A DNA stretch of 62,632 nucleotides. Origin: an uncultured Pseudomonadota bacterium (lineage in GTDB: Bacteria > Pseudomonadota > Alphaproteobacteria > Rs-D84). The position numbers and the translations under genes were made by a program. Below the pieces are notes generated by a model that saw nothing but the letters and a program-made list of their open reading frames with translations, made no database searches and had not been told where the DNA came from. The stretch is taken from NCBI GenBank assembly GCA_949296475.1, contig CASFOK010000018.1, positions 1 through 62,632 on the forward strand. The letters run 5' to 3'. Every line of letters begins with the position of its first letter. Position 1 is the stretch's first letter. This document shows positions 1-62,632 of the stretch, piece by piece.

Positions 1-106
1 AGCAAAAATCGCCGTCGGCATATTCACCAACGTTGCAAGTTACAGCATTTGCAGACACAATCGGTGTTATTAAAAAGCAGCACAACAGCAATATTTTTTT
101 AATCAT
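1..106 (-). CDS. Cys-rich secreted protein, N-terminal fragment
   Basis: Partial gene running off the left edge. The visible 35 residues are a Sec signal peptide (MIKKILLLCC, hydrophobic core, then VSANA) followed by the start of a cysteine-containing mature region (TCNVGEYADGDFC). The C-x-x-G-x-Y...C pattern is the kind seen in cysteine-rich repeat surface proteins, but too little is present to name a family. The same start, with its upstream region, occurs at the right edge of the window on the other strand, so this is one member of at least a two-copy family. A G-rich run upstream of the ATG at 106 (C-rich on the plus strand, near 115-124) is the likely ribosome-binding site. Confidence 0.6.
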   Translation of the reverse strand, partial: MIKKILLLCCFLITPIVSANAVTCNVGEYADGDFC

Positions 107-187
107 ACTGCGATAATCCCCCCATATGATATTTTTATAACTTTGATTTGATTCTAGAAAAAAATTCCCCATCCATGCAATAAAAAA
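47..187. repeat. Terminal inverted repeat, left copy
   Basis: Positions 47-187 are the reverse complement of 62492-62632 (x pairs with 62679-x) over 141 bp with two mismatches (positions 47 and 172). The repeat covers the promoter region, ribosome-binding site and signal-peptide codons of the secreted gene. It ends inside that gene's terminator-proximal A-run. Most likely it marks two paralogous loci at which assembly stopped. Confidence 0.9.
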
Positions 188-211
188 ATCCACACAAACG
201 GTGGATTTTTT
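185..211 (-). terminator. Rho-independent terminator
   Basis: AAAATCCAC (185-193) pairs with GTGGATTTT (201-209) around a 7-nt loop, with T-runs on both sides. It lies just downstream of the lipoprotein gene at 225-998 and could end transcription in both directions. Confidence 0.75.
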
Positions 212-224
212 ATTCTTACGTTTT

Positions 225-998
225 TTATTTTGCTGGTTTGATATATTCTTTATCTATGTTGTCCCTGATATAGTTCCTTATCAGTCCCGCAACATGGCAC
301 GCGTCCGATAAATCATTTACGAAGAAAACGAATTTATTTTGCGCGTATAAATCAATAGATTTACCCTTTGTAAATTCTTTCATTTTTTCTTCGGATATAT
401 ACATCTCGCGGTCGGACTTTACGTCAAAGACCCTGTACACTTTTTCGCCGTTTTCCAGCGTTTCAACGCGATTTTGTGCCTCTACATATGCGATGCAGTT
501 TCTGATTGATTTTATTGCTTCTTCTGATGCGCCACCGACGGTAACAGGCTGGTAATCAAATAATGGCACACAGTTAGCACCCGCGATATATTCGCCTTCG
601 TCCATGGATTTGCCGCTGGTCATGGTGACAGAGTTATCAACCGTGTCCCATAATACAAATCTTAAACCGAAATCTATGCTGTCATAGCCAACCTCTAGAC
701 GCAGACGGTTGGGCTTTTCATAAAATCCCGGTTCTTCGGATGCCGGTAAAGAAACAGTAAATGTGTCTTCTATGGAAGGCATCAAGTTATACAGCCATAG
801 ATGTTTAGTCAGCCATCTTTTTTCACGAATGTTTTTTGTCAGTCGCGTGAACTTCAAATCTGCCTTTGATTCATAAATCTTTGCGTCTACCATATACCGT
901 CCGCCTGCTAAATCGTTGCATACCAGCAACACGTCGTGTTTGGGTTTGTCACATGCTGTTAGCGCTAAGACTGACATTAAACATAGAATTTTTTTCAT
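225..998 (-). CDS. Lipoprotein of unknown function (257 aa)
   Basis: The start is placed at ATG 998-996 because an AGGAGG ribosome-binding site lies directly upstream and the protein then begins with a lipoprotein signal peptide: MKKILCLMSVLALTAC, with LTAC as lipobox and Cys16 as the lipidated residue. A longer reading to 1031 would add 11 charged residues and hide the signal. The mature part has no family that I recognise. It holds several Cys residues (CND, NCVP, NCIA, DACH) that could pair in the periplasm. Monocistronic, with a terminator at 185-211. Confidence 0.75.
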   Translation of the reverse strand: MKKILCLMSVLALTACDKPKHDVLLVCNDLAGGRYMVDAKIYESKADLKFTRLTKNIREKRWLTKHLWLYNLMPSIEDTFTVSLPASEEPGFYEKPNRLRLEVGYDSIDFGLRFVLWDTVDNSVTMTSGKSMDEGEYIAGANCVPLFDYQPVTVGGASEEAIKSIRNCIAYVEAQNRVETLENGEKVYRVFDVKSDREMYISEEKMKEFTKGKSIDLYAQNKFVFFVNDLSDACHVAGLIRNYIRDNIDKEYIKPAK

Positions 999-1103
999 TG
1001 GTGGCCTCCTAATTACAGGGAATGTTATCACAACGATATTGTCTTGTCAGTAAAAAAATTGGTGGGTTAATAAATAATAATTTTTAATCTGGTGTACGAT
1101 TTG

Positions 1104-2843
1104 TCAGTTCTGTTTATTATATATTTTGTTTTCAATTATATTTCCTATTGTGCCACCGATAACCCCGATGCCACCAACCGTCGCACCCGTATTAAATTTA
1201 TTTTGCGTGTCCGCCTTTTGTTCGTTCCATTCAGTCGCATCTTCACCGTGTTCGTTTGTTAGCGCGTTATACACGGATGTATAAACGCCTTGTTTTTCAG
1301 TTTGTGACGTGTTGTCATACAAATTAGTATATGCGGAATCAAGTATTGTCTGTGATTCTATGCCCGGCGCAAGCCCCAATGCTTCTTTTCTTTGTTTCAA
1401 ATCTGCCGCCAGTGTTTTGTATTCGGTTACTGTATTGAATAATTCATTACCGCCCGGCAGTACAACGTTTTCACCGTATTTTATATTTTTGTTGTCACCG
1501 TATCCGCAACGCATGGTTGCAATATATGCCTGCATATCTTGTTCGGCGGCCAAATCTGCCTGTTTTTCGGCCAAACTGGATGCGATTTGCATACCGCCGA
1601 AACCCGCAGCACCGATTGCCGCTGCACCCAATATGCGATTGGCCAGCGAATTTTCGCGCTCTTTGGCGCGCCGTAGGTTTTCTTGTAATACAGAATATTC
1701 TGTTAATTTGTCAATAAAATTTACAAACGTTTGATTGTCCATGTTTGGAACAGAAGGTAATTGTTCTTCTAACGTTTGTTGTATATCTGCAACTGTTGTT
1801 TCCAGTTCTGCAATGGATTCGGCGTTTGATTCTGCGGGAATCTTGTTGGTTTCGGGTGCTGATACTTCAGTTATAATTTGTGAAACGACTTCTTTTAAAG
1901 GTTCATCAGAAATGTTTTGCGCCACCGCAACAATATTGTCTTGCGGTTTTGTATCTTGTTCTGCCAGTGTTGTTGTGTTAAATGCCGGAGACGTTTTTTT
2001 CATTTCTTCTAATGCAGAGAAATATTTTGTAACGGGTACCGCGAAATCTTCGTTTTTGTCGTCTTCAAAAGAATCCACGCCACTGCTACAAACGCCTAAT
2101 AATGTATTGCCGTTGAAGTAGGCACCACCAGAATTCCCAGAAAAGTTGTCACATGTCGTTTGTATATTCTCCTCGAGGTAATAGTTTGATTTATATATTT
2201 TGCAATTTGTATCCGCTTTCAATCTGTATTTTGTCCACTCATAACCTTTGATATCAACGGTTCCATCCCTATCTTCTAGCGGTTTAATACCAAGTTTTTC
2301 GGCTTCTGCAAATAGTTTGTCTACAAGATCTGTAAATTTTGATTTTTGATTTTGTGTAAGCATTTGATTGAAAACATTACGAAATTGCTGTATTTCTTCG
2401 TCTGATAGTATACGCATATAACCAAATCCGGCATTGATAACGTTTGTATATTGTTGTGTGCTGGGAACATAAAAAAAGTCTTTGTTATAAAACTTAGAAT
2501 CTTTTATTCTTAATAATGCCCAATCGTCTGTTCGAAAATTCTGACCATATTTTTCCAAAAACACGGGCGTCGTTGTATCGTTATATAATACAATGTCATA
2601 TTCGTTGCCGATTTTTTCAAAATTGTCAAAACCGCGTTGTTTCGTAACACAATGTCGCGCGGTTAATATGATGTCATACCAAACATATTGTGCTGTACAA
2701 AGTCTTGTATCATTATAAAAAATTACAAGTTTGTTATAAGGAGGTTGTGACCAATCAACGTACGTACGATTGTCGCTGCTGCCGGTGGCGGCATATAATG
2801 GCGACAGGTATAATAAAAACAAGATAAAACATAAAAAGCGCAT
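1104..2843 (-). CDS. Trypsin-like (S1) serine protease with C-terminal coiled coil and membrane segments
   Basis: 579 residues. A signal peptide (MRFLCFILFLLYLSPLYA) is followed by an S1 chymotrypsin-fold domain at about residues 35-280. The triad is visible: His64 in TARHC, Asp106 or 107 in TDDWALL, Ser238 in SGNSGG. Beyond residue 300 the protein is low-complexity and Glu/Gln-rich, with a coiled-coil stretch and two glycine/alanine-rich hydrophobic segments (ILGAAAIGAAGFGGMQIASS and ATVGGIGVIGGTIGNII) that look like membrane hairpins. The protease is therefore likely tethered, with its catalytic domain in the periplasm or outside. Substrate unknown. The tail is much longer than in a standard S1 protease and has no family assignment. 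Confidence 0.8.
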   Translation of the reverse strand: MRFLCFILFLLYLSPLYAATGSSDNRTYVDWSQPPYNKLVIFYNDTRLCTAQYVWYDIILTARHCVTKQRGFDNFEKIGNEYDIVLYNDTTTPVFLEKYGQNFRTDDWALLRIKDSKFYNKDFFYVPSTQQYTNVINAGFGYMRILSDEEIQQFRNVFNQMLTQNQKSKFTDLVDKLFAEAEKLGIKPLEDRDGTVDIKGYEWTKYRLKADTNCKIYKSNYYLEENIQTTCDNFSGNSGGAYFNGNTLLGVCSSGVDSFEDDKNEDFAVPVTKYFSALEEMKKTSPAFNTTTLAEQDTKPQDNIVAVAQNISDEPLKEVVSQIITEVSAPETNKIPAESNAESIAELETTVADIQQTLEEQLPSVPNMDNQTFVNFIDKLTEYSVLQENLRRAKERENSLANRILGAAAIGAAGFGGMQIASSLAEKQADLAAEQDMQAYIATMRCGYGDNKNIKYGENVVLPGGNELFNTVTEYKTLAADLKQRKEALGLAPGIESQTILDSAYTNLYDNTSQTEKQGVYTSVYNALTNEHGEDATEWNEQKADTQNKFNTGATVGGIGVIGGTIGNIIENKIYNKQN

Positions 2844-2966
2844 CTATCTCTGCACGTACATTTAATTATTGGTTTATGTGTTATTATATACATTATACCT
2901 TAATTTTGAAAATAAATCAAACCACTGTTAACTGGGGTGTTGATTGTTTAAACGGCAGATTTAAAT

Positions 2967-2995
2967 TTGCAAAATATACAAAAACTTGATATAAT
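2967..2995 (+). promoter_or_regulatory. Sigma70-type promoter for the leader RNA at 3002
   Basis: TTGCAA (2967-2972), a 17-nt spacer, then TATAAT (2990-2995) preceded by TG one base away, making an extended -10 element (TGATATAAT). The start of transcription should be near 3002. It is among the best promoter matches in the window and reads straight into a strongly structured segment. Confidence 0.75.
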
Positions 2996-3001
2996 TTTCA
3001 G

Positions 3002-3194
3002 TAAATCAAATACAGTCTATTAGGTTTTGGGGTTTTCAAAAGCCCAATAGGTCCGGTGCAAATGCATCGTTATATCCCTGACTATGGTCGGGGGGCTGAC
3101 TGCTATAAAACAGGTCTAAACCAAAGGCAGCAGAGTCATTGACCTATATGATTTTTGAACTCCCCGACCGCGTAATTTTAGCGGTCTATTTGTT
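3002..3194 (+). ncRNA. Structured leader RNA / riboswitch-like attenuator, class unknown
   Basis: A strong promoter leads into about 190 nt of dense base pairing. A long closing arm pairs 3023-3025, 3029-3032, 3037-3041 and 3047-3053 (ATAGGTC) with 3167-3169, 3162-3165, 3153-3157 and 3141-3147 (GACCTAT). Inside are hairpins at 3076-3093 (CCCTGAC/GTCGGGG) and 3097-3138 (TGAC-TGCT with AGCA-ga-GTCA, capped by GGT-CTAA-ACC). The 3' end is a terminator-like hairpin, GACCGC (3166-3171) with GCGGTC (3181-3186), then TATTTGTT. GGTCGGGG (3086-3093) is perfectly complementary to CCCCGACC (3162-3169), which overlaps the terminator arm, so pairings compete as in an attenuator. It does not match 6S, SRP, tmRNA or any riboswitch core that I know. 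A free-standing small RNA is the alternative. Confidence 0.6.
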
Positions 3195-3242
3195 ATAAAA
3201 TTATAAAAAGGAGAAAAAATAATAGGCGGGTTTAATAAAAAT

Positions 3243-3791
3243 TTGGCTGATTATATAGACGCCAAAGAACAAATTATTATTGATACGCGTAAGAACGCCA
3301 GGGTATATTTGTATTCAAGTCTGCTAAAATCTTTGTTCGTTTCTTTATTTTTGACGCTTTTTATTAGCCAACTTGTTTATATGGGAATTTTTTGGATGAA
3401 TTTTGGTGTGGCAAGTGGTGTAGAATCTGGGTTTTCCGTTGGTTTTACATTTGTTGCCTTTTTGTTTATGGTCTTGTATATGTTGTCTTTTTTGTTGATT
3501 TATAACAATCAACGTTCAATAAGGTATGTTTTAACAAATTGTGGTATATATAAAATTACTGGGTTGGTTTTTAAACGTGTGAAATTCGTCGCATATAATC
3601 AAGTTACAGATGTAAAAATGTCCAGAGGACCCATAGAGCGTATGTTTGGCGCGGGCTCTATTGGCGTTGGAACGGCCAGCGGTAATGTCGTCGGCAATGG
3701 TTATATATATTCAAAAAACGAGTTAGATATAGAATCTGTGGACGATTATAATAATATCAGAGAGATTATTATTAAACAAAGGAAGCAATAA
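3243..3791 (+). CDS. Membrane protein with bacterial PH domain (bPH2/DUF304 type)
   Basis: About 182 residues. Two membrane helices near residues 28-50 and 65-90 are followed by a YdbS-like bacterial PH domain (RYVLTNCGIYKITGLVF, then AYNQVTDVKMSRGPIERMFG). Such proteins sit in the inner membrane with the PH domain facing the cytoplasm; their exact role is unknown. The start is uncertain. TTG at 3243 is the only standard start nearby, but the strong AAGGAG at 3208-3213 is 29 nt away. In-frame ATA codons at 3219 and 3222 are 5-8 nt from it, so a non-standard AUA start adding seven or eight residues is possible. The gene lies directly behind the structured leader at 3002-3194 and may be controlled by it. 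Confidence 0.7.
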   Translation: MADYIDAKEQIIIDTRKNARVYLYSSLLKSLFVSLFLTLFISQLVYMGIFWMNFGVASGVESGFSVGFTFVAFLFMVLYMLSFLLIYNNQRSIRYVLTNCGIYKITGLVFKRVKFVAYNQVTDVKMSRGPIERMFGAGSIGVGTASGNVVGNGYIYSKNELDIESVDDYNNIREIIIKQRKQ

Positions 3792-3851
3792 AGGGTTACT
3801 GAAAATTGCGCACAGGGCGAATTTAAATTTTTTGTTTTATAACTAACAAAA

Positions 3852-3874
3852 AACACCCATAAGGGTGTTTTTTT
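3852..3874. terminator. Bidirectional terminator
   Basis: AACACCC (3852-3858), loop ATAA, GGGTGTT (3863-3869), T-run to 3874 and an A-run on the other side. It lies between the convergent PH-domain and J-domain genes. Confidence 0.8.
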
Positions 3875-3885
3875 AGTAATCGGTA

Positions 3886-4599
3886 TTATCTGGACTGTTG
3901 TTTCGTTCCAAAACCGGCGTATTTCATACGTTCGTATTCGTTTTTATAATACAGGATTTGTTTTTCTGCTTGTTGTATTTCTTCGCGGTATTTTGAGAGG
4001 CATTTTGATTTGTATTCTTGCGCTCTATTATATTCTTGGCGCAGTTCGTCCAGTTGCTGTTTGCGTTTATTAAACTCTGCGCTGCCGTATTTTACCGAAC
4101 CGAAGTTATACGATGCATTTTTATATCTTTCAAAAGCGATTTTTTCATTTAGTTCTGCGATTTTATAATTGTTTTTTGCCCTTTCGTGATTGCGAAATGC
4201 TTCTTGTAGATTTTCCCATGCCTTGTTAATTTCTGAATCATAAGAATAGTTTGTTTGTTCTTTTTGATTTTGTGTTGTGCCGGTGTTCTGCTTTACGTCG
4301 GCAGTTTGTTTTTTCATTTCGGCTTGTTGCGGGTTATAATTCTTATTTTGCCCGATGTGCTTTATTACAAGTTCATATGCAATAATGACAAGTTGGGACA
4401 TTTTGGTGGCTTCTGCGACGTTGTTTGGGTTGTTGTCAGGGTGCCAGCGCCGTATTAAAGTTCTGTATGATTGTTTTGCTTCTTGTTCTGTGGCGTTTAA
4501 TGAAATTCCTAGGATTTGTGCGGCATGTTGAGGGTTCAGTTCTGCCATGTTTATAGAACTGTTTGTTTTGTCGTTACCGTTTTGTTCAAAGTTTTTCAT
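3886..4599 (-). CDS. J-domain (DnaJ-like) co-chaperone with coiled-coil tail
   Basis: 237 residues. A J domain spans about residues 24-85: HAAQILGISLNATEQEAKQ, then RRWHPDNNP with the HPD motif that stimulates the DnaK ATPase. After a Gln/Asn-rich linker (about 90-120) the rest is a charged coiled coil (ENLQEAFRNHERAKNNYK, AEKQILYYKNEYERM). It lacks the G/F region, zinc fingers and C-terminal domains of true DnaJ, so it is a class C J protein that brings Hsp70 to some particular substrate. A GGGAG site precedes the ATG at 4599. The partner cannot be told from the context. Confidence 0.8.
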   Translation of the reverse strand: MKNFEQNGNDKTNSSINMAELNPQHAAQILGISLNATEQEAKQSYRTLIRRWHPDNNPNNVAEATKMSQLVIIAYELVIKHIGQNKNYNPQQAEMKKQTADVKQNTGTTQNQKEQTNYSYDSEINKAWENLQEAFRNHERAKNNYKIAELNEKIAFERYKNASYNFGSVKYGSAEFNKRKQQLDELRQEYNRAQEYKSKCLSKYREEIQQAEKQILYYKNEYERMKYAGFGTKQQSR

Positions 4600-4845
4600 T
4601 ATTATCTCCCTGTTGTGTTTATATATACATCCTAGTTTTGTATAAGTATATTATAATACAATAATTTATTTTGTCAATATTTATTTTAAAATATAATATG
4701 TGGGGGTAAAATACGGGGGAAGACGCGTCATTAGACATAATTTGTAAAACTATGTGCCGCCAGATTTATAAAGCAGTTGCCTGGTTCGCCAATACGAGAG
4801 TATGTTTCCTTATTTTGTGGCCCGACACGCATAATGCCATAACAA

Positions 4846-4869
4846 AAAACGACCTTTTCAGGTCGTTTT
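4846..4869 (-). terminator. Terminator hairpin, orphan
   Basis: AAAACGACC (4846-4854) pairs with GGTCGTTTT (4861-4869). The longer T-run is on the minus strand. A near-identical hairpin lies at 6506-6531. Confidence 0.65.
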
Positions 4870-4956
4870 ATCTTGGGGTCGCATACTGCAATCCTTGGGC
4901 TAATAAAACCGAACATTCCTGGCGACTTGGTGTTCAAATTAAGGGGTACATACAAA

Positions 4957-4985
4957 TTGTAATGGGGTTAAGAATTTGTTATAAT
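4957..4985 (+). promoter_or_regulatory. Promoter of the 5011 lipoprotein gene
   Basis: TTGTAA (4957-4962), a 17-nt spacer and TATAAT (4980-4985) with an extended TG (TGTTATAAT). Transcription should start near 4992, followed by AAGGAG and the ATG at 5011. Confidence 0.7.
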
Positions 4986-5010
4986 ATGAAAGTATGATGA
5001 AGGAGAAAAT

Positions 5011-5607
5011 ATGAAGAAACTGTTAATTTTAACGTCTTTGTTGGGATTGGCGGCGTGCGACCGGTCCGAGGTTTTTGAATTAAAGTGTGTAAGTGGCGAC
5101 ATTTATAAACCATATAAAGATGTAGTTTTACAGGTTGAAGAGGGCAGACTTCTTATTACTGATAAGGCTGGAAAAGAACAGGAAATATCATTTGTTCTGG
5201 ACGAGAGTACAAGGTATTCTGACAAAAATAGCGGAACTAGTGTATCTCTAGAGAACGGATATATTGAATTTGTCTCATTTGCGAAGGGGCATTGCGATGT
5301 TGTTGTGCCGATGGGTACTCATTTTGATGCCGACTGCACGGGAATAAAATTATCTGGTCAGATAAACAAAGATTATGCTTTGGTATCTATTGACGGTGGT
5401 AAAGATATGCGTTTGCCATTATCAAAGAAGTATACTGATGAAACTGACAAACTTGATACATATTTATTCAAGGAAGCAGAAAATGGTTGGTCTGTATTTG
5501 TGGTGGCTGATACGGGTGTAGACAAAGTTTTTCAGATAAGTATATCAGAACCGAATGGAATGTCTACATATAATGGATGTAACGTGATGATTCCTTTGAA
5601 AGACTAA
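5011..5607 (+). CDS. Lipoprotein of unknown function (198 aa)
   Basis: The N-terminus is a lipoprotein signal, MKKLLILTSLLGLAAC, with lipobox LAAC and lipidated Cys16. A strong AAGGAG site precedes the start. The mature part is beta-rich with scattered Cys residues (KCVSGD, GHCDVV, DADCTG, NGCNVM), which suggests a disulfide-stabilised periplasmic domain. No family is recognised. Its own promoter (4957-4985) and terminator (5640-5682) make it monocistronic. Confidence 0.7.
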   Translation: MKKLLILTSLLGLAACDRSEVFELKCVSGDIYKPYKDVVLQVEEGRLLITDKAGKEQEISFVLDESTRYSDKNSGTSVSLENGYIEFVSFAKGHCDVVVPMGTHFDADCTGIKLSGQINKDYALVSIDGGKDMRLPLSKKYTDETDKLDTYLFKEAENGWSVFVVADTGVDKVFQISISEPNGMSTYNGCNVMIPLKD

Positions 5608-5639
5608 AAGTGTCTTTTATTAAAAAAGGTTAAAAGGAT

Positions 5640-5682
5640 GCCCCCGAAAAACAATCGTTAAAACTTCGGGGGCTTTTTATTT
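5640..5682 (+). terminator. Rho-independent terminator
   Basis: GCCCCCGAA (5640-5648) pairs with TTCGGGGGC (5665-5673) and is followed by TTTTTATTT. It ends the lipoprotein gene at 5011-5607. Confidence 0.8.
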
Positions 5683-5800
5683 CAGCAGGGCCTATTGTGC
5701 GATTTTAGGGCTGGTGATATGTTATCGTTCAAAGGTTTGACCAAGCCAAACTAACGTCACATAGCCACAATTATATATTTTTATATCGTTTATATAGGCA

Positions 5801-6355
5801 TTATTTATATTCGGACTTTAATTTTCCGAAATATAACTTATCACGTAAAGAGCCATCTGGCCATTTCGAATCTTGGCGAATTATGCCTTCAAGTATGTAC
5901 CCATTTTTTTCAGCGATTTTTTTGGAGGCTATATTTTCAGAATCACAATGCAATGATATTTTATGGCACCAATCTTGCTCAAATGCTAATTTTTCTATGC
6001 GTGGTAGTAATTTGCTTATAATATTTTTATCGCGCGCAGATTTTCGTAGCCAGTATCCAACATGACACACGCCGTTTTTTTCGTCCACATTTGAAAAACC
6101 TATTTCGCCCAACAGTTTATCGTTTTGAAAAATACCGAACATCAATGAGCGATTTGAACGATTACGATTGTAATAATTAATTAACGTTTGTTCCGGAGAT
6201 TGAAAATTCCCATTAGGCGCCCAAAAAATCATGTTTTCTGTATCTTTGGAAAATATTTTATAAATTTCCTGAGCATATTTGATTGTAGGCGGAACAAGTT
6301 TTAATGTGTAACCGTTTGATTTAAATTCTCGTTGTCTAAGGTTTTCAAATGTCAT
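5801..6355 (-). CDS. GNAT acetyltransferase, RimJ/RimL type
   Basis: 184 residues from the ATG at 6355. The ATG at 6364 is rejected because the AAAGG site touches it, whereas the second ATG has normal spacing. The RimJ/RimL-like fold is shown by the N-terminal LKLVPPTIKYAQEIYKIF, the acetyl-CoA-binding beta4 region (GVCHVGYWLRKSARDKNI) and the C-terminal SENIASKKIAEKNGYILEG (the N-x-x-S-x-x-x-x-x-x-x-G-F/Y signature). It should acetylate an amino group on a protein N-terminus, amino acid or small molecule; the substrate is unknown. It is paralogous to 6564-7142, and both end KLKSEYK. Confidence 0.8.
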   Translation of the reverse strand: MTFENLRQREFKSNGYTLKLVPPTIKYAQEIYKIFSKDTENMIFWAPNGNFQSPEQTLINYYNRNRSNRSLMFGIFQNDKLLGEIGFSNVDEKNGVCHVGYWLRKSARDKNIISKLLPRIEKLAFEQDWCHKISLHCDSENIASKKIAEKNGYILEGIIRQDSKWPDGSLRDKLYFGKLKSEYK

Positions 6356-6505
6356 GTGTATCATCCTTTTCAGTAAAAGGTATAACTAATCATATGGTAA
6401 AAGTTTTACTGTTCTAAAATTATATCACGGGGTGTAGTAAATTCAAAACATATTCTGTTGAGCAGTAAGAATAGAATTGCTTTAAATCTGGTTTGTATAC
6501 AACAA

Positions 6506-6531
6506 AAAACGACCTGAAAAGGTCGTTTTTT
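6506..6531 (-). terminator. Terminator downstream of the second GNAT gene
   Basis: AAAACGACC (6506-6514), a 6-nt loop, GGTCGTTTT (6521-6529). T-runs lie on both sides, so it may also stop reading from the left. Confidence 0.7.
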
Positions 6532-6563
6532 ATCTAGGTAGAGCCTGCTGTGCAATTTTCGGA

Positions 6564-7142
6564 CTATTTTTTATACTCTGATTTCAGTTTTGACCAGAAC
6601 ATAACGTCATATACTTTATTATCTGGATATACACCTCCTTGTCGGGAAACGCCGTCAAGATGAAAACCAGATGATTTAATAGAGTTTGCCGAGCGAACAT
6701 TTCCTGCGCTACACTGGCGGGTTATCCTGTTTGCACCTAGAACATTAAAAGCAATTTCTTCTATTTTATCGGACGTTTCTTTTGCAAAGCCGTTGCCCCA
6801 TGCGGAATGCACCAACCATACTATAGACATTTGAAGTGTTTTGGTGGCGTCGTCAAAGAAATGAAATCTGCGATATCCGATAAGTTTATTATTGTGAAAT
6901 ATGTAATAATTTGCGCCAGTTGATTTAGAATATTCTTCCTCTTGCTGCATTTTCTTTAACATTTCTGCCGATGTTTTAGGCGCGGCATTCTTTGCTATCG
7001 GGTTATAATAAAAATCGTCAGGATTTTCGTTTTTTACCGCATCAAAGACCAACTTTGCATTTTCTGGTGTCGCGTCCAGTTTTCTCATTTCAAGACGTTC
7101 TGTTTTTATAACTTTGGGTAATTTTTTTATTGAATTTATCAT
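6564..7142 (-). CDS. GNAT acetyltransferase, RimJ/RimL type
   Basis: 192 residues. The signature parts are KTERLEMRKLDATPENAKLV (N-terminal beta1), the LQMSIVWLVHSAWGNGFAKE core that holds the acetyl-CoA loop, and CSAGNVRSANSIKSSGFHLD at the C-terminus. It is a predicted N-acetyltransferase of unknown substrate. It is a diverged paralogue of 5801-6355 (shared KLKSEYK end) and the 3' flanks of the two genes also resemble each other. It is probably co-transcribed with the S41 peptidase gene upstream on the same strand (28-bp gap). Confidence 0.8.
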   Translation of the reverse strand: MINSIKKLPKVIKTERLEMRKLDATPENAKLVFDAVKNENPDDFYYNPIAKNAAPKTSAEMLKKMQQEEEYSKSTGANYYIFHNNKLIGYRRFHFFDDATKTLQMSIVWLVHSAWGNGFAKETSDKIEEIAFNVLGANRITRQCSAGNVRSANSIKSSGFHLDGVSRQGGVYPDNKVYDVMFWSKLKSEYKK

Positions 7143-7170
7143 ATTTTACCTCTAGATAAAAATATTATTT

Positions 7171-8292
7171 TCATTTACTTCTGTCGCCGTGTATCTTTAT
7201 TTGTCGTAATAATAGGTTTTTATCTATATCTGATAATGCAACATCTAAAGCATCTGTGCCTTCTTCACATTTTATGTCGGGTTTGTAACCGTTAAGTTCA
7301 AAATTATCTTTAAATAGCACTCTGTAATTCATACCGATAGATACTTTTATCTGACTATTTTTTAGAAATGTGTTGCCCATATTTCCAAATGTTTCCATGC
7401 CTGCCGAATTATCTCCAATGACTTTTACGCAAGGGTGGTGAATCATACGCAGTAAAAACATTTCTGCACTGGAACCTGTAATCCTATCTGTTAAAATATA
7501 AATAGGTTTAATATATGCTTTATTTTTGTCTATTGAATAATTTTTACCTTCTCTAAAAAATATAAAATTTTCTGATTCTGGTAAGCCAGCCCAAAAAGCA
7601 TTTGGTGAAGATTCTTGTTGTATTTTTTGCGCTTCTGGTGTGGCTCTGACATATAATTTACGAAAACTATCTATTTTTGTGCCACACAAATAGTTTGCGA
7701 ATTTGTCGGAATAAGTACTGTTACCACCACTATTCCCGCGTAAATCTATTATTAGTGCGTTAGATTTTGGTAATATCTCATTTATAAAAGATGCGATAGT
7801 ATCCTTAAATTCGTCTGTCCTTAACATTCTCTTAAATCCGATAATCGCGATATTTTTTTTGAGCATTTCAAATGAAATACCAGCGTTTTGTGATATGTTG
7901 GACCCGACATTTTTGTATTCTTTTCTTTTGGTTGTTATAGCTCTAACACCATTGAAGGACATACTAATATGATTATCTGGTATGCAGCCAATAACGTGCT
8001 TTATCGAATTAAAAAATTCCTGAGAGGTTGTATCGCGTGCATTATTGTAAATGTCAATCAGTTGCTTTAAAACTTTCCTTTTTATAAAAACGTTAAGAAC
8101 AGGCCAACCAACATAAGCACGAATAAGCAACCGTGCAAGAATAGAGACATCTTGTTTAACTTCTTTGGCGGTTAATTTTTTAGTCGGCTCTTGTTTAACA
8201 GATGTTGATACTGAAATGTCATCAACAGATGAATTTTTTAATAACCAATCTTCCATTTTAGAAATACTCAAAAATAGGTTATTTGTAGACAT
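7171..8292 (-). CDS. S41-family (tail-specific protease-like) peptidase
   Basis: 373 residues. The C-terminal S41 fold is clear: IIDLRGNSGGNSTYSDKFAN (oxyanion and beta-strand region), then TDRITGSSAEMFLLRM with the nucleophile Ser in GSSAE, then VIGDNSAGMETFGN and the late NGYKPDIKCEEGTDALDVA. No signal peptide and no PDZ domain are visible, so unlike Ctp it may act in the cytoplasm or be a member specialised for peptides. The first 100 residues are unassigned. A GAAAGG site lies upstream of the ATG. Confidence 0.8.
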   Translation of the reverse strand: MSTNNLFLSISKMEDWLLKNSSVDDISVSTSVKQEPTKKLTAKEVKQDVSILARLLIRAYVGWPVLNVFIKRKVLKQLIDIYNNARDTTSQEFFNSIKHVIGCIPDNHISMSFNGVRAITTKRKEYKNVGSNISQNAGISFEMLKKNIAIIGFKRMLRTDEFKDTIASFINEILPKSNALIIDLRGNSGGNSTYSDKFANYLCGTKIDSFRKLYVRATPEAQKIQQESSPNAFWAGLPESENFIFFREGKNYSIDKNKAYIKPIYILTDRITGSSAEMFLLRMIHHPCVKVIGDNSAGMETFGNMGNTFLKNSQIKVSIGMNYRVLFKDNFELNGYKPDIKCEEGTDALDVALSDIDKNLLLRQIKIHGDRSK

Positions 8293-8339
8293 GTTTATTT
8301 TGCCTTTCGTTACATGATGACATTAAAATCAACACTCAA

Positions 8340-8930
8340 CTAGTGTATAAAGCTTTTTCCGTTCCAAATTAATTTTACATAATCACAATTGTCAATTTTT
8401 GCGTCACCCATACCTACCATGTTTAAAATGCCACGCATAACCACGCTGTGTGTAGAAATTGCGATAGTATCATAAGGTGCGTTTTTAACGATTTCTGTAA
8501 TCGCTTTTTGGGCTCGTGACCAACATGCTGTGCGTGATTCCCCACCGTCTGGTTTCCAGTTGTTGTCATTTAGTTGTGATGCCGGTAAGAATAATTCTAG
8601 TTGTTTATAGTCTGCCTGGTATTCATCTGGATTGTCTGTGCCATGTACGATGTGTCCCTGCAGTTTTCCATTGTTTCGTTCTTTTAACCTGTTATCAGAT
8701 ATTACAGGTGCACCGATTTTTTCAGATACAATTTGTGCAGTTTGTTTTGCGCGAGATAGGGGTGAAGTATATATAATTTTAATTTGCTTATCTAACATTT
8801 TTTCAGCTAATTCAATTGCCTGTTCTTGACCATTTTTATTTAATGGTATATCCAATTGTCCCATAACTCTTTTTTGGACGTTGTAGTCGGTTTGTCCGTG
8901 TCTGAAAACATAGATTGTTTTTATCGTCAT
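8340..8930 (-). CDS. Histidine phosphatase superfamily protein (phosphoglycerate mutase-like)
   Basis: 196 residues. The RHG signature is at residues 9-11 (YVFRHGQTDYN), with the phosphate-pocket Arg in SPLSRAKQTA, the acid/base Glu in LKERNNGKLQG and the second catalytic His in ISTHSVVMRG. This is the cobC/GpmB-like branch, which removes phosphate from sugars, nucleotides or cofactors; the substrate cannot be told. No strong ribosome-binding site is seen before ATG 8930. Nearby genes give no pathway hint. Confidence 0.8.
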   Translation of the reverse strand: MTIKTIYVFRHGQTDYNVQKRVMGQLDIPLNKNGQEQAIELAEKMLDKQIKIIYTSPLSRAKQTAQIVSEKIGAPVISDNRLKERNNGKLQGHIVHGTDNPDEYQADYKQLELFLPASQLNDNNWKPDGGESRTACWSRAQKAITEIVKNAPYDTIAISTHSVVMRGILNMVGMGDAKIDNCDYVKLIWNGKSFIH

Positions 8931-8996
8931 ATCAGCATGATATCACAGCTGGCCCATAAAGTCTATGGTAATATAAATGTATATTTGCAGGGAGAT

Positions 8997-9572
8997 TTAT
9001 CTTTCTTTTGTGTGTTGTGATTGTGTTTTTGTATAGTCTTTCATCATTTTAGCAACGGCACCACTTAGGTCTGTTTTAATTGTATTTGTGGTTATATAAG
9101 CATTTGCAAATGATTTTTCAAACATTGGTTGAACTGGTTTATTAAATAATTCTAGCCCAATTATATCAATAATGCGTTCTTTTAAATCTTGCGGAACGTT
9201 GTACTTAGAGATAATTTGTTCTTCTATTAAAATGTGAACAAATTCGTGTAACATTGTCAGGCGTATACCAAAGTCATTCCTTTTGGTATTATTTACCCTC
9301 AATATTATTCGTGCATTTTTGCCTGTGCCTTAGCTAGCACCAAATCCATATGTGCATAAAAATGTAAGTGTTTCTGGCATTTTTGTATTCCACGCACTTA
9401 GCAAAGGTTTTATGCGGGTTTCGATTATTTGTTGAAATATAGGAATTGCTTTTTTTATATTTTCGTCCTGTTTTGTTAAAAGCATTGGGTTATGTATTTC
9501 GTTAACAAAGATGTCATGATAATGTTGAATTTGTTCATCGGACAGTTCCGGAAATTGAAACATTTCATACAT
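8997..9572 (-). pseudogene. Broken putative zinc-metallopeptidase-like gene (HExxH)
   Basis: Two pieces lie in the same frame: 9572-9330 (MYEMFQFPELS...TYGFGAS) and, after a TAA at 9330-9332, a continuation (GTGKNARIIL...) whose 101-codon tail includes LHEFVHILIEE, an HExxH-type zinc site. One nonsense codon therefore splits a single protein of about 190 residues or more. The frame also stays open upstream of 9572 for about 30 codons (...KFNYSPIGFTPNDIR) without a start, which suggests a second lesion or loss of the N-terminus near 9660. Stop-codon readthrough is a less likely alternative. Confidence 0.65.
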
Positions 9573-9765
9573 TCTAATATCGTTTGGTGTGAAGCCAATA
9601 GGGCTGTAATTAAACTTTTTAAGGTTTAACTGGTACCTTTTATATGCTTGAAGTATATATTGTCATGCTTCCTCGGCATTCATGTGGTTTAATGTTATTT
9701 GCATTTTGCCGTCCTCATTCAAGAAAAATTATAGTAAAAAATGACCTGAAGGTCGTTATTTATTT

Positions 9766-9841
9766 TGGCAGCCCCAACCGGATTCGAACCGGTGTTCTCG
9801 CCTTGAAAGGGCGGTGTCCTGGGCCTCTAGACGATGGGGCC
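9766..9841 (-). tRNA. tRNA-Glu (UUC)
   Basis: Full cloverleaf on the minus strand with encoded CCA. The anticodon loop CTTTCAA gives UUC, the T arm is GGTTCGAATCC, and the D arm (CGTCTAGAGG) matches bacterial tRNA-Glu. The acceptor stem has a G1-U72 pair. Confidence 0.95.
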
Positions 9842-9933
9842 AAAACTGCTAAAACGCCGGCAAATTATAACCGGCATCCCGGCCTTTGTCAAGGCTTTTA
9901 TGCCGGTATAACTTGTCTTTATAATATGCTGTT

Positions 9934-10410
9934 TTATTTAGACGCAGCAACCGGTTCGGTAGCTTCTACTTCTTCAACGGTTTCAGTTTCTACAACCGCG
10001 TCCGCTGCGGGTTTGGCCTGTTCTACTTCAACTTGTTGAAATACGATTTCTTTACCGTCTGCATTCTTTAATGTCAGGCGACCGTCTTGTAAGTCATAAG
10101 AATCAACCGTCGTCAAGAATTGGAAGTATTCCTGCTCTGTCTGCATCGCAGACGCTGGACCCATCATCATAGTAGATGCCATCGGACCAAACGTTATCTT
10201 GGCACCGTCAACTGTATATGTGCCATTGTACAGATTTACAACGCGACCGTTAACCTTCATTTCGTTCGCGTCAAAAGACAAAACTATGTCTGTGCCGTCC
10301 GCCGCAGATACAAAGTTTGCGCCTTTTAATAATTCTGGATTTGGTGTGTTATCGCCACACGCCGCCAAAGCCAATACACCAGCTGCTAATACGAATGGTT
10401 TTAAATTCAT
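9934..10410 (-). CDS. Lipoprotein of unknown function (158 aa)
   Basis: The start is set at ATG 10410 (AAAGGGGGAAAAC upstream), which gives a clean lipoprotein signal, MNLKPFVLAAGVLALAAC, with LAAC lipobox. The mature domain is small and beta-rich (FDANEMKVNGRVVNLYNGTY, LQDGRLTLKNADG), resembling META/heat-shock HslJ-like or lipocalin-like periplasmic domains, but I cannot assign it. The last 30 residues are acidic and alanine/valine-rich (VEQAKPAADAVVETETVEEV) and probably disordered. Confidence 0.7.
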   Translation of the reverse strand: MNLKPFVLAAGVLALAACGDNTPNPELLKGANFVSAADGTDIVLSFDANEMKVNGRVVNLYNGTYTVDGAKITFGPMASTMMMGPASAMQTEQEYFQFLTTVDSYDLQDGRLTLKNADGKEIVFQQVEVEQAKPAADAVVETETVEEVEATEPVAASK

Positions 10411-10629
10411 GTTTTCCCCCTTTGTTATTCGTGTTTGCATGTTAAGTATATAACAATCATATAAAATATATCAACAGAATATTATTCTGAACACAAGAAT
10501 ATAATCACTGAATTACATACACGTTATTAGGACCCCTGAGGTGAAGATTTTTACAAAATCCTTGAATATCGCCGTAAATTAATATCCGGATAAAAAAACA
10601 CATCCTTATAGATGTGTGTGTATAAAAAC

Positions 10630-10707
10630 TGGCGGGATTGACGGGGCTCGAACCCGCGACCTTCTGCGTGACAGGCAGACGCTCTAAACCAGCTGAGCTA
10701 CAACCCC
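10630..10707 (-). tRNA. tRNA-Asp (GUC)
   Basis: Cloverleaf with encoded CCA on the minus strand. The acceptor GGGGTTG pairs with CAATCCC, the anticodon loop CTGTCAC gives GUC, the T arm is GGGTTCGAGCCC, and G73 is the tRNA-Asp discriminator. The 220 bp up to the lipoprotein start at 10410 hold no gene that I can see. Confidence 0.95.
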
Positions 10708-10776
10708 TTAAAGCAAGGCATATGTTATACTGTTATAAACTTAATTGCAAGTATTTTTTTGTTCGTTTTTAAAAAA

Positions 10777-10799
10777 AATCTGGCGGTTTGCCAGATTTT
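10777..10799 (-). terminator. Terminator of gap
   Basis: AATCTGGC (10777-10784), loop GGTTT, GCCAGATT (10790-10797). A-runs on the plus strand give the T-tail after gap on the minus strand. Confidence 0.8.
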
Positions 10800-10802
10800 T
10801 TC

Positions 10803-11804
10803 TTATTTAATCAATTTGCCCATTGCGGTCGCCGTGTCACACATACGGTTTGAAAAACCCCATTCGTTATCGTACCATGCGGTTACATGAACAAGTTTTT
10901 CGCCTAATACCTTGGTCTGAGATGCGTCAAATATAGAACTGTGCGCATCGCCGGTAAAGTCAACGGATACCAGTGGTTTATCGTTATAGCCAAATATGTT
11001 TGATTCTGCGGCTTTCATAGCAGAATTCACAGAATTAACATCTGTTGTTTTTTCAAGATTTACAACCAATTCAACCACAGATACATCTGGCGTGGGGACG
11101 CGTATTGCCATTCCGTCCAGTTTTCCCGCAAGATTTGGCAATACCAATCCGATTGCTTTTGCTGCGCCGGTGCTGGTAGGTATCATTGATAATCCTGCTG
11201 CGCGCGCGCGGCGGAAGTCTTTATGATTTTTGTCTAGCAGTTGCTGGTCGCCAGTGTAGGCGTGAACCGTCGTCATCCAGCCAGATATTATACCGAATTG
11301 TTCATCAAGAACCTTTGCAACCGGCGCCAAACAGTTTGTGGTGCAAGAAGCGTTTGATACAATCAAGTCATCAGCCGTCAATGTATCTTGATTGACGCCG
11401 AAAACGATGGTTTTATCTGCGCCTGCAGATGGTGCAGATACCAAAACTCGTTTTGCACCGCTTTCCAAGTGAACTTTTGCCTTGTCCGCGGCGGTAAATA
11501 TACCGGTGCATTCCATTACTATGTCTATGTTTAATTCACCCCAAGGAAGTTTCGTCGGGTCTTTTTCCGCCAAACATTTAATCTTTTGTTTACCTATGAT
11601 GATATAATCGCCGTCCAGTTTTACGTCCATTGGTAATTTATCGTGTACAGAATCATATTGCAGTAAGTAAGCGTTTTGTTCTGTTGGTGCCAAATCGTTA
11701 ACAGCGACGAATTCAATGTCGTCACGTCCTGATTCCAGTGCGGCACGCAAGACCAAGCGGCCGATACGACCAAATCCGTTTATTGCTACTCTTGTTCTAG
11801 ACAT
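10803..11804 (-). CDS. gap: Glyceraldehyde-3-phosphate dehydrogenase, type I
   Basis: 333 residues, the usual length. It converts glyceraldehyde-3-phosphate, NAD+ and phosphate to 1,3-bisphosphoglycerate in cytoplasmic glycolysis. The Rossmann start is RVAINGFGRIGRLVLRA (residues 4-20), the catalytic Cys is in SNASCTTNCLAPV (near residue 151), the catalytic His is in MTTVHAYTGDQ, and the phosphate site is TGAAKAIGLVLP. An AGAAAGGAAAG site precedes ATG 11804. The pgk/tkt/fba genes often linked to gap are absent here, so it appears to be transcribed alone. Confidence 0.95.
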   Translation of the reverse strand: MSRTRVAINGFGRIGRLVLRAALESGRDDIEFVAVNDLAPTEQNAYLLQYDSVHDKLPMDVKLDGDYIIIGKQKIKCLAEKDPTKLPWGELNIDIVMECTGIFTAADKAKVHLESGAKRVLVSAPSAGADKTIVFGVNQDTLTADDLIVSNASCTTNCLAPVAKVLDEQFGIISGWMTTVHAYTGDQQLLDKNHKDFRRARAAGLSMIPTSTGAAKAIGLVLPNLAGKLDGMAIRVPTPDVSVVELVVNLEKTTDVNSVNSAMKAAESNIFGYNDKPLVSVDFTGDAHSSIFDASQTKVLGEKLVHVTAWYDNEWGFSNRMCDTATAMGKLIK

Positions 11805-11920
11805 TATGACTTTCCTTTCTTTTTATTTAATTGTGTTTATTATTTTATCATTATATTTCAAAATAATACAGTTTTTTATAACTTTTTACCATACTTGAAT
11901 TGCGGTATTTTTAGTCTATA

Positions 11921-12796
11921 ATGTTTACCGATATGGATAAAAGTTCTTATATAATTACGGGACCAACTGCATCGGGTAAATCTGATTTTGCTCATTCTTT
12001 GGCGCGCAAGGTAAACGGTGTAATTATAAACTGTGACAGCGTGCAAATCTATCGCGGTATTGAAAACATTTCGGCCAGTCCGTTTGCAGGCGGGCCTATT
12101 ACAAGCGATATAGAAGGCGTTCCGTATAGGTTATTTTCTATATTGCCTTTGGACGAACAAATCAGCGTCGCGGATTATTTGAATATGGCGTGCATAGAGT
12201 ACGAAAGGGCGATTAAATCTGGGCACGTACCGATTTTTGTTGGCGGAACGGGGTATTATATAAACGCCATTATAAATGGTATTGCGCCGGTTCCAGATGT
12301 GTCTGGGGACGCTCGTAAGCGTGCGCGAAGTTTGGTCGCGTCAGATATGCAACAAGCGCGTGGTATGTTACCGCCTGAATTTAAGCACACTGACCCGCAA
12401 CGCGTTGCACGTGCCTTAGAAGTATTCTTTGAAACTGGGCGACATATTACATACTGGCAGCAGCAACAGCGACAAGGCGCCATTACGCCGACGCCGTATA
12501 AAATATTGATAAATCCTGCGGCCGAAGAATTGCGGACGCGTATCGCCGCCAGAATACCAAATATGCTTGCCGGTGGTGCGGTTGATGAAGCGCGCGCAAT
12601 AATTCAAAATAACTGGAATGAAAACAGGGCGATTGGCGCAACGCAATTGTGCGCTTACTTACGCGGTCAGATTTCAAAAGAGCAGTGCATCCAAGAATGG
12701 ATAAATAAAACAAATCAATATGCAAAACGGCAGAGAACGTGGTTCAGAACGCAATTCTCTGCCGATGAAGTTATAAATGATGCATATAAAAAATAA
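11921..12796 (+). CDS. miaA: tRNA dimethylallyltransferase
   Basis: 291 residues. It adds a dimethylallyl group to N6 of A37 in tRNAs that read U-starting codons. The P-loop GPTASGKSDFAHSL is at residues 13-26, followed by NCDSVQIYRGI (the Asp that activates A37) and VGGTGYYINAIINGI. The late RAIGATQLCAYLRG and YAKRQRTWFR segments bind tRNA. No good ribosome-binding site is seen. ATG 11933 (MDKSSYI) is an alternative start only four codons in. It is slightly short but has all core motifs. Confidence 0.92.
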   Translation: MFTDMDKSSYIITGPTASGKSDFAHSLARKVNGVIINCDSVQIYRGIENISASPFAGGPITSDIEGVPYRLFSILPLDEQISVADYLNMACIEYERAIKSGHVPIFVGGTGYYINAIINGIAPVPDVSGDARKRARSLVASDMQQARGMLPPEFKHTDPQRVARALEVFFETGRHITYWQQQQRQGAITPTPYKILINPAAEELRTRIAARIPNMLAGGAVDEARAIIQNNWNENRAIGATQLCAYLRGQISKEQCIQEWINKTNQYAKRQRTWFRTQFSADEVINDAYKK

Positions 12797-12798
12797 AG

Positions 12799-13320
12799 TT
12801 ATTTAATTCTTCTTTTTTGATTTGCTATCATTCTTTCAATTTCTTTTTTCTGTTTTTGGTACAGACTGAGTTTTTCTTCTGCTTTTATTAAATTATTTGT
12901 TTGCACGCGTTGTTGCTGCATTTTCAACATTTTTTCGTCCCGACGTTTAATCAGGTTTTGAATATATGCTGATTGATCATACAGTTGCTTGAACAAAGCA
13001 CGTTGTGCCATATTTGGCGTAATGTCGTTAGAGGCTTTGATTGTATAGAAAGAAAGGTATTTGGAAATTTTTCTCATCAAAACGCGCAAAAATTCTGGGT
13101 CTTTATATGCTGTATTATTAGAGTCCAATACCCCGACAAACAACTTGGTTTTAATTATCAATAAATTTTCCAATTTTTTGCTATAAGGGAATTGTGTACG
13201 CCATATGTTTTTAATTGATTCCGGCGTAGAATAAGAAGGGGCATATGTTTCTGCTACGATTTTTGTGATAAATTGTTCATATTCTGCAAGCGTTTTTTGC
13301 ATTGTCGGATGTTTTGACAT
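12799..13320 (-). CDS. Hypothetical helical protein (173 aa)
   Basis: Not recognised. The sequence is strongly helical and basic. The N-terminal half (about 1-110) has a globular look (LAEYEQFITKIVAETYAPSY, RTQFPYSKKLENLLIIK), and residues 125-173 form a Lys/Glu/Gln-rich coiled coil (DEKMLKMQQQRVQTNNLIKA). No signal peptide or membrane segment is present, so it is cytoplasmic. An AAAGG site lies before ATG 13320. It converges with miaA with only 2 bp between the genes. Confidence 0.6.
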   Translation of the reverse strand: MSKHPTMQKTLAEYEQFITKIVAETYAPSYSTPESIKNIWRTQFPYSKKLENLLIIKTKLFVGVLDSNNTAYKDPEFLRVLMRKISKYLSFYTIKASNDITPNMAQRALFKQLYDQSAYIQNLIKRRDEKMLKMQQQRVQTNNLIKAEEKLSLYQKQKKEIERMIANQKRRIK

Positions 13321-13422
13321 AATTCAACCTTTTGTATGTTAGTTAATTGTAAGAACAAGGAATATATTAATATACCAAACTATACTTTGTCAACAGCTAA
13401 TATGATCTTATCTGCAAAAAAG

Positions 13423-14139
13423 TTATTTTTTTATTAAATTATAAGATGTTTTTAATGATTCCAACATGCCAGATTTTTTCATTTTTTGGGAAAATCTTAC
13501 CGCATTATTAAACTCTGTTTCCAGATTTCCCCATCCTGAATATTCCCAATCAATAATACCCGTGATTTTCATAGTTTTTTTATCAACAAGTATATTGTTA
13601 CAAATATCGTTATGGTTCCAGCCGTCGCCCGGGCGTTCGTTTTGTAAGTCTGCAATTTCTTTTGGGCGGCTGTTATGTACGGCATATATAAATTCCGCCA
13701 GTTGTTTCGCCCATGTTTTTTTGTGTCTTAAAATAGTACGTAGTGAATAAGAAGTTAAATTTTTCCCGGGTATAAAATCGTATTTATAAAATGTATATTT
13801 ACCTGCCTTTATTATTTCTATGTGCGGTATGCGCAGCGGAGATATCTCTGCAAACGCATCTGTTATTCGTTTTTCATGCATTATTTTTGTGGCAGGAGTG
13901 TCTGATTTAAAAGCTTTCCTGATTTTAAATACGTATTTTTTATCTACGATAAAGCCTATGTTCCAACCGCCCTTTATCATTTTTGTGTGGTAAAAGTTTA
14001 GTTCTGGGTATTTCTTTTTTAATGCGCGGTATTTATTTTTCCAATCGTATAATTGTTCAGTGTGCATTTTCTTGCGAATGCGTGGGATTGGAATTAACCA
14101 GCATAAGAAATAACATACTTCAAAAAACGGTTTCCACAT
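13423..14139 (-). CDS. Aminoglycoside/choline-kinase-like phosphotransferase
   Basis: 238 residues. The eukaryotic-like kinase fold of the APH/ChoK group is shown by the nucleotide-binding part (GWNIGFIVDKKYVFKIRK, with the ATP Lys), the catalytic loop WNHNDICNNILVD (catalytic Asp and metal-binding Asn) and the IIDWEYSGWGN motif equivalent to DFG. It phosphorylates a small molecule such as choline, a sugar or an LPS component. The clusters for capsule and LPS elsewhere in the window make an envelope substrate possible, but that is inference. Confidence 0.75.
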   Translation of the reverse strand: MWKPFFEVCYFLCWLIPIPRIRKKMHTEQLYDWKNKYRALKKKYPELNFYHTKMIKGGWNIGFIVDKKYVFKIRKAFKSDTPATKIMHEKRITDAFAEISPLRIPHIEIIKAGKYTFYKYDFIPGKNLTSYSLRTILRHKKTWAKQLAEFIYAVHNSRPKEIADLQNERPGDGWNHNDICNNILVDKKTMKITGIIDWEYSGWGNLETEFNNAVRFSQKMKKSGMLESLKTSYNLIKK

Positions 14140-14209
14140 ATGTACGCCTTTTATCAGGTGGTATCAGAATGGTATTGAAAAAAATAAAAAAAACAAGTAT
14201 TTTGTAAGT

Positions 14210-16423
14210 ATGTTCAAGACCGGTGATATAGTAAAAGTTTTAATTCCAAATGTTGTTAATACAGGATATGACTATCGTTTGACTGGCGATGCCAACCTTG
14301 GTTCGTTCGTCAGGGTTAATGTAATGAACCGGGCTTACATAGGCGTTGTATACGGTTTTGGTGACAGCGGGTTGCCTGAATCAAAAATAAAAAATGTATC
14401 CGCGATTTTTGAGCATGGGTTAAGCATTAAGGGCTTGCAGTGGATTCAGAAAATGTCCGATTGGACTTTGATGACGCCCGGCGCGGTATTAAGGTTGATA
14501 ATAAATGTACCAGACGCTTTTTTGCCCCCAAAAATAGAGCAATTATATAGTTTGCAAATTACTGATACAGATAATGTTCGTATGACAGATGCCCGGCAGT
14601 CTGTTGCTGATGCTTTTTCGTCTAATGATAATGCACCGATGTCCGCATCAGATATCAAAAATATAACGCACGTTAGTTCCGCAGTTATTAATGCCATGAT
14701 ACGTAACGAAATGTTAAAACCCGTTCAGGTTCGCCCAAAAGAAACGAACGAATTTATTTATACGTATCATGACACAGGCACTGTTACGCTTAACAAAGAA
14801 CAAGAAAATGCGGCGTCTATTATTTCTGATGCGATTAACGCAGGTGGTTTTTCTGTCTTTTTATTAGACGGCATAACAGGCAGCGGAAAAACGCAGGTTT
14901 ATTTTGATTCAGCTTGGCGTGCGTATCAAAAGGGGCTGTCTGTATTATTGATGATGCCGGAAATTGCGTTGACAGCGCAGTTTATGTCTAGATATGAAAA
15001 GAGATTTGGTGCCCCACCAGTTGTTTGGCACAGTAATTTAACAGCATCGCGCAGGCGTGCGATATGGCGCGGTGTTTTGCGCGGTGATATAAAGATGGTT
15101 GTTGGTACGCGCAGCGCATTATTTTTACCTTGGCAAAATCTTGGGCTGATAGTTGTTGATGAAGAGCATGACGGGTCCTATAAACAAGAAGATATGGGGA
15201 ATTATCATGCGCGTGATATGGCAATATTGCGCGCGAAAATTTCCGGATTCCCGGTTGTCTTGGCCAGTGCCACCCCTTCGGCAGAAACTTTGCAAAACGT
15301 TGCAATGGGTAAATATAAATTATTAAGATTGACCGCAAGATTTGGTGGGGCGTCTTTGCCGGAAATAACAACAATTGATATGCGGCAGCAGCGACCAGAA
15401 GGTTATACATTGTCGGGTAAAGATACAGACGAGCCAGTTCAGTCAGGTTATTTGTCGCCATTGTTGTGCGAGGCTGTTCGTGATACTTTGAACAGCGGAC
15501 AGCAAGTAATGTTATTCATAAATCGTCGCGGTTTTGCGCCAATTGTTCAGTGTAAAAAATGCGGTTGGGTTGCTATGTGTCCAGATTGCAGCGTTGGGAT
15601 GACGTACCATAAAAGATTGGGTAAATTATTGTGTCATATGTGCGGACGAACGGAAAACATGCCCGATAAGTGCCCGTGTTGCGAAGGCGAAGTTTCTATG
15701 CGTGGTGGCGGTGTGGAAAAAATTCAAGAAGAAGTTTCTGTAAAGTTTCCGTCGGCTAGAACGGCTTTGGTATCTAGCGATACAATTATGTCCAGACAAG
15801 CGTTGGAAAGGTTGGTAAATAAAATGGAGCAGGGGCAGATAGATATTGTAATAGGTACACAAATTTTGGCCAAAGGGCACCATTTTCCAAATTTGACTTT
15901 GGTTGGTGTGATAGATGCGGATATGGGGTTATTTGGTACGGACTTTCGCGCATCTGAACATACTTTTCAACAACTGTTTCAAGTTGCCGGTCGCGCGGGA
16001 AGGGGAAGTATTCCAGGACGTGTTTTGTTGCAGACTTATCAGCCAGATCATCCAGTCTTGCAGGCGATTTGTGCTGGTGACAGGGATACGTTTATGCAGG
16101 CTGATATGTCTGCCAGACGCGCAGCCAAGATGCCGCCATATGGTAATTTGATTGCCGTCGTCATAGAAGCACAAAAAGAAAGCGTTTTGCAGAAATTTTG
16201 TTCTGACTTGTCGTCCGCGATACCCGTTGTAAAGGGTGCTAAAATTATGGGTCCGATTGCGGCGCAAATATATCAAATCAGGAATTGGTACAGAATGCGT
16301 TTCTTGGTTTCTGGCGACGTTCGTTCTAATTTACAAGAATTGGTAAAACATTGGTTGGGTAAGGTCAAAGTGCCTGTCAACGTTCGCGTTAAAATTGATG
16401 TAGGACCACAGAGTTTTACATAG
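14210..16423 (+). CDS. priA: Primosomal protein N' (replication restart helicase)
   Basis: 737 residues, normal length. PriA recognises stalled forks and D-loops and reloads DnaB. The N-terminal DNA-binding domain is followed by Walker A GITGSGKTQVYF (near residue 223), the DEEH box VVDEEHDGSYKQED, the helicase motif ASATPSAETL, and a zinc insert with four Cys pairs (CKKCGW, CPDC, CHMC, CPCCEG). The C-terminal helicase motifs include GTQILAKGHHFP and QVAGRAGR. It is divergent from the kinase gene. A dnaB copy lies at 32925-34475. Confidence 0.95.
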   Translation: MFKTGDIVKVLIPNVVNTGYDYRLTGDANLGSFVRVNVMNRAYIGVVYGFGDSGLPESKIKNVSAIFEHGLSIKGLQWIQKMSDWTLMTPGAVLRLIINVPDAFLPPKIEQLYSLQITDTDNVRMTDARQSVADAFSSNDNAPMSASDIKNITHVSSAVINAMIRNEMLKPVQVRPKETNEFIYTYHDTGTVTLNKEQENAASIISDAINAGGFSVFLLDGITGSGKTQVYFDSAWRAYQKGLSVLLMMPEIALTAQFMSRYEKRFGAPPVVWHSNLTASRRRAIWRGVLRGDIKMVVGTRSALFLPWQNLGLIVVDEEHDGSYKQEDMGNYHARDMAILRAKISGFPVVLASATPSAETLQNVAMGKYKLLRLTARFGGASLPEITTIDMRQQRPEGYTLSGKDTDEPVQSGYLSPLLCEAVRDTLNSGQQVMLFINRRGFAPIVQCKKCGWVAMCPDCSVGMTYHKRLGKLLCHMCGRTENMPDKCPCCEGEVSMRGGGVEKIQEEVSVKFPSARTALVSSDTIMSRQALERLVNKMEQGQIDIVIGTQILAKGHHFPNLTLVGVIDADMGLFGTDFRASEHTFQQLFQVAGRAGRGSIPGRVLLQTYQPDHPVLQAICAGDRDTFMQADMSARRAAKMPPYGNLIAVVIEAQKESVLQKFCSDLSSAIPVVKGAKIMGPIAAQIYQIRNWYRMRFLVSGDVRSNLQELVKHWLGKVKVPVNVRVKIDVGPQSFT

Positions 16424-16485
16424 TTCCTATTGTACAGTTTTAACAAATAAGATATAATACAAATTATAAATCAAAGGAGTAATAT

Positions 16486-16806
16486 ATGTGGAATATGTTT
16501 TTTACTTTTTCTGTAATATTTGCGTTGGCTGTGTTGGCTGTATTTTTACTTTGCATCCCGATTATTATTGCGAACGCGCGTTGTATTTATGGGGGTGAAA
16601 AGACGACCATCGTAGTTCTGTCTTTATTAGGCGTATTTTTTGGCATAACCTGGTTTATTGCGTTAATTTTATCTTTGGTATGGCGCGGTGATTGCATAAC
16701 TGGTGGTAATGGTTTAGAGCAATTGGAAAGAATATCGCGCTTGTATAAAGACAAGGTCATATCCAAAGAAGAATATGAAAAAATGAAAGCAAAGATATTA
16801 AAATAA
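16486..16806 (+). CDS. Small membrane protein, superinfection-immunity-like with SHOCT tail
   Basis: 106 residues. Two membrane helices (about 5-27 and 43-66) bracket a short loop (NARCIYGGEKTTIVV) in the way of the superinfection-immunity family (Pfam Imm_superinfect). The C-terminus is a short SHOCT motif (LEQLERISRLYKDKVISKEE, then YEKMKAKIL), a small helical unit that often promotes oligomerisation. In phage T4 the Imm protein blocks entry of a second phage's DNA, but chromosomal relatives are mostly uncharacterised. An AAAGGAG site precedes the ATG. Confidence 0.65.
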   Translation: MWNMFFTFSVIFALAVLAVFLLCIPIIIANARCIYGGEKTTIVVLSLLGVFFGITWFIALILSLVWRGDCITGGNGLEQLERISRLYKDKVISKEEYEKMKAKILK

Positions 16807-16809
16807 AAA

Positions 16810-16835
16810 AAATCCCGATATTTTGGGATTTTTTT
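16810..16835. terminator. Bidirectional terminator
   Basis: AAATCCC (16810-16816) with GGGATTT (16825-16831), flanked by A- and T-runs, between convergent genes. Confidence 0.8.
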
Positions 16836-17040
16836 ATTTTGTTTTAAAGCGTTTTTTAATTGCTTGGATGATTTTTTTTGCTTGATCCGTTACTAAAAAG
16901 TAATAGTCTATGGCATAAGTTTTTTCAAACAGTTCTTGTTCTTTTTTGGCGGCTATGCGCAATGTTTGTTCAGAGTGTCGTTGTAAATATTCTCTGGATG
17001 CTTCGTCCAGAACAGTTTGTTTTTTATCTTTATCAGTCAT
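16834..17040 (-). CDS. Small hypothetical protein (68 aa)
   Basis: Not recognised. Highly charged and helical (DEASREYLQRHSEQTLRIAA, KKEQELFEKTYAIDYYF), with no signal peptide or membrane helix. It follows the VirB11-like gene on the same strand (39 bp apart) and could be in its operon. Coding potential is moderate; the ribosome-binding site is weak. Confidence 0.45.
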   Translation of the reverse strand: MTDKDKKQTVLDEASREYLQRHSEQTLRIAAKKEQELFEKTYAIDYYFLVTDQAKKIIQAIKKRFKTK

Positions 17041-17079
17041 TGTATAATCTTTTTGATTGTATATGCGATTCGTTTTAGA

Positions 17080-18039
17080 TTATACAACTTCTGTAACCGC
17101 GCGCAAGCCCCCATCGCGTGACAACTGTACAACGCGTATTTTCTTTTTCATTTCTGCAATCAGGTCTGTTCTGTCATAGGCTGGTTGCGTATGTAGTATT
17201 CGGTCCGCAAAAGCCGCATAGGCAGCTTCGGCGCTTTCGGCGTGTATTGTAGTATAAAAATGGTCGTGCCCTGTACCCAACATTTCCCATAAGACAGAAG
17301 CGTTATCAGTTGATATTTCACCGCCGATTATTACATCAGGCGTCATACGAACGACCAGGTCTAATAATCTTGCATAATTAAATTCATTATTTTGTTCGGT
17401 TCGGGACAATATGAAATGTACGCGGTTTTTTTGCGGAACCTTGATTTCGCGTGCGTCTTCTACGGTTATTACACGGCTGTTTTGGTCAATCAAGGTCAAC
17501 ATGTGGTTTAGAAAAGTCGTCTTACCAGTTGCGGTTGCACCGCTTATCAAAATGGGGCTGCCATCATTTATGGCGTGCATTAACCTGTCATAGGGGTCGT
17601 CTGGTCGTACTGATTCGCGCGGTTTTACTTTTAATAACTTTTCACCGCGTTTCAGGTGATAGTTTTCAAAAGATGTATCAGGTACGCTTGTCCCGCGTAT
17701 GTTCAAGGCAACGCCGCCTGTTATGTCATTTTCATCGTATTGAACGTTTGGTCCCGCAATGGCGGTAAATCTGTGATTGCCGGGCAATGTCGCGTACACC
17801 ACAGGCATGCCGTGTATCGGATCAAAGGGTCTTTCGTAAATGTTTGCAATCGTATGAATCAAGTCAATAAGATATTGCTTTGTTAATATTTCAGATTCAT
17901 ACGCAACCCAAGGTACGTGCGCATCGTGCAGGCGCATCCAAACCTCGCCCGCGTGGTTTATTGCGATTTCTTCCACGAAAGATGGCTTATAAAATTCTTC
18001 CAGCGGTTTTAATAAAGATTCCAATACTACATTCGTCAT
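17080..18039 (-). CDS. VirB11-like secretion ATPase
   Basis: 319 residues from ATG 18039 (MTNVVLE). VirB11/TrbB-family hexameric ATPases power type IV secretion and pilus assembly at the inner membrane. The N-terminal domain (EEFYKPSFVEEIAINHAGEV) is followed by Walker A SGATATGKTTFLNHM (near residue 168), the Asp box VITVEDAREI, Walker B MTPDVIIGGEIS and the His box TTIHAESAEAAYAAF. It stands alone, far from the VirB7/VirB8-like genes at 43-45 kb, as in scattered rickettsial-type T4SS. A pilus/Tad CpaF ATPase is less likely because the N-terminal domain is short. Confidence 0.8.
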   Translation of the reverse strand: MTNVVLESLLKPLEEFYKPSFVEEIAINHAGEVWMRLHDAHVPWVAYESEILTKQYLIDLIHTIANIYERPFDPIHGMPVVYATLPGNHRFTAIAGPNVQYDENDITGGVALNIRGTSVPDTSFENYHLKRGEKLLKVKPRESVRPDDPYDRLMHAINDGSPILISGATATGKTTFLNHMLTLIDQNSRVITVEDAREIKVPQKNRVHFILSRTEQNNEFNYARLLDLVVRMTPDVIIGGEISTDNASVLWEMLGTGHDHFYTTIHAESAEAAYAAFADRILHTQPAYDRTDLIAEMKKKIRVVQLSRDGGLRAVTEVV

Positions 18040-18115
18040 ATAATTAATTTTATCATAAATCCTGACTTGAATCAAAACTGTTTATTTGATAAAATTAAAA
18101 AAAAGAGAGATGAAT

Positions 18116-18679
18116 ATGAAAAAAACATTACTTTTAATGATGTCCGCCGTTCTTGCGTTGGGGGCATGCGCCACCGATAAAGACGCGCCGTATAATGAAA
18201 CGGATTTTGCCCAGGGGGGTGCAGATGCACCGCTGTATAATGAAAGAACCAGCGAATTTATGCAGTCGGATAATCAGTATGCAAATATTGATTCTTATAA
18301 GCCAAAGACCGCTGCGGAAAAAGAACAAACGAACAATCGTTGGAATACTTCACGTATGGAAACGCGCTGGGAAGAATATAAGGGCACAATGGTTCGCGTT
18401 CAGATATTATTGGGTAATACCGATTTGCGTGAAATGCGGTTGCGTTTAATGCAGAATGCGGATGGTATGGACATTGATGGTGATACGCGTACGATTTTGG
18501 CCAAGGTCGCAGATTATGAAATGAAACGCGTATGCGGGCGAAACGCCGACAGCATTGTGATGGTATATGACAGACCGTCGTTTGATGTTATGCGCCCAAC
18601 GCCTTATTTTGATTATCGTATAGAGGCCGAAGGGGCGACAATGCGCGAATACGGTTTCAGATGTGTTTACAACAATTAA
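18116..18679 (+). CDS. Lipoprotein of unknown function (187 aa)
   Basis: The start is placed at ATG 18116 behind AGAGAG; it gives MKKTLLLMMSAVLALGAC with GAC at the lipidation site. The mature protein has a long disordered N-terminal part (about 20-75, rich in Asn/Glu/Tyr) and a C-terminal domain of about 100 residues (TRWEEYKGTMVRVQILLGN, then a Cys pair at RVCGRN and FRCVYNN). I cannot name the family. It is divergent from the VirB11 gene and next to a second lipoprotein gene (25 bp), so the two may form an operon. Confidence 0.7.
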   Translation: MKKTLLLMMSAVLALGACATDKDAPYNETDFAQGGADAPLYNERTSEFMQSDNQYANIDSYKPKTAAEKEQTNNRWNTSRMETRWEEYKGTMVRVQILLGNTDLREMRLRLMQNADGMDIDGDTRTILAKVADYEMKRVCGRNADSIVMVYDRPSFDVMRPTPYFDYRIEAEGATMREYGFRCVYNN

Positions 18680-18703
18680 CAACTAAACTAAATGGGGGAA
18701 AAA

Positions 18704-19033
18704 ATGAAAAAAATAGCGTCTGCGTTTGCAGTTTGTGGTGCTTTGGTTTTGGGCGGTTGCGACAGTAATGCTGGGGCTCAGAACGGTGACACAGTTGTAA
18801 TTGATTTTGCTGGCTTTATGGACGGCGTTCAATTTGAAGGTGGTACGGCAACCAACTTCCCGTTAAAATTGGGCAGTGGTCAGTTCGTCCCCGGGTTTGA
18901 GGAACAATTAATTGGCGCGGAAAAAGGCGAAACGCGCGATGTAAATATTACGTTCCCAGAAAATTATTCTCCGGAATTGGCTGGTAAAGCGGTTGTGTTT
19001 AAGGTAACCGTTCAGGACATTGTGAAAGAGTAA
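18704..19033 (+). CDS. FKBP-type peptidyl-prolyl isomerase-like lipoprotein
   Basis: 109 residues from ATG 18704, behind GGGGGA. A lipoprotein signal (ALVLGGC) leads into one FKBP domain: [20 protein letters not shown], then [40 protein letters not shown]. The order and the FPENY segment match the PPIase domain of trigger factor more than SlyD or FkpA. It should catalyse or assist prolyl isomerisation of proteins in the periplasm, anchored by lipid. Very compact, with no dimerisation domain. Followed by a terminator. Confidence 0.8.
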
Positions 19034-19035
19034 AA

Positions 19036-19060
19036 AAAACCGGTTTATACCGGTTTTTTT
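19036..19060. terminator. Bidirectional terminator
   Basis: AAAACCGG, loop TTTATA, CCGGTTTT, flanked by A- and T-runs, between the convergent FKBP-like and lpxI genes. It reaches into the last codons of lpxI. Confidence 0.75.
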
Positions 19061-19883
19061 ATTCATCAATTGCAAGGATGAAAATTCCCAATTTATTTGC
19101 TTGTTTTATAACAGCATCTTTGTTCACAACAAAGCAAGTTTTTGTATTTATGACAATGCCTTTTAGTTTTGCCGCAGCAACGGCGTTGACTGTATCAACG
19201 CCGATTGCAGGTATGTCAATTCTTAAATCTTGACCCGGTTTAGTCATTTTTGCAAATACACCAGAATTCTTTTTATGTGCTTTGCGCATTTGTACGACGC
19301 GTTCCAGCATTTTTGCGGTTCCTTCGGCGGCTTCTACTGCGATAACCTGTTTGTCCACCACAACAGATGCGCCGATATCTTCTGCGCCAATCGTATGAGA
19401 AACTTCTATGGCACGATTTATATCTTTCATATCGCGCGATGAAGGTTTGGTTTTGGTTTGTACGCCCGGTTTTTCAAACGTTAATTCTGGTGCCAGGTCT
19501 TGTGCAGCAACCACTTGAAAACCACGACTTTCAATTACTTTATTCAGTGCGTTCGCCATAGAGTCATACCCCCGTTGATGTTTCATTATACTAAACAGTG
19601 CAAACAAGGACCATAAATCTGGTCTGATGTCGGATAAATTCGGGTGGCCCAGTGCCCCCACAAACGTTATTTTTCTTATATTTCTTCTTTTTAATTCGCG
19701 CGCCGCGCGACCGCCGCCGCCCAATCTGATTACTAAATCCGGGTTCAGTTTTTTATCATAAAAATTTTTAAGACCGATGACGTACACTTCCCAGCCGTTT
19801 TTACGCAATGCGTCACGCGTAAAAAAGGGCAGGTCCAACGCCCCGGCAATTAACGCAATTTTTTTGTCTTTGTTGTTCTTCAT
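19059..19883 (-). CDS. lpxI: UDP-2,3-diacylglucosamine pyrophosphatase
   Basis: 274 residues, normal for LpxI (DUF1009). It hydrolyses UDP-2,3-diacylglucosamine to lipid X and UMP in lipid A synthesis; LpxI replaces LpxH in alphaproteobacteria. Recognisable parts are KIALIAGALDLPFFTRDALR, the IRKITFVGALGHPNLSDIRP segment and the C-terminal MTKPGQDLRIDIPAIGVDTV. It means the organism makes lipid A. It is detached from the lpxD-fabZ-lpxA-lpxB cluster in which it often lies, and no other lpx gene is in the window. Confidence 0.92.
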   Translation of the reverse strand: MKNNKDKKIALIAGALDLPFFTRDALRKNGWEVYVIGLKNFYDKKLNPDLVIRLGGGGRAARELKRRNIRKITFVGALGHPNLSDIRPDLWSLFALFSIMKHQRGYDSMANALNKVIESRGFQVVAAQDLAPELTFEKPGVQTKTKPSSRDMKDINRAIEVSHTIGAEDIGASVVVDKQVIAVEAAEGTAKMLERVVQMRKAHKKNSGVFAKMTKPGQDLRIDIPAIGVDTVNAVAAAKLKGIVINTKTCFVVNKDAVIKQANKLGIFILAIDE

Positions 19884-19973
19884 ATTTCATATGGTACGAA
19901 TAAATCAAACTGGAATCAAGTTTCATTTTATGATAAAATTATATTAAAATAATTATAGTCAGGTGAAATGAAC

Positions 19974-20738
19974 ATGAAATACACATCTTTTTTTGCCGGA
20001 ATCTTTGCGGTTATTTCGTTGCCGGTGTTCGCCGATAATAATGCAGAGCAATTTAAGGCAGAGGTTTTTGAAGGACTTGATTTTATAAGCGTGCGCGAAA
20101 ATATAGATGCGCCGGCACCCGCATACGGTGCACTGGGTTTAGATGTGTATCAGTCATCTGATGCGGTGCAAAACGAAGATATTCAGTTGTTTATACCAAC
20201 GTCTATGTATATGCGTGCGGGGGGCGGAATAAATTTAGGTTTCGCAACAGATAAAGCAAAAATAGGCAACGCAGAATATGAAAGTTCTGGCAGTTGGACG
20301 ACTATGGTTGGATTGGGGTGGAATTTATCCTCTTTTGTGCGTGCGGAAATAGACTTTCAGCAATCTACGTTTGGTTTTTCAGATTTAGATAAAGCGCAGG
20401 CGAATTATGAAAACGTTGGGGGGATGTTGTATTTTGACTTGGCGCGCAGGTATGTGCAAACAGGTGACATAACAAGACGTAGATTTTTTGTGCCTTTCAT
20501 CGGTGTTGGCGCTGCAGCCGGGTATTATGAATTTGACGGCGCCGGTGGTGCAGATGGTTTTGTTATTGCTGCGCCTCAGGCAGTGCTGGGCTTTAATATA
20601 AAACTGAATGATTTGATTGGATTGGATATAATGTATCAATATCAAATGATGATTGAAAACGGTTTTGGTTGGAATACCGGTGCTGATAGCGTTGATAATA
20701 TAAGTAATATCATCGCGTCGTTCAGGGTTAATTTTTAA
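19974..20738 (+). CDS. Outer-membrane beta-barrel protein (Msp/P44-like)
   Basis: 254 residues from ATG 19974, chosen over 19968 because AGGTG needs the longer spacing. The signal peptide is MKYTSFFAGIFAVISLPVFA. After a variable N-terminal part the protein has alternating beta-strands typical of 8-stranded surface barrels: MYMRAGGGINLGFATDK, GSWTTMVGLGWNLSSFVRAE, FVPFIGVGAAAGYYEFDG, and it ends with the aromatic ASFRVNF needed for BAM-dependent insertion. Next to a second barrel gene 16 bp downstream; the pair is probably an operon. Confidence 0.8.
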   Translation: MKYTSFFAGIFAVISLPVFADNNAEQFKAEVFEGLDFISVRENIDAPAPAYGALGLDVYQSSDAVQNEDIQLFIPTSMYMRAGGGINLGFATDKAKIGNAEYESSGSWTTMVGLGWNLSSFVRAEIDFQQSTFGFSDLDKAQANYENVGGMLYFDLARRYVQTGDITRRRFFVPFIGVGAAAGYYEFDGAGGADGFVIAAPQAVLGFNIKLNDLIGLDIMYQYQMMIENGFGWNTGADSVDNISNIIASFRVNF

Positions 20739-20754
20739 AAGATAAGGTAGTAAA

Positions 20755-21402
20755 ATGAAAAATAAAATATTGTTTATCTTGTTGTGCTTGTTACCAATGG
20801 GGGCAAATGCCGCAATACCTTATCGTGTAGAGCAAATAAATATGCCTGCTGAAGTATCTCAAACCGGTAATGATAACGAGGCGTTTGCCAGTCGGCATCG
20901 TTTTTATGTCGGTGGTACGTATACTTTTTCAATGTGGAATAACGACGCAGATGGTAATTTATTCATTGACGGTAAAAACACTTCTTCATTTGATGCGATG
21001 GTCGGGATAAGAATTTTTGATACTTTTAGACTAGAAGCCGATTATGCGCGCACTGTTGCCGAATGGAATGCGTTTAAGGTGACTGGTGATACAGCGATGT
21101 TGAACGCGATATTTGATGCAAGAATAGATAGTTTATATCGTTTGTTTTATAAACAGCACTTTGTTCCGTACGTTGGTGTTGGTGGCGGGGCATCTTGGAA
21201 TTCTGCAGATGGCGCAAGTGTTGAAAATAAAATCTCGCCTGTGGCAAGTGTTATGGCCGGTTTGGGCGTAGAGTTGGGCGAATATTTTGCATTAGATTTC
21301 GGGTATAGGTATTTATATATATTTGCCCCGAAATTTGATTCTGCGCGTGATTTGGCACCCGTGGCACATCAATTTAGGGTCGGTGCGCGTATAAACTTCT
21401 GA
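20755..21402 (+). CDS. Outer-membrane beta-barrel protein
   Basis: 215 residues. The signal peptide MKNKILFILLCLLPMGANA leads into a small barrel: RHRFYVGGTYTFSMWN, SSFDAMVGIRIFDTFRLEAD, FVPYVGVGGGASWN, AVDFGYRYLYIF-like strands, and the C-terminal FRVGARINF with terminal Phe. It is related to the upstream gene in its FVPxxGVG strand and probably arose by duplication. AAGG precedes the ATG. Confidence 0.8.
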   Translation: MKNKILFILLCLLPMGANAAIPYRVEQINMPAEVSQTGNDNEAFASRHRFYVGGTYTFSMWNNDADGNLFIDGKNTSSFDAMVGIRIFDTFRLEADYARTVAEWNAFKVTGDTAMLNAIFDARIDSLYRLFYKQHFVPYVGVGGGASWNSADGASVENKISPVASVMAGLGVELGEYFALDFGYRYLYIFAPKFDSARDLAPVAHQFRVGARINF

Positions 21403-21411
21403 TATAATATT

Positions 21412-22335
21412 ATGAAAAAATGTCCGCTTTTTGGTGTTTGTGGTGGCTGTAAATATGATTTTACAGCCTCTGACTATCAAGAAAAGAAAATATCGTTATT
21501 AAAGGGATTTGAATTTACAGATACGCCATTTTGGACAGAAATCGGCACAAGAAGAAGGGCTGATTTCGCGTTTTCAGATGGCGTGTTTGGATTTTATCAG
21601 CATAAGTCAAAAAATATAGTGCCGGTGACAAATTGTCCGTTGTTGTCGCCAGAGATAAACGCTGTTTTGCCAAGTATTTCTAGATTAAAGTGGTCTGGGT
21701 CGGGTTCTTGTTTAATAACGTCTTGTGATAATGGTATAGATATAGCGGTTTCATCCGCAGTGCCTTATTTCACGTCAGAATTTAAAGAATCGGCAAAGCG
21801 TGTCAAAGCAATACGGATTACTTGGAACGGAAAGATTGTGACGCAGACGGCGGTTCCTGTTATTGATTTCGCTGGGGTCAAAGTTGAATATCCTGCTGGT
21901 GCGTTCTTGCAGCCGACTGTGCAAAGCGAAAATTTTATAAGAAACGCAGTTGCAGAAGCCGCGAAGGGGGCAAGTAAAATTGCGGATTTATTTTGTGGCT
22001 TGGGTAATTTTACTTTTGTGTTAAATGCAGAAGGTTTTGATGTGTGCGGTTGCGGGGTTAGACGCGATTTGTTTAAAAGCCCGCTAACTGTCGGCATGTT
22101 GAACAAATACGACTGCGTCGTTATGGATCCGCCACGTGCTGGTGCTCAAACTCAATGCATGGAATTGATTAAAAGTAGCGTCCCAAAAATAATATACATT
22201 TCGTGTAATCCGCACAGTTTCAGAAGAGATGCAAGAATATTGTTCAGTGGCGGATATAAAATTACACGATTACAAGCCATAGACCAGTTTGTTGGCAGTG
22301 AACACTGGGAATTATTTTCCGTTTTTCAGAAATAA
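21412..22335 (+). CDS. rRNA (uracil-C5) methyltransferase, RlmD/TrmA family, compact form
   Basis: 307 residues against about 430 in E. coli RlmD. The N-terminal Fe-S cysteines are present (CPLFGVCGGCKYDF), then the SAM site ADLFCGLGNFTFVL, the DPPRAGAQTQCMEL region and the catalytic Cys in YISCNPHSF. There is no TRAM domain, and the segment after the SAM loop is shortened to GFDVCGCGVRRDLFKSPLT, a form that I associate with alphaproteobacterial members. It methylates a uridine in 23S rRNA or tRNA. It starts 9 bp after the barrel gene with no clear ribosome-binding site, so translation may be coupled. Confidence 0.82.
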   Translation: MKKCPLFGVCGGCKYDFTASDYQEKKISLLKGFEFTDTPFWTEIGTRRRADFAFSDGVFGFYQHKSKNIVPVTNCPLLSPEINAVLPSISRLKWSGSGSCLITSCDNGIDIAVSSAVPYFTSEFKESAKRVKAIRITWNGKIVTQTAVPVIDFAGVKVEYPAGAFLQPTVQSENFIRNAVAEAAKGASKIADLFCGLGNFTFVLNAEGFDVCGCGVRRDLFKSPLTVGMLNKYDCVVMDPPRAGAQTQCMELIKSSVPKIIYISCNPHSFRRDARILFSGGYKITRLQAIDQFVGSEHWELFSVFQK

Positions 22336-22346
22336 ACGTTTGTTAT

Positions 22347-22371
22347 AAAAAAACGCCGCCGTTGCCGGCGG
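22347..22371 (-). terminator. Terminator of the CU-rich sRNA
   Basis: CCGCCG and CGGCGG (22366-22371 and 22356-22361) around a GCAA tetraloop, then CG and seven T on the minus strand. It also lies just after the rlmD-like stop. Confidence 0.85.
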
Positions 22372-22536
22372 TGTTTCCGAATGCCCCGAAAGGAAGGAAA
22401 GGAGAAAAAGAAATTGGGCATTCTAAACTAAATTTTTGGGGTCCAGAGTCCAGAGGAGAGAGAATGTAGGAGGGAGTCTGAATCCCCGAACCCCATGGCG
22501 CTTTCACGCCCGTCGCCAGGGTTTCCCCCTTTGACG
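22347..22536 (-). ncRNA. Predicted CU-rich antisense-Shine-Dalgarno sRNA (cuckoo-like)
   Basis: Minus-strand unit with promoter (22543-22571), body and strong terminator (22347-22371). Two hairpins carry CU-rich loops. GAATGCCC pairs with GGGCATTC (22379-22386 and 22416-22423) around a 29-nt loop containing CTCCTTTCCTTCC. GGGGTTC pairs with GGACCCC (22488-22494 and 22438-22444) and encloses CTCCCTCC and CTCTCTCCTCTGG. A 5' hairpin CCC-GGCG/CGCC-GGG lies at 22492-22521. Such repeated CCUCC loops resemble the alphaproteobacterial cuckoo sRNAs that pair with ribosome-binding sites. Identity with that family is inference. No open frame of note is present on either strand. Confidence 0.6.
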
Positions 22537-22542
22537 AATCGA

Positions 22543-22571
22543 AATGTAATACATTTTGTTTTGTTTGTCAA
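22543..22571 (-). promoter_or_regulatory. Promoter of the CU-rich sRNA
   Basis: On the minus strand a perfect TTGACA (22571-22566), 17-nt spacer and TACATT (22548-22543). A second TTGACA lies at 22584-22579, so there may be tandem starts. Confidence 0.6.
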
Positions 22572-22636
22572 GTGTTTTTGTCAAAAAAATTTTTTGTGTC
22601 TTTTTTGCGCTTTTTTGTTTTAGGAAATGGTCCTTA

Positions 22637-22665
22637 TTGATAAGAATGGTAACCTGTCATAAAAT
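22637..22665 (+). promoter_or_regulatory. Promoter of the HTH gene
   Basis: TTGATA (22637-22642), a 17-nt spacer, TAAAAT (22660-22665). Transcription should begin near 22672 and include the palindrome at 22681-22708 in the leader. Confidence 0.6.
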
Positions 22666-22680
22666 CAACAATAGGTAGAA

Positions 22681-22708
22681 TGTCAATGCGAAATACTTAC
22701 GCTTGACA
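22681..22708 (+). promoter_or_regulatory. Palindrome in the HTH gene leader
   Basis: TGTCAA (22681-22686) and GCG pair with CGC and TTGACA (22700-22708) with one bulged base. It could be an operator for the HTH protein or an mRNA hairpin just upstream of the ribosome-binding site. Confidence 0.5.
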
Positions 22709-22730
22709 GTAAAAACCAGAGGAGAGAAAA

Positions 22731-22979
22731 ATGACCCATGAAGATGTATGGCGGGCAATAGAACGCTTTGCAACAGAACACGGAATGTCTTGTTCCGGTT
22801 TGGCGAAATGTAGTGGTTTGGACCCTACTACTTTCAATAAAAGTAAACGCTGGTCCAAAGAAGGACAGCCAAGATGGCCGTCAACAAACAGTATTTCAAA
22901 AATATTGTCTTCTACGGGCGCAAGTATACAAGATTTTACAAAATATATTGATCAGCCGCAAAACCAAGGCAGAGATTGA
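22731..22979 (+). CDS. Small HTH regulator, N-terminal domain of S24-type repressor
   Basis: 82 residues with a clear AGAGGAGAG ribosome-binding site. The whole protein corresponds to the DNA-binding N-terminus of alphaproteobacterial S24/CI-like repressors: VWRAIERFATEHGMSCSGLA, LDPTTFNKSKRW (recognition helix), RWPSTNSISKILSSTGASIQ. The peptidase/dimerisation domain is missing, so it is either a stand-alone repressor or a truncated one. It has its own promoter, leader palindrome and terminator (23005-23034). Its ribosome-binding site is complementary over 12 nt to the divergent CU-rich sRNA. Candidate regulator of the nearby phage module. Confidence 0.75.
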   Translation: MTHEDVWRAIERFATEHGMSCSGLAKCSGLDPTTFNKSKRWSKEGQPRWPSTNSISKILSSTGASIQDFTKYIDQPQNQGRD

Positions 22980-23004
22980 TATATCGGTTGTTTTGGATAC
23001 TTGA

Positions 23005-23034
23005 AAACCACGGTTTTTATGTCGTGGTTTTTTT
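23005..23034 (+). terminator. Terminator of the HTH gene
   Basis: AAACCACG (23005-23012) with CGTGGTTT (23023-23030), then T to 23034. It precedes the start chosen for the winged-helix gene. Confidence 0.8.
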
Positions 23035-23050
23035 GTTGGACAAAAAACTT

Positions 23051-23491
23051 ATGTTTTATTATCCTAAAAATATGTTAAATGGCGTACGAATTTTTTCTGG
23101 TGATCCTGTGTGGCGGCATATTTTAACCGAATTGGGCGCAATACTTACAGATGACAGCGATGCTGCTGATATAAATTTTGATGCTTTATGCATCAATTTG
23201 CCTATATCGCCGCTGAAATTGAAATCCATGATATTAAACGAAGCCGATAATAATAACGTGCTGACAAAAATATTTGGACGTATGGTATATTTGTCGCGAC
23301 TGCAAACGCAGATTATCACGCAGTTATATAAATCCGGTGGTATGGATATAAACGAATTGAAGTTGGCATTGGGGTATTTACCTGATACCACAACACATGC
23401 GGTGGAAACCGCCATTTATCAATTACGTAAATCATACGGGTATGATTTCATCAAAAACGATAAAGGAATATATAAACTTGGCAAATTATAA
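23051..23491 (+). CDS. Winged-helix DNA-binding protein (OmpR-like effector domain)
   Basis: 146 residues from ATG 23051. A TTG start at 22976 is rejected because it would put the terminator inside the gene. The N-terminal half (about 1-70) resembles a degenerate receiver without the conserved Asp. Residues 75-146 look like an OmpR/PhoB-type winged helix: LSRLQTQIITQLYKSGGMDI, then THAVETAIYQLRKSYGYDFI and the wing NDKGIYKL. Probably a transcription regulator of unknown target. It overlaps birA, so the two are translationally linked. Confidence 0.6.
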   Translation: MFYYPKNMLNGVRIFSGDPVWRHILTELGAILTDDSDAADINFDALCINLPISPLKLKSMILNEADNNNVLTKIFGRMVYLSRLQTQIITQLYKSGGMDINELKLALGYLPDTTTHAVETAIYQLRKSYGYDFIKNDKGIYKLGKL

Positions 23492-24179
23492 GGTCATATC
23501 TTTTGATAAAATTTCCAGTACGCAAACATATGCCATTAATATGATTGCTGACGGCAGGGCAGGTGACCATACCGTCATAATGGCAGAGGCACAAACCGCC
23601 GGACGCGGTAGATATAAAAGACAGTGGGTTTCTCATCACGGCAATTTATATGCAAGTTTTATATACCATATAGAAGAAAGAGATCCAAAATTATCTTATG
23701 TGATTGCTGTCGCAATTGCAGAAAGCCTTATCGCTTTTGGTATCCGTCCAGAAATTAAGTGGCCAAACGACATTTTAATAGACGGTAAAAAGGTTTCTGG
23801 TACGTTGACCGAATACGCGGGAAATTTTGTAATCATAGGAATCGGTATAAACATAAAATCAAATCCAACCGTACAAAAATATCAAACGACCAAGTTAGAT
23901 AATTATGCAACAGTATCAAAAAATGATTTGTTGAATTTACTTATGAAAAATCTGGACAAATGGCGCAATGCAGATTTTCTGGAGGTGCGTGATTTATGGA
24001 TGAAACTGGCCGTGGGATTAAACAAGCAGGTAAAGTATCGCGGTGAAATGGTTGAATTAATCGGTATCAATGAACAAGGTGCGTTAATTTTACGTAGCGG
24101 CACAAAATATGTGCTGGCGTATGGCGATGAAATCGTAATGTCAGATTCATATTCGGGCGATTTAAAAATAAGGCCTTGA
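23478..24179 (+). CDS. birA: Biotin--protein ligase
   Basis: About 234 residues. It attaches biotin to the biotin carrier protein of acetyl-CoA carboxylase through biotinyl-AMP. Visible motifs are FDKISSTQTYAINM (the ST-x-x motif), the biotin/ATP loop AGRGRYKRQW, and IKWPNDILIDGKKVSGTLTE with the catalytic Lys. The C-terminal SH3-like part is QVKYRGEMVELIGINEQGAL. The N-terminal repressor HTH of E. coli BirA is absent. TTG 23478 is preferred because AAAGGA lies 10 nt upstream; ATG 23442 is the alternative. Both overlap the preceding gene. Confidence 0.92.
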   Translation: MANYKVISFDKISSTQTYAINMIADGRAGDHTVIMAEAQTAGRGRYKRQWVSHHGNLYASFIYHIEERDPKLSYVIAVAIAESLIAFGIRPEIKWPNDILIDGKKVSGTLTEYAGNFVIIGIGINIKSNPTVQKYQTTKLDNYATVSKNDLLNLLMKNLDKWRNADFLEVRDLWMKLAVGLNKQVKYRGEMVELIGINEQGALILRSGTKYVLAYGDEIVMSDSYSGDLKIRP

Positions 24180-24204
24180 CTTTTTATGCAATTTATGATA
24201 CTAT
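24176..24204 (+). promoter_or_regulatory. Strong promoter at the left edge of the phage module
   Basis: TTGACT (24176-24181), 17-nt spacer, TACTAT (24199-24204). It overlaps the birA stop. Two terminators follow within 80 bp. Confidence 0.75.
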
Positions 24205-24229
24205 ATGAAGCATTAAGAGTGAAATTTTA

Positions 24230-24257
24230 TTCGTAACATCTGTTACGAATTTTTTTA
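24230..24257 (+). terminator. Terminator 1 in the phage-module leader
   Basis: TTCGTAAC (24230-24237), loop ATCT, GTTACGAA (24242-24249), then T to 24256. The perfect 8-bp palindrome could also be an operator. Confidence 0.8.
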
Positions 24258-24259
24258 TC

Positions 24260-24284
24260 CCGCGCGTTTTTGCGCGGTTTTTTT
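24260..24284 (+). terminator. Terminator 2 in the phage-module leader
   Basis: CCGCGC (24260-24265), loop GTTTTT, GCGCGG (24272-24277), then seven T. It lies in series with terminator 1 before the first phage gene. Confidence 0.8.
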
Positions 24285-24312
24285 ATTTCTTAATATCAAG
24301 GGTGAAAATATC

Positions 24313-24723
24313 ATGCAATTGTCGTTGATAAAAAAAAGTGACGAAACAAAAGCTGTTGCTTATGCGATTGCTAGGTTGGTGTACGCAGAGACGCGCGCAA
24401 GTTCTTTGCCAGCTGTTGAAGCGTTAACTTCAATGATAAACAACATATCTGTGTCTGCCGGGAAAAATTTTACAGAGATAATTTCTGATTCGGACATGTT
24501 TGAATCGCTGAATAAAGATTCGGACCATCATAAATATTTATCAACCGATGTTTCTAATCGCGGTTTTCAGATGTGCGTACGCGTTGTCAATCGTATGTTG
24601 CATGGTGCTTTACCAGATTCTTGCTGTGGTGCGACAAAATTTCATCGGGTTAACAGATTGCCCGATTGGGCGGTGGCGCGCGGATATATCGCTGATATAG
24701 ACGGTTTATTGTTTTATTTATAA
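24313..24723 (+). CDS. Cell-wall hydrolase, SleB/Hydrolase_2 type
   Basis: 136 residues. The SleB-type core is YAIARLVYAETRASSLPAVE, with the catalytic Glu in YAET, followed by SMINNISVSAGKNFTEII, then RVVNRMLHGALPDSCCGATK and FHRVNRLPDWA. Such enzymes cut peptidoglycan. In this setting it is probably the phage lysin or a virion-associated hydrolase for DNA entry. No signal peptide, so release would need the holin-like protein encoded 10 bp downstream. First gene of the virion operon. Confidence 0.8.
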   Translation: MQLSLIKKSDETKAVAYAIARLVYAETRASSLPAVEALTSMINNISVSAGKNFTEIISDSDMFESLNKDSDHHKYLSTDVSNRGFQMCVRVVNRMLHGALPDSCCGATKFHRVNRLPDWAVARGYIADIDGLLFYL

Positions 24724-24733
24724 GAAGGTATCA

Positions 24734-24958
24734 ATGATAAGAAAAATTATTCAGGGCGGTTTTTTATCTGGTCACAGAACTTACATAATTTCTGGCATCG
24801 GCATTTTATCTGCAATCGGTGCATACCTGGTCGGTGACACAGATATATTTACTATGTTACAAGCAATCTTTACATTAGGTGGCATATATTTTTTAAGAAA
24901 ATCTAGTGAAACAAAAGGACGAAAACATGGAAAAAATTCCAGAAAAATTTCTAAATGA
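24734..24958 (+). CDS. Holin-like small membrane protein
   Basis: 74 residues. One or two membrane helices (YIISGIGILSAIGAYLVGD and FTMLQAIFTLGGIYFL) are followed by a basic tail (KGRKHGKNSRKISK), the layout of small holins. It sits next to the hydrolase, and its end overlaps the scaffold gene by 32 bp. The function is from position and shape, not from a family match. Confidence 0.6.
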   Translation: MIRKIIQGGFLSGHRTYIISGIGILSAIGAYLVGDTDIFTMLQAIFTLGGIYFLRKSSETKGRKHGKNSRKISK

Positions 24959-25583
24959 AGACGGTACTTTAAATACAGACGCGTTGTTGAAATCTTATTC
25001 AGAACTGGAAAAGAAAATGAGTACGATGATTTCAATACCAACAGAAAATGCAGACGAAGCAACGCGCACAAAATTCAATCGCGCTATTGGCGTACCAGAT
25101 AATGCGAACGCGTATCCTGTCAGCCCGATGTTTGATGATGAAAATTTACGCGCACAATTTTTTGAAATCGGGTTGACTTCGTCACAAGTTGAAAAAATTT
25201 ATAAGATAGCAGAAGAATTTTTATCGCCTGTATTATCAGATTTATTTAGCAAACAAAATGAAACGAATGCGATTACAGAATTGAAAAATTTTTTCGGCGA
25301 CGAAGAAAAAATGATAGACGCATTACGTGCAATAAAATCGTTCGGTGAAAAATATTTACCGTCTGATGCGTTTGATTCGTTATGTTCTTCAGCCCAAGGA
25401 ATCCAAAGCGTTTACAAGATGATGCAATCAATGGAACCAAGTGTACGAACAGAAAAAAATTCATCAGAAATTTTAACAGATGATGTATTAAGAAAGATGA
25501 TGCAAGATCCAAAATACTGGCGCGATCAAGATCCAGAATACGTTCGCAAAATTGAAAACGGTTTTAAAAAGTTATATTCATAG
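24927..25583 (+). CDS. Podovirus capsid scaffolding protein
   Basis: 218 residues from ATG 24927 behind AAAAGGACG. T7-like capsid assembly (scaffold) proteins are acidic and helical, starting with a short Glu/Asp-rich region like EKFLNEDGTLNTDALLKSY and ending in a basic helix (RKIENGFKKLYS) that binds the capsid. Both are seen here. It guides procapsid assembly and then leaves. It lies upstream of the capsid gene as in T7 gp9/gp10. Confidence 0.75.
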   Translation: MEKIPEKFLNEDGTLNTDALLKSYSELEKKMSTMISIPTENADEATRTKFNRAIGVPDNANAYPVSPMFDDENLRAQFFEIGLTSSQVEKIYKIAEEFLSPVLSDLFSKQNETNAITELKNFFGDEEKMIDALRAIKSFGEKYLPSDAFDSLCSSAQGIQSVYKMMQSMEPSVRTEKNSSEILTDDVLRKMMQDPKYWRDQDPEYVRKIENGFKKLYS

Positions 25584-25686
25584 AAAAAATTGCACTTTCT
25601 TCTTTACTAATTTTTTTATTTAATATAAAATATAAATCAAGAACAAAAGAATTTGTTCTATCCAAAAAATAATAAAGGAGAGAAGA

Positions 25687-26025
25687 ATGGCATTCACATT
25701 CTTGAAAACGGCTGCAAAAAAACCTGCTGCTAAAAAGCCGGTTGCAAAGCCAGCTGCAAAAAAACCTGCTGCTAAAAAGCCAGCTGCAAAGAAACCTGCT
25801 GCTAAAAAAGTAGCGGCAAAAAAACCGGTTGCAAAAAAAGTAGCTGCAAAGAAACCAGTTGCAAAAAAAGTAGCAGCGAAAAAACCAGTTGCAAAAAAAG
25901 TAGCAGCAAAAAAACCTGTTGCTAAAAAACCAGTTGCAAAAAAAGTTGTTGCAAAAAAAGCGCCTGCTAAAAAAGTAGCGGCAAAAAAGCCAGTTGCTAA
26001 GAAAGCATGTGCAAAGAAAAAATAA
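25687..26025 (+). CDS. Histone H1-like Lys/Ala-rich DNA-binding protein
   Basis: 112 residues. A short leader ([10 protein letters not shown]) is followed by about 20 repeats of the AKKP(A/V) and AKKVA type, so nearly the entire protein is Lys, Ala, Pro and Val. This is the eukaryotic-H1-tail-like class of bacterial nucleoid proteins that neutralise and condense DNA. A strong AAAGGAG site precedes it. It sits between scaffold and capsid but has its own AT-rich upstream region and stacked terminators after it, so it is probably an independent unit. Role in packaging the particle's DNA is inference; a chromosomal nucleoid protein is the alternative. Confidence 0.8.
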
Positions 26026-26030
26026 TAAGT

Positions 26031-26083
26031 CCCCGCATTTGCGGGGATTTTCATTTATTAAATCCGCATTTGCGGATTTTTTT
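26031..26083 (+). terminator. Two stacked terminators
   Basis: CCCCGC(ATTT)GCGGGG at 26031-26046, then AATCCGC(ATTT)GCGGATT at 26061-26078 with T to 26083. A third hairpin (GTCAG/CTGAC, about 26097-26121) follows. They separate the histone-like gene from the capsid gene. Confidence 0.75.
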
Positions 26084-26257
26084 AAAAAATATTTAGTCAG
26101 ATTTTTCAAAACGTCTGACTGAATATTTTTCAAGACAATCCGTTCGTGGACCTTGGATATTTTTGTCGTATGGCGCAAAATCGCATAACCAGAAAACAAA
26201 ATATTAATCAGCGCAATTCATTTGCGTTTTTTTTAATCAATAAAAAGGAATGTATAT

Positions 26258-27088
26258 ATGTCTGTTTCCATAGATCAAGTCTTCGTAAAACAATTCGAAG
26301 CAGATGTTCATTTGGCTTATCAGCAAATGGGCACAAAATTGCGTGCGACGGTACGCAGCAAATCTGGTGTTGTTGGTGCGTCAACCACATTCCAAAAAGT
26401 TGGTCGTGGTACCGCCAGTACAAAATCGCGTCATGGTATTGTACCTGTTATGAACTTGAATCATGAACCTGTTGAATGCTTGTTGCAAGATTATTATGCA
26501 GGCGATTGGGTAGATGCCTTGGATGAGTTAAAAACAAACGTTGACGAGCGTCGTGTTGTTGCCTCTGCCGGTGCGTATGCATTAGGTCGCAAAACCGATG
26601 AATTAATCATATCCGCAATGAGCAACGCAACAGATTCTGTTGGCGATTATACCACAGGACTGACAAAAGATTTAATCTTGTCTGCCGTTGAAGAATTGAA
26701 TTCAAAGGATGTTCCTGATGATGGCAGAAGATTTGCGGTTGTCGGTGTTCATCAGTGGAACGAACTGTTATCAATGGATGAATTTGTGTCGGCAGATTAC
26801 GTCGGTAATGATTTACCTTTGGTATCTGGCGGGGCTTCTAAAAAATGGTTGGGCATTACATGGGTGTTGCATAATGGTTTGCCTGTATCAGACGACGAAC
26901 GCGATTGCTTTATTTATCACGCAACTAGCATAGGTCATGCTTGCGGGCAAGAAGTAAAAACGGATATTTCTTGGCACGGCGAACGTGCGGCGCACTTTAT
27001 CAGCAACAGTATGTCCCAAGGTGCTGTGTTGATTGATGACGATGGCATCGTACGCATTAAATGTCTGGATAAAGAAGAAACAATTTAA
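26258..27088 (+). CDS. Major capsid protein, podovirus type
   Basis: 276 residues, rather short for the family. It starts with SVSIDQVFVKQFEADVHLAY, typical of T7-like capsid proteins of the P22/T7 podovirus capsid group, with the HK97 fold expected. Other recognisable parts are STKSRHGIVPVMNLNHEPVE, LDELKTNVDERRVVASAGAY and the late GAVLIDDDGIVRIKCLD. It forms the icosahedral head. AAAAAGGAA precedes the ATG. Position after the scaffold and before the tail tubes fits. Confidence 0.85.
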   Translation: MSVSIDQVFVKQFEADVHLAYQQMGTKLRATVRSKSGVVGASTTFQKVGRGTASTKSRHGIVPVMNLNHEPVECLLQDYYAGDWVDALDELKTNVDERRVVASAGAYALGRKTDELIISAMSNATDSVGDYTTGLTKDLILSAVEELNSKDVPDDGRRFAVVGVHQWNELLSMDEFVSADYVGNDLPLVSGGASKKWLGITWVLHNGLPVSDDERDCFIYHATSIGHACGQEVKTDISWHGERAAHFISNSMSQGAVLIDDDGIVRIKCLDKEETI

Positions 27089-27109
27089 AGATAATCAAAG
27101 GATATTAAT

Positions 27110-27337
27110 ATGGCTTTTCAGAATAAAAACTTATCTGTAATTGCATATGCTAATGGTTTTACATTGTGGCATTATGCGGCAAAAGAAACTTTGGCAACGA
27201 TATCTGCATCTGGATATTTTAATAGTGTAAAGACGTTAATGAACGCAGGCGATGTATTGATTGTAAATGCATCTGATAATACATCTATTAAAAAAATTGC
27301 TGTATCGGAAAATGTGACAGTTGCCGATTTAGTTTAA
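27110..27337 (+). CDS. Small phage protein of unknown function (75 aa)
   Basis: AAAGGAT before the ATG. The sequence is a compact beta-rich unit (FTLWHYAAKETLATISASGY, then MNAGDVLIVNAS, SVSENVTVADLV-like end). Proteins of this shape often follow the capsid gene in BPP-1-like podoviruses; it could be a head-decoration or stabilising protein. That is inference from position. Confidence 0.6.
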   Translation: MAFQNKNLSVIAYANGFTLWHYAAKETLATISASGYFNSVKTLMNAGDVLIVNASDNTSIKKIAVSENVTVADLV

Positions 27338-27388
27338 TCATATAAAGGGCGGTTTTATTGCCGCCCATATTTTTAAAGGGGGTATAAG

Positions 27389-27907
27389 ATGCTGACAAAA
27401 ATAGATTTATGTTCTATGGCGTTGTTAAAATTGGGGGAAAAATCTATACAGTCCCTGGTAGACGATACGCCCGCCGCCCAACTAAGTCGTACGTTATTTG
27501 ATCCCGTGGTAGATGCGTTGTTGGCATCGCACCCGTGGCGGTTTGCGTGCAAAGAGTTTAATTTAACGAAAAATTCAGATGGTGATTTTTTGATACCTTC
27601 TGAATGTTTAAGAATCATTAAGTGCAGCGGCGAAATCATCGGTAATAAAATCATCACCGCGTCAGAAAATATAAATATTGTCGCCATTGTTCGCGTTCCC
27701 GTTGAAACGTTCCCGAGTTATTTTGTATCTTTGGCTGCCACAAAATTGGCAATGGAATTTTGTATACCACTAATTGGAGAGCAAACTGTTTTTAGAATGC
27801 TGGCGGCTTTATACGAAACGGAATTACAATCTGCAAAATTCATAGACAGTACAACCACTGTTAACCGTGACATTGATAGTTTTTCTCTGGTTAACGTGCG
27901 TTTTTAA
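27389..27907 (+). CDS. Tail tubular protein A (T7 gp11-like)
   Basis: 172 residues. It starts MLTKIDLCSMALLKLGEKSI, the classic gp11-like N-terminus, and has the RTLFDPVVDALLASHPWRFA segment of this family. It forms the ring between portal and nozzle in short-tailed phages. GGGGG precedes ATG 27389. The next gene follows with 15 bp between stop and start. Confidence 0.85.
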   Translation: MLTKIDLCSMALLKLGEKSIQSLVDDTPAAQLSRTLFDPVVDALLASHPWRFACKEFNLTKNSDGDFLIPSECLRIIKCSGEIIGNKIITASENINIVAIVRVPVETFPSYFVSLAATKLAMEFCIPLIGEQTVFRMLAALYETELQSAKFIDSTTTVNRDIDSFSLVNVRF

Positions 27908-27922
27908 TTGTGGGGGATTACA

Positions 27923-29638
27923 ATGGGGGATTTCATAAAAACACAAAATTCTTTTGCACATGGCGAAGTCGCACCAGAATTTTTTGCGCATGATAATATT
28001 AATGGTTTATCGCGACTGGAAAATATGGATGTCTTGGCAGGCGGCGGTTTGTCTCGGCGGCGCGGATTGCAGCATATTGCTGATTTGGAATCAAATGCAA
28101 GGCTTATCGCGTTTTCGGTCAGTGAAAATGAAAATTACATATTGGCTTTGAAAAACAAGATTATATCAGTGTTTTACCAAGGTGAGAAAATAAAAGATTT
28201 ATTTTCACCGTGGGCTTTTGATGATTTAACAAAGTTACAATATGCGCAACGTTTTGGTACCATAATTTTTGTACATCCGGATTACCAGCCTTATGTTTTA
28301 AAAAAAGAATCGGATGATTTTGCGTTATCAAAATTTGATTTTGCGCGTAATGACTCTGATATGACGGTTAATATGCCGTTTATGAAGTTTGACGATGCGG
28401 AAAACATAAAAATTACCGTGACAGCAAACGATGCAGGTAATAATTACGCTACGTTTACAACGAATGAAAATTTTTGGACGACAGATGATACAGAAGGGCG
28501 CTTTTTGTTATTGGATAAGCAGTGGACAATAACAGAATACATCAGTCCGACAGTCGTAAAGGCGCATACAAATGGAACGTACAGTTTGCCAAGCGGGGCT
28601 GTGTCGGATTGGCGCGAAGCGGCGTTCAGTAAAAAACGTGGTTGGCCGTGCAGCATTACTTTTCATCAAGATAGATTGGTCTTTGGCGGTTCGCGTTCTT
28701 GGCCCAGTGGTGTATGGCTTTCCCAGGTTGGTCGGCATAATAATTTTAATGTCGGTACCGGTTTAGACGACGAAGCAATATTTATAACGTTGCTGTCGCA
28801 ACAGCGACAGCAAATTTGCACAGTTGTCAGCAGCGATAATTTGCAAATTTTAACATCAGCGGGTGAATGGGCGATATCCAGTAAACCTTTGACGCCGTCG
28901 GCTGTGGATATAAAGCAACATACATCGGTTGGCAGTGTATCGCAAAGGTATTTGCCGCCGCAAAAAATAGAAGGCGCAACCGTGTTCATTTCTAGCAGCA
29001 AAAAAGACATTCGTGAACTGAGTCTTGACCAGTTGGGTGAAAATTATAATGCCACCGATTTGTGTGCGTTTTCAAAGCATTTGATGCAAGAACCCGTTGA
29101 CGTTGCTTATAACGAAGAAACGCGTCAGTTATTCGTTGTTATGCAATCTGGCGATATGGCTGTGTTAAACCAAAATTCTGCCTTGGGCATTTCTGCATGG
29201 GGCAGTTATAAAACCCAAGGCCAATTTAAATCCGTTGCTACCATAAACGGAGAGACTTTCGTCGTTGTTTATCGTGATGATGAGTTTTGTTTGGAAAAGT
29301 TTTCAGATTCTGTGTTACAAGACGGTGACAAATATGGATTTGCGTTTGTCGCGTCTGCGTTGCCCTTACGTGCATCAGGGCATAACGCAAACAAAGTCAG
29401 ACTACGAAAAATAATGGCGCGTGTTTTAAACACGAAGACTTTATTTATAAACGATATGCGGGCGGATTTGCCTAATGAAGTGTATTCTGCGGAATCAAAT
29501 GGTTATAGCGGCGACGTTTCTATAAATTTATTAGGCTTGCAAAGAAACTGCATGAATGCGCCTTGGACAATCAAAAGCAGTGAACAATTACCGGCAACGG
29601 TATTATCCGTGACGATGTACGGGTATTACTTGGTATAA
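27923..29638 (+). CDS. Tail tubular protein B (T7 gp12-like nozzle)
   Basis: 571 residues from ATG 27923 behind GGGGGA. The N-terminal IKTQNSFAHGEVAPEFFAHD and GGLSRRRGLQHIAD are diagnostic of the gp12-like family in podoviruses. The middle part has repeated beta-propeller-like segments (FHQDRLVFGGSRSWPSGVWL). The protein builds the tail nozzle. T7 gp12 is about 790 residues, so this is a short version, but the frame is uninterrupted. Confidence 0.85.
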   Translation: MGDFIKTQNSFAHGEVAPEFFAHDNINGLSRLENMDVLAGGGLSRRRGLQHIADLESNARLIAFSVSENENYILALKNKIISVFYQGEKIKDLFSPWAFDDLTKLQYAQRFGTIIFVHPDYQPYVLKKESDDFALSKFDFARNDSDMTVNMPFMKFDDAENIKITVTANDAGNNYATFTTNENFWTTDDTEGRFLLLDKQWTITEYISPTVVKAHTNGTYSLPSGAVSDWREAAFSKKRGWPCSITFHQDRLVFGGSRSWPSGVWLSQVGRHNNFNVGTGLDDEAIFITLLSQQRQQICTVVSSDNLQILTSAGEWAISSKPLTPSAVDIKQHTSVGSVSQRYLPPQKIEGATVFISSSKKDIRELSLDQLGENYNATDLCAFSKHLMQEPVDVAYNEETRQLFVVMQSGDMAVLNQNSALGISAWGSYKTQGQFKSVATINGETFVVVYRDDEFCLEKFSDSVLQDGDKYGFAFVASALPLRASGHNANKVRLRKIMARVLNTKTLFINDMRADLPNEVYSAESNGYSGDVSINLLGLQRNCMNAPWTIKSSEQLPATVLSVTMYGYYLV

Positions 29639-29654
29639 AAAATGGAGGTTAATT

Positions 29655-30002
29655 ATGGGACAACTTGTATCAGATGTAACAGATATATTGGATTATAAGA
29701 AATCAAAAAAAGATGCAGAAACAGAACGTCAAAAAGTTCTGGCTGACATTGCTGCAGATGAAAAGACAAAAACTAACTTGGTAAAGAAAACCTTGGCCAC
29801 GCAACGTGCAAAATATGGGGCGTCTGGTATGTCCGGTCGCAGCATGACGGAAGGCGCCGTCTTAAAACGCTTGAAATCCGAAACCGAAGAACCATACGAA
29901 GAAAAAAAGCGTACAAATATAGAAAAATTGAAAAAAATAAAAGTAGAAAAACCGAATTTATTACAATCTTTGTTGGATAAATTTGAGGACTTAATTGGTT
30001 AA
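29655..30002 (+). CDS. Phage structural helical protein (115 aa), unknown
   Basis: A GGAGG site precedes it. The protein is helical and charged (KKSKKDAETERQKVLADIAA), with a central motif KYGASGMSGRSMTEGAVLKR that recurs in BPP-1-like podovirus clusters at this place. It lies where T7 has internal virion proteins (gp14-gp16), but is far smaller than those. It might be a minor virion or ejection protein; the exact role is not known. Confidence 0.65.
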   Translation: MGQLVSDVTDILDYKKSKKDAETERQKVLADIAADEKTKTNLVKKTLATQRAKYGASGMSGRSMTEGAVLKRLKSETEEPYEEKKRTNIEKLKKIKVEKPNLLQSLLDKFEDLIG

Positions 30003-30016
30003 CGCAGGGGGCGCAC

Positions 30017-30565
30017 ATGTACAAGGTATCTTATGTCGCAGACGGTGAAACGTCCGAGTTTTTGTTTGTATTCCCTTTTTTTCAATCTGCGGACATTCGT
30101 GTATCTGTGGACGAGAAGATTCTTTCGGACACAGAATACGCGGTGATTCCAAATGAAGAATACGACGGTGGTAACGTTGTTTTCCCTGTGCCACCAGAAA
30201 AAGATGTTAAAATAGACATTTTCAGACAGGTGGCGCTGTCGCGTGTCATAGACTATCAACCGACGGCAAAAATAGACCCGGAAAATCTAAACGCAGATTT
30301 TAATTTTCTGTTAGAAGCGTTTAAAGATTTACATAAAATAGAGGTTGATGTAACAGAATGGGAAAATATACATGACAACGTTATGCGTTTTTTGAATTAT
30401 ACCTTGCAGGTAATAGAAGACAAGTTGTCTGGCGGAACAGTTCTGGGTTTATATAGTAATCTGTTATCTGTATTAGAAAACGCGCTGCCAAAACTTATAA
30501 ACGATTATGGCAGCATAACCGAAGAAGCACCAAACGAAAATCGCGATGATTACGGCGTTTTATGA
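30017..30565 (+). CDS. Tail fibre protein, T7 gp17 N-terminal type
   Basis: 182 residues. The N-terminal half matches the T7 fibre attachment domain pattern: YKVSYVADGETSEFLFVFPF, DIRVSVDEKI, NVVFPVPPEKDVKIDIFRQV. After a helical stretch it ends at about residue 180 with no receptor-binding domain. A fibre this short would have to be joined by another protein, for example that of 37673-38128. Its end overlaps the terminase gene by 20 bp. Confidence 0.8.
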   Translation: MYKVSYVADGETSEFLFVFPFFQSADIRVSVDEKILSDTEYAVIPNEEYDGGNVVFPVPPEKDVKIDIFRQVALSRVIDYQPTAKIDPENLNADFNFLLEAFKDLHKIEVDVTEWENIHDNVMRFLNYTLQVIEDKLSGGTVLGLYSNLLSVLENALPKLINDYGSITEEAPNENRDDYGVL

Positions 30566-31160
30566 TTTTTTAGACCAATGGAATGAAATATTGGGCCTGA
30601 ATACGCCGGCACATCATAAGCAAATTATGGATTTTTTGGTCTCTGTACTGGAATCCGAACCGCATCGTGGTTTATTAATGTCTTTCAGGCATTCTGGCAA
30701 ATCAACAGTAGTTGGTATTTTTGCCGCGTGTGTTTTGTGCTTGCGGCCAGAAACAAGAATTTTGATTTTGTCGGCGGAAAATAGTTTGGCGGCGCGCATG
30801 GTTGCACATATTAAACACATTTTGGAAAATCATCCCAGATGCTTGGATTTGATACCAGATGTAAAAAAAGAGTGGGCAAACGGCAGGATAACAGTTAACA
30901 GACCAATTGGCATTCGGGAACCGTCGGTTGTTTGCCAGGGAATACACGGTAACATTACAGGTATGCGCGCAGATTTAATCATTTGCGATGACGTAGAGGT
31001 CCCGAATACTTGTAACACTGCTAGCAAACGCGAAACGTTACGTGAAAGATTGCGAGAGCTAGATTTTATATTATCGCCAACCGGTACCATGATATACATC
31101 GGTACGCCACATACTATGGATACAATTTATAGAACAACACAAGACGACATGACAAACTAA
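30546..31160 (+). CDS. Large terminase, ATPase part (split gene, first half)
   Basis: 204 residues. It contains the packaging ATPase motifs: MSFRHSGKSTVVGIFAACVL (Walker A, near residue 45), ADLIICDDVEVPNTC (Walker B, near 143) and the coupling motif YIGTPHTMDTIYRT. It then stops at TAA 31158-31160. The nuclease half is 3.3 kb away at 34474-35322, across a reverse-strand cassette. Both halves keep their key residues, so they may still work as two subunits, or packaging is lost. Starts within the fibre gene. Confidence 0.85.
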   Translation: MITAFYDFLDQWNEILGLNTPAHHKQIMDFLVSVLESEPHRGLLMSFRHSGKSTVVGIFAACVLCLRPETRILILSAENSLAARMVAHIKHILENHPRCLDLIPDVKKEWANGRITVNRPIGIREPSVVCQGIHGNITGMRADLIICDDVEVPNTCNTASKRETLRERLRELDFILSPTGTMIYIGTPHTMDTIYRTTQDDMTN

Positions 31161-31826
31161 TTATTGTTGCGCTTCTTCTTGTTCAGATGGTTTGATTGCG
31201 GTAATTAACGAACGTAATTTCTTTAACAGTTCTGCACCAGCATCGCCAAAAAGTGGCAGGTAAGTTTCATATTCAGGCATGTCCGCTTGTAATTGTGCGC
31301 GTGTACGTTCAGACAAGGGTTGCCTTAATATATCGCTTGCAACGTTCCATAGGTGATATGCTTGGTAAGTTTTATCAACGATTAACCATTTTTCTAGTAA
31401 TTGCGGTTTGGCAGATAAAACAGAACGTATCGCGACCAACCATTGATTCCCGAATTTTTTTACAATTGATAGTTGTTGTAATTTGTGTAAGCCGTCTTCG
31501 TCAGGGGTGAATTCGTTTATACCTTTTTCCAGTTCGGTCCATTCGGCGTTCGTTAATGGTATCGTAGCAACAGATTGCGCCATCATACCGCCATAAGGTA
31601 ACAGGTCGCGTTCAATGGAATCCATCGGGGTTTTGCCGCTGCGCAGATTTTCAATGTGCTTTACCAAGTTTTTCCCGGTTGGTAATTCACGCAATTCTTT
31701 TAATATTTCAGGGGTAGATTCATTAATAAAAACTTGATTAACAGCCGCCCAACCACCAAAGATTACGTGTTCTTGGCGATAAAGATTTAATAATTTTTGC
31801 GCTGTTACGCTGGCTTTTATTTTCAT
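31161..31826 (-). CDS. Hypothetical protein in the terminase-splitting cassette (221 aa)
   Basis: Not recognised. Mostly helical, soluble, Leu/Glu/Lys-rich (EILKELRELPTGKNLVKHIE, PLTNAEWTELEKGINEFTPD) with a disordered EQEEAQQ end. Its stop codon abuts the stop of the terminase ATPase half (TAA then TTA at 31158-31163). AGGGGGACA precedes ATG 31826. It is 27 bp after the repressor-like gene, so both are probably in one operon. Confidence 0.6.
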   Translation of the reverse strand: MKIKASVTAQKLLNLYRQEHVIFGGWAAVNQVFINESTPEILKELRELPTGKNLVKHIENLRSGKTPMDSIERDLLPYGGMMAQSVATIPLTNAEWTELEKGINEFTPDEDGLHKLQQLSIVKKFGNQWLVAIRSVLSAKPQLLEKWLIVDKTYQAYHLWNVASDILRQPLSERTRAQLQADMPEYETYLPLFGDAGAELLKKLRSLITAIKPSEQEEAQQ

Positions 31827-31853
31827 TTTGTCCCCCCTGTGTGCAAAAGAATA

Positions 31854-32858
31854 TTATTCCATTACAATCATGATGACTTTGTGCATGGTTTTTCCGATGA
31901 TTTTTTCTTCTGGTGATACGATTTGACCGTATGTTTTGCCCTTGGAATCTTGGCGAACAACAACGACTTGTGCCGTGGCCGTATCATCGGCTTTCATCGT
32001 TTCAAAGTCTGTATCAATGCATACCGCCAAGTCGCCGACAGATACTGTTGCCTGCGAATCCACAAAAACATAAGATTTTTCAGGTATAAAACCGCCCAGA
32101 CGTTTAGAGTTTGGAATAACAGCGTACATGCCGGAACGGCCTTCTAGCGGAACCGGTGCGACAATCATGGTTTCGTCAGATTTTTTAAACGTCAGCGCCT
32201 TCCCGGCAGGCGTTGCAAATACAGGGATAAGTTTTTTACGTGCGCTGTCGTACAATTTTGCACCATAAAAACTGCTGTGATCAATGCCAGACATGGGGTT
32301 GCTGGGGATTAGGACGGATTTTACGCGTTCGGTAACCTTGTTTATTTGTTTGTTTAATTCGCCTGATTTATATAAATCTGCGATTTTATCAAACAAGGCT
32401 TCCGCGGTATAACCAAAGGAATTTGCCAAAGGTTCTATTTCGTTTTGATAAATTTCGCGTTGCCCAACTTCTATCTTGTGGTATACGGACAAGGTCATAC
32501 CTGCGTCTTTTGCAGCCTGAGCGATAGTTTTACCTGCTTGTTGGCGGACCTTGCGTAATCCGCTGCCAAATATTTTTAATCCGCTGTCCTCGTTGTCATT
32601 CAAGCGTCGCTTTATTTCCGTTTGCCATTGGTTTGCGACGTCATCTGATTCTTTGATGAAAATGTCTGATAACTTGCAACCTAATATATTACATATGTTC
32701 AATAATTGTTTTTGGTTCAAGCGACGAACGCCTTTTTCTATCTTGGACACGGCGGATAAAGACAAATTTGCCTGACGGGCCAGCGCGGTCATTTTCATGC
32801 CGCTTGCCAAACGGATGTTTCGTATGTTGTTTGGAAAGATTATTTCTTCTTGGGCCAT
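31854..32858 (-). CDS. Two-HTH repressor-like regulator with degenerate S24 domain
   Basis: 334 residues from ATG 32858 behind AAGGAG. Two XRE-type HTH domains lie in tandem: NIRNIRLASGMKMTALARQA (about 10-60) and GLRKVRQQAGKTIAQAAKDA (about 98-150). The C-terminal third has the beta-rich layout of LexA/CI S24 domains (SYVFVDSQATVSVGDLAVCI), but the nucleophile Ser of the G-D-S-M motif and the catalytic Lys are not visible. Autocleavage in an SOS response would then be lost. Candidate regulator of the module or of dnaB, which is 66 bp upstream on the same strand. Confidence 0.75.
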   Translation of the reverse strand: MAQEEIIFPNNIRNIRLASGMKMTALARQANLSLSAVSKIEKGVRRLNQKQLLNICNILGCKLSDIFIKESDDVANQWQTEIKRRLNDNEDSGLKIFGSGLRKVRQQAGKTIAQAAKDAGMTLSVYHKIEVGQREIYQNEIEPLANSFGYTAEALFDKIADLYKSGELNKQINKVTERVKSVLIPSNPMSGIDHSSFYGAKLYDSARKKLIPVFATPAGKALTFKKSDETMIVAPVPLEGRSGMYAVIPNSKRLGGFIPEKSYVFVDSQATVSVGDLAVCIDTDFETMKADDTATAQVVVVRQDSKGKTYGQIVSPEEKIIGKTMHKVIMIVME

Positions 32859-32924
32859 TCTGAATCTCCTTGCACTTATTGACAAATATTAGTTAATTTT
32901 CACAGAATAGGCAAGTATAAAATG

Positions 32925-34475
32925 TTATAAAGGCATATCGTCTGGAATATCGTCGGGATTAATGGCCACGGTGTCAGAATCTTGGGCGGGTAAAGTCTGC
33001 GTAGGGTTATCAATAAAATCTGGAACGCCCCTTTCCGCCATTTCATCCAGGTTATCAAATAAACTGTAATCGCCAAAGAACGCCAGTCGCACAGTTTCAG
33101 GGCGACCATGTCTGTTTTTACCAATAATGACGTCCGCCTTACCGCGTGCACGTTCCAGACGTTTTTGATAACTTTCAATAATTTTGTCGGTTGCGTTACC
33201 AGATATTCTTTGCGATGGGTCGCGATTTTCAAGATAATATTCTTCGCGGTATGTAAACATTACAATGTCAGCGTCTTGCTCAATAGAACCAGATTCGCGC
33301 AAGTCCGCCAGTTGCGGTCGTTTATCGTCGCGTGATTCAACGCTGCGCGATAATTGCGACAGCGCAATCACCGGTACGTCCAGTTCTTTGGCCAACATTT
33401 TCAGGCCGCGCGTAATTTCAGAAATTTCTTGAACGCGGTTATCGTTGCGCTTTCCGCCGGGTGATGTCATCAGTTGTAAATAGTCAACAACAATCAGGGC
33501 GATACCGCCACACTTACGTGCCAATCTTCTTGCGCGCGTTCGCATCATCGGGACGGACATGCCGGGGGTGTCGTCTATGTACAAAGGAACCCGTCCAATC
33601 GCGTCGGAATATTGCGACATTTTAAGAAAGTCTTCATCTGTCAAAGATCCTTCGCGCATGGCGGTTGCAGGAATCTTAGACTGCGATGATAATACGCGGG
33701 CCGCCAATTGCGAGTGTGACATTTCAAGACTGAAAAACACCACCGCCCCTTTATACTGTTCGTTTGCGCGTCCGTAAAGAATAGCATTCGCAGCGTTAAA
33801 AGCGATATTCATTGCCAAAGTCGTTTTTCCCATCGCGGGTCGTCCTGCAATGATTATCAAATCAGAATGGTGCAAGCCGCTGATTGATTTATCCAACGCC
33901 GTTAAACCCGTTGTTAAACCGGATAATTTTCCATCGGCTTTATATGCAATTTCCGCTTCCTTCAAGGCGCTTTGCAATGCAGTTGCGATAGATGCTACTT
34001 CGCGTTCGGATATGCCCGCGGACGCCATTTCAAACAGTTTTTGTTCCGCGGTTTCTATTTGCGCGGATACAGGGTTGTCTAAATCTTCAACAAACGCCGA
34101 ATCTGTGATAGATTGACCCAAGTTTATCAAGTCGCGACGTAACGCGTTTTCATAAACAATGCGTCCGTATTGTTCAACGTTGACGACGGTTGCACCGGCC
34201 CCCGCCAATTGTGTAAGGTATTCAACGCCGCCGACGGATTCCAAAGTACCTTGTTGTTCAAGGTAATTTTTAGCGGTGATTATATCAAACGGTATTCCCG
34301 CAGCAAACTGCTTTTCAGCCAATTTGTATATTTCTTGGTGTGCGGGGTGGTAAAAATGTTCAGGACGTAAGAATTCTGATACGCGTTCCAACGCGCGATT
34401 GTTCATCAGAACAGCCGCCAAAACAGCCTGTTCAGCCTCTAAGTTAGTCGGCAAAGTTTTGGGAGTAAAGTCCAT
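32925..34475 (-). CDS. dnaB: Replicative DNA helicase DnaB
   Basis: 516 residues, full length. The N-terminal primase-binding domain (PTNLEAEQAVLAAVLMNNRA) is followed by the RecA-like motor: IIAGRPAMGKTTLAMNIAFN (Walker A), ARRLARKCGGIALIVVDYLQ (Walker B), LSQLSRSVESRDDKRPQLAD and the arginine-finger region RESGSIEQDADIVMFTYREE. It looks like a cellular DnaB and not a T7 gp4 helicase-primase, because the primase domain is absent. It is placed inside the terminase gene in reverse, starting one base from the start of the nuclease half. Whether it is the cell's only dnaB cannot be told. Confidence 0.92.
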   Translation of the reverse strand: MDFTPKTLPTNLEAEQAVLAAVLMNNRALERVSEFLRPEHFYHPAHQEIYKLAEKQFAAGIPFDIITAKNYLEQQGTLESVGGVEYLTQLAGAGATVVNVEQYGRIVYENALRRDLINLGQSITDSAFVEDLDNPVSAQIETAEQKLFEMASAGISEREVASIATALQSALKEAEIAYKADGKLSGLTTGLTALDKSISGLHHSDLIIIAGRPAMGKTTLAMNIAFNAANAILYGRANEQYKGAVVFFSLEMSHSQLAARVLSSQSKIPATAMREGSLTDEDFLKMSQYSDAIGRVPLYIDDTPGMSVPMMRTRARRLARKCGGIALIVVDYLQLMTSPGGKRNDNRVQEISEITRGLKMLAKELDVPVIALSQLSRSVESRDDKRPQLADLRESGSIEQDADIVMFTYREEYYLENRDPSQRISGNATDKIIESYQKRLERARGKADVIIGKNRHGRPETVRLAFFGDYSLFDNLDEMAERGVPDFIDNPTQTLPAQDSDTVAINPDDIPDDMPL

Positions 34476-35322
34476 GTCTGATATAGTATATAAAAATTTT
34501 CTTTTTTCAACGCCTTTTTTATCTGGATACCGTAAATTAAAAATACCAATAGTTGACGCCGACGGTAAACCGGCTTGGCCGGAATTGTTCCCAATAGAAC
34601 GAATAGAAGAGGTCAGAAAAACCGTTGGGGACAGATATTTTTCTGCGCAGATGATGTTGACTTTTGTTGCGCCCGACAGGGCGCGCCTGGACCCAGATTC
34701 GTTACATTTATACGATGCAGATTTTGACGGTCGCAGTGCTAAAATAGGCGATTTTTTAATAACCGGGGTGACTGCTTATTGGGACCCTTCGTCCGGCAGG
34801 AAAAAGTCGGACGGCAGCGTATGCGTTTTAATGTACCGGGACGATAAGAATAAACTGTTTTTCGTTCATGATGTGCAGTATTTATTAGTACCCGACGAAG
34901 AAACACATCCTTTGGCGCGTCAGTGTCAAATGGTGTTGGATTTTTTGTCTAAACATTCGCTGCACAGAATTTATATTGAAACAAACGGTTTAGGAAACGC
35001 CTTGCCCGAGATTATGCGTACGGTCGTCAAACAGCGCGGTGTAAGCATACAAATAAACAAAGTTTTCAATCACGAAAAAAAAGAAACAAGAATCCTAGAA
35101 AACATAGAACCCGTGTTAACGACTGGGCGTTTGTATGTTCATCGTCGTGTTCAATCCACGCCTTTATTATCAGAAATGTTGGGTTGGTCGCCTATTGGCA
35201 ACATCGGTCATGATGATGGTCTGGATGCGGTTGCCGGGGCTATTTCTGCGTTGCCGGCACCCATCAGGCCGTTCGGGCAGATAATGCAACCTTTCAAAGC
35301 GAATACTGATTTCAAGTTATAA
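34474..35322 (+). CDS. Large terminase, nuclease part (split gene, second half)
   Basis: 282 residues from ATG 34474, with GGGAG 8 nt upstream. The first dozen residues look recruited; terminase homology begins at about FLSGYRKLKIPIVDADG and continues through GDRYFSAQMML into the RNase-H-like nuclease: TAYWDPSSGRKKSDGS (first Asp), HRIYIETNGLGNALPE (Glu) and GHDDGLDAVAGAI (last Asp). It cuts concatemeric DNA during packaging. The ATG overlaps the dnaB start in opposite orientation (CATG). All three acidic positions are kept. Confidence 0.85.
   Translation: MSDIVYKNFLFSTPFLSGYRKLKIPIVDADGKPAWPELFPIERIEEVRKTVGDRYFSAQMMLTFVAPDRARLDPDSLHLYDADFDGRSAKIGDFLITGVTAYWDPSSGRKKSDGSVCVLMYRDDKNKLFFVHDVQYLLVPDEETHPLARQCQMVLDFLSKHSLHRIYIETNGLGNALPEIMRTVVKQRGVSIQINKVFNHEKKETRILENIEPVLTTGRLYVHRRVQSTPLLSEMLGWSPIGNIGHDDGLDAVAGAISALPAPIRPFGQIMQPFKANTDFKL
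34483..34510 (-). promoter_or_regulatory. Predicted dnaB promoter inside the terminase 3' half
   Basis: On the minus strand TTGAAA (34510-34505), 16-nt spacer, TACTAT (34488-34483). The dnaB ATG is at 34475, so the leader would be only a few bases. The promoter lies within the first 13 codons of the terminase nuclease frame. Confidence 0.5.
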
Positions 35323-35341
35323 CAACGCAAAAGGAGAAAAA

Positions 35342-36565
35342 ATGCAAAATAATCTACAACAAATGTATCGTCGCGCCTTAGATTTGCGCGCGCCTTGGTT
35401 AAATAGGTGGGATAGTGCGTTGCGCTATACGATGCCAACCGCAGATGATGAGGTGGCCACGTTATTTGATGCAACTGCTGCTGATGCAGTAGATAACTTG
35501 GCTGCATCAATATATTCTTTGCTTACGCCACCGGAATCTTTATGGTTATCGCTGGTGCCGGAAAGTGAAGATTCGCCAGACGCTATTACTGCAACAATGG
35601 CATTACGTGCGAACTTAAACGATTCTAATTTTTACACGACTATTCATCAGTGTTATTTAGACCTTGTGATTTTAGGTACTGCATGTTTATTTATGTCGGA
35701 AAATCCGATTGGTGCGGATTCTGCGTTTTCTTTTACTGCCATACCCATGAAAGACATAGCGATATTGCAAAACGCAGTATTTCATACGACCAGTATGTCT
35801 GCACGCGAAGTCATGGAAAAATATCCGTCTTGGACGCCGCCTGCCGATATTCGTGACGCCATCAAGAAAGACCCAGAAACGCCGATACGATTGGTACAGA
35901 GTCTGGTCGGTAAAGATTTTACCGCATGGTTAGACGTTGGCGGTAATATAGAAAACAACATTGTATCAACGGGGACGTTTGAAACGAATCCGTATTTAAT
36001 CTTTCGTTGGTCTGTCGCCAGCGGCGAGTTATATGGGCGCGGTCCTGTATTGCGAGCGTTGCCGGATATCAAGACCGCCAATAAAGTCGTAGAATTGGTA
36101 TTAAAAAACGCAACCATTGCAGTATCTGGTATTTGGCAAGCAGACGACGACGGTGTAATAAACCTTTCAAATATAAATTTAACGCCAGGAGCAATTATAC
36201 CAAAAGCGGTTGGCAGTTCAGGTCTGACGCCGTTATCGTCTGGTGCAGACTTTGACGTTTCGCAGATAATATTAAAAGATTTACGCGAACGTATTCGCCA
36301 TGCGCTACTTGCGGATAGACTGGGGCTGTTGTCGGAAAAAGAGATGACCGCGACCGAGATAATGGCGCGTAACGCGGACATGATGAGAATATTGGGCGCA
36401 ACGTATGGTCGTTTGCTGCATGAGTTTATTAGACCGTTATGTGAAAGAGGTCTGCAGATATTATCTCGTCGTGGGGTGATAGATAAGATATCTTTGCATA
36501 GCGATGCAGAATTGAAGTACATAGCGCCGATAGCACAGATGGCAATAGAAGAAACATTATTATGA
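35342..36565 (+). CDS. Portal (head-to-tail connecting) protein, podovirus type
   Basis: 407 residues; T7 gp8 has 536, so this is compact. The start (RRALDLRAPWLNRWDSALRY) and the segments TPPESLWLSLVPESE, SGELYGRGPVLRALPDIKTA and LGLLSEKEMTATEIMARNAD are typical of the head-to-tail connector family. It forms the ring through which DNA enters and leaves the head. AAAAGGAG precedes the ATG. The order terminase-portal agrees with BPP-1-like phages. The C-terminus is shorter than usual. Confidence 0.85.
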   Translation: MQNNLQQMYRRALDLRAPWLNRWDSALRYTMPTADDEVATLFDATAADAVDNLAASIYSLLTPPESLWLSLVPESEDSPDAITATMALRANLNDSNFYTTIHQCYLDLVILGTACLFMSENPIGADSAFSFTAIPMKDIAILQNAVFHTTSMSAREVMEKYPSWTPPADIRDAIKKDPETPIRLVQSLVGKDFTAWLDVGGNIENNIVSTGTFETNPYLIFRWSVASGELYGRGPVLRALPDIKTANKVVELVLKNATIAVSGIWQADDDGVINLSNINLTPGAIIPKAVGSSGLTPLSSGADFDVSQIILKDLRERIRHALLADRLGLLSEKEMTATEIMARNADMMRILGATYGRLLHEFIRPLCERGLQILSRRGVIDKISLHSDAELKYIAPIAQMAIEETLL

Positions 36566-36579
36566 CAAAGGTGGCTATT

Positions 36580-36771
36580 ATGAAAGACATAGAGCAAAAT
36601 TATGCGCGTACATTTTCAACGTCAGCGGGGCAGGCCGTGTTGTCACATTTACGCAAAATAACCATAGAAAGAGTACTTGGACCGAACGCCAGTGATTCAG
36701 AACTTCGCGGTCTAGAGGCACAGCGGGCCTTGGTACATCAGATAGAAAACATGATAGAGCGGGGCAAGTAA
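36580..36771 (+). CDS. Small phage protein, Bbp19-like
   Basis: 63 residues from ATG 36580 behind AAAGGTGG. The layout NYARTFSTSAGQAVLSHLRK, then ELRGLEAQRALVHQIENMIE, resembles the Bbp19-like small protein of BPP-1-type podoviruses (F-x-T-x-x-G-x-x-V-L near the start). Function unknown; a small-terminase role is possible because no other candidate is present. Its stop overlaps the next start (TAATG). Confidence 0.6.
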   Translation: MKDIEQNYARTFSTSAGQAVLSHLRKITIERVLGPNASDSELRGLEAQRALVHQIENMIERGK

Positions 36772-37031
36772 TGTCAATGCAGTACGGCGGCGCGACGGGA
36801 ATATTGGACTTTCTGCGAGACAGTTGGTTTCTTATCGCGTTTATTGCAGGCATGATATATTGGGTCGCACGTCAAGATTCTTCACTGGCGGAACTAGAAC
36901 GCGCAGACCACCGGATAACCACGTTGGAAAACAGAACGACTATACTAGAAACGGGTATAGGACAGTTACAAATAAAATTAGACGGCATAAAAGAAGACGT
37001 CGGTTTAATCAAGACGGCGGTTATAAAATGA
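36771..37031 (+). CDS. Spanin/holin-like membrane coiled-coil protein (86 aa)
   Basis: One membrane helix (SWFLIAFIAGMIYWVA, about 18-33) is followed by a heptad-rich coil (LAELERADHRITTLENRTTI, LETGIGQLQIKLDG). This topology fits i-spanins or XhlA-like lysis proteins. Last gene of the virion module; its stop overlaps the terminator of the gene on the opposite strand. Confidence 0.6.
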   Translation: MSMQYGGATGILDFLRDSWFLIAFIAGMIYWVARQDSSLAELERADHRITTLENRTTILETGIGQLQIKLDGIKEDVGLIKTAVIK

Positions 37032-37035
37032 AAAA

Positions 37036-37060
37036 AATCCCGCGATTGCTTCGCGGGATT
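37036..37060 (-). terminator. Terminator of the small lipoprotein gene
   Basis: AATCCCGCG (37036-37044) with CGCGGGATT (37052-37060). The A-run on the plus strand gives the T-tail for minus-strand transcripts. Confidence 0.8.
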
Positions 37061-37066
37061 AAATCC

Positions 37067-37216
37067 TTAACAACCGCCGGTTGCGTTACCGATGATTTTA
37101 GAAATAGAAATATCTTTGTGGAATAAGAAATCGTATTCGCAATTTCCTTGTTTATAAGAACCAGTGCAGGCCGCCAACGTTAATACGGCAAACAACGCCA
37201 ACATAATTTTTTTCAT
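37067..37216 (-). CDS. Small lipoprotein (49 aa)
   Basis: A short gene read directly from the sequence: MKKIMLALFAVLTLAAC with lipobox LAAC, then a 33-residue mature peptide (TGSYKQGNCEYDFLFHKDIS...) ending in GGC. A strong AAGGAGAAAG site and a terminator flank it. Entericidin-sized, but not similar to entericidin. Function unknown. Confidence 0.7.
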   Translation of the reverse strand: MKKIMLALFAVLTLAACTGSYKQGNCEYDFLFHKDISISKIIGNATGGC

Positions 37217-37282
37217 ATACTTTCTCCTTTTTCTTATAAGTAGACTTTTAAATTATAAGATTAATTGGTGATGTTTGCAAGA

Positions 37283-37627
37283 TTATATTGCGCCTTGAAT
37301 CCACTTCATTTTATATGGGGTAAAGACGATGACGTCAAACCTGGCATTACCGGTCCAATGTATCTGAGCCAAATATGTTTCTGCGGCATTGTGTAGACGT
37401 TTAATTTGTGCGCGGGTTATGGCGTCCAAGGCGTTTTCAGTATTATTTCTTTTTTTCACTTCAACGAACAGTATTAAATTGTGTCGTTTTGCGATGATGT
37501 CAATTTCTGCTCTATTGGAAAAGCGCCCGGTTACGTATCTTTTTTTCAAGATGTGGAAACCGTGTAATCGCAAATATATTCGCGCGCATAATTCAGTGAA
37601 TAAACCGACACGATAAGAATTCATCAT
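37283..37627 (-). CDS. yraN: YraN family (UPF0102) nuclease-fold protein
   Basis: 114 residues, normal length. The restriction-endonuclease-like core is RAEIDIIAKRHNLILFVEVK, with Glu-Asp and Glu-Val-Lys metal-binding positions, followed by IKRLHNAAETYLAQI and NARFDVIVFTP. Members are linked to DNA processing or natural transformation, but the reaction is unproven. The gene is a normal chromosomal one and marks the right boundary of the phage-derived part. Confidence 0.85.
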   Translation of the reverse strand: MMNSYRVGLFTELCARIYLRLHGFHILKKRYVTGRFSNRAEIDIIAKRHNLILFVEVKKRNNTENALDAITRAQIKRLHNAAETYLAQIHWTGNARFDVIVFTPYKMKWIQGAI

Positions 37628-37672
37628 GTAAAGAATTATAAAACAAAACCGAAAATAACAAAAGGATAAAAA

Positions 37673-38128
37673 ATGTCAAAGCAAATACAGATAAGACGAG
37701 GCAGTGCGACGGAACACGAAGACTTCACGGGTGCGCTTGGCGAGGTTACGATGGATACGACGAATAAAACGTTGCGCGTACATGACGGGGAAACGGCGGG
37801 CGGCATAGCCATTGCCAAACAGAATGAGTTGGATAATATAAAAAATTATTTATTAAAAATAGATTTAGATTGGGATAATAAAATTGATTGTGCTAGTACA
37901 GTCAATATAACTATTAATAAAAGTGGTTTTATGTTGTGTCGTGGTTCTACATATTCTTTAGATTGGGTGGAAGCAGATTTTAAAACAGAAATATTACGAG
38001 AGTATATATTATCTAATAACTACACAACAGTTTGGGCACCGGTTTATGAGGGACAACATCTTAAACAACGTCAAAAATCTGAATATAGCACCTCTTTTTT
38101 TATACCGTACAAAAGTATTTCAGAATAA
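37673..38128 (+). CDS. Tail-fibre-like protein with Mtd-type N-terminus
   Basis: 151 residues with AAAGGAT before the ATG. The N-terminal 55 residues (QIQIRRGSATEHEDFTGALG, EVTMDTTNKTLRVHDGE) match the repeat-like domain found at the N-terminus of the BPP-1 tropism determinant and of many tail fibres. The C-terminal 90 residues are more AT-rich and unassigned (DWDNKIDCASTVNITINKSG). It is too short to hold the C-type lectin domain of Mtd. Could be the adhesin of the virion module, separated from it by yraN. Confidence 0.7.
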   Translation: MSKQIQIRRGSATEHEDFTGALGEVTMDTTNKTLRVHDGETAGGIAIAKQNELDNIKNYLLKIDLDWDNKIDCASTVNITINKSGFMLCRGSTYSLDWVEADFKTEILREYILSNNYTTVWAPVYEGQHLKQRQKSEYSTSFFIPYKSISE

Positions 38129-39025
38129 ACACATATAAATATTAAAAATCGTATAATTAGGACAGAACAAAAAAACTCTAAATCGTTTAGTTAATTTTTT
38201 TCTGTCCTGTTTTTTTAAATTTTTTCTTATGTTTTTTTTATAAAAATTGTGAATAATTTTAAACAATTGTTTGTGTTGTATTCTATTAAAAGGCATGTCT
38301 AAATATCGTAATTCGAAGGGTTCGTGTTCTAGAAATTTTGCTAAATGTAAAGAGTGCGATTCCCATAAATTATATTTATTGTAAAAGGAAGTTAAAATAT
38401 TAAACCATTGAGGAATTTGGCTTAAAGTTTTATCACATGATTTTTTTATTTGTAAGTGATTTTGCGCATCATGTTTACGGTAATTATATTTTACATTTGG
38501 TTCAAATGATATTTTTTTTGTAAGAGCCAGCAATTGATGCGAAAATAATCCATCTTCACATGGTTGTAAACCAATAGGGAAAATAATTTCTGGGAATCGC
38601 TTTAAGAACTTATTACGTACAATAAACCCCATACATGGTAAAGCAGCAGGCAGTGGCATGCGATTTTTAAAAGATTTACCTAAAACAACAATATCAGAAT
38701 TTCCTTTTATCGCTGTAAGATAGGCGCGTTCCAAAAAAGTTGGACAGACTGTATCATCAGAATCCATAAAAAATAAAAATTCGCCAGAAGCAAGGCTAAT
38801 TCCTTTATTCCTTGCGCTGGATACACCGCCGTTATTTTGATAAACATACTTGATACGAGAGTCTCGTTTAACATAGTCTAAACATATTTTTTCGCAGTTA
38901 TCGGGGCTTCCATCATTTACTAAGATTAATTCCCAGTCGGTCAGAGTTTGAGAAAGTATGCTATCTATACACTCTGCTAGGTATTTTTCTACATTATAAA
39001 CTGGTACAATAATAGAAATTTTCAT
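38120..39025 (-). CDS. Glycosyltransferase family 2
   Basis: 301 residues. The GT-A fold shows SIIVPVYNVEKYLAECIDSI at the N-terminus, the nucleotide-sugar loop LVNDGSPDNCEKIC and the metal-binding DxD-like site GEFLFFMDSDDTVCP. It transfers a sugar to a growing surface polysaccharide at the inner face of the membrane. The C-terminal 100 residues are Lys/Phe-rich, as in its neighbours. It overlaps the pyruvyl transferase gene by 4 bp (same operon) and converges with the tail-fibre gene by 9 bp. Confidence 0.88.
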   Translation of the reverse strand: MKISIIVPVYNVEKYLAECIDSILSQTLTDWELILVNDGSPDNCEKICLDYVKRDSRIKYVYQNNGGVSSARNKGISLASGEFLFFMDSDDTVCPTFLERAYLTAIKGNSDIVVLGKSFKNRMPLPAALPCMGFIVRNKFLKRFPEIIFPIGLQPCEDGLFSHQLLALTKKISFEPNVKYNYRKHDAQNHLQIKKSCDKTLSQIPQWFNILTSFYNKYNLWESHSLHLAKFLEHEPFELRYLDMPFNRIQHKQLFKIIHNFYKKNIRKNLKKQDRKKLTKRFRVFLFCPNYTIFNIYMCLF

Positions 39026-39972
39026 TGGCGTTTCCTTTGTATCTTTTTGGGGAAAACACGGGTTAAATTATCACAAATATTGTTAATTTCTTTTAAAGAT
39101 ATTTTATATTCTTTTTTTAGTCTTTCGACATCAGAATCAGATATTTCAGTTTTTCGTAAATCTATTGGTGCCTGATAAGGACAAGAGAAAACGGAATAAT
39201 AATCTCTAAATTTATATTCTTTCCCAACGACTCGGTCTGAAAGTAAAATATGTTTGTTTGGAATTCCTAAAGAGTCTGCGCAAATTAATCCGTGCATAGC
39301 AGAAGATAATATAAATTTGCATTGACTTACTTGTTGAACAACTGCAGAAGTAGACTGCTGAATATCAATAAAGCAAAAAGATAGTTTTTTTAATTTTATA
39401 TTTTTTAAGTATGCACTTTTTTTATCTACATAATGACATATTATACCTACATCATATAATTTTTCTTTTTTTCTATTTGTAAAAATACGGTTAATTAATA
39501 GTCCTGGGTCACCTAAAACAACATTTGATAAATCTGAATTTAAAATTTTTTTACAACGTTCTAAAGTTAATTTGCCTCGCAAAGCATGTATTTTTATAGG
39601 TCTGCAAAATTTTTCGTTTTCTGATACGGGCGGCATAATAAATCCGCTACCCCAAATATGTAATAAATTATCGGTATTATTTGTTGGTGTGCTAAGAAAC
39701 GAATCTAAAATAGAACCAATACCGATAAAAGATGCGTTTTTATTTGCGGGTTGTAAGCAAAATTTAACTTTAAAATATTTCATTACATCGATATTTAGCA
39801 TATCGCCAAAATTATTATCTACATACCAAAAGTAGATACGATATTTATAAAAGTACTTCTTGATATAAAAAAAATGAAAATTTTTTAATTTTTTTTTAAC
39901 AAAACTACGTGTATTAGGAAAAGGTATAAATTTACAAATGAAATCTATTAAGAAATTTTTGAAATCAACCAT
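39022..39972 (-). CDS. Polysaccharide pyruvyl transferase family protein
   Basis: 316 residues. The CsaB/WcaK-like fold shows YVDNNFGDMLNIDVMKYF at the start, the ASFIGIGSILDSFL and IHALRGKLTLERCKK segments, and the signature KFILSSAMHGLICADSLGIP. These enzymes add a ketal pyruvate from PEP to a sugar, or belong to a related transferase group. Very AT-rich codons (Lys, Asn, Phe, Ile) mark this stretch as unlike the housekeeping genes. Overlaps both neighbours. Confidence 0.8.
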   Translation of the reverse strand: MVDFKNFLIDFICKFIPFPNTRSFVKKKLKNFHFFYIKKYFYKYRIYFWYVDNNFGDMLNIDVMKYFKVKFCLQPANKNASFIGIGSILDSFLSTPTNNTDNLLHIWGSGFIMPPVSENEKFCRPIKIHALRGKLTLERCKKILNSDLSNVVLGDPGLLINRIFTNRKKEKLYDVGIICHYVDKKSAYLKNIKLKKLSFCFIDIQQSTSAVVQQVSQCKFILSSAMHGLICADSLGIPNKHILLSDRVVGKEYKFRDYYSVFSCPYQAPIDLRKTEISDSDVERLKKEYKISLKEINNICDNLTRVFPKKIQRKRQ

Positions 39973-41122
39973 TTAAAATCCTTTTTAAATTGTCTATGCT
40001 TTCTTGTTTGATTATGGTTGCGGTTTCGGTTAACTTTGCCCGTTTTTTATCATATTCGGTTTCTGTCATTTCAATTGCTTGTTCCATTGCAGATGCTAAA
40101 TCGCGGTCATATATAATCGCGTTTAAATCATTAAATCTGTAAAAGCCGGCAAATTTTTGGTCTATTACAGGTATTTTTTTAAATCCGTATATTAATTGTG
40201 CAGAACCTGTTACGCCTGTCGTGATATAGCGTTCGTGCTCTTTTACGTCTGGGTCAAGTAAAGGCAGGAAAAAGTCGGCTTGTTCCATATAGTTAAACAT
40301 TTCTGGAAACTTTAAGCGACCGGTTATCGTTATATAAGGACGTATATTTTCTGGCAAATGTTCTATTTGTCCATTCCCTATGGCAATAACGCGAAAATGT
40401 TTGTGTTTATTAGCCAAAATTTCTAACGCGTTTATAAGCGTATTAAAATTTTTCCTTTTGGCCTCTACCTTACCTACGATTATAAACGTAGTGATTTTAT
40501 TTTTAGGTAACACTCTTACCTTACCAAAATCATGCGGATTTATAAAAATGCCTTTATCAAATTTTCCTAAAGTAATTATCCGATTTTCTTTCAACTCATT
40601 TTCTTCTGAAAATATTGCGATATCTTTTAAGTCGTGTTCTATTATATAAGGTTTTAATTGTGCTCTTTTAAAATATGGTAATAAAGTACAATAATCTTGG
40701 TGTTTGTTAGGTTTCGTTTTATAATAAGCACTAGACATTAAAAAAATATGTTTATATTTTTTCATATGTTTACTATTTATAATTGCGCGTATTGTGGTCG
40801 GACTTGATTTATAAATTCTTATGCCGCGCATGTTGTGACGACAAAATGGCTTTTCTTCGTGTACAGTTTTGTTAATTACGATATCTATATTATACCCTTT
40901 ATTTTGCAAGTAAGGAATAAAGCCAGAGATAACTTCGCCATGGCAATTATTGAATTCTATTAAACATATATTATTCGGTCTCGTTCTAGAAGAAATAAAG
41001 AACAAAAATTGTGTGATTGCATAGATGTCATATTTCATTATTGCACGTTTTATTTTACGGCGCGTTTCAGGAAAGGGTATTAATAAACCGATGATGTTAG
41101 AAATAATTTTTTGTGTGTGCAT
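39965..41122 (-). CDS. Glycosyltransferase, GT-B fold (family 4-like)
   Basis: 385 residues. The C-terminal Rossmann half is visible: TTFIIVGKVEAKRKNFNTLI, RVIAIGNGQIEHLPENIRPY, and TGRLKFPEMFNYMEQADFFL, followed by TTGVTGSAQLIYGFKKIPVI, which is the sugar-nucleotide site in this family, although the usual E-x7-E motif is weak. It should extend a cell-surface glycan. The N-terminus shares the PFPETRRKIK stretch with the pyruvyl transferase (PFPNTRSFVK), suggesting a common membrane-association motif. Confidence 0.78.
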   Translation of the reverse strand: MHTQKIISNIIGLLIPFPETRRKIKRAIMKYDIYAITQFLFFISSRTRPNNICLIEFNNCHGEVISGFIPYLQNKGYNIDIVINKTVHEEKPFCRHNMRGIRIYKSSPTTIRAIINSKHMKKYKHIFLMSSAYYKTKPNKHQDYCTLLPYFKRAQLKPYIIEHDLKDIAIFSEENELKENRIITLGKFDKGIFINPHDFGKVRVLPKNKITTFIIVGKVEAKRKNFNTLINALEILANKHKHFRVIAIGNGQIEHLPENIRPYITITGRLKFPEMFNYMEQADFFLPLLDPDVKEHERYITTGVTGSAQLIYGFKKIPVIDQKFAGFYRFNDLNAIIYDRDLASAMEQAIEMTETEYDKKRAKLTETATIIKQESIDNLKRILNG

Positions 41123-41123
41123 T

Positions 41124-42137
41124 TTATCCTCTTTTATAAGATGCTACTTGTATACCGCAGAAGTAAATACGTCTATAACCATCTGAAAAACGTTTTTTAC
41201 TGAAGAAAAATAGATTTTTAGGTTTTTTTATAAAACTTTCATATTCATTATTCAAAATTGCTTTTGTTTTTTTTCTGCCAAAAGTTTTCATTAAAAATTT
41301 TTTTGATATGTTTGCATTTACCAACCAGTTAAACAATAGTTTCCTATCGTCGCCGTTATCAAAGTTTTTATTAAATGTGTAGCAAAAATTATCAAGTATA
41401 TGTTTACTTATGAATAAATTTCTATCGGATTCTGCTGAAAAAGTGTTTTCTCGTAAGATATCCAGCTTGTAATTAAGCATATTTATTCGTGATAGTACTT
41501 TATTATGTGTAAGCGTTTTAGAATCTAATGAATCTGTTCTGTTGACATAATGATAGAAAACGTCGTTTTGAATGACTAACGAAGGTTTTAAAACTACAAG
41601 TTTTGATAAAAAAGCAGAGTCTTGACCTGTCATAATATTGTCTGGATAAATAAGTTTGTTTTTCGTTAAAAATGTTTTTTTATATATAGCCGACCAATGT
41701 TCAGCACAAAAATGAAAGATATTTTCAGGTATCATAGCATTTAGTATGCTTTTACGTATACTTGTGTCGTTATATATTAACACATTTCCTTTTATTATAT
41801 CTGCTTTTGTTTGTATTGCGGCGTTATATAATTTTTCATAAAAATCTAAGTCAACATAATCATCAGGGTCAACGAAACTTACATATGTGCCCCTAGATTT
41901 TTTTAACCCATCATTTCTCGCAATTGCCACGCCTTGATTTTTTTGTTTTTTTATTACTTGGATTCGTTTGTCTTTTCTCGCATAATCACGTAAAATTTTT
42001 AATGTATTATCATTTGATTTATCATCTATACAGATAATTTCAATATCTTTCAGAGTTTGATGTGTCAGACTTTCAAGGCATCTCTTGACATATTTTTCTA
42101 CGTTATAACACGGAACTATAACAGATACTTTAGGCAT
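41124..42137 (-). CDS. Glycosyltransferase family 2
   Basis: 337 residues. VSVIVPCYNVEKYVKRCLES, ICIDDKSNDNTLKILRDYAR and the DxD-like GTYVSFVDPDDYVDLDFYEK define a GT2 enzyme of the capsule/LPS type. The C-terminus ends in FFSKKRFSDGYRRIYFCGIQ, a tail with aromatic and basic residues found on enzymes of this kind. First gene of the four-gene polysaccharide operon (AAGGAT before the ATG, 1 bp to the next gene). Confidence 0.88.
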   Translation of the reverse strand: MPKVSVIVPCYNVEKYVKRCLESLTHQTLKDIEIICIDDKSNDNTLKILRDYARKDKRIQVIKKQKNQGVAIARNDGLKKSRGTYVSFVDPDDYVDLDFYEKLYNAAIQTKADIIKGNVLIYNDTSIRKSILNAMIPENIFHFCAEHWSAIYKKTFLTKNKLIYPDNIMTGQDSAFLSKLVVLKPSLVIQNDVFYHYVNRTDSLDSKTLTHNKVLSRINMLNYKLDILRENTFSAESDRNLFISKHILDNFCYTFNKNFDNGDDRKLLFNWLVNANISKKFLMKTFGRKKTKAILNNEYESFIKKPKNLFFFSKKRFSDGYRRIYFCGIQVASYKRG

Positions 42138-42555
42138 GACACATCCTTAAAAAATTTGTTTGGGGCGGACGTTCAAACAATCAGAAACAACTCTGATCCC
42201 GCATGCTTTCAATATATGACATGCGCATCCACCCATCTTGCATTGTTGATTCCAATTGATAAAGAAAAACCGCACATCAAACATGGCGGTCGGGAAGTTA
42301 GAAACGTCACTTGTGCCAGATGACCCCGTTTGGTTTTCGGGCAAGACCCTGTTGTATGACCAACGGCTTCCCGACGAATTTGCCGGGATGACGATGCGAA
42401 ACGCATCGCCTTTTGTTAACGATGCTGTCGCACCGAACACAAAGTGGGAGTTTCTAAGTCCCGAACTTCAATAACAATTGAAATTCGGTCTTATTCTAGG
42501 ATATAAGTCTTATATTGTAAAGGAAAAAATCCCCGCCGTTAAAGAGTCGGGAAAA
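42138..42555. other. 418-bp non-coding interval with palindromes
   Basis: It holds several inverted repeats: ACCGC/GCGGT at about 42270-42291, TCCCG/CGGGA-type pairs around 42367-42390 and GCGAT...CATCG-type pairs around 42394-42425. Open frames on both strands (42147-42440 minus, 42256-42474 plus) have no ribosome-binding site and no family resemblance. It is less AT-rich than the glycosyltransferase genes beside it, so it may be a repeat-type element or a structured RNA. Confidence 0.4.
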
Positions 42556-43347
42556 TCAAAATGCATACGGTTTTGATTGGAAATATTCTTGGGATTGTTG
42601 AATGTTTCGGGCGACGTCCGATGACCAACGACCCATGTCCGACAATTCCAAAGATCCATAATATGCCGTCATAATTGGATCATAAGAGTTATTCGTCGTT
42701 ATCCACTTATCCGTTCCAGAATTTGGCGCCCCATATTTATCCAAGACGTTCTGCCAAAATACAAGAATTTTTTTCTGTCGTTGATTTTCAAATTTTTCGT
42801 TTGCGCCTTCTATTTCATTTACATCGTTGTTATATACAACCTTCCATACGACATTATCCGTTGCATTGCTGGTAAAGTATATATCTATGGTTTCACCCGT
42901 GTTTTCGCGAACCAAGTGTACTTCTGACGCGTATAACAAGCCACGGTCTTTTGCCAGAGTGTTTATACATTGTTCCAATTCTGATGTTGCGATTATACCT
43001 TCTTGTCTGCATTCATAGTCCAAATTGTACCGCCAATCTTTTTGAATGGTATATATTATACTGTCTTTTTCGCGCGGTGAATATAAACCCTTGCTTTTAA
43101 AGAACAAGTTGTCAATGTCTTCAAACGACATTCCCAACATTATTCCTGCGATATCAAAGCCGCCTACGTTTACGGATTGGGCACCAGAATTTAATGTGAC
43201 AGAAGTTGTCGTCAAATCGGCGTCATCACTTTCTACGATTGTAAAGTCGTCAAAGTTTACCGATCCGTCCGTTGCACAAAAAACAGAAGTAATACTTGCT
43301 TGGTACAAGCATATCATTGTTATAAAAAGTTTAATTGTTTTTTTCAT
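42556..43347 (-). CDS. Secreted protein of unknown function (263 aa)
   Basis: A signal peptide (MKKTIKLFITMICLYQASIT SVFC, split by a space here) precedes a mature protein with an acidic start. The core motif FDIAGIMLGMSFEDIDNLFF resembles a short helical repeat found in several envelope proteins. Two Cys (YECRQEG and EQCINT) could form a disulfide. Last gene of the VirB7/VirB8-like group, 5 bp after its neighbour, so it probably belongs to the same secretion assembly. Confidence 0.6.
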   Translation of the reverse strand: MKKTIKLFITMICLYQASITSVFCATDGSVNFDDFTIVESDDADLTTTSVTLNSGAQSVNVGGFDIAGIMLGMSFEDIDNLFFKSKGLYSPREKDSIIYTIQKDWRYNLDYECRQEGIIATSELEQCINTLAKDRGLLYASEVHLVRENTGETIDIYFTSNATDNVVWKVVYNNDVNEIEGANEKFENQRQKKILVFWQNVLDKYGAPNSGTDKWITTNNSYDPIMTAYYGSLELSDMGRWSSDVARNIQQSQEYFQSKPYAF

Positions 43348-43352
43348 ATCTT

Positions 43353-44000
43353 TTATCTTTGTATTACTTCGTTAACTTTGAAATTATAAATAGCGACGGG
43401 GTCATTTCCTTGTTCTAAATATTTATGTATTTCTTTCATTTCTACGTTTGGTATGATGCCGGGTTCATAATATATTTGCAAGAACAAAGTTCCACGACTT
43501 ACCGTCGGTTTAATGTCAAAATCATTAGGCTTTTCCCATGTTAGTAATTCATAATTAACAATCCAATAATTGCCGTCTGTTGGTTTATAAATTTCGTCTA
43601 TAACGTGGGCGATGCGCATAGCCTTCTTTTCTGCCAGTTTTTCAATCAAAGGTTCTTCTGTTGCCAACCAGTTTGTAAAAACGCTGTTTGAAGACATCAT
43701 ATAAATTGGATTTGAACGCGTTTTTAGTGTTCTGCGGGCCACATTTTCACTGTCTGGGATTACATAAAAGTATTCTGTGACAAACTTTTTTATCAATATG
43801 TCTAAAAACTTGCTGTCGCCGATTTCTTCTGCGGTTAGTGGTTTGCCGGGTCTTAGTTCAGATAAATAGTTTGGTTGAAAGAAATACGGTTGCACAGTAT
43901 TTTCTTTACTGGCATCATAAATTGCGCCCGTTAAGTACAGCGTTCCGAACGTCAGCACAAGTAATATTATACCAGCAAAAAACATAATTACTTTTTTCAT
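43353..44000 (-). CDS. VirB8-like inner-membrane protein (second copy)
   Basis: 215 residues. One N-terminal membrane helix (VIMFFAGIILLVLTFGTLYL) and a periplasmic domain with NTF2-like features: DSKFLDILIKKFVTEYFYVI, then RTLKTRSNPIYMMSSNSVFT, and WIVNYELLTWEKPNDFDIKP, RGTLFLQIYYEP near the end. VirB8 proteins form the inner-membrane part of type IV secretion machines. The match is by layout, so confidence is moderate. ATG overlaps the stop of the upstream VirB8-like gene. Confidence 0.55.
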   Translation of the reverse strand: MKKVIMFFAGIILLVLTFGTLYLTGAIYDASKENTVQPYFFQPNYLSELRPGKPLTAEEIGDSKFLDILIKKFVTEYFYVIPDSENVARRTLKTRSNPIYMMSSNSVFTNWLATEEPLIEKLAEKKAMRIAHVIDEIYKPTDGNYWIVNYELLTWEKPNDFDIKPTVSRGTLFLQIYYEPGIIPNVEMKEIHKYLEQGNDPVAIYNFKVNEVIQR

Positions 44001-44701
44001 CAGTTTATCTTATACGCGTTAAAATCGTTAATGTAATACCCAAACGTTTGGGGGTAATTTAGTGTATCGCGTGCAACCTTTGCAAAAGCGACAATATCTA
44101 TATCCCCAGATGTATTAGATTGTATTGTTACCATGACCCTCCACGTTCCACCCAGTTCAGAAAATTGTGCCATTGGTTCAATAGATATTGAGGCTTTGTC
44201 TACAACCCATCTTTCGCCGTTTTGGACGCGTTGTTCATAGTCCGGTATCATGTTTTGTGTGAAATAGTTAAAGATATTTTCGCCAGATGCACAAAACAAG
44301 GCACATTTTTTATTACTATAAGATGCATTGGATTGATTGATACACTTTTCTTGTCTATTACACGCCTGCCATAAAGACTCGTTCGCGTTTGCATCGGTAG
44401 ATATCGTAAACCAGTTGATTGTAAAGTTACCTACTACTGCTTCTTGGACGGCGCGCATTGGCATGTATTCAATTGGTGCCCCACCATGGGAATGACCAAC
44501 GACCGTCCATTGTCCTGTAAAGTCATCTATGGATACGATAAAGGGGTCTATTGACTTTGATCGTACAGACCAGAATATCAGACCGCACAAAAATAAAACC
44601 AACAAAAATGAAACCATGATACCAATAGACATAAATCGGGAAACGGCAATACGTTTACCCGCTGGGAACGCCGGGGTTTCAAAGTTGCTGGGGTATTCCA
44701 A
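44000..44701 (-). CDS. VirB8-like inner-membrane protein (first copy)
   Basis: 233 residues, TTG start at 44701 with a good GGAGGG site. Cytoplasmic tail of about 24 residues, membrane helix (FMSIGIMVSFLLVLFLCGLI), then a periplasmic domain: SIDPFIVSIDDFTGQWTVVG is close to the VirB8 P-x-V-x-x-x-D-x-x-T-G stretch. Later GGTWRVMVTIQSNTSGDIDI and the DTLNYPQTFGYYINDF end (the NPxG-like region) also fit. A Cys-rich insert (ACNRQEKCINQ, KKCALFC) is unusual and may hold disulfides. Confidence 0.65.
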   Translation of the reverse strand: MEYPSNFETPAFPAGKRIAVSRFMSIGIMVSFLLVLFLCGLIFWSVRSKSIDPFIVSIDDFTGQWTVVGHSHGGAPIEYMPMRAVQEAVVGNFTINWFTISTDANANESLWQACNRQEKCINQSNASYSNKKCALFCASGENIFNYFTQNMIPDYEQRVQNGERWVVDKASISIEPMAQFSELGGTWRVMVTIQSNTSGDIDIVAFAKVARDTLNYPQTFGYYINDFNAYKIN

Positions 44702-44731
44702 TTATTTTCCCTCCTGTTAAAAGGCGCTTGG

Positions 44732-44878
44732 TTAAGCCTGGTATACCATTATGCATGCGCAGGGGCTTAACTTTAATTCGTTGTTGTCGTATCCGACGCC
44801 CACTGGTTCACGGTCATAAATTTGTCCGCAACCTGCCAACACTAACGCTACAAAAAAACCAAGAATTACTTTTTTCAT
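44732..44878 (-). CDS. Small lipoprotein, VirB7-like (48 aa)
   Basis: A short gene read directly from the sequence: MKKVILGFFVALVLAGC with LAGC lipobox, then a 31-residue mature part (GQIYDREPVGVGYDNNELKL, ending SPCACIMVYQA). GGGGGA precedes ATG 44878. VirB7 in type IV systems is a tiny lipoprotein that steadies VirB9 and is encoded just before VirB8; size and place fit. VirB9 itself is not in the window. Confidence 0.65.
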   Translation of the reverse strand: MKKVILGFFVALVLAGCGQIYDREPVGVGYDNNELKLSPCACIMVYQA

Positions 44879-44971
44879 ATTTTCCCCCTTGATTAATAGA
44901 ATTATAAGAAAAATTCATTTAACGCGTCAAGCCTAAAAGAAAACTATCGCGTATAAAAACGCAACATTTTC

Positions 44972-47245
44972 CTAGAACTGTGTTTCAAACGACAGTAAGA
45001 ATCTTTGTTCCCTATCATATTTTGTCATCTTCAGCGGCCAACCCCAACTGAAATTCATCGGTCCCATAGGTGTGTTCCAATAAACGCCGACGCCGACGGA
45101 TGTACGCAAGTCATCATCAATATCATTTGGGCGTCCTGCAAAATAATATTCTTCTTTTGGTGGTTTACCCAGTATACCATAATCAAAGAAAACAAATCCT
45201 TTTACTTGATATTCGTCAGGTATAAATATCGGGAAATTTAATTGTGTTGAACCGTTGATTTTCCATAATCCGCCCAAAGAATAGGTTGTATAGTACCAAT
45301 TTCGCGATCCAACGCCGGCGATATCAAAACCGCGCAACGACTCCCCGCCCAAGAAGTAACGATAAACACGCGATATATAATCGCCGTCAATCGGTTGCAA
45401 CAACCCAAAGTCCAACGAAGATCGCAACTGCCATCTGTCGTCCCAGAATTTTACCATACCGACTATATCCGCGCTATAACGCATATAGGTTTCTGTGCCG
45501 CCAAAGCCGGTATACCCAATTCCTATGTTGCTTACCACGCCGGTGTGTGTGTTTTGTTCAAAGTTAGTATTCAAGTTATAATACCTAAAGTAAGTGCTAA
45601 GTGTATATAGGTTTGCATCGTGCCAGCCGTTTGGCGATTGTAAGTCATAGTTTTGATCAAACGCAGCAGACAGCCTTACGTTTTGTGACCAGTGGTCTGT
45701 CAATCGCCAACCCAGTCTGCCTGAAACGCTGAATGAATCACGGTCGTATCCGAAACCGCCCAGTGACGAATAGTCATACATTGTATAAGATACATCAACC
45801 CCCCCAGACAGTTTGCGACCGAATAAATAAGGCTCTGTAAAACTAAACAATGCTTGTTTTTGATACTGTGCAATAGACCCGCGTAATTGTACTACTTGAC
45901 CGCGTCCCATAAAGTTGTTTTCTGTAATACCGGCATCTACCATGAAACCGTTGATGTTGGACCAACCAAAGCCGCCCGATAGTTCACCTGTTGGTTGTTC
46001 TTCTACTTTTATGTCCAGGTTCATCATATTTGCGTCTGCAACGCGACTGGGTACCATCTGGACGTCTTTAAAGTACCTTGTTCGCATCAAGTTTTGGCGA
46101 CCTTCTTCAATCGTTTGCAGTGAAAAGGGGTCGCCCGAGCGCATCGGTATCAGTTGTTCTATGACCGTATCAAAAGTACGAACGTTTCCTAAAATATTTA
46201 TATTATTCAAATAAATACGATTAGTTTTTTGAATTTTAAATTCTAAATCTATGGTACGTTCATCGTCGTTTTTAGTTGGTATAGGGTCAACAGTTATAAA
46301 CGCATAACCGTGATCGCCGACAGTTCCGCGCAACGCAGAAATAGTTTGATCAACTTCATCAATATTATAAACGTCACCCTTGGACATAACAACCGCGTCA
46401 TATAATTCTTCGTCTGGTACATCTGGGAAAGGGTTGTTTATCTTGATGTTACCGATTTTATATTTTTCACCTTCGTCTACGGTAAATGTAACAGAGTAAT
46501 ATTGGCGATCCGGCGTGAAAACGCCATTTGTTTCTTTGACTTGGAAGTCCACATAACCGTTTCTCATATAAAACTGACGCAACATTTGTTCGTCGTATTT
46601 AATTCTATCTTCGTCAAATACATCAAACTGCGTCATGAAACGCCACCAAGCGTGTTCGCGAGATAAAATTTCACCTCGTAATGTTCTGTCGCTAAACTTT
46701 TTATTTCCTTCAAATTTAATGTCGGTTATATATGTTGGATGTCCTTCGGTGATTTCATAAACGATGTTAACGCGGTTATTTTCCAGTTCAATTTTCTTAG
46801 GATTTATTTGCGTACCAAAGAATCCTTTGCGTTGATATATCGTCAGCATTCTTTGTACGTCACCGCCGATGACAGACTCGTCATACGAAGAACGTTCTTT
46901 CATGCGAAGTTCTTTTTTCAAGTCGTCTGTTGAAATTTCATCGTTACCTTCTACTGTTACCATATTGACGATAGGCGATTCTTGAATGTCTATTTTTAGC
47001 ACGTCACCGGACATGCGAACATTAATTTTTGAAAAGTACCCGCTTTCTTGCAGTTTTTTTGCGATTTGATTGGCGCGTTCAGTACCGACGTTGTCCCCGA
47101 CCTTAACGTCAGCCAGTATGCGTATAGATTCCGCATCCATTCGTTGATTGCCGATTACATCTATTCTTGATACTGTCGCGGCGTTCGCCCCCGGCAGCGC
47201 CAACATAGAGCAGGTTATAAAAAATAAAGCATTTTGTTTTTTCAT
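44972..47245 (-). CDS. bamA: Outer-membrane protein assembly factor BamA
   Basis: 757 residues, normal length. Signal peptide, then five POTRA domains (about 22-420, for example IDVIGNQRMDAESIRILADV and DIKFEGNKKFSDRTLRGEI) and a 16-strand beta-barrel that ends in FLLSFETQF with terminal Phe. The conserved RGF/lid motif is seen as ESLRGFDIAGVGSRN. It inserts barrel proteins into the outer membrane. Two bases separate it from rseP, so they are co-transcribed. Confidence 0.95.
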   Translation of the reverse strand: MKKQNALFFITCSMLALPGANAATVSRIDVIGNQRMDAESIRILADVKVGDNVGTERANQIAKKLQESGYFSKINVRMSGDVLKIDIQESPIVNMVTVEGNDEISTDDLKKELRMKERSSYDESVIGGDVQRMLTIYQRKGFFGTQINPKKIELENNRVNIVYEITEGHPTYITDIKFEGNKKFSDRTLRGEILSREHAWWRFMTQFDVFDEDRIKYDEQMLRQFYMRNGYVDFQVKETNGVFTPDRQYYSVTFTVDEGEKYKIGNIKINNPFPDVPDEELYDAVVMSKGDVYNIDEVDQTISALRGTVGDHGYAFITVDPIPTKNDDERTIDLEFKIQKTNRIYLNNINILGNVRTFDTVIEQLIPMRSGDPFSLQTIEEGRQNLMRTRYFKDVQMVPSRVADANMMNLDIKVEEQPTGELSGGFGWSNINGFMVDAGITENNFMGRGQVVQLRGSIAQYQKQALFSFTEPYLFGRKLSGGVDVSYTMYDYSSLGGFGYDRDSFSVSGRLGWRLTDHWSQNVRLSAAFDQNYDLQSPNGWHDANLYTLSTYFRYYNLNTNFEQNTHTGVVSNIGIGYTGFGGTETYMRYSADIVGMVKFWDDRWQLRSSLDFGLLQPIDGDYISRVYRYFLGGESLRGFDIAGVGSRNWYYTTYSLGGLWKINGSTQLNFPIFIPDEYQVKGFVFFDYGILGKPPKEEYYFAGRPNDIDDDLRTSVGVGVYWNTPMGPMNFSWGWPLKMTKYDREQRFLLSFETQF

Positions 47246-47246
47246 G

Positions 47247-48305
47247 TCAGTTCAACCCAAATACACGTGCTAAATCATTCCACATAGTCAATGCAAATAA
47301 AGCGAATATAAACAACCACCCAATGATGATAGCAATTTCCATTCCTTTACCGCCCAGTTTTCGTCTTGTTATTGCTTCTATTATAAGGATCAACAGATAT
47401 CCGCCGTCCAACACAGGCAAGGGCAGCAGGTTCAATACAGCCAAGTTAACAGACAACAATGCAATGATGGATAGCAACGCCAACATACCCATGGCCATTG
47501 CCTTACCTGATACTTCCGCGATGGTTATAAAAGACCCCAGTTGTTTAGAAGAACGTTCGCCTGTAACGATTTGTTTCAACACGACCAATAAAGTTTTTGA
47601 TTGGTAATAAGTCTCACGTGCGCCGGCATATAATGAACCGAAAAAGCCAAGTTGCCTGAATTCGGTTTTACTGCCGTCCGCAATTAATCCCCACTTTTCA
47701 GCAGGCGACAGATTAACTTGAACCGGTTTATCATCTCTTGCAAGCAGCACTTTTGCATCGCGGTTGGCAGCCAATTCTTTTGCGATGATAAGTTCGCCCC
47801 AATTTGAAATTTTTTCATTATCTATGGTAACTATTATATCACCGGGTTTGACGCCTGCGTCAAAAGCAACGCTTTCCTGAATAACTTGTCCCACAACTGG
47901 CAGTTGTATGGTTTTAGGTTTTGCCATAAACATTGCAGAGTATATGCCCCACGCCAGAATAAAGTTCATAAACACGCCGGCGGCGATTATTATAAATTGT
48001 TTCCACGCTGGTACAGATAAGTAATGTCCTTTTTTCTTGTCGGCGGGCAGGTCGTTGTATTTTTTTCTGTCAAACATATCTTCTTGACCGTAAATGGATA
48101 CATATCCCCCCAAGGGCAAGCAGGCTATTTTCCAGACGGTACCCTTTTTATCGTGCCATTTTAAAATTGCTGGTCCAAAACCTATGGAAAAGGTGTTGAC
48201 ACGAACGCCCGCCCATCGGGCCGCCATAAAGTGTCCCAGTTCATGAACAAAGACGACGACCCCAAGTACGATTAATAATGCAACGATAGTCAAAACGATT
48301 TGCAT
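47247..48305 (-). CDS. rseP: Site-2 protease RseP
   Basis: 352 residues. Zinc site HELGH at residues 21-25 in the first membrane helix, one PDZ domain (AFDAGVKPGDIIVTIDNEKI), then the third-helix catalytic Asp in LNLLPLPVLDGGYLLILII. RseP cleaves anti-sigma factors and cleared signal peptides within the membrane. E. coli RseP has two PDZ domains and about 450 residues; this one has a single PDZ, as in many alphaproteobacteria. Confidence 0.93.
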   Translation of the reverse strand: MQIVLTIVALLIVLGVVVFVHELGHFMAARWAGVRVNTFSIGFGPAILKWHDKKGTVWKIACLPLGGYVSIYGQEDMFDRKKYNDLPADKKKGHYLSVPAWKQFIIIAAGVFMNFILAWGIYSAMFMAKPKTIQLPVVGQVIQESVAFDAGVKPGDIIVTIDNEKISNWGELIIAKELAANRDAKVLLARDDKPVQVNLSPAEKWGLIADGSKTEFRQLGFFGSLYAGARETYYQSKTLLVVLKQIVTGERSSKQLGSFITIAEVSGKAMAMGMLALLSIIALLSVNLAVLNLLPLPVLDGGYLLILIIEAITRRKLGGKGMEIAIIIGWLFIFALFALTMWNDLARVFGLN

Positions 48306-48329
48306 AATTCCTTTCCTTTACATACTTTT

Positions 48330-48974
48330 TTACATCATGATGAACCATATTAGTGGCAGAACATAAATCCACCCGTCAAATCTGTCCAACATACCGCCGT
48401 GCCCCGGCAATATTCGTCCAAAGTCTTTGATGCCCAGCTTTCTTTTGATATAACTGGCGGTTAAATCACCGTACTGGCTAAGCAAAGATACGCTTATACC
48501 AATCCACATCAGTTGTGGCAAGAAAGTATCGGAACCTAACAAGCCGTATAATATCGCACCCAAAGTGCCGCAGATTATACCGGCTATTTGACCAGACCAA
48601 GTTTTGTGTTCTGATATTCTTTCCCACATTTTGTCGCCACCAAGCCAACGCCCAAAAAACCAAGCACCAACATCTGCACAAATTATCGTTAATAATAACA
48701 ACAGTACTATCCAAGGGCGCGTCCCCACATGATTGATTGCGGCCAACATCACAAATAACCAAAGCATAAAAGCACCGAATGCCAACCAGTTTTGCTTTAA
48801 TACGTCTTTTTTTGCATGTGTCAGGCACATAATCATTTCAACTATCATGGTCAATACGACAACAATCCCCAGACATTTTACAGCGGGCAGACCGAAATAT
48901 TCTGCGACGCCTGCAATGACTGCAATCAGCCCCAGTACACTACCCACTATAATTCGTTTAAAAGTATTTGACAT
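48330..48974 (-). CDS. cdsA: Phosphatidate cytidylyltransferase
   Basis: 214 residues, shorter than E. coli CdsA (285) because N-terminal helices are missing. It makes CDP-diacylglycerol from phosphatidate and CTP. The signature is GDLTASYIKRKLGIKDFGRI, followed by LPGHGGMLDRFDG with the catalytic acidic residues. Several membrane helices are visible. Order uppS-cdsA-rseP is standard except that dxr, often between cdsA and rseP, is absent. Confidence 0.92.
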   Translation of the reverse strand: MSNTFKRIIVGSVLGLIAVIAGVAEYFGLPAVKCLGIVVVLTMIVEMIMCLTHAKKDVLKQNWLAFGAFMLWLFVMLAAINHVGTRPWIVLLLLLTIICADVGAWFFGRWLGGDKMWERISEHKTWSGQIAGIICGTLGAILYGLLGSDTFLPQLMWIGISVSLLSQYGDLTASYIKRKLGIKDFGRILPGHGGMLDRFDGWIYVLPLIWFIMM

Positions 48975-48982
48975 TTTATATC

Positions 48983-49744
48983 CTATTTTTTATTTCCCGA
49001 ATAATTGGCTTTTTTACCGCCACCAAAACGTCTGTTTCGCTTTGCGTATTCGTCCAAAGTAAATTGCCACAATTTTTTGTTTTGAACCAAATCAGGCCAG
49101 TGCTGCGGGATAAATAACAGTTCTGCATAAGCCAGTTTCCAAAGCAAGAAATTAGATATTCTAAATTCATTACTTGTACGAACCATCAAGTCAATTGGCA
49201 GTATGTCACCCGTATCCAAGAAGGTTTCAAAAGTTTCTTTGTCTACATGCTGACCAGCGTCTATTGCCGCATTGACTGCATTGACTATTTCATCCTGCCC
49301 GCCGTAATTTAGCGCGAATACAACCGTACCATTTGTGTTTTTTGCGGACTTTTCTTCCAGTTCGTCGCACAAATCAGCCAGTTTTTTCGGCAGTCTTTCA
49401 CGTGTTCCTATTACCCTATAACGCAAGTTTTTTTCTAATGCATGCTTAATATTTTTTTGTAATTCCGTGCAGAACAAGTCCATCAAGAAATCAACTTCTT
49501 CTTGCGAGCGGTTCCAGTTTTCCGTAGAAAACAGGAAAAAAGTAACAGTTGTTACCCCACGTGCTATAAACCAGTCTACTAAATTTTCAAAATTAGCAAT
49601 ACCCGCTTTATGCCCCATAAGTGGCGGCAGTCCTCTTGCTTCGGCCCAGCGACGGTTCCCGTCACAAATAAAGGCGATATGCTTTGGTATTTTTATTTCC
49701 GCTGCATTTTCATCGGCGGTCTTTTTTTTGAATAATTTCAACAT
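48983..49744 (-). CDS. uppS: Undecaprenyl diphosphate synthase
   Basis: 253 residues. It condenses isopentenyl diphosphate units in cis to give the C55 carrier for cell-wall and LPS synthesis. Motifs: HIAFICDGNRRWAEARGLPP (catalytic Asp, phosphate Arg), TFFLFSTENWNRSQEEVDFL and RTSNEFRISNFLLWKLAYAE near the end. Eight bases before cdsA. The carrier also serves the polysaccharide operon at 38-42 kb. Confidence 0.95.
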   Translation of the reverse strand: MLKLFKKKTADENAAEIKIPKHIAFICDGNRRWAEARGLPPLMGHKAGIANFENLVDWFIARGVTTVTFFLFSTENWNRSQEEVDFLMDLFCTELQKNIKHALEKNLRYRVIGTRERLPKKLADLCDELEEKSAKNTNGTVVFALNYGGQDEIVNAVNAAIDAGQHVDKETFETFLDTGDILPIDLMVRTSNEFRISNFLLWKLAYAELLFIPQHWPDLVQNKKLWQFTLDEYAKRNRRFGGGKKANYSGNKK

Positions 49745-49767
49745 AGAACATTTCCTATTGTTATTTG

Positions 49768-50328
49768 TTAAACGGACATAATATCTGCTTCTTTTTGTTT
49801 TGCCAAAGCGTCAACTTCGTCGGCGCGTTTATCAAACAATTTTTGTAAATCATCTTCGTATTTACGTTGATCGTCTTCGGAAATTTCTTTGTCGTTAACG
49901 GCGCGTTTAATTTTACCCATTGCATCTTGGCGGATGTTACGCATAGAAATTTTTGCTTCTTCTGCATATTTACCGGCAACTTTTGTTAATTCTTTGCGAC
50001 GTTCTTCGGTAAGAGGCGGCATATTTAATCTTATGACCCCGCCGGCTGTCATTGGGTTTAATCCCAGTCCTGAATCGCGAATTGCTTTTTCAACGGGTCC
50101 CGCGTTATTGATGTCCCATACGGTTACGGTAAGAGTTTGATTGTCAGGTGTTGCGACGGTTGCGACCTGATTAAGCGGCATGTCAGAGCCATACACGGGC
50201 ACGCGTACCCCGTCTAGCAAATGTACAGACGCGCGTCCTGTGCGCAGACCTGCGAATTCGCCTTTTAATACTTCCAATGTTTGTAGGGTTTTTTGTTCCA
50301 CTTCGGCTTTCAAAGATTGATAATCCAT
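49768..50328 (-). CDS. frr: Ribosome recycling factor
   Basis: 186 residues from ATG 50328, placed because AAGGAG lies at the right distance; a longer reading would add 11 residues. It splits post-termination ribosomes together with EF-G. The family start (LKAEVEQKTLQTLEVLKGEF, then GLRTGRASVHLLDGVRVPVY), the INNAGPVEKAIRDSGLGLNP segment and the ending long helix are all present. First gene of the frr-uppS-cdsA-rseP-bamA cluster; pyrH/tsf are not upstream. Confidence 0.95.
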   Translation of the reverse strand: MDYQSLKAEVEQKTLQTLEVLKGEFAGLRTGRASVHLLDGVRVPVYGSDMPLNQVATVATPDNQTLTVTVWDINNAGPVEKAIRDSGLGLNPMTAGGVIRLNMPPLTEERRKELTKVAGKYAEEAKISMRNIRQDAMGKIKRAVNDKEISEDDQRKYEDDLQKLFDKRADEVDALAKQKEADIMSV

Positions 50329-50408
50329 AATAAATCTCCTTATACTTTGAAAGGTTAGCAAATTGATTTGACATTTGGCAAGAAGAAATATAAAATAATG
50401 TTCCGCAA

Positions 50409-50484
50409 GGGGTTGTAGCTCAGTTGGTAGAGCACTTGCATGGCATGCAAGGGGTCGTCAGTTCGAGTCTGATCAGCTCCACCA
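50409..50484 (+). tRNA. tRNA-Ala (GGC)
   Basis: Acceptor GGGGTTG with CAGCTCC (with G-U wobble), anticodon stem TTGCA/TGCAA around ATGGCAT giving GGC, T arm AGTTCGAGTCT, A73 and encoded CCA. Confidence 0.95.
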
Positions 50485-50497
50485 CAGTATTTAGTAT

Positions 50498-50575
50498 GGC
50501 GGATGTAGCTCAGCTGGTTAGAGCGTTGGTTTGTGGTACCAAATGTCGCCGGTTCGAATCCGGTCATCCGCCCCA
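50498..50575 (+). tRNA. tRNA-His (GUG)
   Basis: The extra G(-1) at 50498 pairs with C73, the identity mark of tRNA-His. Acceptor GCGGATG with CATCCGC, anticodon loop TTGTGGT giving GUG, T arm CGGTTCGAATCCG, encoded CCA. 13 bp after tRNA-Ala. Confidence 0.95.
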
Positions 50576-50784
50576 GTTATAAAAAATGCCGGCTTTACGC
50601 CGGTATTTTTTATAACGTTGGACGGGTCGGGTTCGAACCGCGGTTCGCATACGAGTCAGTAAGACGAACGAAGAGAAGTCGAACGTGAACGAGTGGTGAG
50701 CAGCACCGTCAGGTGCGATAAGCGAACAATACGAAGTCCAGCAATAAAAATGCTGGACGCAGGTGGCCCGGTCATCCGCCCCAG
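50560..50784. repeat. tRNA-His 3'-end duplication bounding a 190-bp insert
   Basis: The last 16 bases of tRNA-His plus one (50560-50576) recur exactly at 50768-50784. Between the copies are a perfect hairpin GTCCAGCA/TGCTGGAC (about 50736-50757), a GCACC-GTCA-GGTGC hairpin and a T-arm-like piece (GGGTTCGAACC near 50628). A duplicated tRNA 3' end is the mark left by integration at a tRNA gene, so this may be the remnant of a tiny element. A decayed tRNA duplication is the alternative. Confidence 0.6.
50585..50610 (+). terminator. Terminator after tRNA-His
   Basis: CCGGC (50589-50593) with GCCGG (50599-50603), then TATTTTTTAT. It ends the tRNA-Ala-tRNA-His unit. Confidence 0.75.
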
Positions 50785-50796
50785 AATAAAAAAAGG

Positions 50797-50818
50797 TCGC
50801 CGCAAGGCGATTTTTTTT
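50797..50818 (+). terminator. Terminator after the tRNA-His insert
   Basis: TCGCC (50797-50801), loop GCAA, GGCGA (50806-50810), eight T. The 190 bp after it up to 51011 hold only another hairpin (50913-50934). Confidence 0.75.
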
Positions 50819-50912
50819 GTTTTTTTTATTTTTTGTTGACATTAATATTTTTCTGTCTATGTTATATATAATATAAAAAACGGTAAAATGAAAGTCAGAT
50901 AAAAATAAATAA

Positions 50913-50934
50913 AAATCCCGCAATTGCGGGATTT
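50913..50934 (-). terminator. Terminator of the acyltransferase operon
   Basis: AAATCCCGC, loop AATT, GCGGGATTT at 50913-50934, with T-runs on both strands. It lies 78 bp downstream of the MBOAT gene stop (51012) on the minus strand. Confidence 0.7.
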
Positions 50935-51011
50935 CTTTATTCTGTATAAGAACGGGATGAGAACGCGAGACATGCCGTAAAGACAGACTAAAACAGCCGA
51001 TACTATATAAT

Positions 51012-52412
51012 TTAGAACCGGAAGTATATAAACGGGTTATATGTCCCTGCTGATATTGATGCCCAAGACAGCCCGAACAGTATTAACAACCAAAGATTTT
51101 GAAACGAGGTGGCTTTAGTGTCTTTGTCGTCGTTTAAGAAGTTACTAAATATCGGCATTGATAACATTATAGCCGTTATGAATATTATTATTTGTGTCGT
51201 GTCAATATAATATGGTAACGAATAAATTTCTTTGTATGGAATCAAACCGAACATATTTTTTATATAGTCTGTGGCGTATGTAATATTATCGGACCTAAAA
51301 ATGACCCAACCTATAACGAAAGCCAAAATGGTATAACAGTGCCGCAAGATAGAAGATGTGATGCCACCAATTCGCTTATGTAAGTTTGTTATTCTTTCAA
51401 ATATAATAAAAGCCCCGTGCCACAGTCCCCATATTACGAATGTCCATTCTGCGCCGTGCCATATTCCCGTCGCCAGAAAGACGATGAATAAGTTTAAATA
51501 AGTCCGATACTTAGAAATTCTGTTGCCCCCCAAGGGTATATATAAATATTCTTTGAACCACGTTGATAAAGATATGTGCCAACGGCGCCAAAATTCCGTG
51601 ATAGATTTTGAAATATAAGGATAATTGAAGTTTTCCAAGAATTTGAATCCGAACATGTGCCCTAAACCAATTGCCATATCAGAATAACCCGAAAAATCAT
51701 AAAATATCTGGAAAGTGTAGGCCAGCGCCCCTAACCAAGCAACGCCTGTGGAAAAGTCATAAACGGGTTGTGCAAATATAGCATCTGCTATGGCACCCAT
51801 GGTATTTGCAATCAAGACTTTTTTGGATAAACCTATAATAAAGCGTTTAATGCCATAAGAAAATTGATTAAACGTAATTTTTCTTTTGTCTATTTGATTG
51901 GCGACATCATGGTACTTTATAATTGGACCGGCCACGAGTTGTGGAAACAGCGTGATATATAAAGCCAGTTTATAAATATTTTTTTGTACGTTGACTTTCT
52001 TGTAATATACGTCAATGACATAAGACAAGGCTTGGAACGTATAAAAAGATATACCTATTGGCATAATAACTTCCAGAAACGAGAAGTTTGTACCGATTAC
52101 ACTGTTTATATTTTCCATTACAAAATTGAAATATTTGAAATAAAACAAGATACCGAGATTTGCAAGTATCGTTGTCAACAAGGCGATTTTTTTATGCTTT
52201 GGATATTTATTAATACATATTGCCCCAACGTAATTGATAAGTATCGTTCCCAACATGATAAACACATAGTTAGGTTCGCCCCACGCATAGAATATAATGC
52301 TGGACAATAGTAACAGTAAATTTGCCATTGTAATATTTTTGCGAACTAAAAAATATAAGCCGCATACAATGGGCAAGAATATAAATATAAAAGTCATTGA
52401 CGAAAACAGCAT
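51012..52412 (-). CDS. MBOAT-family O-acyltransferase (AlgI-like)
   Basis: 466 residues with about ten membrane helices. Family marks: SITEFWRRWHISLSTWFKEY with LYIPLGGNR, and TGIWHGAEWTFVIWGLWHGA with the catalytic His. AlgI-type proteins take acyl groups from the cytoplasm to the periplasm so that a partner can put them on a polysaccharide. The partner is the next gene upstream (52416-54065), three bases away. Together they probably O-acetylate a cell-surface glycan or peptidoglycan. Confidence 0.9.
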   Translation of the reverse strand: MLFSSMTFIFIFLPIVCGLYFLVRKNITMANLLLLLSSIIFYAWGEPNYVFIMLGTILINYVGAICINKYPKHKKIALLTTILANLGILFYFKYFNFVMENINSVIGTNFSFLEVIMPIGISFYTFQALSYVIDVYYKKVNVQKNIYKLALYITLFPQLVAGPIIKYHDVANQIDKRKITFNQFSYGIKRFIIGLSKKVLIANTMGAIADAIFAQPVYDFSTGVAWLGALAYTFQIFYDFSGYSDMAIGLGHMFGFKFLENFNYPYISKSITEFWRRWHISLSTWFKEYLYIPLGGNRISKYRTYLNLFIVFLATGIWHGAEWTFVIWGLWHGAFIIFERITNLHKRIGGITSSILRHCYTILAFVIGWVIFRSDNITYATDYIKNMFGLIPYKEIYSLPYYIDTTQIIIFITAIMLSMPIFSNFLNDDKDTKATSFQNLWLLILFGLSWASISAGTYNPFIYFRF

Positions 52413-52415
52413 AAG

Positions 52416-54065
52416 TTATTCCTTTGGAAATTGTTGGAAAAATAAATCGCTGGTGGAACGTTCTATGTTCATAAATATGACGGTATCATAATTTTGTTGT
52501 TTGATTTTATCCAGGTCATATTTATCAATGTTGTAATGCCACGCTCCGTTTACTTTATTACAAACAACGCTGAAATAAGGTTGTATATATTCAAAAAATG
52601 AATCGTGGAAAAAGTAAATAGAACGTTGCGCCGTCGGATTATGGGTTTCTAAAAATATTTCACCGCTGTAATCGTTTTGTGTAAATTGTACGTCTATTTG
52701 ATTAAAGAATATGGGCGACCAATATTTGTCTTGCATATATGGTGTCTTGCTGACGCTGGGCAGCATCTTTAACAAGTCCCCGTCAAAATGTGATGTTTTT
52801 TCCCAACCTTTTATATATAAAGAATTGTTAAATTCCGTATGAAATAGTTCTTTATATATTTTTGTAAATGCAACGTATGCGCCCAGTTTATTCCAATGTG
52901 TGTCGGTTTTATAATATAACAAGTCTTTATTTTTGGCGGCATCTATCAGTTCTTGATAAGGATAGATAACTTTTATGTCAGAATTTTGTTTGATATAGTT
53001 TACAAATTGGTTACCTATACTTTGTTCATCTGGGTACCTTTTATGAACGTATTTCGGAAAATACTGCGAGTATATTTTGTTTTTATCTGGTATCAAGACG
53101 TATACGAATTCTTTATTATTGGCTTTGCACCATTCGTTAATCTGCACAAGATAATTCAACGCTTTTTGAAAATCTTGCGCAGAGTAATATTGGTTGTTGA
53201 TATAGTTATCTAAACTATGTCCTTGGGCAAGAAACAGCCAGTTATCATCGCCTTGGATAGCGTGTTCGTTTCGTGGGTGCAAATTAATGCGACCGATTGC
53301 GTTATATATATTTATCATTTGTTTCCTGCCGAAAAATCGGTCGCTGAACCATTTTTCAAATTGCGGTGATAGTTCGCTATTCAGGTTACCGTCTGTAAAC
53401 AGATAAGGGGCGGGGTTAGGCGGACGATTTTCAATTAGTGTGTCGCCACCAGAGGTTTTCATTGCAGGCAAACATAGTAAAATGCAAAACGCGACAACGA
53501 ATACCAAGTCGGGCGTTTTTGCTTGAATTTTTACTGAAAGAATCTGATAAAACAGTAAAAAAGTTAAAACGGTCGCCAGTATTAAAAGGGGCCAGTTTAC
53601 GAATGTTCGGGCATTTATATCTAAAACCGGCTCATATACTACATAGGGGTCTGGAAAAGGTGCATTAAAAGATATTTCTTCATCTGTTATATTTCTATCA
53701 ATGATTTGATTGAACAAGAATTCTTTTGTGTTTAACCGTACATATTTATCACCACGAAGTGAAACGTTTTTAATGGTTATATGTCCGGGGGCAAAACCAA
53801 AATCAATTCGCAGTTTATAAACGTATTCTGTAGGAATTTTAATTTTTATGTTATATGTACCTTTTGGAACGTTCTTTGTAACAGAGTTTTGTTCGGAAAA
53901 GTAAACGTTTGGCTCTGTCGTCCAAAAAATTTGTGCTGGAAACGCATTTTCTGCAGTTATATCAGCAGACAGCATCAAGGCGCGATGCACAAAATGGTTA
54001 TGAAAACAAAGCATGGTAAAGAAAGTTAATAATAAAGCAATAAAGATATTAGAACTTGTTTTCAT
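52416..54065 (-). CDS. AlgJ/AlgX-like SGNH-fold acetyltransferase partner
   Basis: 549 residues. An N-terminal membrane segment and a beta-sandwich-like region (about 40-150) are followed by a second helix (FVNWPLLILATVLTFLLFYQ), then the catalytic AlgX/DHHW-type domain: NNKEFVYVLIPDKNKIYSQY, and YKTDTHWNKLGAYVAFTKIY carrying the Asp-x-His of the triad. The Ser would be in FFHDSFFEY. It transfers the acyl group supplied by the MBOAT protein. Its extra N-terminal domain is larger than in AlgJ. Confidence 0.82.
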   Translation of the reverse strand: MKTSSNIFIALLLTFFTMLCFHNHFVHRALMLSADITAENAFPAQIFWTTEPNVYFSEQNSVTKNVPKGTYNIKIKIPTEYVYKLRIDFGFAPGHITIKNVSLRGDKYVRLNTKEFLFNQIIDRNITDEEISFNAPFPDPYVVYEPVLDINARTFVNWPLLILATVLTFLLFYQILSVKIQAKTPDLVFVVAFCILLCLPAMKTSGGDTLIENRPPNPAPYLFTDGNLNSELSPQFEKWFSDRFFGRKQMINIYNAIGRINLHPRNEHAIQGDDNWLFLAQGHSLDNYINNQYYSAQDFQKALNYLVQINEWCKANNKEFVYVLIPDKNKIYSQYFPKYVHKRYPDEQSIGNQFVNYIKQNSDIKVIYPYQELIDAAKNKDLLYYKTDTHWNKLGAYVAFTKIYKELFHTEFNNSLYIKGWEKTSHFDGDLLKMLPSVSKTPYMQDKYWSPIFFNQIDVQFTQNDYSGEIFLETHNPTAQRSIYFFHDSFFEYIQPYFSVVCNKVNGAWHYNIDKYDLDKIKQQNYDTVIFMNIERSTSDLFFQQFPKE

Positions 54066-54148
54066 TATGCAAATATTTTCGTTGTTTGTATTCTGAAAAA
54101 ATAAGATTTTTTTATCAAGTGTTTTTATCAGTTATCATTGATATAAAA

Positions 54149-54168
54149 AATCCCGCGTTTGCGGGATT
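54149..54168 (-). terminator. Terminator of the RNase E/G gene
   Basis: AATCCCGC (54149-54156), loop GTTT, GCGGGATT (54161-54168). The A-run at 54144-54150 gives the T-tail on the minus strand. Confidence 0.8.
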
Positions 54169-54173
54169 TATGT

Positions 54174-55970
54174 TTAGCCGACCAATTTTTGCCATAAACT
54201 AGACTTTTTCATTTGTTTTTTCTTTTTGCGACGGCGCGGTGCATTCATTGTTGTTTTTCGTGCCTCTATATGTTGGGCGTTTTTCTTTTTTGCATCCGAA
54301 GACGGAGAATAAGCGTCCAACAATTCTTCTGTTTTATTTTGTTCTGGGGCAACGCGCTGTATAGAATATTGGTCTATGTTCATCAAGCTGTCATCGCCTA
54401 CGATGACGATTTCCGTGTCAAATTCATTTTCCATTGCGGCCAGTTCCGCCCGTTTTTGATTCAGCAAGTAAATTGCTACATCCGTTGGTACGGTCATGAT
54501 TATTTTCTGTGCGCTTTTCGCCAACAGTTTTTCTTGCAGATGACGGAACAGAATGATTGCGGCCGTTTGTATGCTTGGTACGACGCCGGCGCCCATACAG
54601 TGCGGACACTGAACGTAAGAAGATTCCATAAAACTGCTGCGCAAACGTTGACGTGACAGCATCAAAACGCCAAAGTTATTTATTTTTGCGACTTGCGTTC
54701 TTGCGCGGTCGCGTTTCATGACTTCGCGCATTTTCATTTCTAGTTTGCGGTTATTGCGCTCTTCTTCCATGTCAATGAAGTCAATCGCAACAATCCCGGC
54801 CAAGTCACGCAGACGCAGTTGCAATGCGATTTCTTCTGCCGCTTCTAAATTAGTGTTTAACGCGGTTTGTTCAATATCTTTTTCTTTTATTGCGCGCGAC
54901 GAATTAACGTCAATCGTCACCATTGCTTCGGTCTGATTGATTACCAGCGAACCACCAGATGGTAACTGAACGTATGGACCGTGCAAGCCCTCTAACTGTT
55001 TTTCAACGCCGGCCTTGACCATCAGCGGTACGGCTGGGTCCTTGTATTGGACCAGTTGTTTACGTGGTGCGCGACCATACATTTGTTGAAAATATTGCTT
55101 TGCCGCATCAAAGGCTTCTTCCCCTTGGATGACCAATACGTCTTCTTTGTCGGACAAAAAGTCACGAACGACGCGACGCAATAAGGAATCTTCGGTATGT
55201 ATTGTAATGGGCGCAACTGATTCCAACGTGTTTTTGCGTATTTCGTTCCACAAGTTAACCAAATAGTCATAGTCTTTTGCGATGTCTGTTGCGTTCGCCT
55301 CAAACGCGGCCGTACGTAATACCACGGTCATACCTTTTGGTATTTTTAATTCGTGCAGTATTTCACGTAATCTGGCGCGTTCTGCTTTGTCCGATATTTT
55401 CTTAGAAATTCCATAACTGTTGCGTTTGCGCGAATTCGGCATCAAGACGGCGAAGCGACCGGCCAACGACAAATAAGTTGTCATAGACGCGCCTTTTTGT
55501 CCGCGTTCTTCTTTTACGCCTTGGACCAGCAAGATTTGTTTTGGTTTTATTACGTCTTGGATTTTGAATTCGTGCGCACGTTTGGTGAATTCTTTGTTAT
55601 CTTCCCCGGCGCTTTGGTCGTCGTATTCTGCGACCTCGTCGTTTTCGTCGTCTGGGTCTTCGTCGTCGTCAACGATGTTTGCATGCGCCAATTCAATCAA
55701 CTTCTTTTTTTGCTCTGGCGTTACTTGGTAGTAGTCGGGATGAATTTCAGAAAACGGTAAAAAACCATTTTTACCTGCGCCATAATCAACGAACGCAGCC
55801 TGCAAGGAAGGTTCTACGCGAATGACCTTGGCCAAATAAATGTTCCCTTTTATCTGAGGTTTTGTCGTTGTTTCAACGTCAAAATCAGAAACGCGGTTCG
55901 TGGCAGTATCCACCACCACCACCCTTGTTTCTTCCGGGTGGACTGCGTCCACATAAATCTTCTTTGACAT
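54174..55970 (-). CDS. rng: Ribonuclease E/G
   Basis: 598 residues. S1 domain at the N-terminus (about 35-150) is split by an acidic insert (DDDEDPDDENDEVAEYDDQS), as in RNase E of alphaproteobacteria. The catalytic Asp pair is in MVTIDVNSSRAIKEKDIEQT and IVAIDFIDMEEERNNRKLEM. The zinc link is VQCPHCMGAGVV. It cuts AU-rich single-stranded RNA in rRNA and mRNA processing. There is no long degradosome scaffold; only a 40-residue basic tail (ARKTTMNAPRRRKKKKQMKK), so it is closer to a short RNase E or RNase G. AAGGAT before the ATG. Confidence 0.9.
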   Translation of the reverse strand: MSKKIYVDAVHPEETRVVVVDTATNRVSDFDVETTTKPQIKGNIYLAKVIRVEPSLQAAFVDYGAGKNGFLPFSEIHPDYYQVTPEQKKKLIELAHANIVDDDEDPDDENDEVAEYDDQSAGEDNKEFTKRAHEFKIQDVIKPKQILLVQGVKEERGQKGASMTTYLSLAGRFAVLMPNSRKRNSYGISKKISDKAERARLREILHELKIPKGMTVVLRTAAFEANATDIAKDYDYLVNLWNEIRKNTLESVAPITIHTEDSLLRRVVRDFLSDKEDVLVIQGEEAFDAAKQYFQQMYGRAPRKQLVQYKDPAVPLMVKAGVEKQLEGLHGPYVQLPSGGSLVINQTEAMVTIDVNSSRAIKEKDIEQTALNTNLEAAEEIALQLRLRDLAGIVAIDFIDMEEERNNRKLEMKMREVMKRDRARTQVAKINNFGVLMLSRQRLRSSFMESSYVQCPHCMGAGVVPSIQTAAIILFRHLQEKLLAKSAQKIIMTVPTDVAIYLLNQKRAELAAMENEFDTEIVIVGDDSLMNIDQYSIQRVAPEQNKTEELLDAYSPSSDAKKKNAQHIEARKTTMNAPRRRKKKKQMKKSSLWQKLVG

Positions 55971-56176
55971 TTAATAATCCTTTTGTTCTGTATGCGTATG
56001 CAATGGAAATAACCCGTCCCCGTGGGGCGTCCAAGCCCATGCCAAGAGAATGCGCAACGATGATGAACAGCGCAAAGCGAATTACATAAAACAGTGATAA
56101 TACAAACACTTATATTAACCCCATGTCATACGATAACTTATAGCATAGCATGACCGACGGCAATAAAGCAAGGTAT

Positions 56177-57208
56177 TTATTTCTTCTTGCGTTTCAGTGG
56201 CTTTATCTGTTTGATTTTAGCGGGAATTTGCGGAATTTTTTCTTTTGCTTCTTCCAGCCAACGTTTCATTCTTGCGCGCAGCCAATTTTCATAAATCAAG
56301 AACAGGCCCCCCGCGCCAATCAGCGGCAATACATAATAGATGATTCTATATGCCAGCAAGGCACCGAATATGTCCGCTTTGTCAACGCTGTCTGGTAATG
56401 CCAACAGGAATATGGTTTCAAATACGCCGATGCCGCCTGGGACCTGGCTGAAAACCCCAGTAGTTTGTGCGATGACGAATAAACCGATATACGTTCCAAA
56501 AGGTATTTGAACAAAGGGCAACAGACAAAAATACAACACCAATCCTGCCAAAATGCTGTCTATTGCCCCCAGCAGCATTTGCAAGAAAGCAGTTTTTGTG
56601 GTTGGAACGTGGAATTTCAAGTTGCCTATTTTTATGCTTTTTTTGTTAAAGAAAATCGTCGCCGCAAAGTAAGCCAATATGGACGCCATACATATTATGA
56701 AAAGTATGTGTAATCCGACGCTGGCACCGACGGACTTGTCCAACAGCGCGCTGGGGACCAAGAAATATCCGATTATCAAAATTGCGGAACAACCCAGAAA
56801 GAAGGTAAAGCCGGAAAACGTCAGCATTTTAACGATATCGCCACCGCTTATACGCCAGCGCGTATAAAGGCGGTATCTGATTGCCCCCCCGCTGACAACG
56901 GCGTGGCCGGCGTTATTACTGATTGCGAACCCCAGCATTCCCGCCAACATCCATTTCCACCAAGAAACGTGCCCACCTACGTAACGTAACGCCAGAAAGT
57001 CATACAAAGATAAAGCCAAGTACCCCGCAAAGCAGGCCACGCACGCCGCGACCAAGTTCCACCAAGGTATGTACAGTATTGCGCTAAATATATCCGACAA
57101 ACTGTATTCGCGAAGTTGCCACCATAACATTCCGGCGGCTAGTATAAAGAAAAATATACCTGAATAACTTACTATTCTTTTAAACAGGCGTTTTGTCTTT
57201 GCTGACAT
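56177..57208 (-). CDS. Lysylphosphatidylglycerol-synthase-like membrane protein (UPF0104 flippase region)
   Basis: 343 residues with eight or so membrane helices. It corresponds to the membrane part of MprF/AglD-like proteins: LALSLYDFLALRYVGGHVSW, FAISNNAGHAVVSGGAIRYR, and GVFSQVPGGIGVFETIFLLA, which are the conserved segments. The synthase domain of MprF is missing. Such proteins may move lipids across the inner membrane. Basic tail (IKQIKPLKRKKK). AAAGGAT before the ATG at 57208. Confidence 0.82.
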   Translation of the reverse strand: MSAKTKRLFKRIVSYSGIFFFILAAGMLWWQLREYSLSDIFSAILYIPWWNLVAACVACFAGYLALSLYDFLALRYVGGHVSWWKWMLAGMLGFAISNNAGHAVVSGGAIRYRLYTRWRISGGDIVKMLTFSGFTFFLGCSAILIIGYFLVPSALLDKSVGASVGLHILFIICMASILAYFAATIFFNKKSIKIGNLKFHVPTTKTAFLQMLLGAIDSILAGLVLYFCLLPFVQIPFGTYIGLFVIAQTTGVFSQVPGGIGVFETIFLLALPDSVDKADIFGALLAYRIIYYVLPLIGAGGLFLIYENWLRARMKRWLEEAKEKIPQIPAKIKQIKPLKRKKK

Positions 57209-57334
57209 AAAAATCCTTTTTCAACTTGGCAGGATAGCAGGATATAATATAAAAAGCAAACCTAAAAAAAATTGCAATTTAAACATATTATTATATACTG
57301 GCAAAACAAATTACTGTAAACCAAGGGTTAATTT

Positions 57335-58051
57335 ATGATGCGACCATCGTTAAGAAAGGCGGAACAAATACGTCCGGTATCAATGGAAACGGGCGTAAAC
57401 AAGTGGGCCGAAGGTTCGTGCTTGATAAAAATGGGCGGTACCCAGGTATTATGTACGGCGTCTGTAGAATTGAATCAGCCACTGTGGAAAAGATTGCAGA
57501 ACAAGACGGGCGGTTGGGTTACGGCAGAATATTCAATGTTACCGCGCGCCGTTGGTACGCGTAAAACGCGCGAGACGCTGATGAAAGACCATCGCAGTGC
57601 GGAAATATCTAGGTTAATAGGTCGTGCGATGCGCAGCGTTGTTGACATGGAAAAACTGGGACGTCATACAATAACGATTGATTGCGACGTTATACAGGCA
57701 GATGGCGGCACAAGATGTGCGTCTATTACTGGTGGTTTTGTTGCGTTATCCTTGGCGGTGCGCTGGTTACTGGACAAAGGGCGCATAAAAGAAAATCCGA
57801 TACAAGAACATGTTGCCGCGATTTCAGCGGGCTTGTGGGACGGTGAGTTGGTATTAGATTTAGATTACGAAGAAGATTGCGTTGCGGAATTGGATTCTAA
57901 TTTTGTCGTATCTGAATCTGGCAGGTTCATAGAGGTTCAGGCAACGGGCGAACAGCATCCTTTTACCCAAGAACAACTTATAAAGTTAATGGACATGTCG
58001 TCAAAGGGATGCGCACGTTTAATAGAACTACAGAAAAAGATTTTGGAATAA
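57335..58051 (+). CDS. rph: Ribonuclease PH
   Basis: 238 residues, full length. It trims tRNA 3' ends by phosphorolysis. MRPSLRKAEQIRPVSMETGV at the start, WVTAEYSMLPRAVGTRKTRE (phosphate-binding Arg) and ITIDCDVIQADGGTRCASIT (catalytic Asp) define the family. It follows a CAAGGG site; ATG 57338 is an equally good start. Three bases separate it from the YcgN-family gene, so the two form an operon. Confidence 0.95.
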   Translation: MMRPSLRKAEQIRPVSMETGVNKWAEGSCLIKMGGTQVLCTASVELNQPLWKRLQNKTGGWVTAEYSMLPRAVGTRKTRETLMKDHRSAEISRLIGRAMRSVVDMEKLGRHTITIDCDVIQADGGTRCASITGGFVALSLAVRWLLDKGRIKENPIQEHVAAISAGLWDGELVLDLDYEEDCVAELDSNFVVSESGRFIEVQATGEQHPFTQEQLIKLMDMSSKGCARLIELQKKILE

Positions 58052-58054
58052 AGC

Positions 58055-58504
58055 ATGGATAATATAAAAAAACCGTTGACGCCTTTACAATTACAACGTA
58101 TTTCCGAACTGGAACATATGTCGCCCAATCAGTGGGACGCGTTATGTCGTCGTTGTGGAATGTGCTGTTTGATAAAGATGGGGGCAGGTCGGCATAAAAT
58201 CTTGTACACGCGCCTTTGTTGCGAGAATTTAGATCGTTCCACCCAGTTGTGCAAGGTATATTCAACTCGCTTTTGCCAGACGAATGTTCTGTGTGAAAAG
58301 GTGACCATAAAGACGATATTAGAAGGCGAGCTGTTACCCGCATCTTGTGCGTATGTAGAATATGTATTTGGCCCTGCGAGACATGCGGCAAAAGTAGATT
58401 TTGCGAACGTCAGTCCGTTAAATTCGTATAAATTATCGCGTTTATCGTTCTCTGAATTAATGCGATTTGCAATCAGGGATTCAATCAGGTGGTGCCGATA
58501 TTAG
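58055..58504 (+). CDS. UPF0260 (YcgN/YkgJ-like) Cys-cluster protein
   Basis: 149 residues. The clustered cysteines ALCRRCGMCCLIKM, LCCENLDRSTQLCKVYSTRF and ASCAYVEYVFG match the UPF0260 zinc/iron-sulfur family (YcgN of E. coli). Function unknown; it binds a metal or Fe-S cluster. Co-transcribed with rph and ended by the terminator at 58537-58562. Confidence 0.85.
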   Translation: MDNIKKPLTPLQLQRISELEHMSPNQWDALCRRCGMCCLIKMGAGRHKILYTRLCCENLDRSTQLCKVYSTRFCQTNVLCEKVTIKTILEGELLPASCAYVEYVFGPARHAAKVDFANVSPLNSYKLSRLSFSELMRFAIRDSIRWCRY

Positions 58505-58536
58505 TCATATGATATGCAGTTTACGTGAAAGGAAGC

Positions 58537-58562
58537 AACGCCACCGGTTTTGGTGGCGTTTT
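58537..58562. terminator. Bidirectional terminator
   Basis: AACGCCACC (58537-58545), loop GGTTTT, GGTGGCGTT (58552-58560), then TT. Lies between convergent genes. Confidence 0.8.
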
Positions 58563-58563
58563 G

Positions 58564-58761
58564 TCATATTTTCTTTTTGCGTTTTTCTGATTTAATCATT
58601 GCTTTGATTTCTTTTTGTACTATTCGCAAATGTTGTTGTATATCTGTCAGTGTGACATCTGGTTCAACCTTGTACGAAGCAACCAATTCTTTTAAGATTT
58701 CACATCTGCGACGCGTTTGTGCATCTTCTTGTCCGATGAATTCCAGTTTAAACAAGCTCAT
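58564..58761 (-). CDS. Small hypothetical protein behind the duplicated leader (65 aa)
   Basis: Start at ATG 58761 behind GGGGGAC. The helical charged protein (KLEFIGQEDAQTRRRCEILK, VEPDVTLTDIQQHLRIVQKE, basic end KSEKRKKKI) is not recognised. It is the only gene directly behind leader copy 1 (58777-58871), with 15 bp between, so it is the likely target of that attenuator-like element. Cytoplasmic; the basic tail might bind nucleic acid. Confidence 0.6.
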   Translation of the reverse strand: MSLFKLEFIGQEDAQTRRRCEILKELVASYKVEPDVTLTDIQQHLRIVQKEIKAMIKSEKRKKKI

Positions 58762-58776
58762 ACTGTCCCCCGTTTT

Positions 58777-58871
58777 GTTAAACAAAAACCACCAGAAATA
58801 TCGGTGGTTGGAGGATAAGAACTATAACACAGTATAGCGGGTTTATTCAATATATTCACCGCCCTCCAACC
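58777..58871 (-). promoter_or_regulatory. Attenuator/riboswitch-like leader, copy 1
   Basis: Read on the minus strand: GGTTGGAGG (58871-58863) pairs with CCTCCAACC (58814-58806) to close a three-way junction with two inner hairpins, GCGG.../...CCGC and CTATA/TATAG. Then AACCACC (58809-58803) and GGTGGTT (58793-58787) with TTTTTGTT form a terminator. The closing helix and the terminator share four bases (AACC), so they exclude each other. This is the logic of a transcriptional riboswitch. It precedes the 65-aa gene. Confidence 0.65.
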
Positions 58872-58886
58872 AAGGTTGATTGTTTT

Positions 58887-58915
58887 ATTATAACAACCAA
58901 TCGTATAAATTGAAA
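58887..58915 (-). promoter_or_regulatory. Promoter reading into leader copy 1
   Basis: Minus strand: TTTCAA (58915-58910), 17-nt spacer, extended -10 TGTTATAAT (TATAAT at 58892-58887). Transcription would start near 58880, just before the closing helix. Confidence 0.55.
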
Positions 58916-58950
58916 CCGACTTTTTTTAGGCAGTTTTTCTCCTTTGTTGC

Positions 58951-59045
58951 GTTAAACAAAAACCACCAGAAATATCGGTGGTTGGAGGATAAGAACTATA
59001 ACAGAGTATAGCGGGTTTATTCAATATATTCACCGCCCTCCAACC
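58951..59045 (-). repeat. Attenuator/riboswitch-like leader, copy 2 (direct repeat)
   Basis: 94 of 95 bases are identical to 58777-58871; the one change is in the loop of the CTATA/TATAG hairpin. A possible -10 (TATACA, about 59060-59055) lies just upstream on the minus strand. After its terminator comes AAAGGAG and a short run without an ATG gene, so the gene formerly behind this copy seems lost. It lies in the leader region of recG on the other strand. Confidence 0.85.
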
Positions 59046-59126
59046 GAGATGTATTGTATAATTAATTTATCCAAGATTCTATTATTTTATTGCGAAGTTT
59101 TGGTATTTTGACTACCTTTATATCAT

Positions 59127-61181
59127 ATGAAGCAAGAATTGTTTGATTTTCTGAACACAGACCTGCAGTTCATCAAGGGCGTTGGTCCTGTTTTAGCGGC
59201 GCGCTTTGAAGATGTTTTAGGTGGGCGCAAGGTTTTAGACTTTATGTTGCACATACCTGCATATATCAGGGCGCGTGGCATAACAGAGAACGTACGTTCC
59301 GCGGCGCCCGGCGAAACGATAACGATACCGTTGTTAGTAAAGTCTCATAAAAAGGGCGGTGTATTTCGGGGGCGTCGTGCGCCTACGCAGATTACTTGTG
59401 CGGACAAGATGGGTAACGTCGTTTTGATTCAGTTCTTTAACGTTAACTTTTTAGATTATTGGTTAAAGAAGTTACCGGTTGGTCAGTGGCGCATGGTCAG
59501 CGGAAAGTTAGAGCGAACCAGTCGGGCGATTATAAATCACCCCGATTTCATAGAGGATATGGAAAACGCCGACAAAATACCGTCTATTCAGGCGATATAC
59601 CCATCGGGCGAGGGCTTGACGCAAAAGACGTTTGCAAACGTTCGCGATCAGATATTTGCGGTCTTGCCGGGTAAAATTGCCGGTGAAGCGGATTTACAGG
59701 TAATAGAGTTTTTTGACGCGCTTCGCCACGTTCATTTTCCGGAAAGCGCGGACGACCTGGGACCTAATTCGGTTTACGTTGCAAAGTTAGCGTATTGGGA
59801 ATTATTGGCGCATCAGTCTGCGATAGTAATCAGTCGCCGAAACAGGAAAGAAGAAAAAAATCGTCGCGTGGTTCGTGCCAAGAAGTATGACTTGATGGAC
59901 AGGTTTTATGCTACGTTGCCGTTTTCTATGACGGGGGCGCAGTTGCGAACGTTAGATGAAATTTTTGCGGACTTGTCGCGTGACATTCCCATGATGCGTC
60001 TGGTCCAAGGCGATGTGGGCAGCGGCAAAACGATAGTTGCGTTGGCGGCTGCCATAAAGATGGCGGAAACGGGGGCGCAAACTGCGTTACTTGCGCCGAC
60101 GGACACGTTGGCCCAGCAACACTATGCCAAGGTAAAACCGATGTGTGACAAGATGGGGATTGTCTGTGACGTTCTGACGGGGCGCGACAAGGGGGCGGCT
60201 CGCAAGGAAAAGTTAATATCGCTTCGTTCGGGGCGAACCAAGATTGTCATCGGCACGCACGCGCTGTTTTCAGACGATGTGGAATATAAGGATTTAGGTT
60301 TGGTCATTGTGGACGAACAGCATCGTTTCGGCGTTTCCCAACGCGAAGCCTTACGTGCCAAGGGTAATAATCCTGATTTATTGGCGTTATCTGCGACGCC
60401 GATACCGCGAACGTTGTCTATGACGATATACGGCGACATGGACGTATCTATTATAAATGAAAAGCCGGCGGGCAGGTTGCCCATTAAAACGACGAAACTG
60501 TCAATTGCAAGAATTGAAGAATTGGTTGCGCGGTTGCGCGTGCAGATAGAAGGTGGGGCAAAGGTTTTCTGGGTATGTCCGTTGGTTGAAGAATCCGAAC
60601 AGTCTGACATGACTGCTGTTGAATCAAGATACGAGGATTTGAAGAAGTATTTTCCTGGTGCCGGGCTTGTTCACGGTCAGATGGATAAAAAGCAACGCGA
60701 CGCGGTTATGGCAAGGTTTGCCGACGATGATTCTGACATGCGCATATTGATTGCGACAACCGTCATAGAGGTTGGAATTGACGTCCCATCTGCGTCTATC
60801 ATTGTGATAGAGAACGCGGAAAGATTTGGTTTGGCGGCCTTGCATCAGTTACGTGGTCGCGTTGGGCGTGGTAACTTGCAGTCTTATTGCATATTAATAT
60901 ACGGGCGAAACGTCAGCGACGATGGGTTAAAGCGTCTTGACGTACTGACAGAAACGGACGACGGCTTTAAGATTGCAGAGCAAGACTTGATAATGCGCGG
61001 TACTGGCGAGTTATTAGGAACGCGTCAAAGCGGGTGGATAAACTATCATTTTGTAGATTACAGGGCGCATCACGACTTGTTTAAGTTAGCGGCGCGCGCT
61101 GCGCGTGATATAACTATTCCTGATGCATGGACGCGCGATTTGATGTATATTTTTGACAGGGGGGTGGGTATCAGTGCCTAG
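59127..61181 (+). CDS. recG: ATP-dependent DNA helicase RecG
   Basis: 684 residues, normal length. RecG drives fork reversal and branch migration. The wedge domain (about 60-170) is followed by VQGDVGSGKTIVALAAAIKM (Walker A, near residue 295), VIVDEQHRFGVSQREALRAK (DEQH box), ALSATPIPRTLSMTIYG, and late motifs ATTVIEVGIDVPSASIIVIE and LHQLRGRVGRGNLQSYC. No ribosome-binding site is obvious. The M48 gene starts within its last codons, so the two are translated together. Confidence 0.95.
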   Translation: MKQELFDFLNTDLQFIKGVGPVLAARFEDVLGGRKVLDFMLHIPAYIRARGITENVRSAAPGETITIPLLVKSHKKGGVFRGRRAPTQITCADKMGNVVLIQFFNVNFLDYWLKKLPVGQWRMVSGKLERTSRAIINHPDFIEDMENADKIPSIQAIYPSGEGLTQKTFANVRDQIFAVLPGKIAGEADLQVIEFFDALRHVHFPESADDLGPNSVYVAKLAYWELLAHQSAIVISRRNRKEEKNRRVVRAKKYDLMDRFYATLPFSMTGAQLRTLDEIFADLSRDIPMMRLVQGDVGSGKTIVALAAAIKMAETGAQTALLAPTDTLAQQHYAKVKPMCDKMGIVCDVLTGRDKGAARKEKLISLRSGRTKIVIGTHALFSDDVEYKDLGLVIVDEQHRFGVSQREALRAKGNNPDLLALSATPIPRTLSMTIYGDMDVSIINEKPAGRLPIKTTKLSIARIEELVARLRVQIEGGAKVFWVCPLVEESEQSDMTAVESRYEDLKKYFPGAGLVHGQMDKKQRDAVMARFADDDSDMRILIATTVIEVGIDVPSASIIVIENAERFGLAALHQLRGRVGRGNLQSYCILIYGRNVSDDGLKRLDVLTETDDGFKIAEQDLIMRGTGELLGTRQSGWINYHFVDYRAHHDLFKLAARAARDITIPDAWTRDLMYIFDRGVGISA

Positions 61182-62466
61182 GTTACTGGTTATTTTATTT
61201 TCTGTCTTGTTTGCGTTTTCTGCGCAGGCTGCGTCGCTTATTAACGACACGGAAACGGAAAGGTTATTAACCGAATTAGTTGCGCCTTTGGGGCGTGCGG
61301 CCGACATTTCGGACGGCAGGTTAAAGGTTCACATTATAAACAGCGATGATTTTAACGCGTTTGTAATGGGCGGCGAAGACGTATATTTATATACTGGTTT
61401 GTTGACGCAAATCAGGTCTGCGTCTGCGTTACAGGCGGTTGTCGCGCACGAGTTGGGGCATACGCTGGGGGGGCATATGGCGCATATGTCTGCCCGTATG
61501 GAATCGGAATTAAAACGTGCGATGTTGATTCAGGCGTTGGGCGTTGGCTTAATGGTTGCCGGGGGAAATCCGTCGCTGGGGGCGGGCGTTTTGGCTGGCT
61601 CTGGCGGGGTTGCGCAACAGTCAATGTTGGCGTTCACGCGTGACGAGGAAAGAATTGCGGACGATATGGGTTTTAACTTATTGGTGCAGGCGAAACTGGA
61701 CCCGGCGGGTTTTGTATCAGTGCTGGAACAAATGGGTGAAATGACGTCGGTTTTGGAATCCAAGGTAAATCCGAACCGCATTAATCATCCTCTGACGGCC
61801 GAACGTTTAAATACAATCAACGAAAAAGTAAAAAAATTGGACAAGTCTTACGTTGCCAAGAACGCGCCAACGGCACAGCAGAACAAAGAATTTGCCTTGG
61901 TTCAGGCGAAATTAATCGGGTACTTAGACGGTGCGGACAGGGTGCGTGCGTTATACCCCGACACTGACAAATCAGACGCCGCGTTATACGCCCGGGCAAT
62001 TGCCAGAATGCAGGCAGGAAATTTACAAGACGCCAGAACAGGCGTTATGACTTTGATTGCCAGGAATCCGAAAAATCCTTATTTTTATGAATTGCTGGGG
62101 GACATAGATTATCAGATGGGGCACTATGACGACAGTGTGGACGCGTATGAAAAAAGTTTAGATTTACAGGGTAATGCGCCACAAATAGAAACTGCGCTGG
62201 CATTGGTGCTGACCGAAAGAAACAAACCGGGCGACAAAGAACGGGCGGTTGAATTGTGCAAGCGGTCTTTGTTGTCACAACCTGCGCCGTTGACTTATTG
62301 GGTGTTGGCGCGGGCGTACCAAGACGGGCGGGCAGATTGGGCGCGCGCGGAATATTATCACTTGATAGGGGACAAAAAAAATACAAAAAAATACGCTCGT
62401 TTGGCACAGAAAAAATTGGATAAAAATATGCCGGAATATATAAAGGCGGGCGATTTGATAAAATAA
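61174..62466 (+). CDS. M48 family metalloprotease with TPR domain (BepA-like)
   Basis: 430 residues. GTG start at 61174, overlapping the recG stop, is preferred because it gives a clean signal peptide (VPRLLVILFSVLFAFSAQA) and AGGGGGG lies upstream. Zinc site AVVAHELGHTLGGHMAHMSA (near residue 92), third ligand Glu in RDEERIADDMG, then TPR-like helices (ARTGVMTLIARNPKNPYFYE, GHYDDSVDAYEKSLDLQGNA). BepA/YfgC proteases check outer-membrane protein assembly in the periplasm and would work with BamA encoded at 45-47 kb. Confidence 0.9.
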   Translation: MPRLLVILFSVLFAFSAQAASLINDTETERLLTELVAPLGRAADISDGRLKVHIINSDDFNAFVMGGEDVYLYTGLLTQIRSASALQAVVAHELGHTLGGHMAHMSARMESELKRAMLIQALGVGLMVAGGNPSLGAGVLAGSGGVAQQSMLAFTRDEERIADDMGFNLLVQAKLDPAGFVSVLEQMGEMTSVLESKVNPNRINHPLTAERLNTINEKVKKLDKSYVAKNAPTAQQNKEFALVQAKLIGYLDGADRVRALYPDTDKSDAALYARAIARMQAGNLQDARTGVMTLIARNPKNPYFYELLGDIDYQMGHYDDSVDAYEKSLDLQGNAPQIETALALVLTERNKPGDKERAVELCKRSLLSQPAPLTYWVLARAYQDGRADWARAEYYHLIGDKKNTKKYARLAQKKLDKNMPEYIKAGDLIK

Positions 62467-62491
62467 TTTGAATAAGGTAATTTTATATCAC

Positions 62492-62632
62492 TTTTTTATT
62501 GCATGGGTGGGGAATTTTTTTCTAGAATCAAATCAAAGTTATAAAAATATCATATGGGGGGATTATCGCAGTATGATTAAAAAAATATTGCTGTTGTGCT
62601 GCTTTTTAATAACACCGATTGTGTCTGCAAAC
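62492..62632. repeat. Terminal inverted repeat, right copy
   Basis: Reverse complement of 47-187 over 141 bp with two mismatches. Includes promoter region, GGGGGG ribosome-binding site and first 20 codons of the secreted gene. Confidence 0.9.
62573..62632 (+). CDS. Cys-rich secreted protein, N-terminal fragment (second copy)
   Basis: Twenty codons encoding the same signal peptide as the gene at 1-106 (MIKKILLLCC...VSAN). It runs off the right edge. The last base differs silently from the left copy, and the two copies differ once more upstream of the gene, so they are two loci and not a wrap-around of one. Confidence 0.6.
   Translation, partial: MIKKILLLCCFLITPIVSAN

What the first reader, a model, noticed from the sequence alone, without database searches (positions are those of the whole stretch)
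58762..59060. Tandem copies of a riboswitch-like three-way-junction leader with overlapping terminator
Two 95-bp copies (one mismatch) each form a closing helix GGTTGGAGG/CCTCCAACC around two small hairpins, then a terminator AACCACC/GGTGGTT-T5 that shares AACC with the closing helix. Both have a -10 element just before the helix on the minus strand. Copy 1 leads into a 65-aa gene; copy 2 is followed by a ribosome-binding site but no gene. Near-identity means recent duplication or gene conversion. The junction is of purine-riboswitch size but lacks its core bases.
Basis: partly seen in the sequence, partly recalled or inferred. Interest (0 to 1): 0.75.

Follow-up and report, generated by a model that had tools for sequence, protein, structure and literature searches.

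The report
Phage c4-type antisense leader RNAs, duplicated
The two tandem copies are shortened members of a large family of RNA leaders built like the c4 antisense RNA with which phage P1 silences its own antirepressor; relatives of this tiny gut bacterium carry up to about 50 of them in front of surface-protein and regulator genes, which suggests a phage control device turned into a general gene switch.

Summary
In detail: two 95-bp copies (one mismatch) form a three-way junction whose closing helix overlaps an intrinsic terminator. The riboswitch reading is not supported. The element occurs in 54 of 58 searched genomes of its genus (Candidatus Enterousia and kin), up to ~50 copies per ~1-Mb genome, usually 15-39 nt before the start codon of a secreted, envelope or small helix-turn-helix protein. 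All helices covary.

Complete copies carry an upstream domain with two short sequences complementary to the core: one to junction J3/1, one to the P3 loop. These pairings differ from copy to copy yet match within a copy (far beyond swapped-partner controls). This is the a1/b1 - a'/b' layout of phage P1 c4 RNA, whose annotated parts I read and folded: same three-way junction, a' in J3/1, b' in L3. The broader Rfam family sRNA-Xcc1 (RF02221) has the same parts plus a2/b2 around the Shine-Dalgarno, before Bro-N, Rha, P22_AR, KilA-N and SymE genes.

So: an expanded, apparently domesticated c4-type antisense/attenuator family. The window's two copies have no a1/b1; a sister species keeps it before one of its two. 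Copies are homogenised within each species. Mechanism and trans-action are inferred; nothing was tested in vivo.

The parts
58784..58871 (-). Copy 1 core (c4-like three-way junction P1-P2-P3 plus terminator), short form without a1/b1
58958..59045 (-). Copy 2 core, short form; a1/b1 domain absent here but present in the syntenic first copy of G044
58863..58871 (-). Copy 1 P1 5' strand GGTTGGAGG
58806..58814 (-). Copy 1 P1 3' strand CCTCCAACC; its AACC (58806-58809) is also the terminator 5' arm
58784..58809 (-). Copy 1 intrinsic terminator AACCACC..GGTGGTT + T5
   Evidence: covariation of this helix
58887..58892 (-). Copy 1 -10 box TATAAT
   Evidence: sequence; also TATAAT in the G044 counterpart
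59053..59058 (-). Copy 2 -10-like box TACAAT
   Evidence: sequence; consensus match only
59037..59045 (-). Copy 2 P1 5' strand
58980..58988 (-). Copy 2 P1 3' strand
58958..58983 (-). Copy 2 intrinsic terminator
58939..58945 (-). AAAGGAG behind copy 2, no start codon follows (CTG at the expected place, also CTG in G044)
58564..58761 (-). 65-aa protein MSLFK.., conserved in G044 behind its second copy; no Pfam match
2990..2995 (+). -10 box TATAAT of the complete third element
3030..3045 (+). H1 hairpin of the third element; loop holds a1 TTCAAAA (3035-3041), complementary to J3/1 TTTTTGAA
3047..3053 (+). b1 ATAGGTC, complementary to P3 loop GACCTAT
3086..3177 (+). Third element: c4-like core (RF02221, 37.1 bits, below cut-off); folds as a three-way junction
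3167..3185 (+). Terminator-like hairpin ACCGC/GCGGT (no clean T-run)
3243..3791 (+). Gene behind the third element: membrane protein with bPH_2 domain; start codon uncertain (open frame runs up to the Shine-Dalgarno)

Best explanation
The repeats are two shortened copies of a c4-type antisense leader RNA. SHOWN by sequence comparison: a complete member is a ~200-nt leader: promoter; hairpin H1 whose loop holds a1; linker b1; hairpin H2; seg1; then the core, a three-way junction closed by P1, with b' in the P3 loop and a' in J3/1; then an intrinsic terminator whose 5' arm shares its base with the P1 3' strand; then ribosome-binding site and gene. a1 pairs with a' and b1 with b' with copy-specific sequences. 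seg1 is complementary to the P1 5' strand and matches its own P1 type. INFERRED: this is a per-gene antisense attenuator. When a1/b1 pair in cis with a'/b', the core and P1 are held together, the base of the terminator is blocked and the gene is transcribed. When cores released from earlier transcripts occupy a1/b1 in trans, or the cis contacts fail, seg1 takes the P1 5' strand, the terminator closes and the gene is off; where a2/b2 exist around the Shine-Dalgarno, the core also blocks translation, as c4 does. Different a/b sequences make each circuit private. The direction of the switch is the least certain step. The window's copies keep a' and b' but not a1/b1: they would be made from their own promoters as ~95-nt RNAs like sRNA-Xcc1, with copy 1 still attenuating the 65-aa gene through its terminator, or they are decaying; no cognate a1-b1 site was found in the genome.
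For: Core fold: 97.5% of cells pair vs 83.6% shuffled, 17/19 pairs with two-sided changes, 0/500 shuffles reach any measure, slid structures collapse. a1:a' own mean run 6.84 vs 5.17 swapped (largest of 2000 permutations 5.47); b1:b' 6.99 vs 5.97 (largest 6.32). seg1: >=6 pairs in 93/103 copies vs 10.7% of shuffles, and type-matched (A x A 7.26, A x B 4.54, B x B 7.52, B x A 4.25). Gene linkage: 83 of 98 copies have an RBS-preceded ORF of >=45 aa 15-39 nt downstream. P1 c4: annotated a1, b1, c4, a2, b2 in this order; its 77 nt fold into the same three-way junction with CUGUCAA in J3/1 (a1 TTGACAG) and CACUAAC in L3 (b1 GTTAGTG). RF02221 matches the core in several relatives (43.7 bits, E 1.6e-6, below the 53-bit cut-off); 27 RF02221 loci of other Pseudomonadota show all four pairings beyond 3000 permutations and precede Bro-N, Rha, P22_AR_N, KilA-N, SymE genes. 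Own genome C19 has the full set: a1 TTAATCA, b1 CTGATATTA, a', b', terminator, then a2 TTAATCA-AAAGG-b2 ATATTA-CAATG. RNAfold without pseudoknots prefers seg1+terminator over P1 by about 3-5 kcal/mol in four leaders, so P1 would need the a/b contacts.
Against: No Rfam C4 (RF01695) or c4-2 (RF02944) match at any of these cores, and RF02221 stays below its cut-off in this genus. In the genus as a whole a2/b2 near the gene is not significant (J3/1 5.30 vs 5.12, L3 5.94 vs 5.79), so translational repression is mostly lost or was never there. The window copies lack a1/b1, and the genome-wide pattern search found no convincing target. The conserved L2 loop GAAUA..(G)AAUAA has no role in this model; it could bind a protein or ligand. 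No RNA-seq, no proof of a free core RNA in this genus, and the direction of the switch is inferred.
Confidence: 0.72

Rival explanations
1. An orphan riboswitch: the three-way junction with its conserved L2 loop binds a metabolite; P1 stability decides termination.
For: Leader position, P1/terminator overlap, alternative strand seg1, strongly conserved L2 GAAUA..GAAUAA, many targets of one functional flavour (envelope, secreted).
Against: Junction J3/1 and L3 vary freely as long as they match upstream segments; same topology and layout as c4; relatives control phage antirepressors and SymE, not a metabolic pathway.
Confidence: 0.12
2. Copies 1 and 2 are stand-alone trans-acting sRNAs of the sRNA-Xcc1 kind, not leaders (compatible with the c4-type origin of the family).
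For: Short form starting next to its promoter and ending at a terminator gives ~95 nt, like the 88-nt RACE-mapped sRNA-Xcc1 (PMC2996969); copy 2 has no gene; arrays without long genes between copies exist (L257).
Against: No convincing a1/b1 or a2/b2 partner elsewhere in the genome; copy 1 is 22 nt from a conserved gene in two species.
Confidence: 0.3
3. A dispersed repeat or mobile element (MITE, integron attC-like) without regulatory role.
For: Up to ~50 dispersed copies per genome on both strands; the related sRNA-Xcc1 travels in integron cassettes (PMC12444791).
Against: Fixed spacing to start codons, copy-specific pairings and compensatory changes, low identity between copies; the type B copies lack the GTT required of attC ends.
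Confidence: 0.05

Closest known systems
c4 antisense RNA of phages P1/P7
   Same: Promoter-a1-b1-core-(a2-b2)-gene order; ~77-90-nt three-way junction; a' in J3/1, b' in L3
   Different: Different sequence, not found by the Rfam C4 models; in this genus an intrinsic terminator overlaps P1, a2/b2 are mostly missing, and genes are secreted/envelope/HTH proteins, with dozens of copies per genome
sRNA-Xcc1 (Rfam RF02221)
   Same: Same core, including AAUA..GAAUAA in L2 and the closing helix ending in CCACC
   Different: Below the family cut-off here. The family is described as a trans-acting sRNA; my analysis of 27 loci says it too is a c4-type element with a1/b1 and a2/b2
Phage P4 CI RNA (seqA/seqB/seqC)
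   Same: Antisense RNA cut from a leader that causes premature termination by pairing with copies of its target up- and downstream (as summarised in PMC4825925)
   Different: The P4 immunity sequence was not compared in detail; P4 controls its replication genes by termination within the operon
Purine riboswitch
   Same: Three-way junction of similar size before a terminator
   Different: No core bases; no Rfam match

Membership tests
c4-type antisense RNA (P1 c4) | Three-way-junction core of ~77-90 nt | tested here: met
c4-type antisense RNA (P1 c4) | a1/b1 upstream of the core, complementary to J3/1 and L3 | tested here: met
   Family level; window element at 3030-3177. Not met for window copies 1 and 2
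c4-type antisense RNA (P1 c4) | a2/b2 flanking the ribosome-binding site of the regulated gene | tested here: inconclusive
   Significant in 27 RF02221 loci, complete in own C19 element, not significant over the genus
c4-type antisense RNA (P1 c4) | Match to Rfam RF01695 / RF02944 | tested here: not met
c4-type antisense RNA (P1 c4) | Controls a phage antirepressor | tested here: not met
   Met for RF02221 relatives; in this genus secreted/HTH/envelope genes
c4-type antisense RNA (P1 c4) | Core processed to a free RNA acting in trans | not testable with these tools
   Only indirect: 88-nt sRNA-Xcc1 mapped by RACE (PMC2996969)
sRNA-Xcc1 RF02221 | Score above gathering cut-off 53 bits | tested here: not met
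   Relatives 36-44 bits, own genome 37-41 bits; copies 1 and 2 not reported
Purine or other known riboswitch | Match to an Rfam riboswitch model | tested here: not met
Integron attC | Paired RYYYAAC / GTTRRRY ends | tested here: not met
   Type B copies begin GGTCAGGAG and end CTCCTGACC

The most novel reading that the evidence does not exclude
A genus of genome-reduced gut alphaproteobacteria has turned a phage-immunity antisense device into a main layer of gene control: up to ~50 privately addressed c4-type attenuators per ~1-Mb genome, each switching one secreted, envelope or regulator gene, with addresses that drift, are copied by gene conversion and so rewire; and sRNA-Xcc1, filed as a virulence sRNA, is the wider branch of the same class.
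Probability: 0.5. Interest if true: 0.85.

Novelty: new variant of a known kind. Interest (0 to 1): 0.76.

Why it matters
c4 RNA is known mainly as a control device of phages P1/P7. If right, the same architecture is widespread in Pseudomonadota (RF02221 in 52 of 397 sampled genomes), explains what sRNA-Xcc1 does (regulates the gene next to it, e.g. symE), and has been multiplied in Ca. Enterousia into a regulon-sized set of orthogonal RNA switches. That is a testable natural library of insulated antisense attenuators, and a case of a phage regulatory RNA becoming a large regulatory layer in a reduced genome.

Tried and rejected
Leader peptide (frame GW[RS]xxNILNK through the element): rejected, c3 has a one-base insertion and P2 spacers vary by single bases. 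Integron attC and mobile repeat: rejected (see rivals). Type I toxin peptide behind c2/c3: the short frames lack start codons and shift between species. Known riboswitch: no Rfam match. Trans targets of copies 1 and 2: pattern ATAAGAAN{2,30}ACASAG gave five hits, two of them the elements' own complementary strand, three unremarkable, against two for the reversed control. A 7-nt match of copy 1's P3 loop (ATACTGT) to ACAGTAT at the start codon of the 65-aa gene was noticed but is not kept in G044 and could be chance. Promoter claims rest on sequence reading only. The Chen 2011 paper on sRNA-Xcc1 was not held.

Full report
1. The observation. The minus strand at 58784-58871 and 58958-59045 carries two copies that differ at one of 88 positions. 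Each forms P1 GGUUGGAGG/CCUCCAACC around two hairpins and then the terminator AACCACC/GGUGGUU-U5 that shares AACC with P1. Copy 1 stands 22 nt before a 65-aa gene; copy 2 is followed by AAAGGAG and no start codon. Rfam has no match for them.

2. More copies. A DNA search of the own genome (882 kb, 21 contigs) found a second tandem pair on contig C4 at ~76% identity and fragments elsewhere. A covariance model from the four copies (R1) found the element in 54 of 58 searched genomes of the same genus at E<=1, up to 43 per genome (capped by the number of candidates scored), and only weak or few hits in other families of the order. Single-genome searches gave 56 matches at E<=0.1 in G049 (49 at E<0.001) and 42 in G058. 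The window genome is therefore an Enterousia-like bacterium (inference).

3. It is a leader. 83 of 98 fetched copies have an RBS-preceded ORF of at least 45 aa starting 15-39 nt behind the terminator; 59 of the 83 products have a hydrophobic N-terminus by a crude test. Pfam: HTH_3/HTH_31/HTH_19/HTH_26, PAP2, outer-membrane beta-barrel; most have no family. PHROGs: phage-type repressors and regulators.

4. The core covaries. On 104 distinct copies 97.5% of cells pair (shuffled mean 83.6%), 17 of 19 pairs have two-sided changes, and all five measures exceed 500 of 500 shuffles; sliding the 3' partner by one column drops pairing to 56-59% (this alignment was fitted to the model, which favours the structure). 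P1 exists as GGUUGGAGG, GGUCAGGAGG, GGCUGGAGG and GGCAGGAGG types with matching partners.

5. An upstream domain with two private pairings. Most copies have, behind a TATAAT-like box, hairpins H0 and H1, a linker, hairpin H2 and an A-rich stretch. The H1 loop is complementary to J3/1 and the linker to the P3 loop, each in a copy-specific way: for example L012 TTAAGAA/TTCTTAA and TTACACG/CGTGTAA; L052 TGACTAC/GTAGTCA and CTTACG/CGTAAG. Over 103 copies the own pairing is 6.84 vs 5.17 for swapped partners (first) and 6.99 vs 5.97 (second), beyond all 2000 permutations. A further segment just before P1 (seg1) is complementary to the P1 5' strand in 93 of 103 copies and matches its own P1 type.

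6. The known relative. RF02221 sRNA-Xcc1 matches the core in several relatives below its cut-off, with the same AAUA..GAAUAA loop. RF02221 occurs in 52 of 397 sampled Pseudomonadota genomes, up to nine per genome, and in none of 14 controls. Its loci have the same upstream pairings and in addition a second copy of both target sequences around the Shine-Dalgarno of the next gene; all four tests exceed 3000 permutations. These genes are Bro-N (5), Rha (3), P22_AR_N (2), SymE (2) and KilA-N (1) among 22 scanned. For SymE (L224) the downstream copies are TGAACA and CTCACAGG, the latter part of the Shine-Dalgarno. A 2025 integron paper notes sRNA-Xcc1 upstream of symE and suggests a mechanism divergent from E. 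coli SymR (PMC12444791).

7. The test against c4. In the phage P1 record the annotators list a1, b1, c4 (77 nt), a2, b2, icd, ant. I folded c4: P1 helix, P2 hairpin, P3 hairpin with CACUAAC in its loop, CUGUCAA in J3/1, complementary to b1 GTTAGTG and a1 TTGACAG. Topology and order equal those of the Enterousia leaders. c4 blocks translation of the antirepressor (PMC12197685); P4 CI, cut from a leader, causes termination by pairing with seqA and seqC (PMC4825925). By sequence models the family is not C4, so I file it as c4-type in architecture and probable mechanism, not as a member of RF01695.

8. The own genome shows the range. C19: complete with a1, b1, core, terminator, a2, b2, before a secreted PAP2-type protein. 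C7, C21 and window 2990-3185: a1/b1, core and terminator-like hairpin, before a PAP2-type protein, a porin and a bPH_2 membrane protein. C4: two tandem long forms; copy c4 has b1 fitting its own loop but an a1 that fits the J3/1 of copy c3 (read). C18 58784-59045: two short forms without a1/b1.

9. History of the window pair. Sister genome G044 has the same pair between recG and the same small gene; its first copy has a1/b1 (a1 ATCAAAA fits J3/1 UUUUGAU; b1 AACAGAGTA fits the P3 loop of the second copy exactly and of the first with one mismatch), its second copy is short. The aligned window sequence lacks ~100 bp there, most simply a deletion (inference). Within each species the copies differ at 1 of 88 positions, between species at 5-6 of 89, including shared changes in J3/1 and the terminator loop: concerted evolution, so gene conversion rather than recent duplication.

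10. Mechanism. See best explanation. What is shown: parts, pairings, overlap, gene linkage. What is inferred: that cis a/b contacts favour P1 and read-through, that released cores act in trans, and that seg1 plus terminator is the default (RNAfold without pseudoknots favours it by ~3-5 kcal/mol in four leaders). What is unexplained: the L2 motif, and what signal, if any, changes the balance.

Noticed in passing
window 2990-3185 (+): A third, complete c4-type element with a1/b1 before a bPH_2 membrane protein whose frame has no ordinary start codon right behind the Shine-Dalgarno.
   Followed up: partly
G000:C19 (L254:1909-1997 -), G000:C7 (L255:1983-2087 -), L112: Two c4-type elements of this genome and one of G044 stand before secreted PAP2-type proteins; the C19 one has the full a1/b1-a'/b'-a2/b2 set.
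   Followed up: partly
L257:1-950 (G049:C2): Four elements in tandem at ~200-nt spacing with no long gene between them; only the last precedes an ORF.
   Followed up: partly
L008:3079-3480: In the C4 pair, the a1 of one leader fits the a' of the other copy, as if gene conversion had rewired it.
   Followed up: partly
L008:3566-3810: Two degenerate tRNA-like repeats (gggtggttagctcagttggtcag..) directly before an intact tRNA gene of the same beginning.
   Followed up: no
L008:2268-2429: Sub-threshold match to Wolbachia WsnRNA46 on both strands, i.e. an inverted-repeat element.
   Followed up: no
L234:2890-2958 (-): A sub-threshold c4-2 RNA (RF02944) 1.3 kb from an RF02221 element in the same genome.
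   Followed up: no
all copies, loop of P2: Conserved GAAUA-n(2-6)-(G)AAUAA motif, with the last A exchanged for C in some copies where it can pair with the first G; role unknown.
   Followed up: partly
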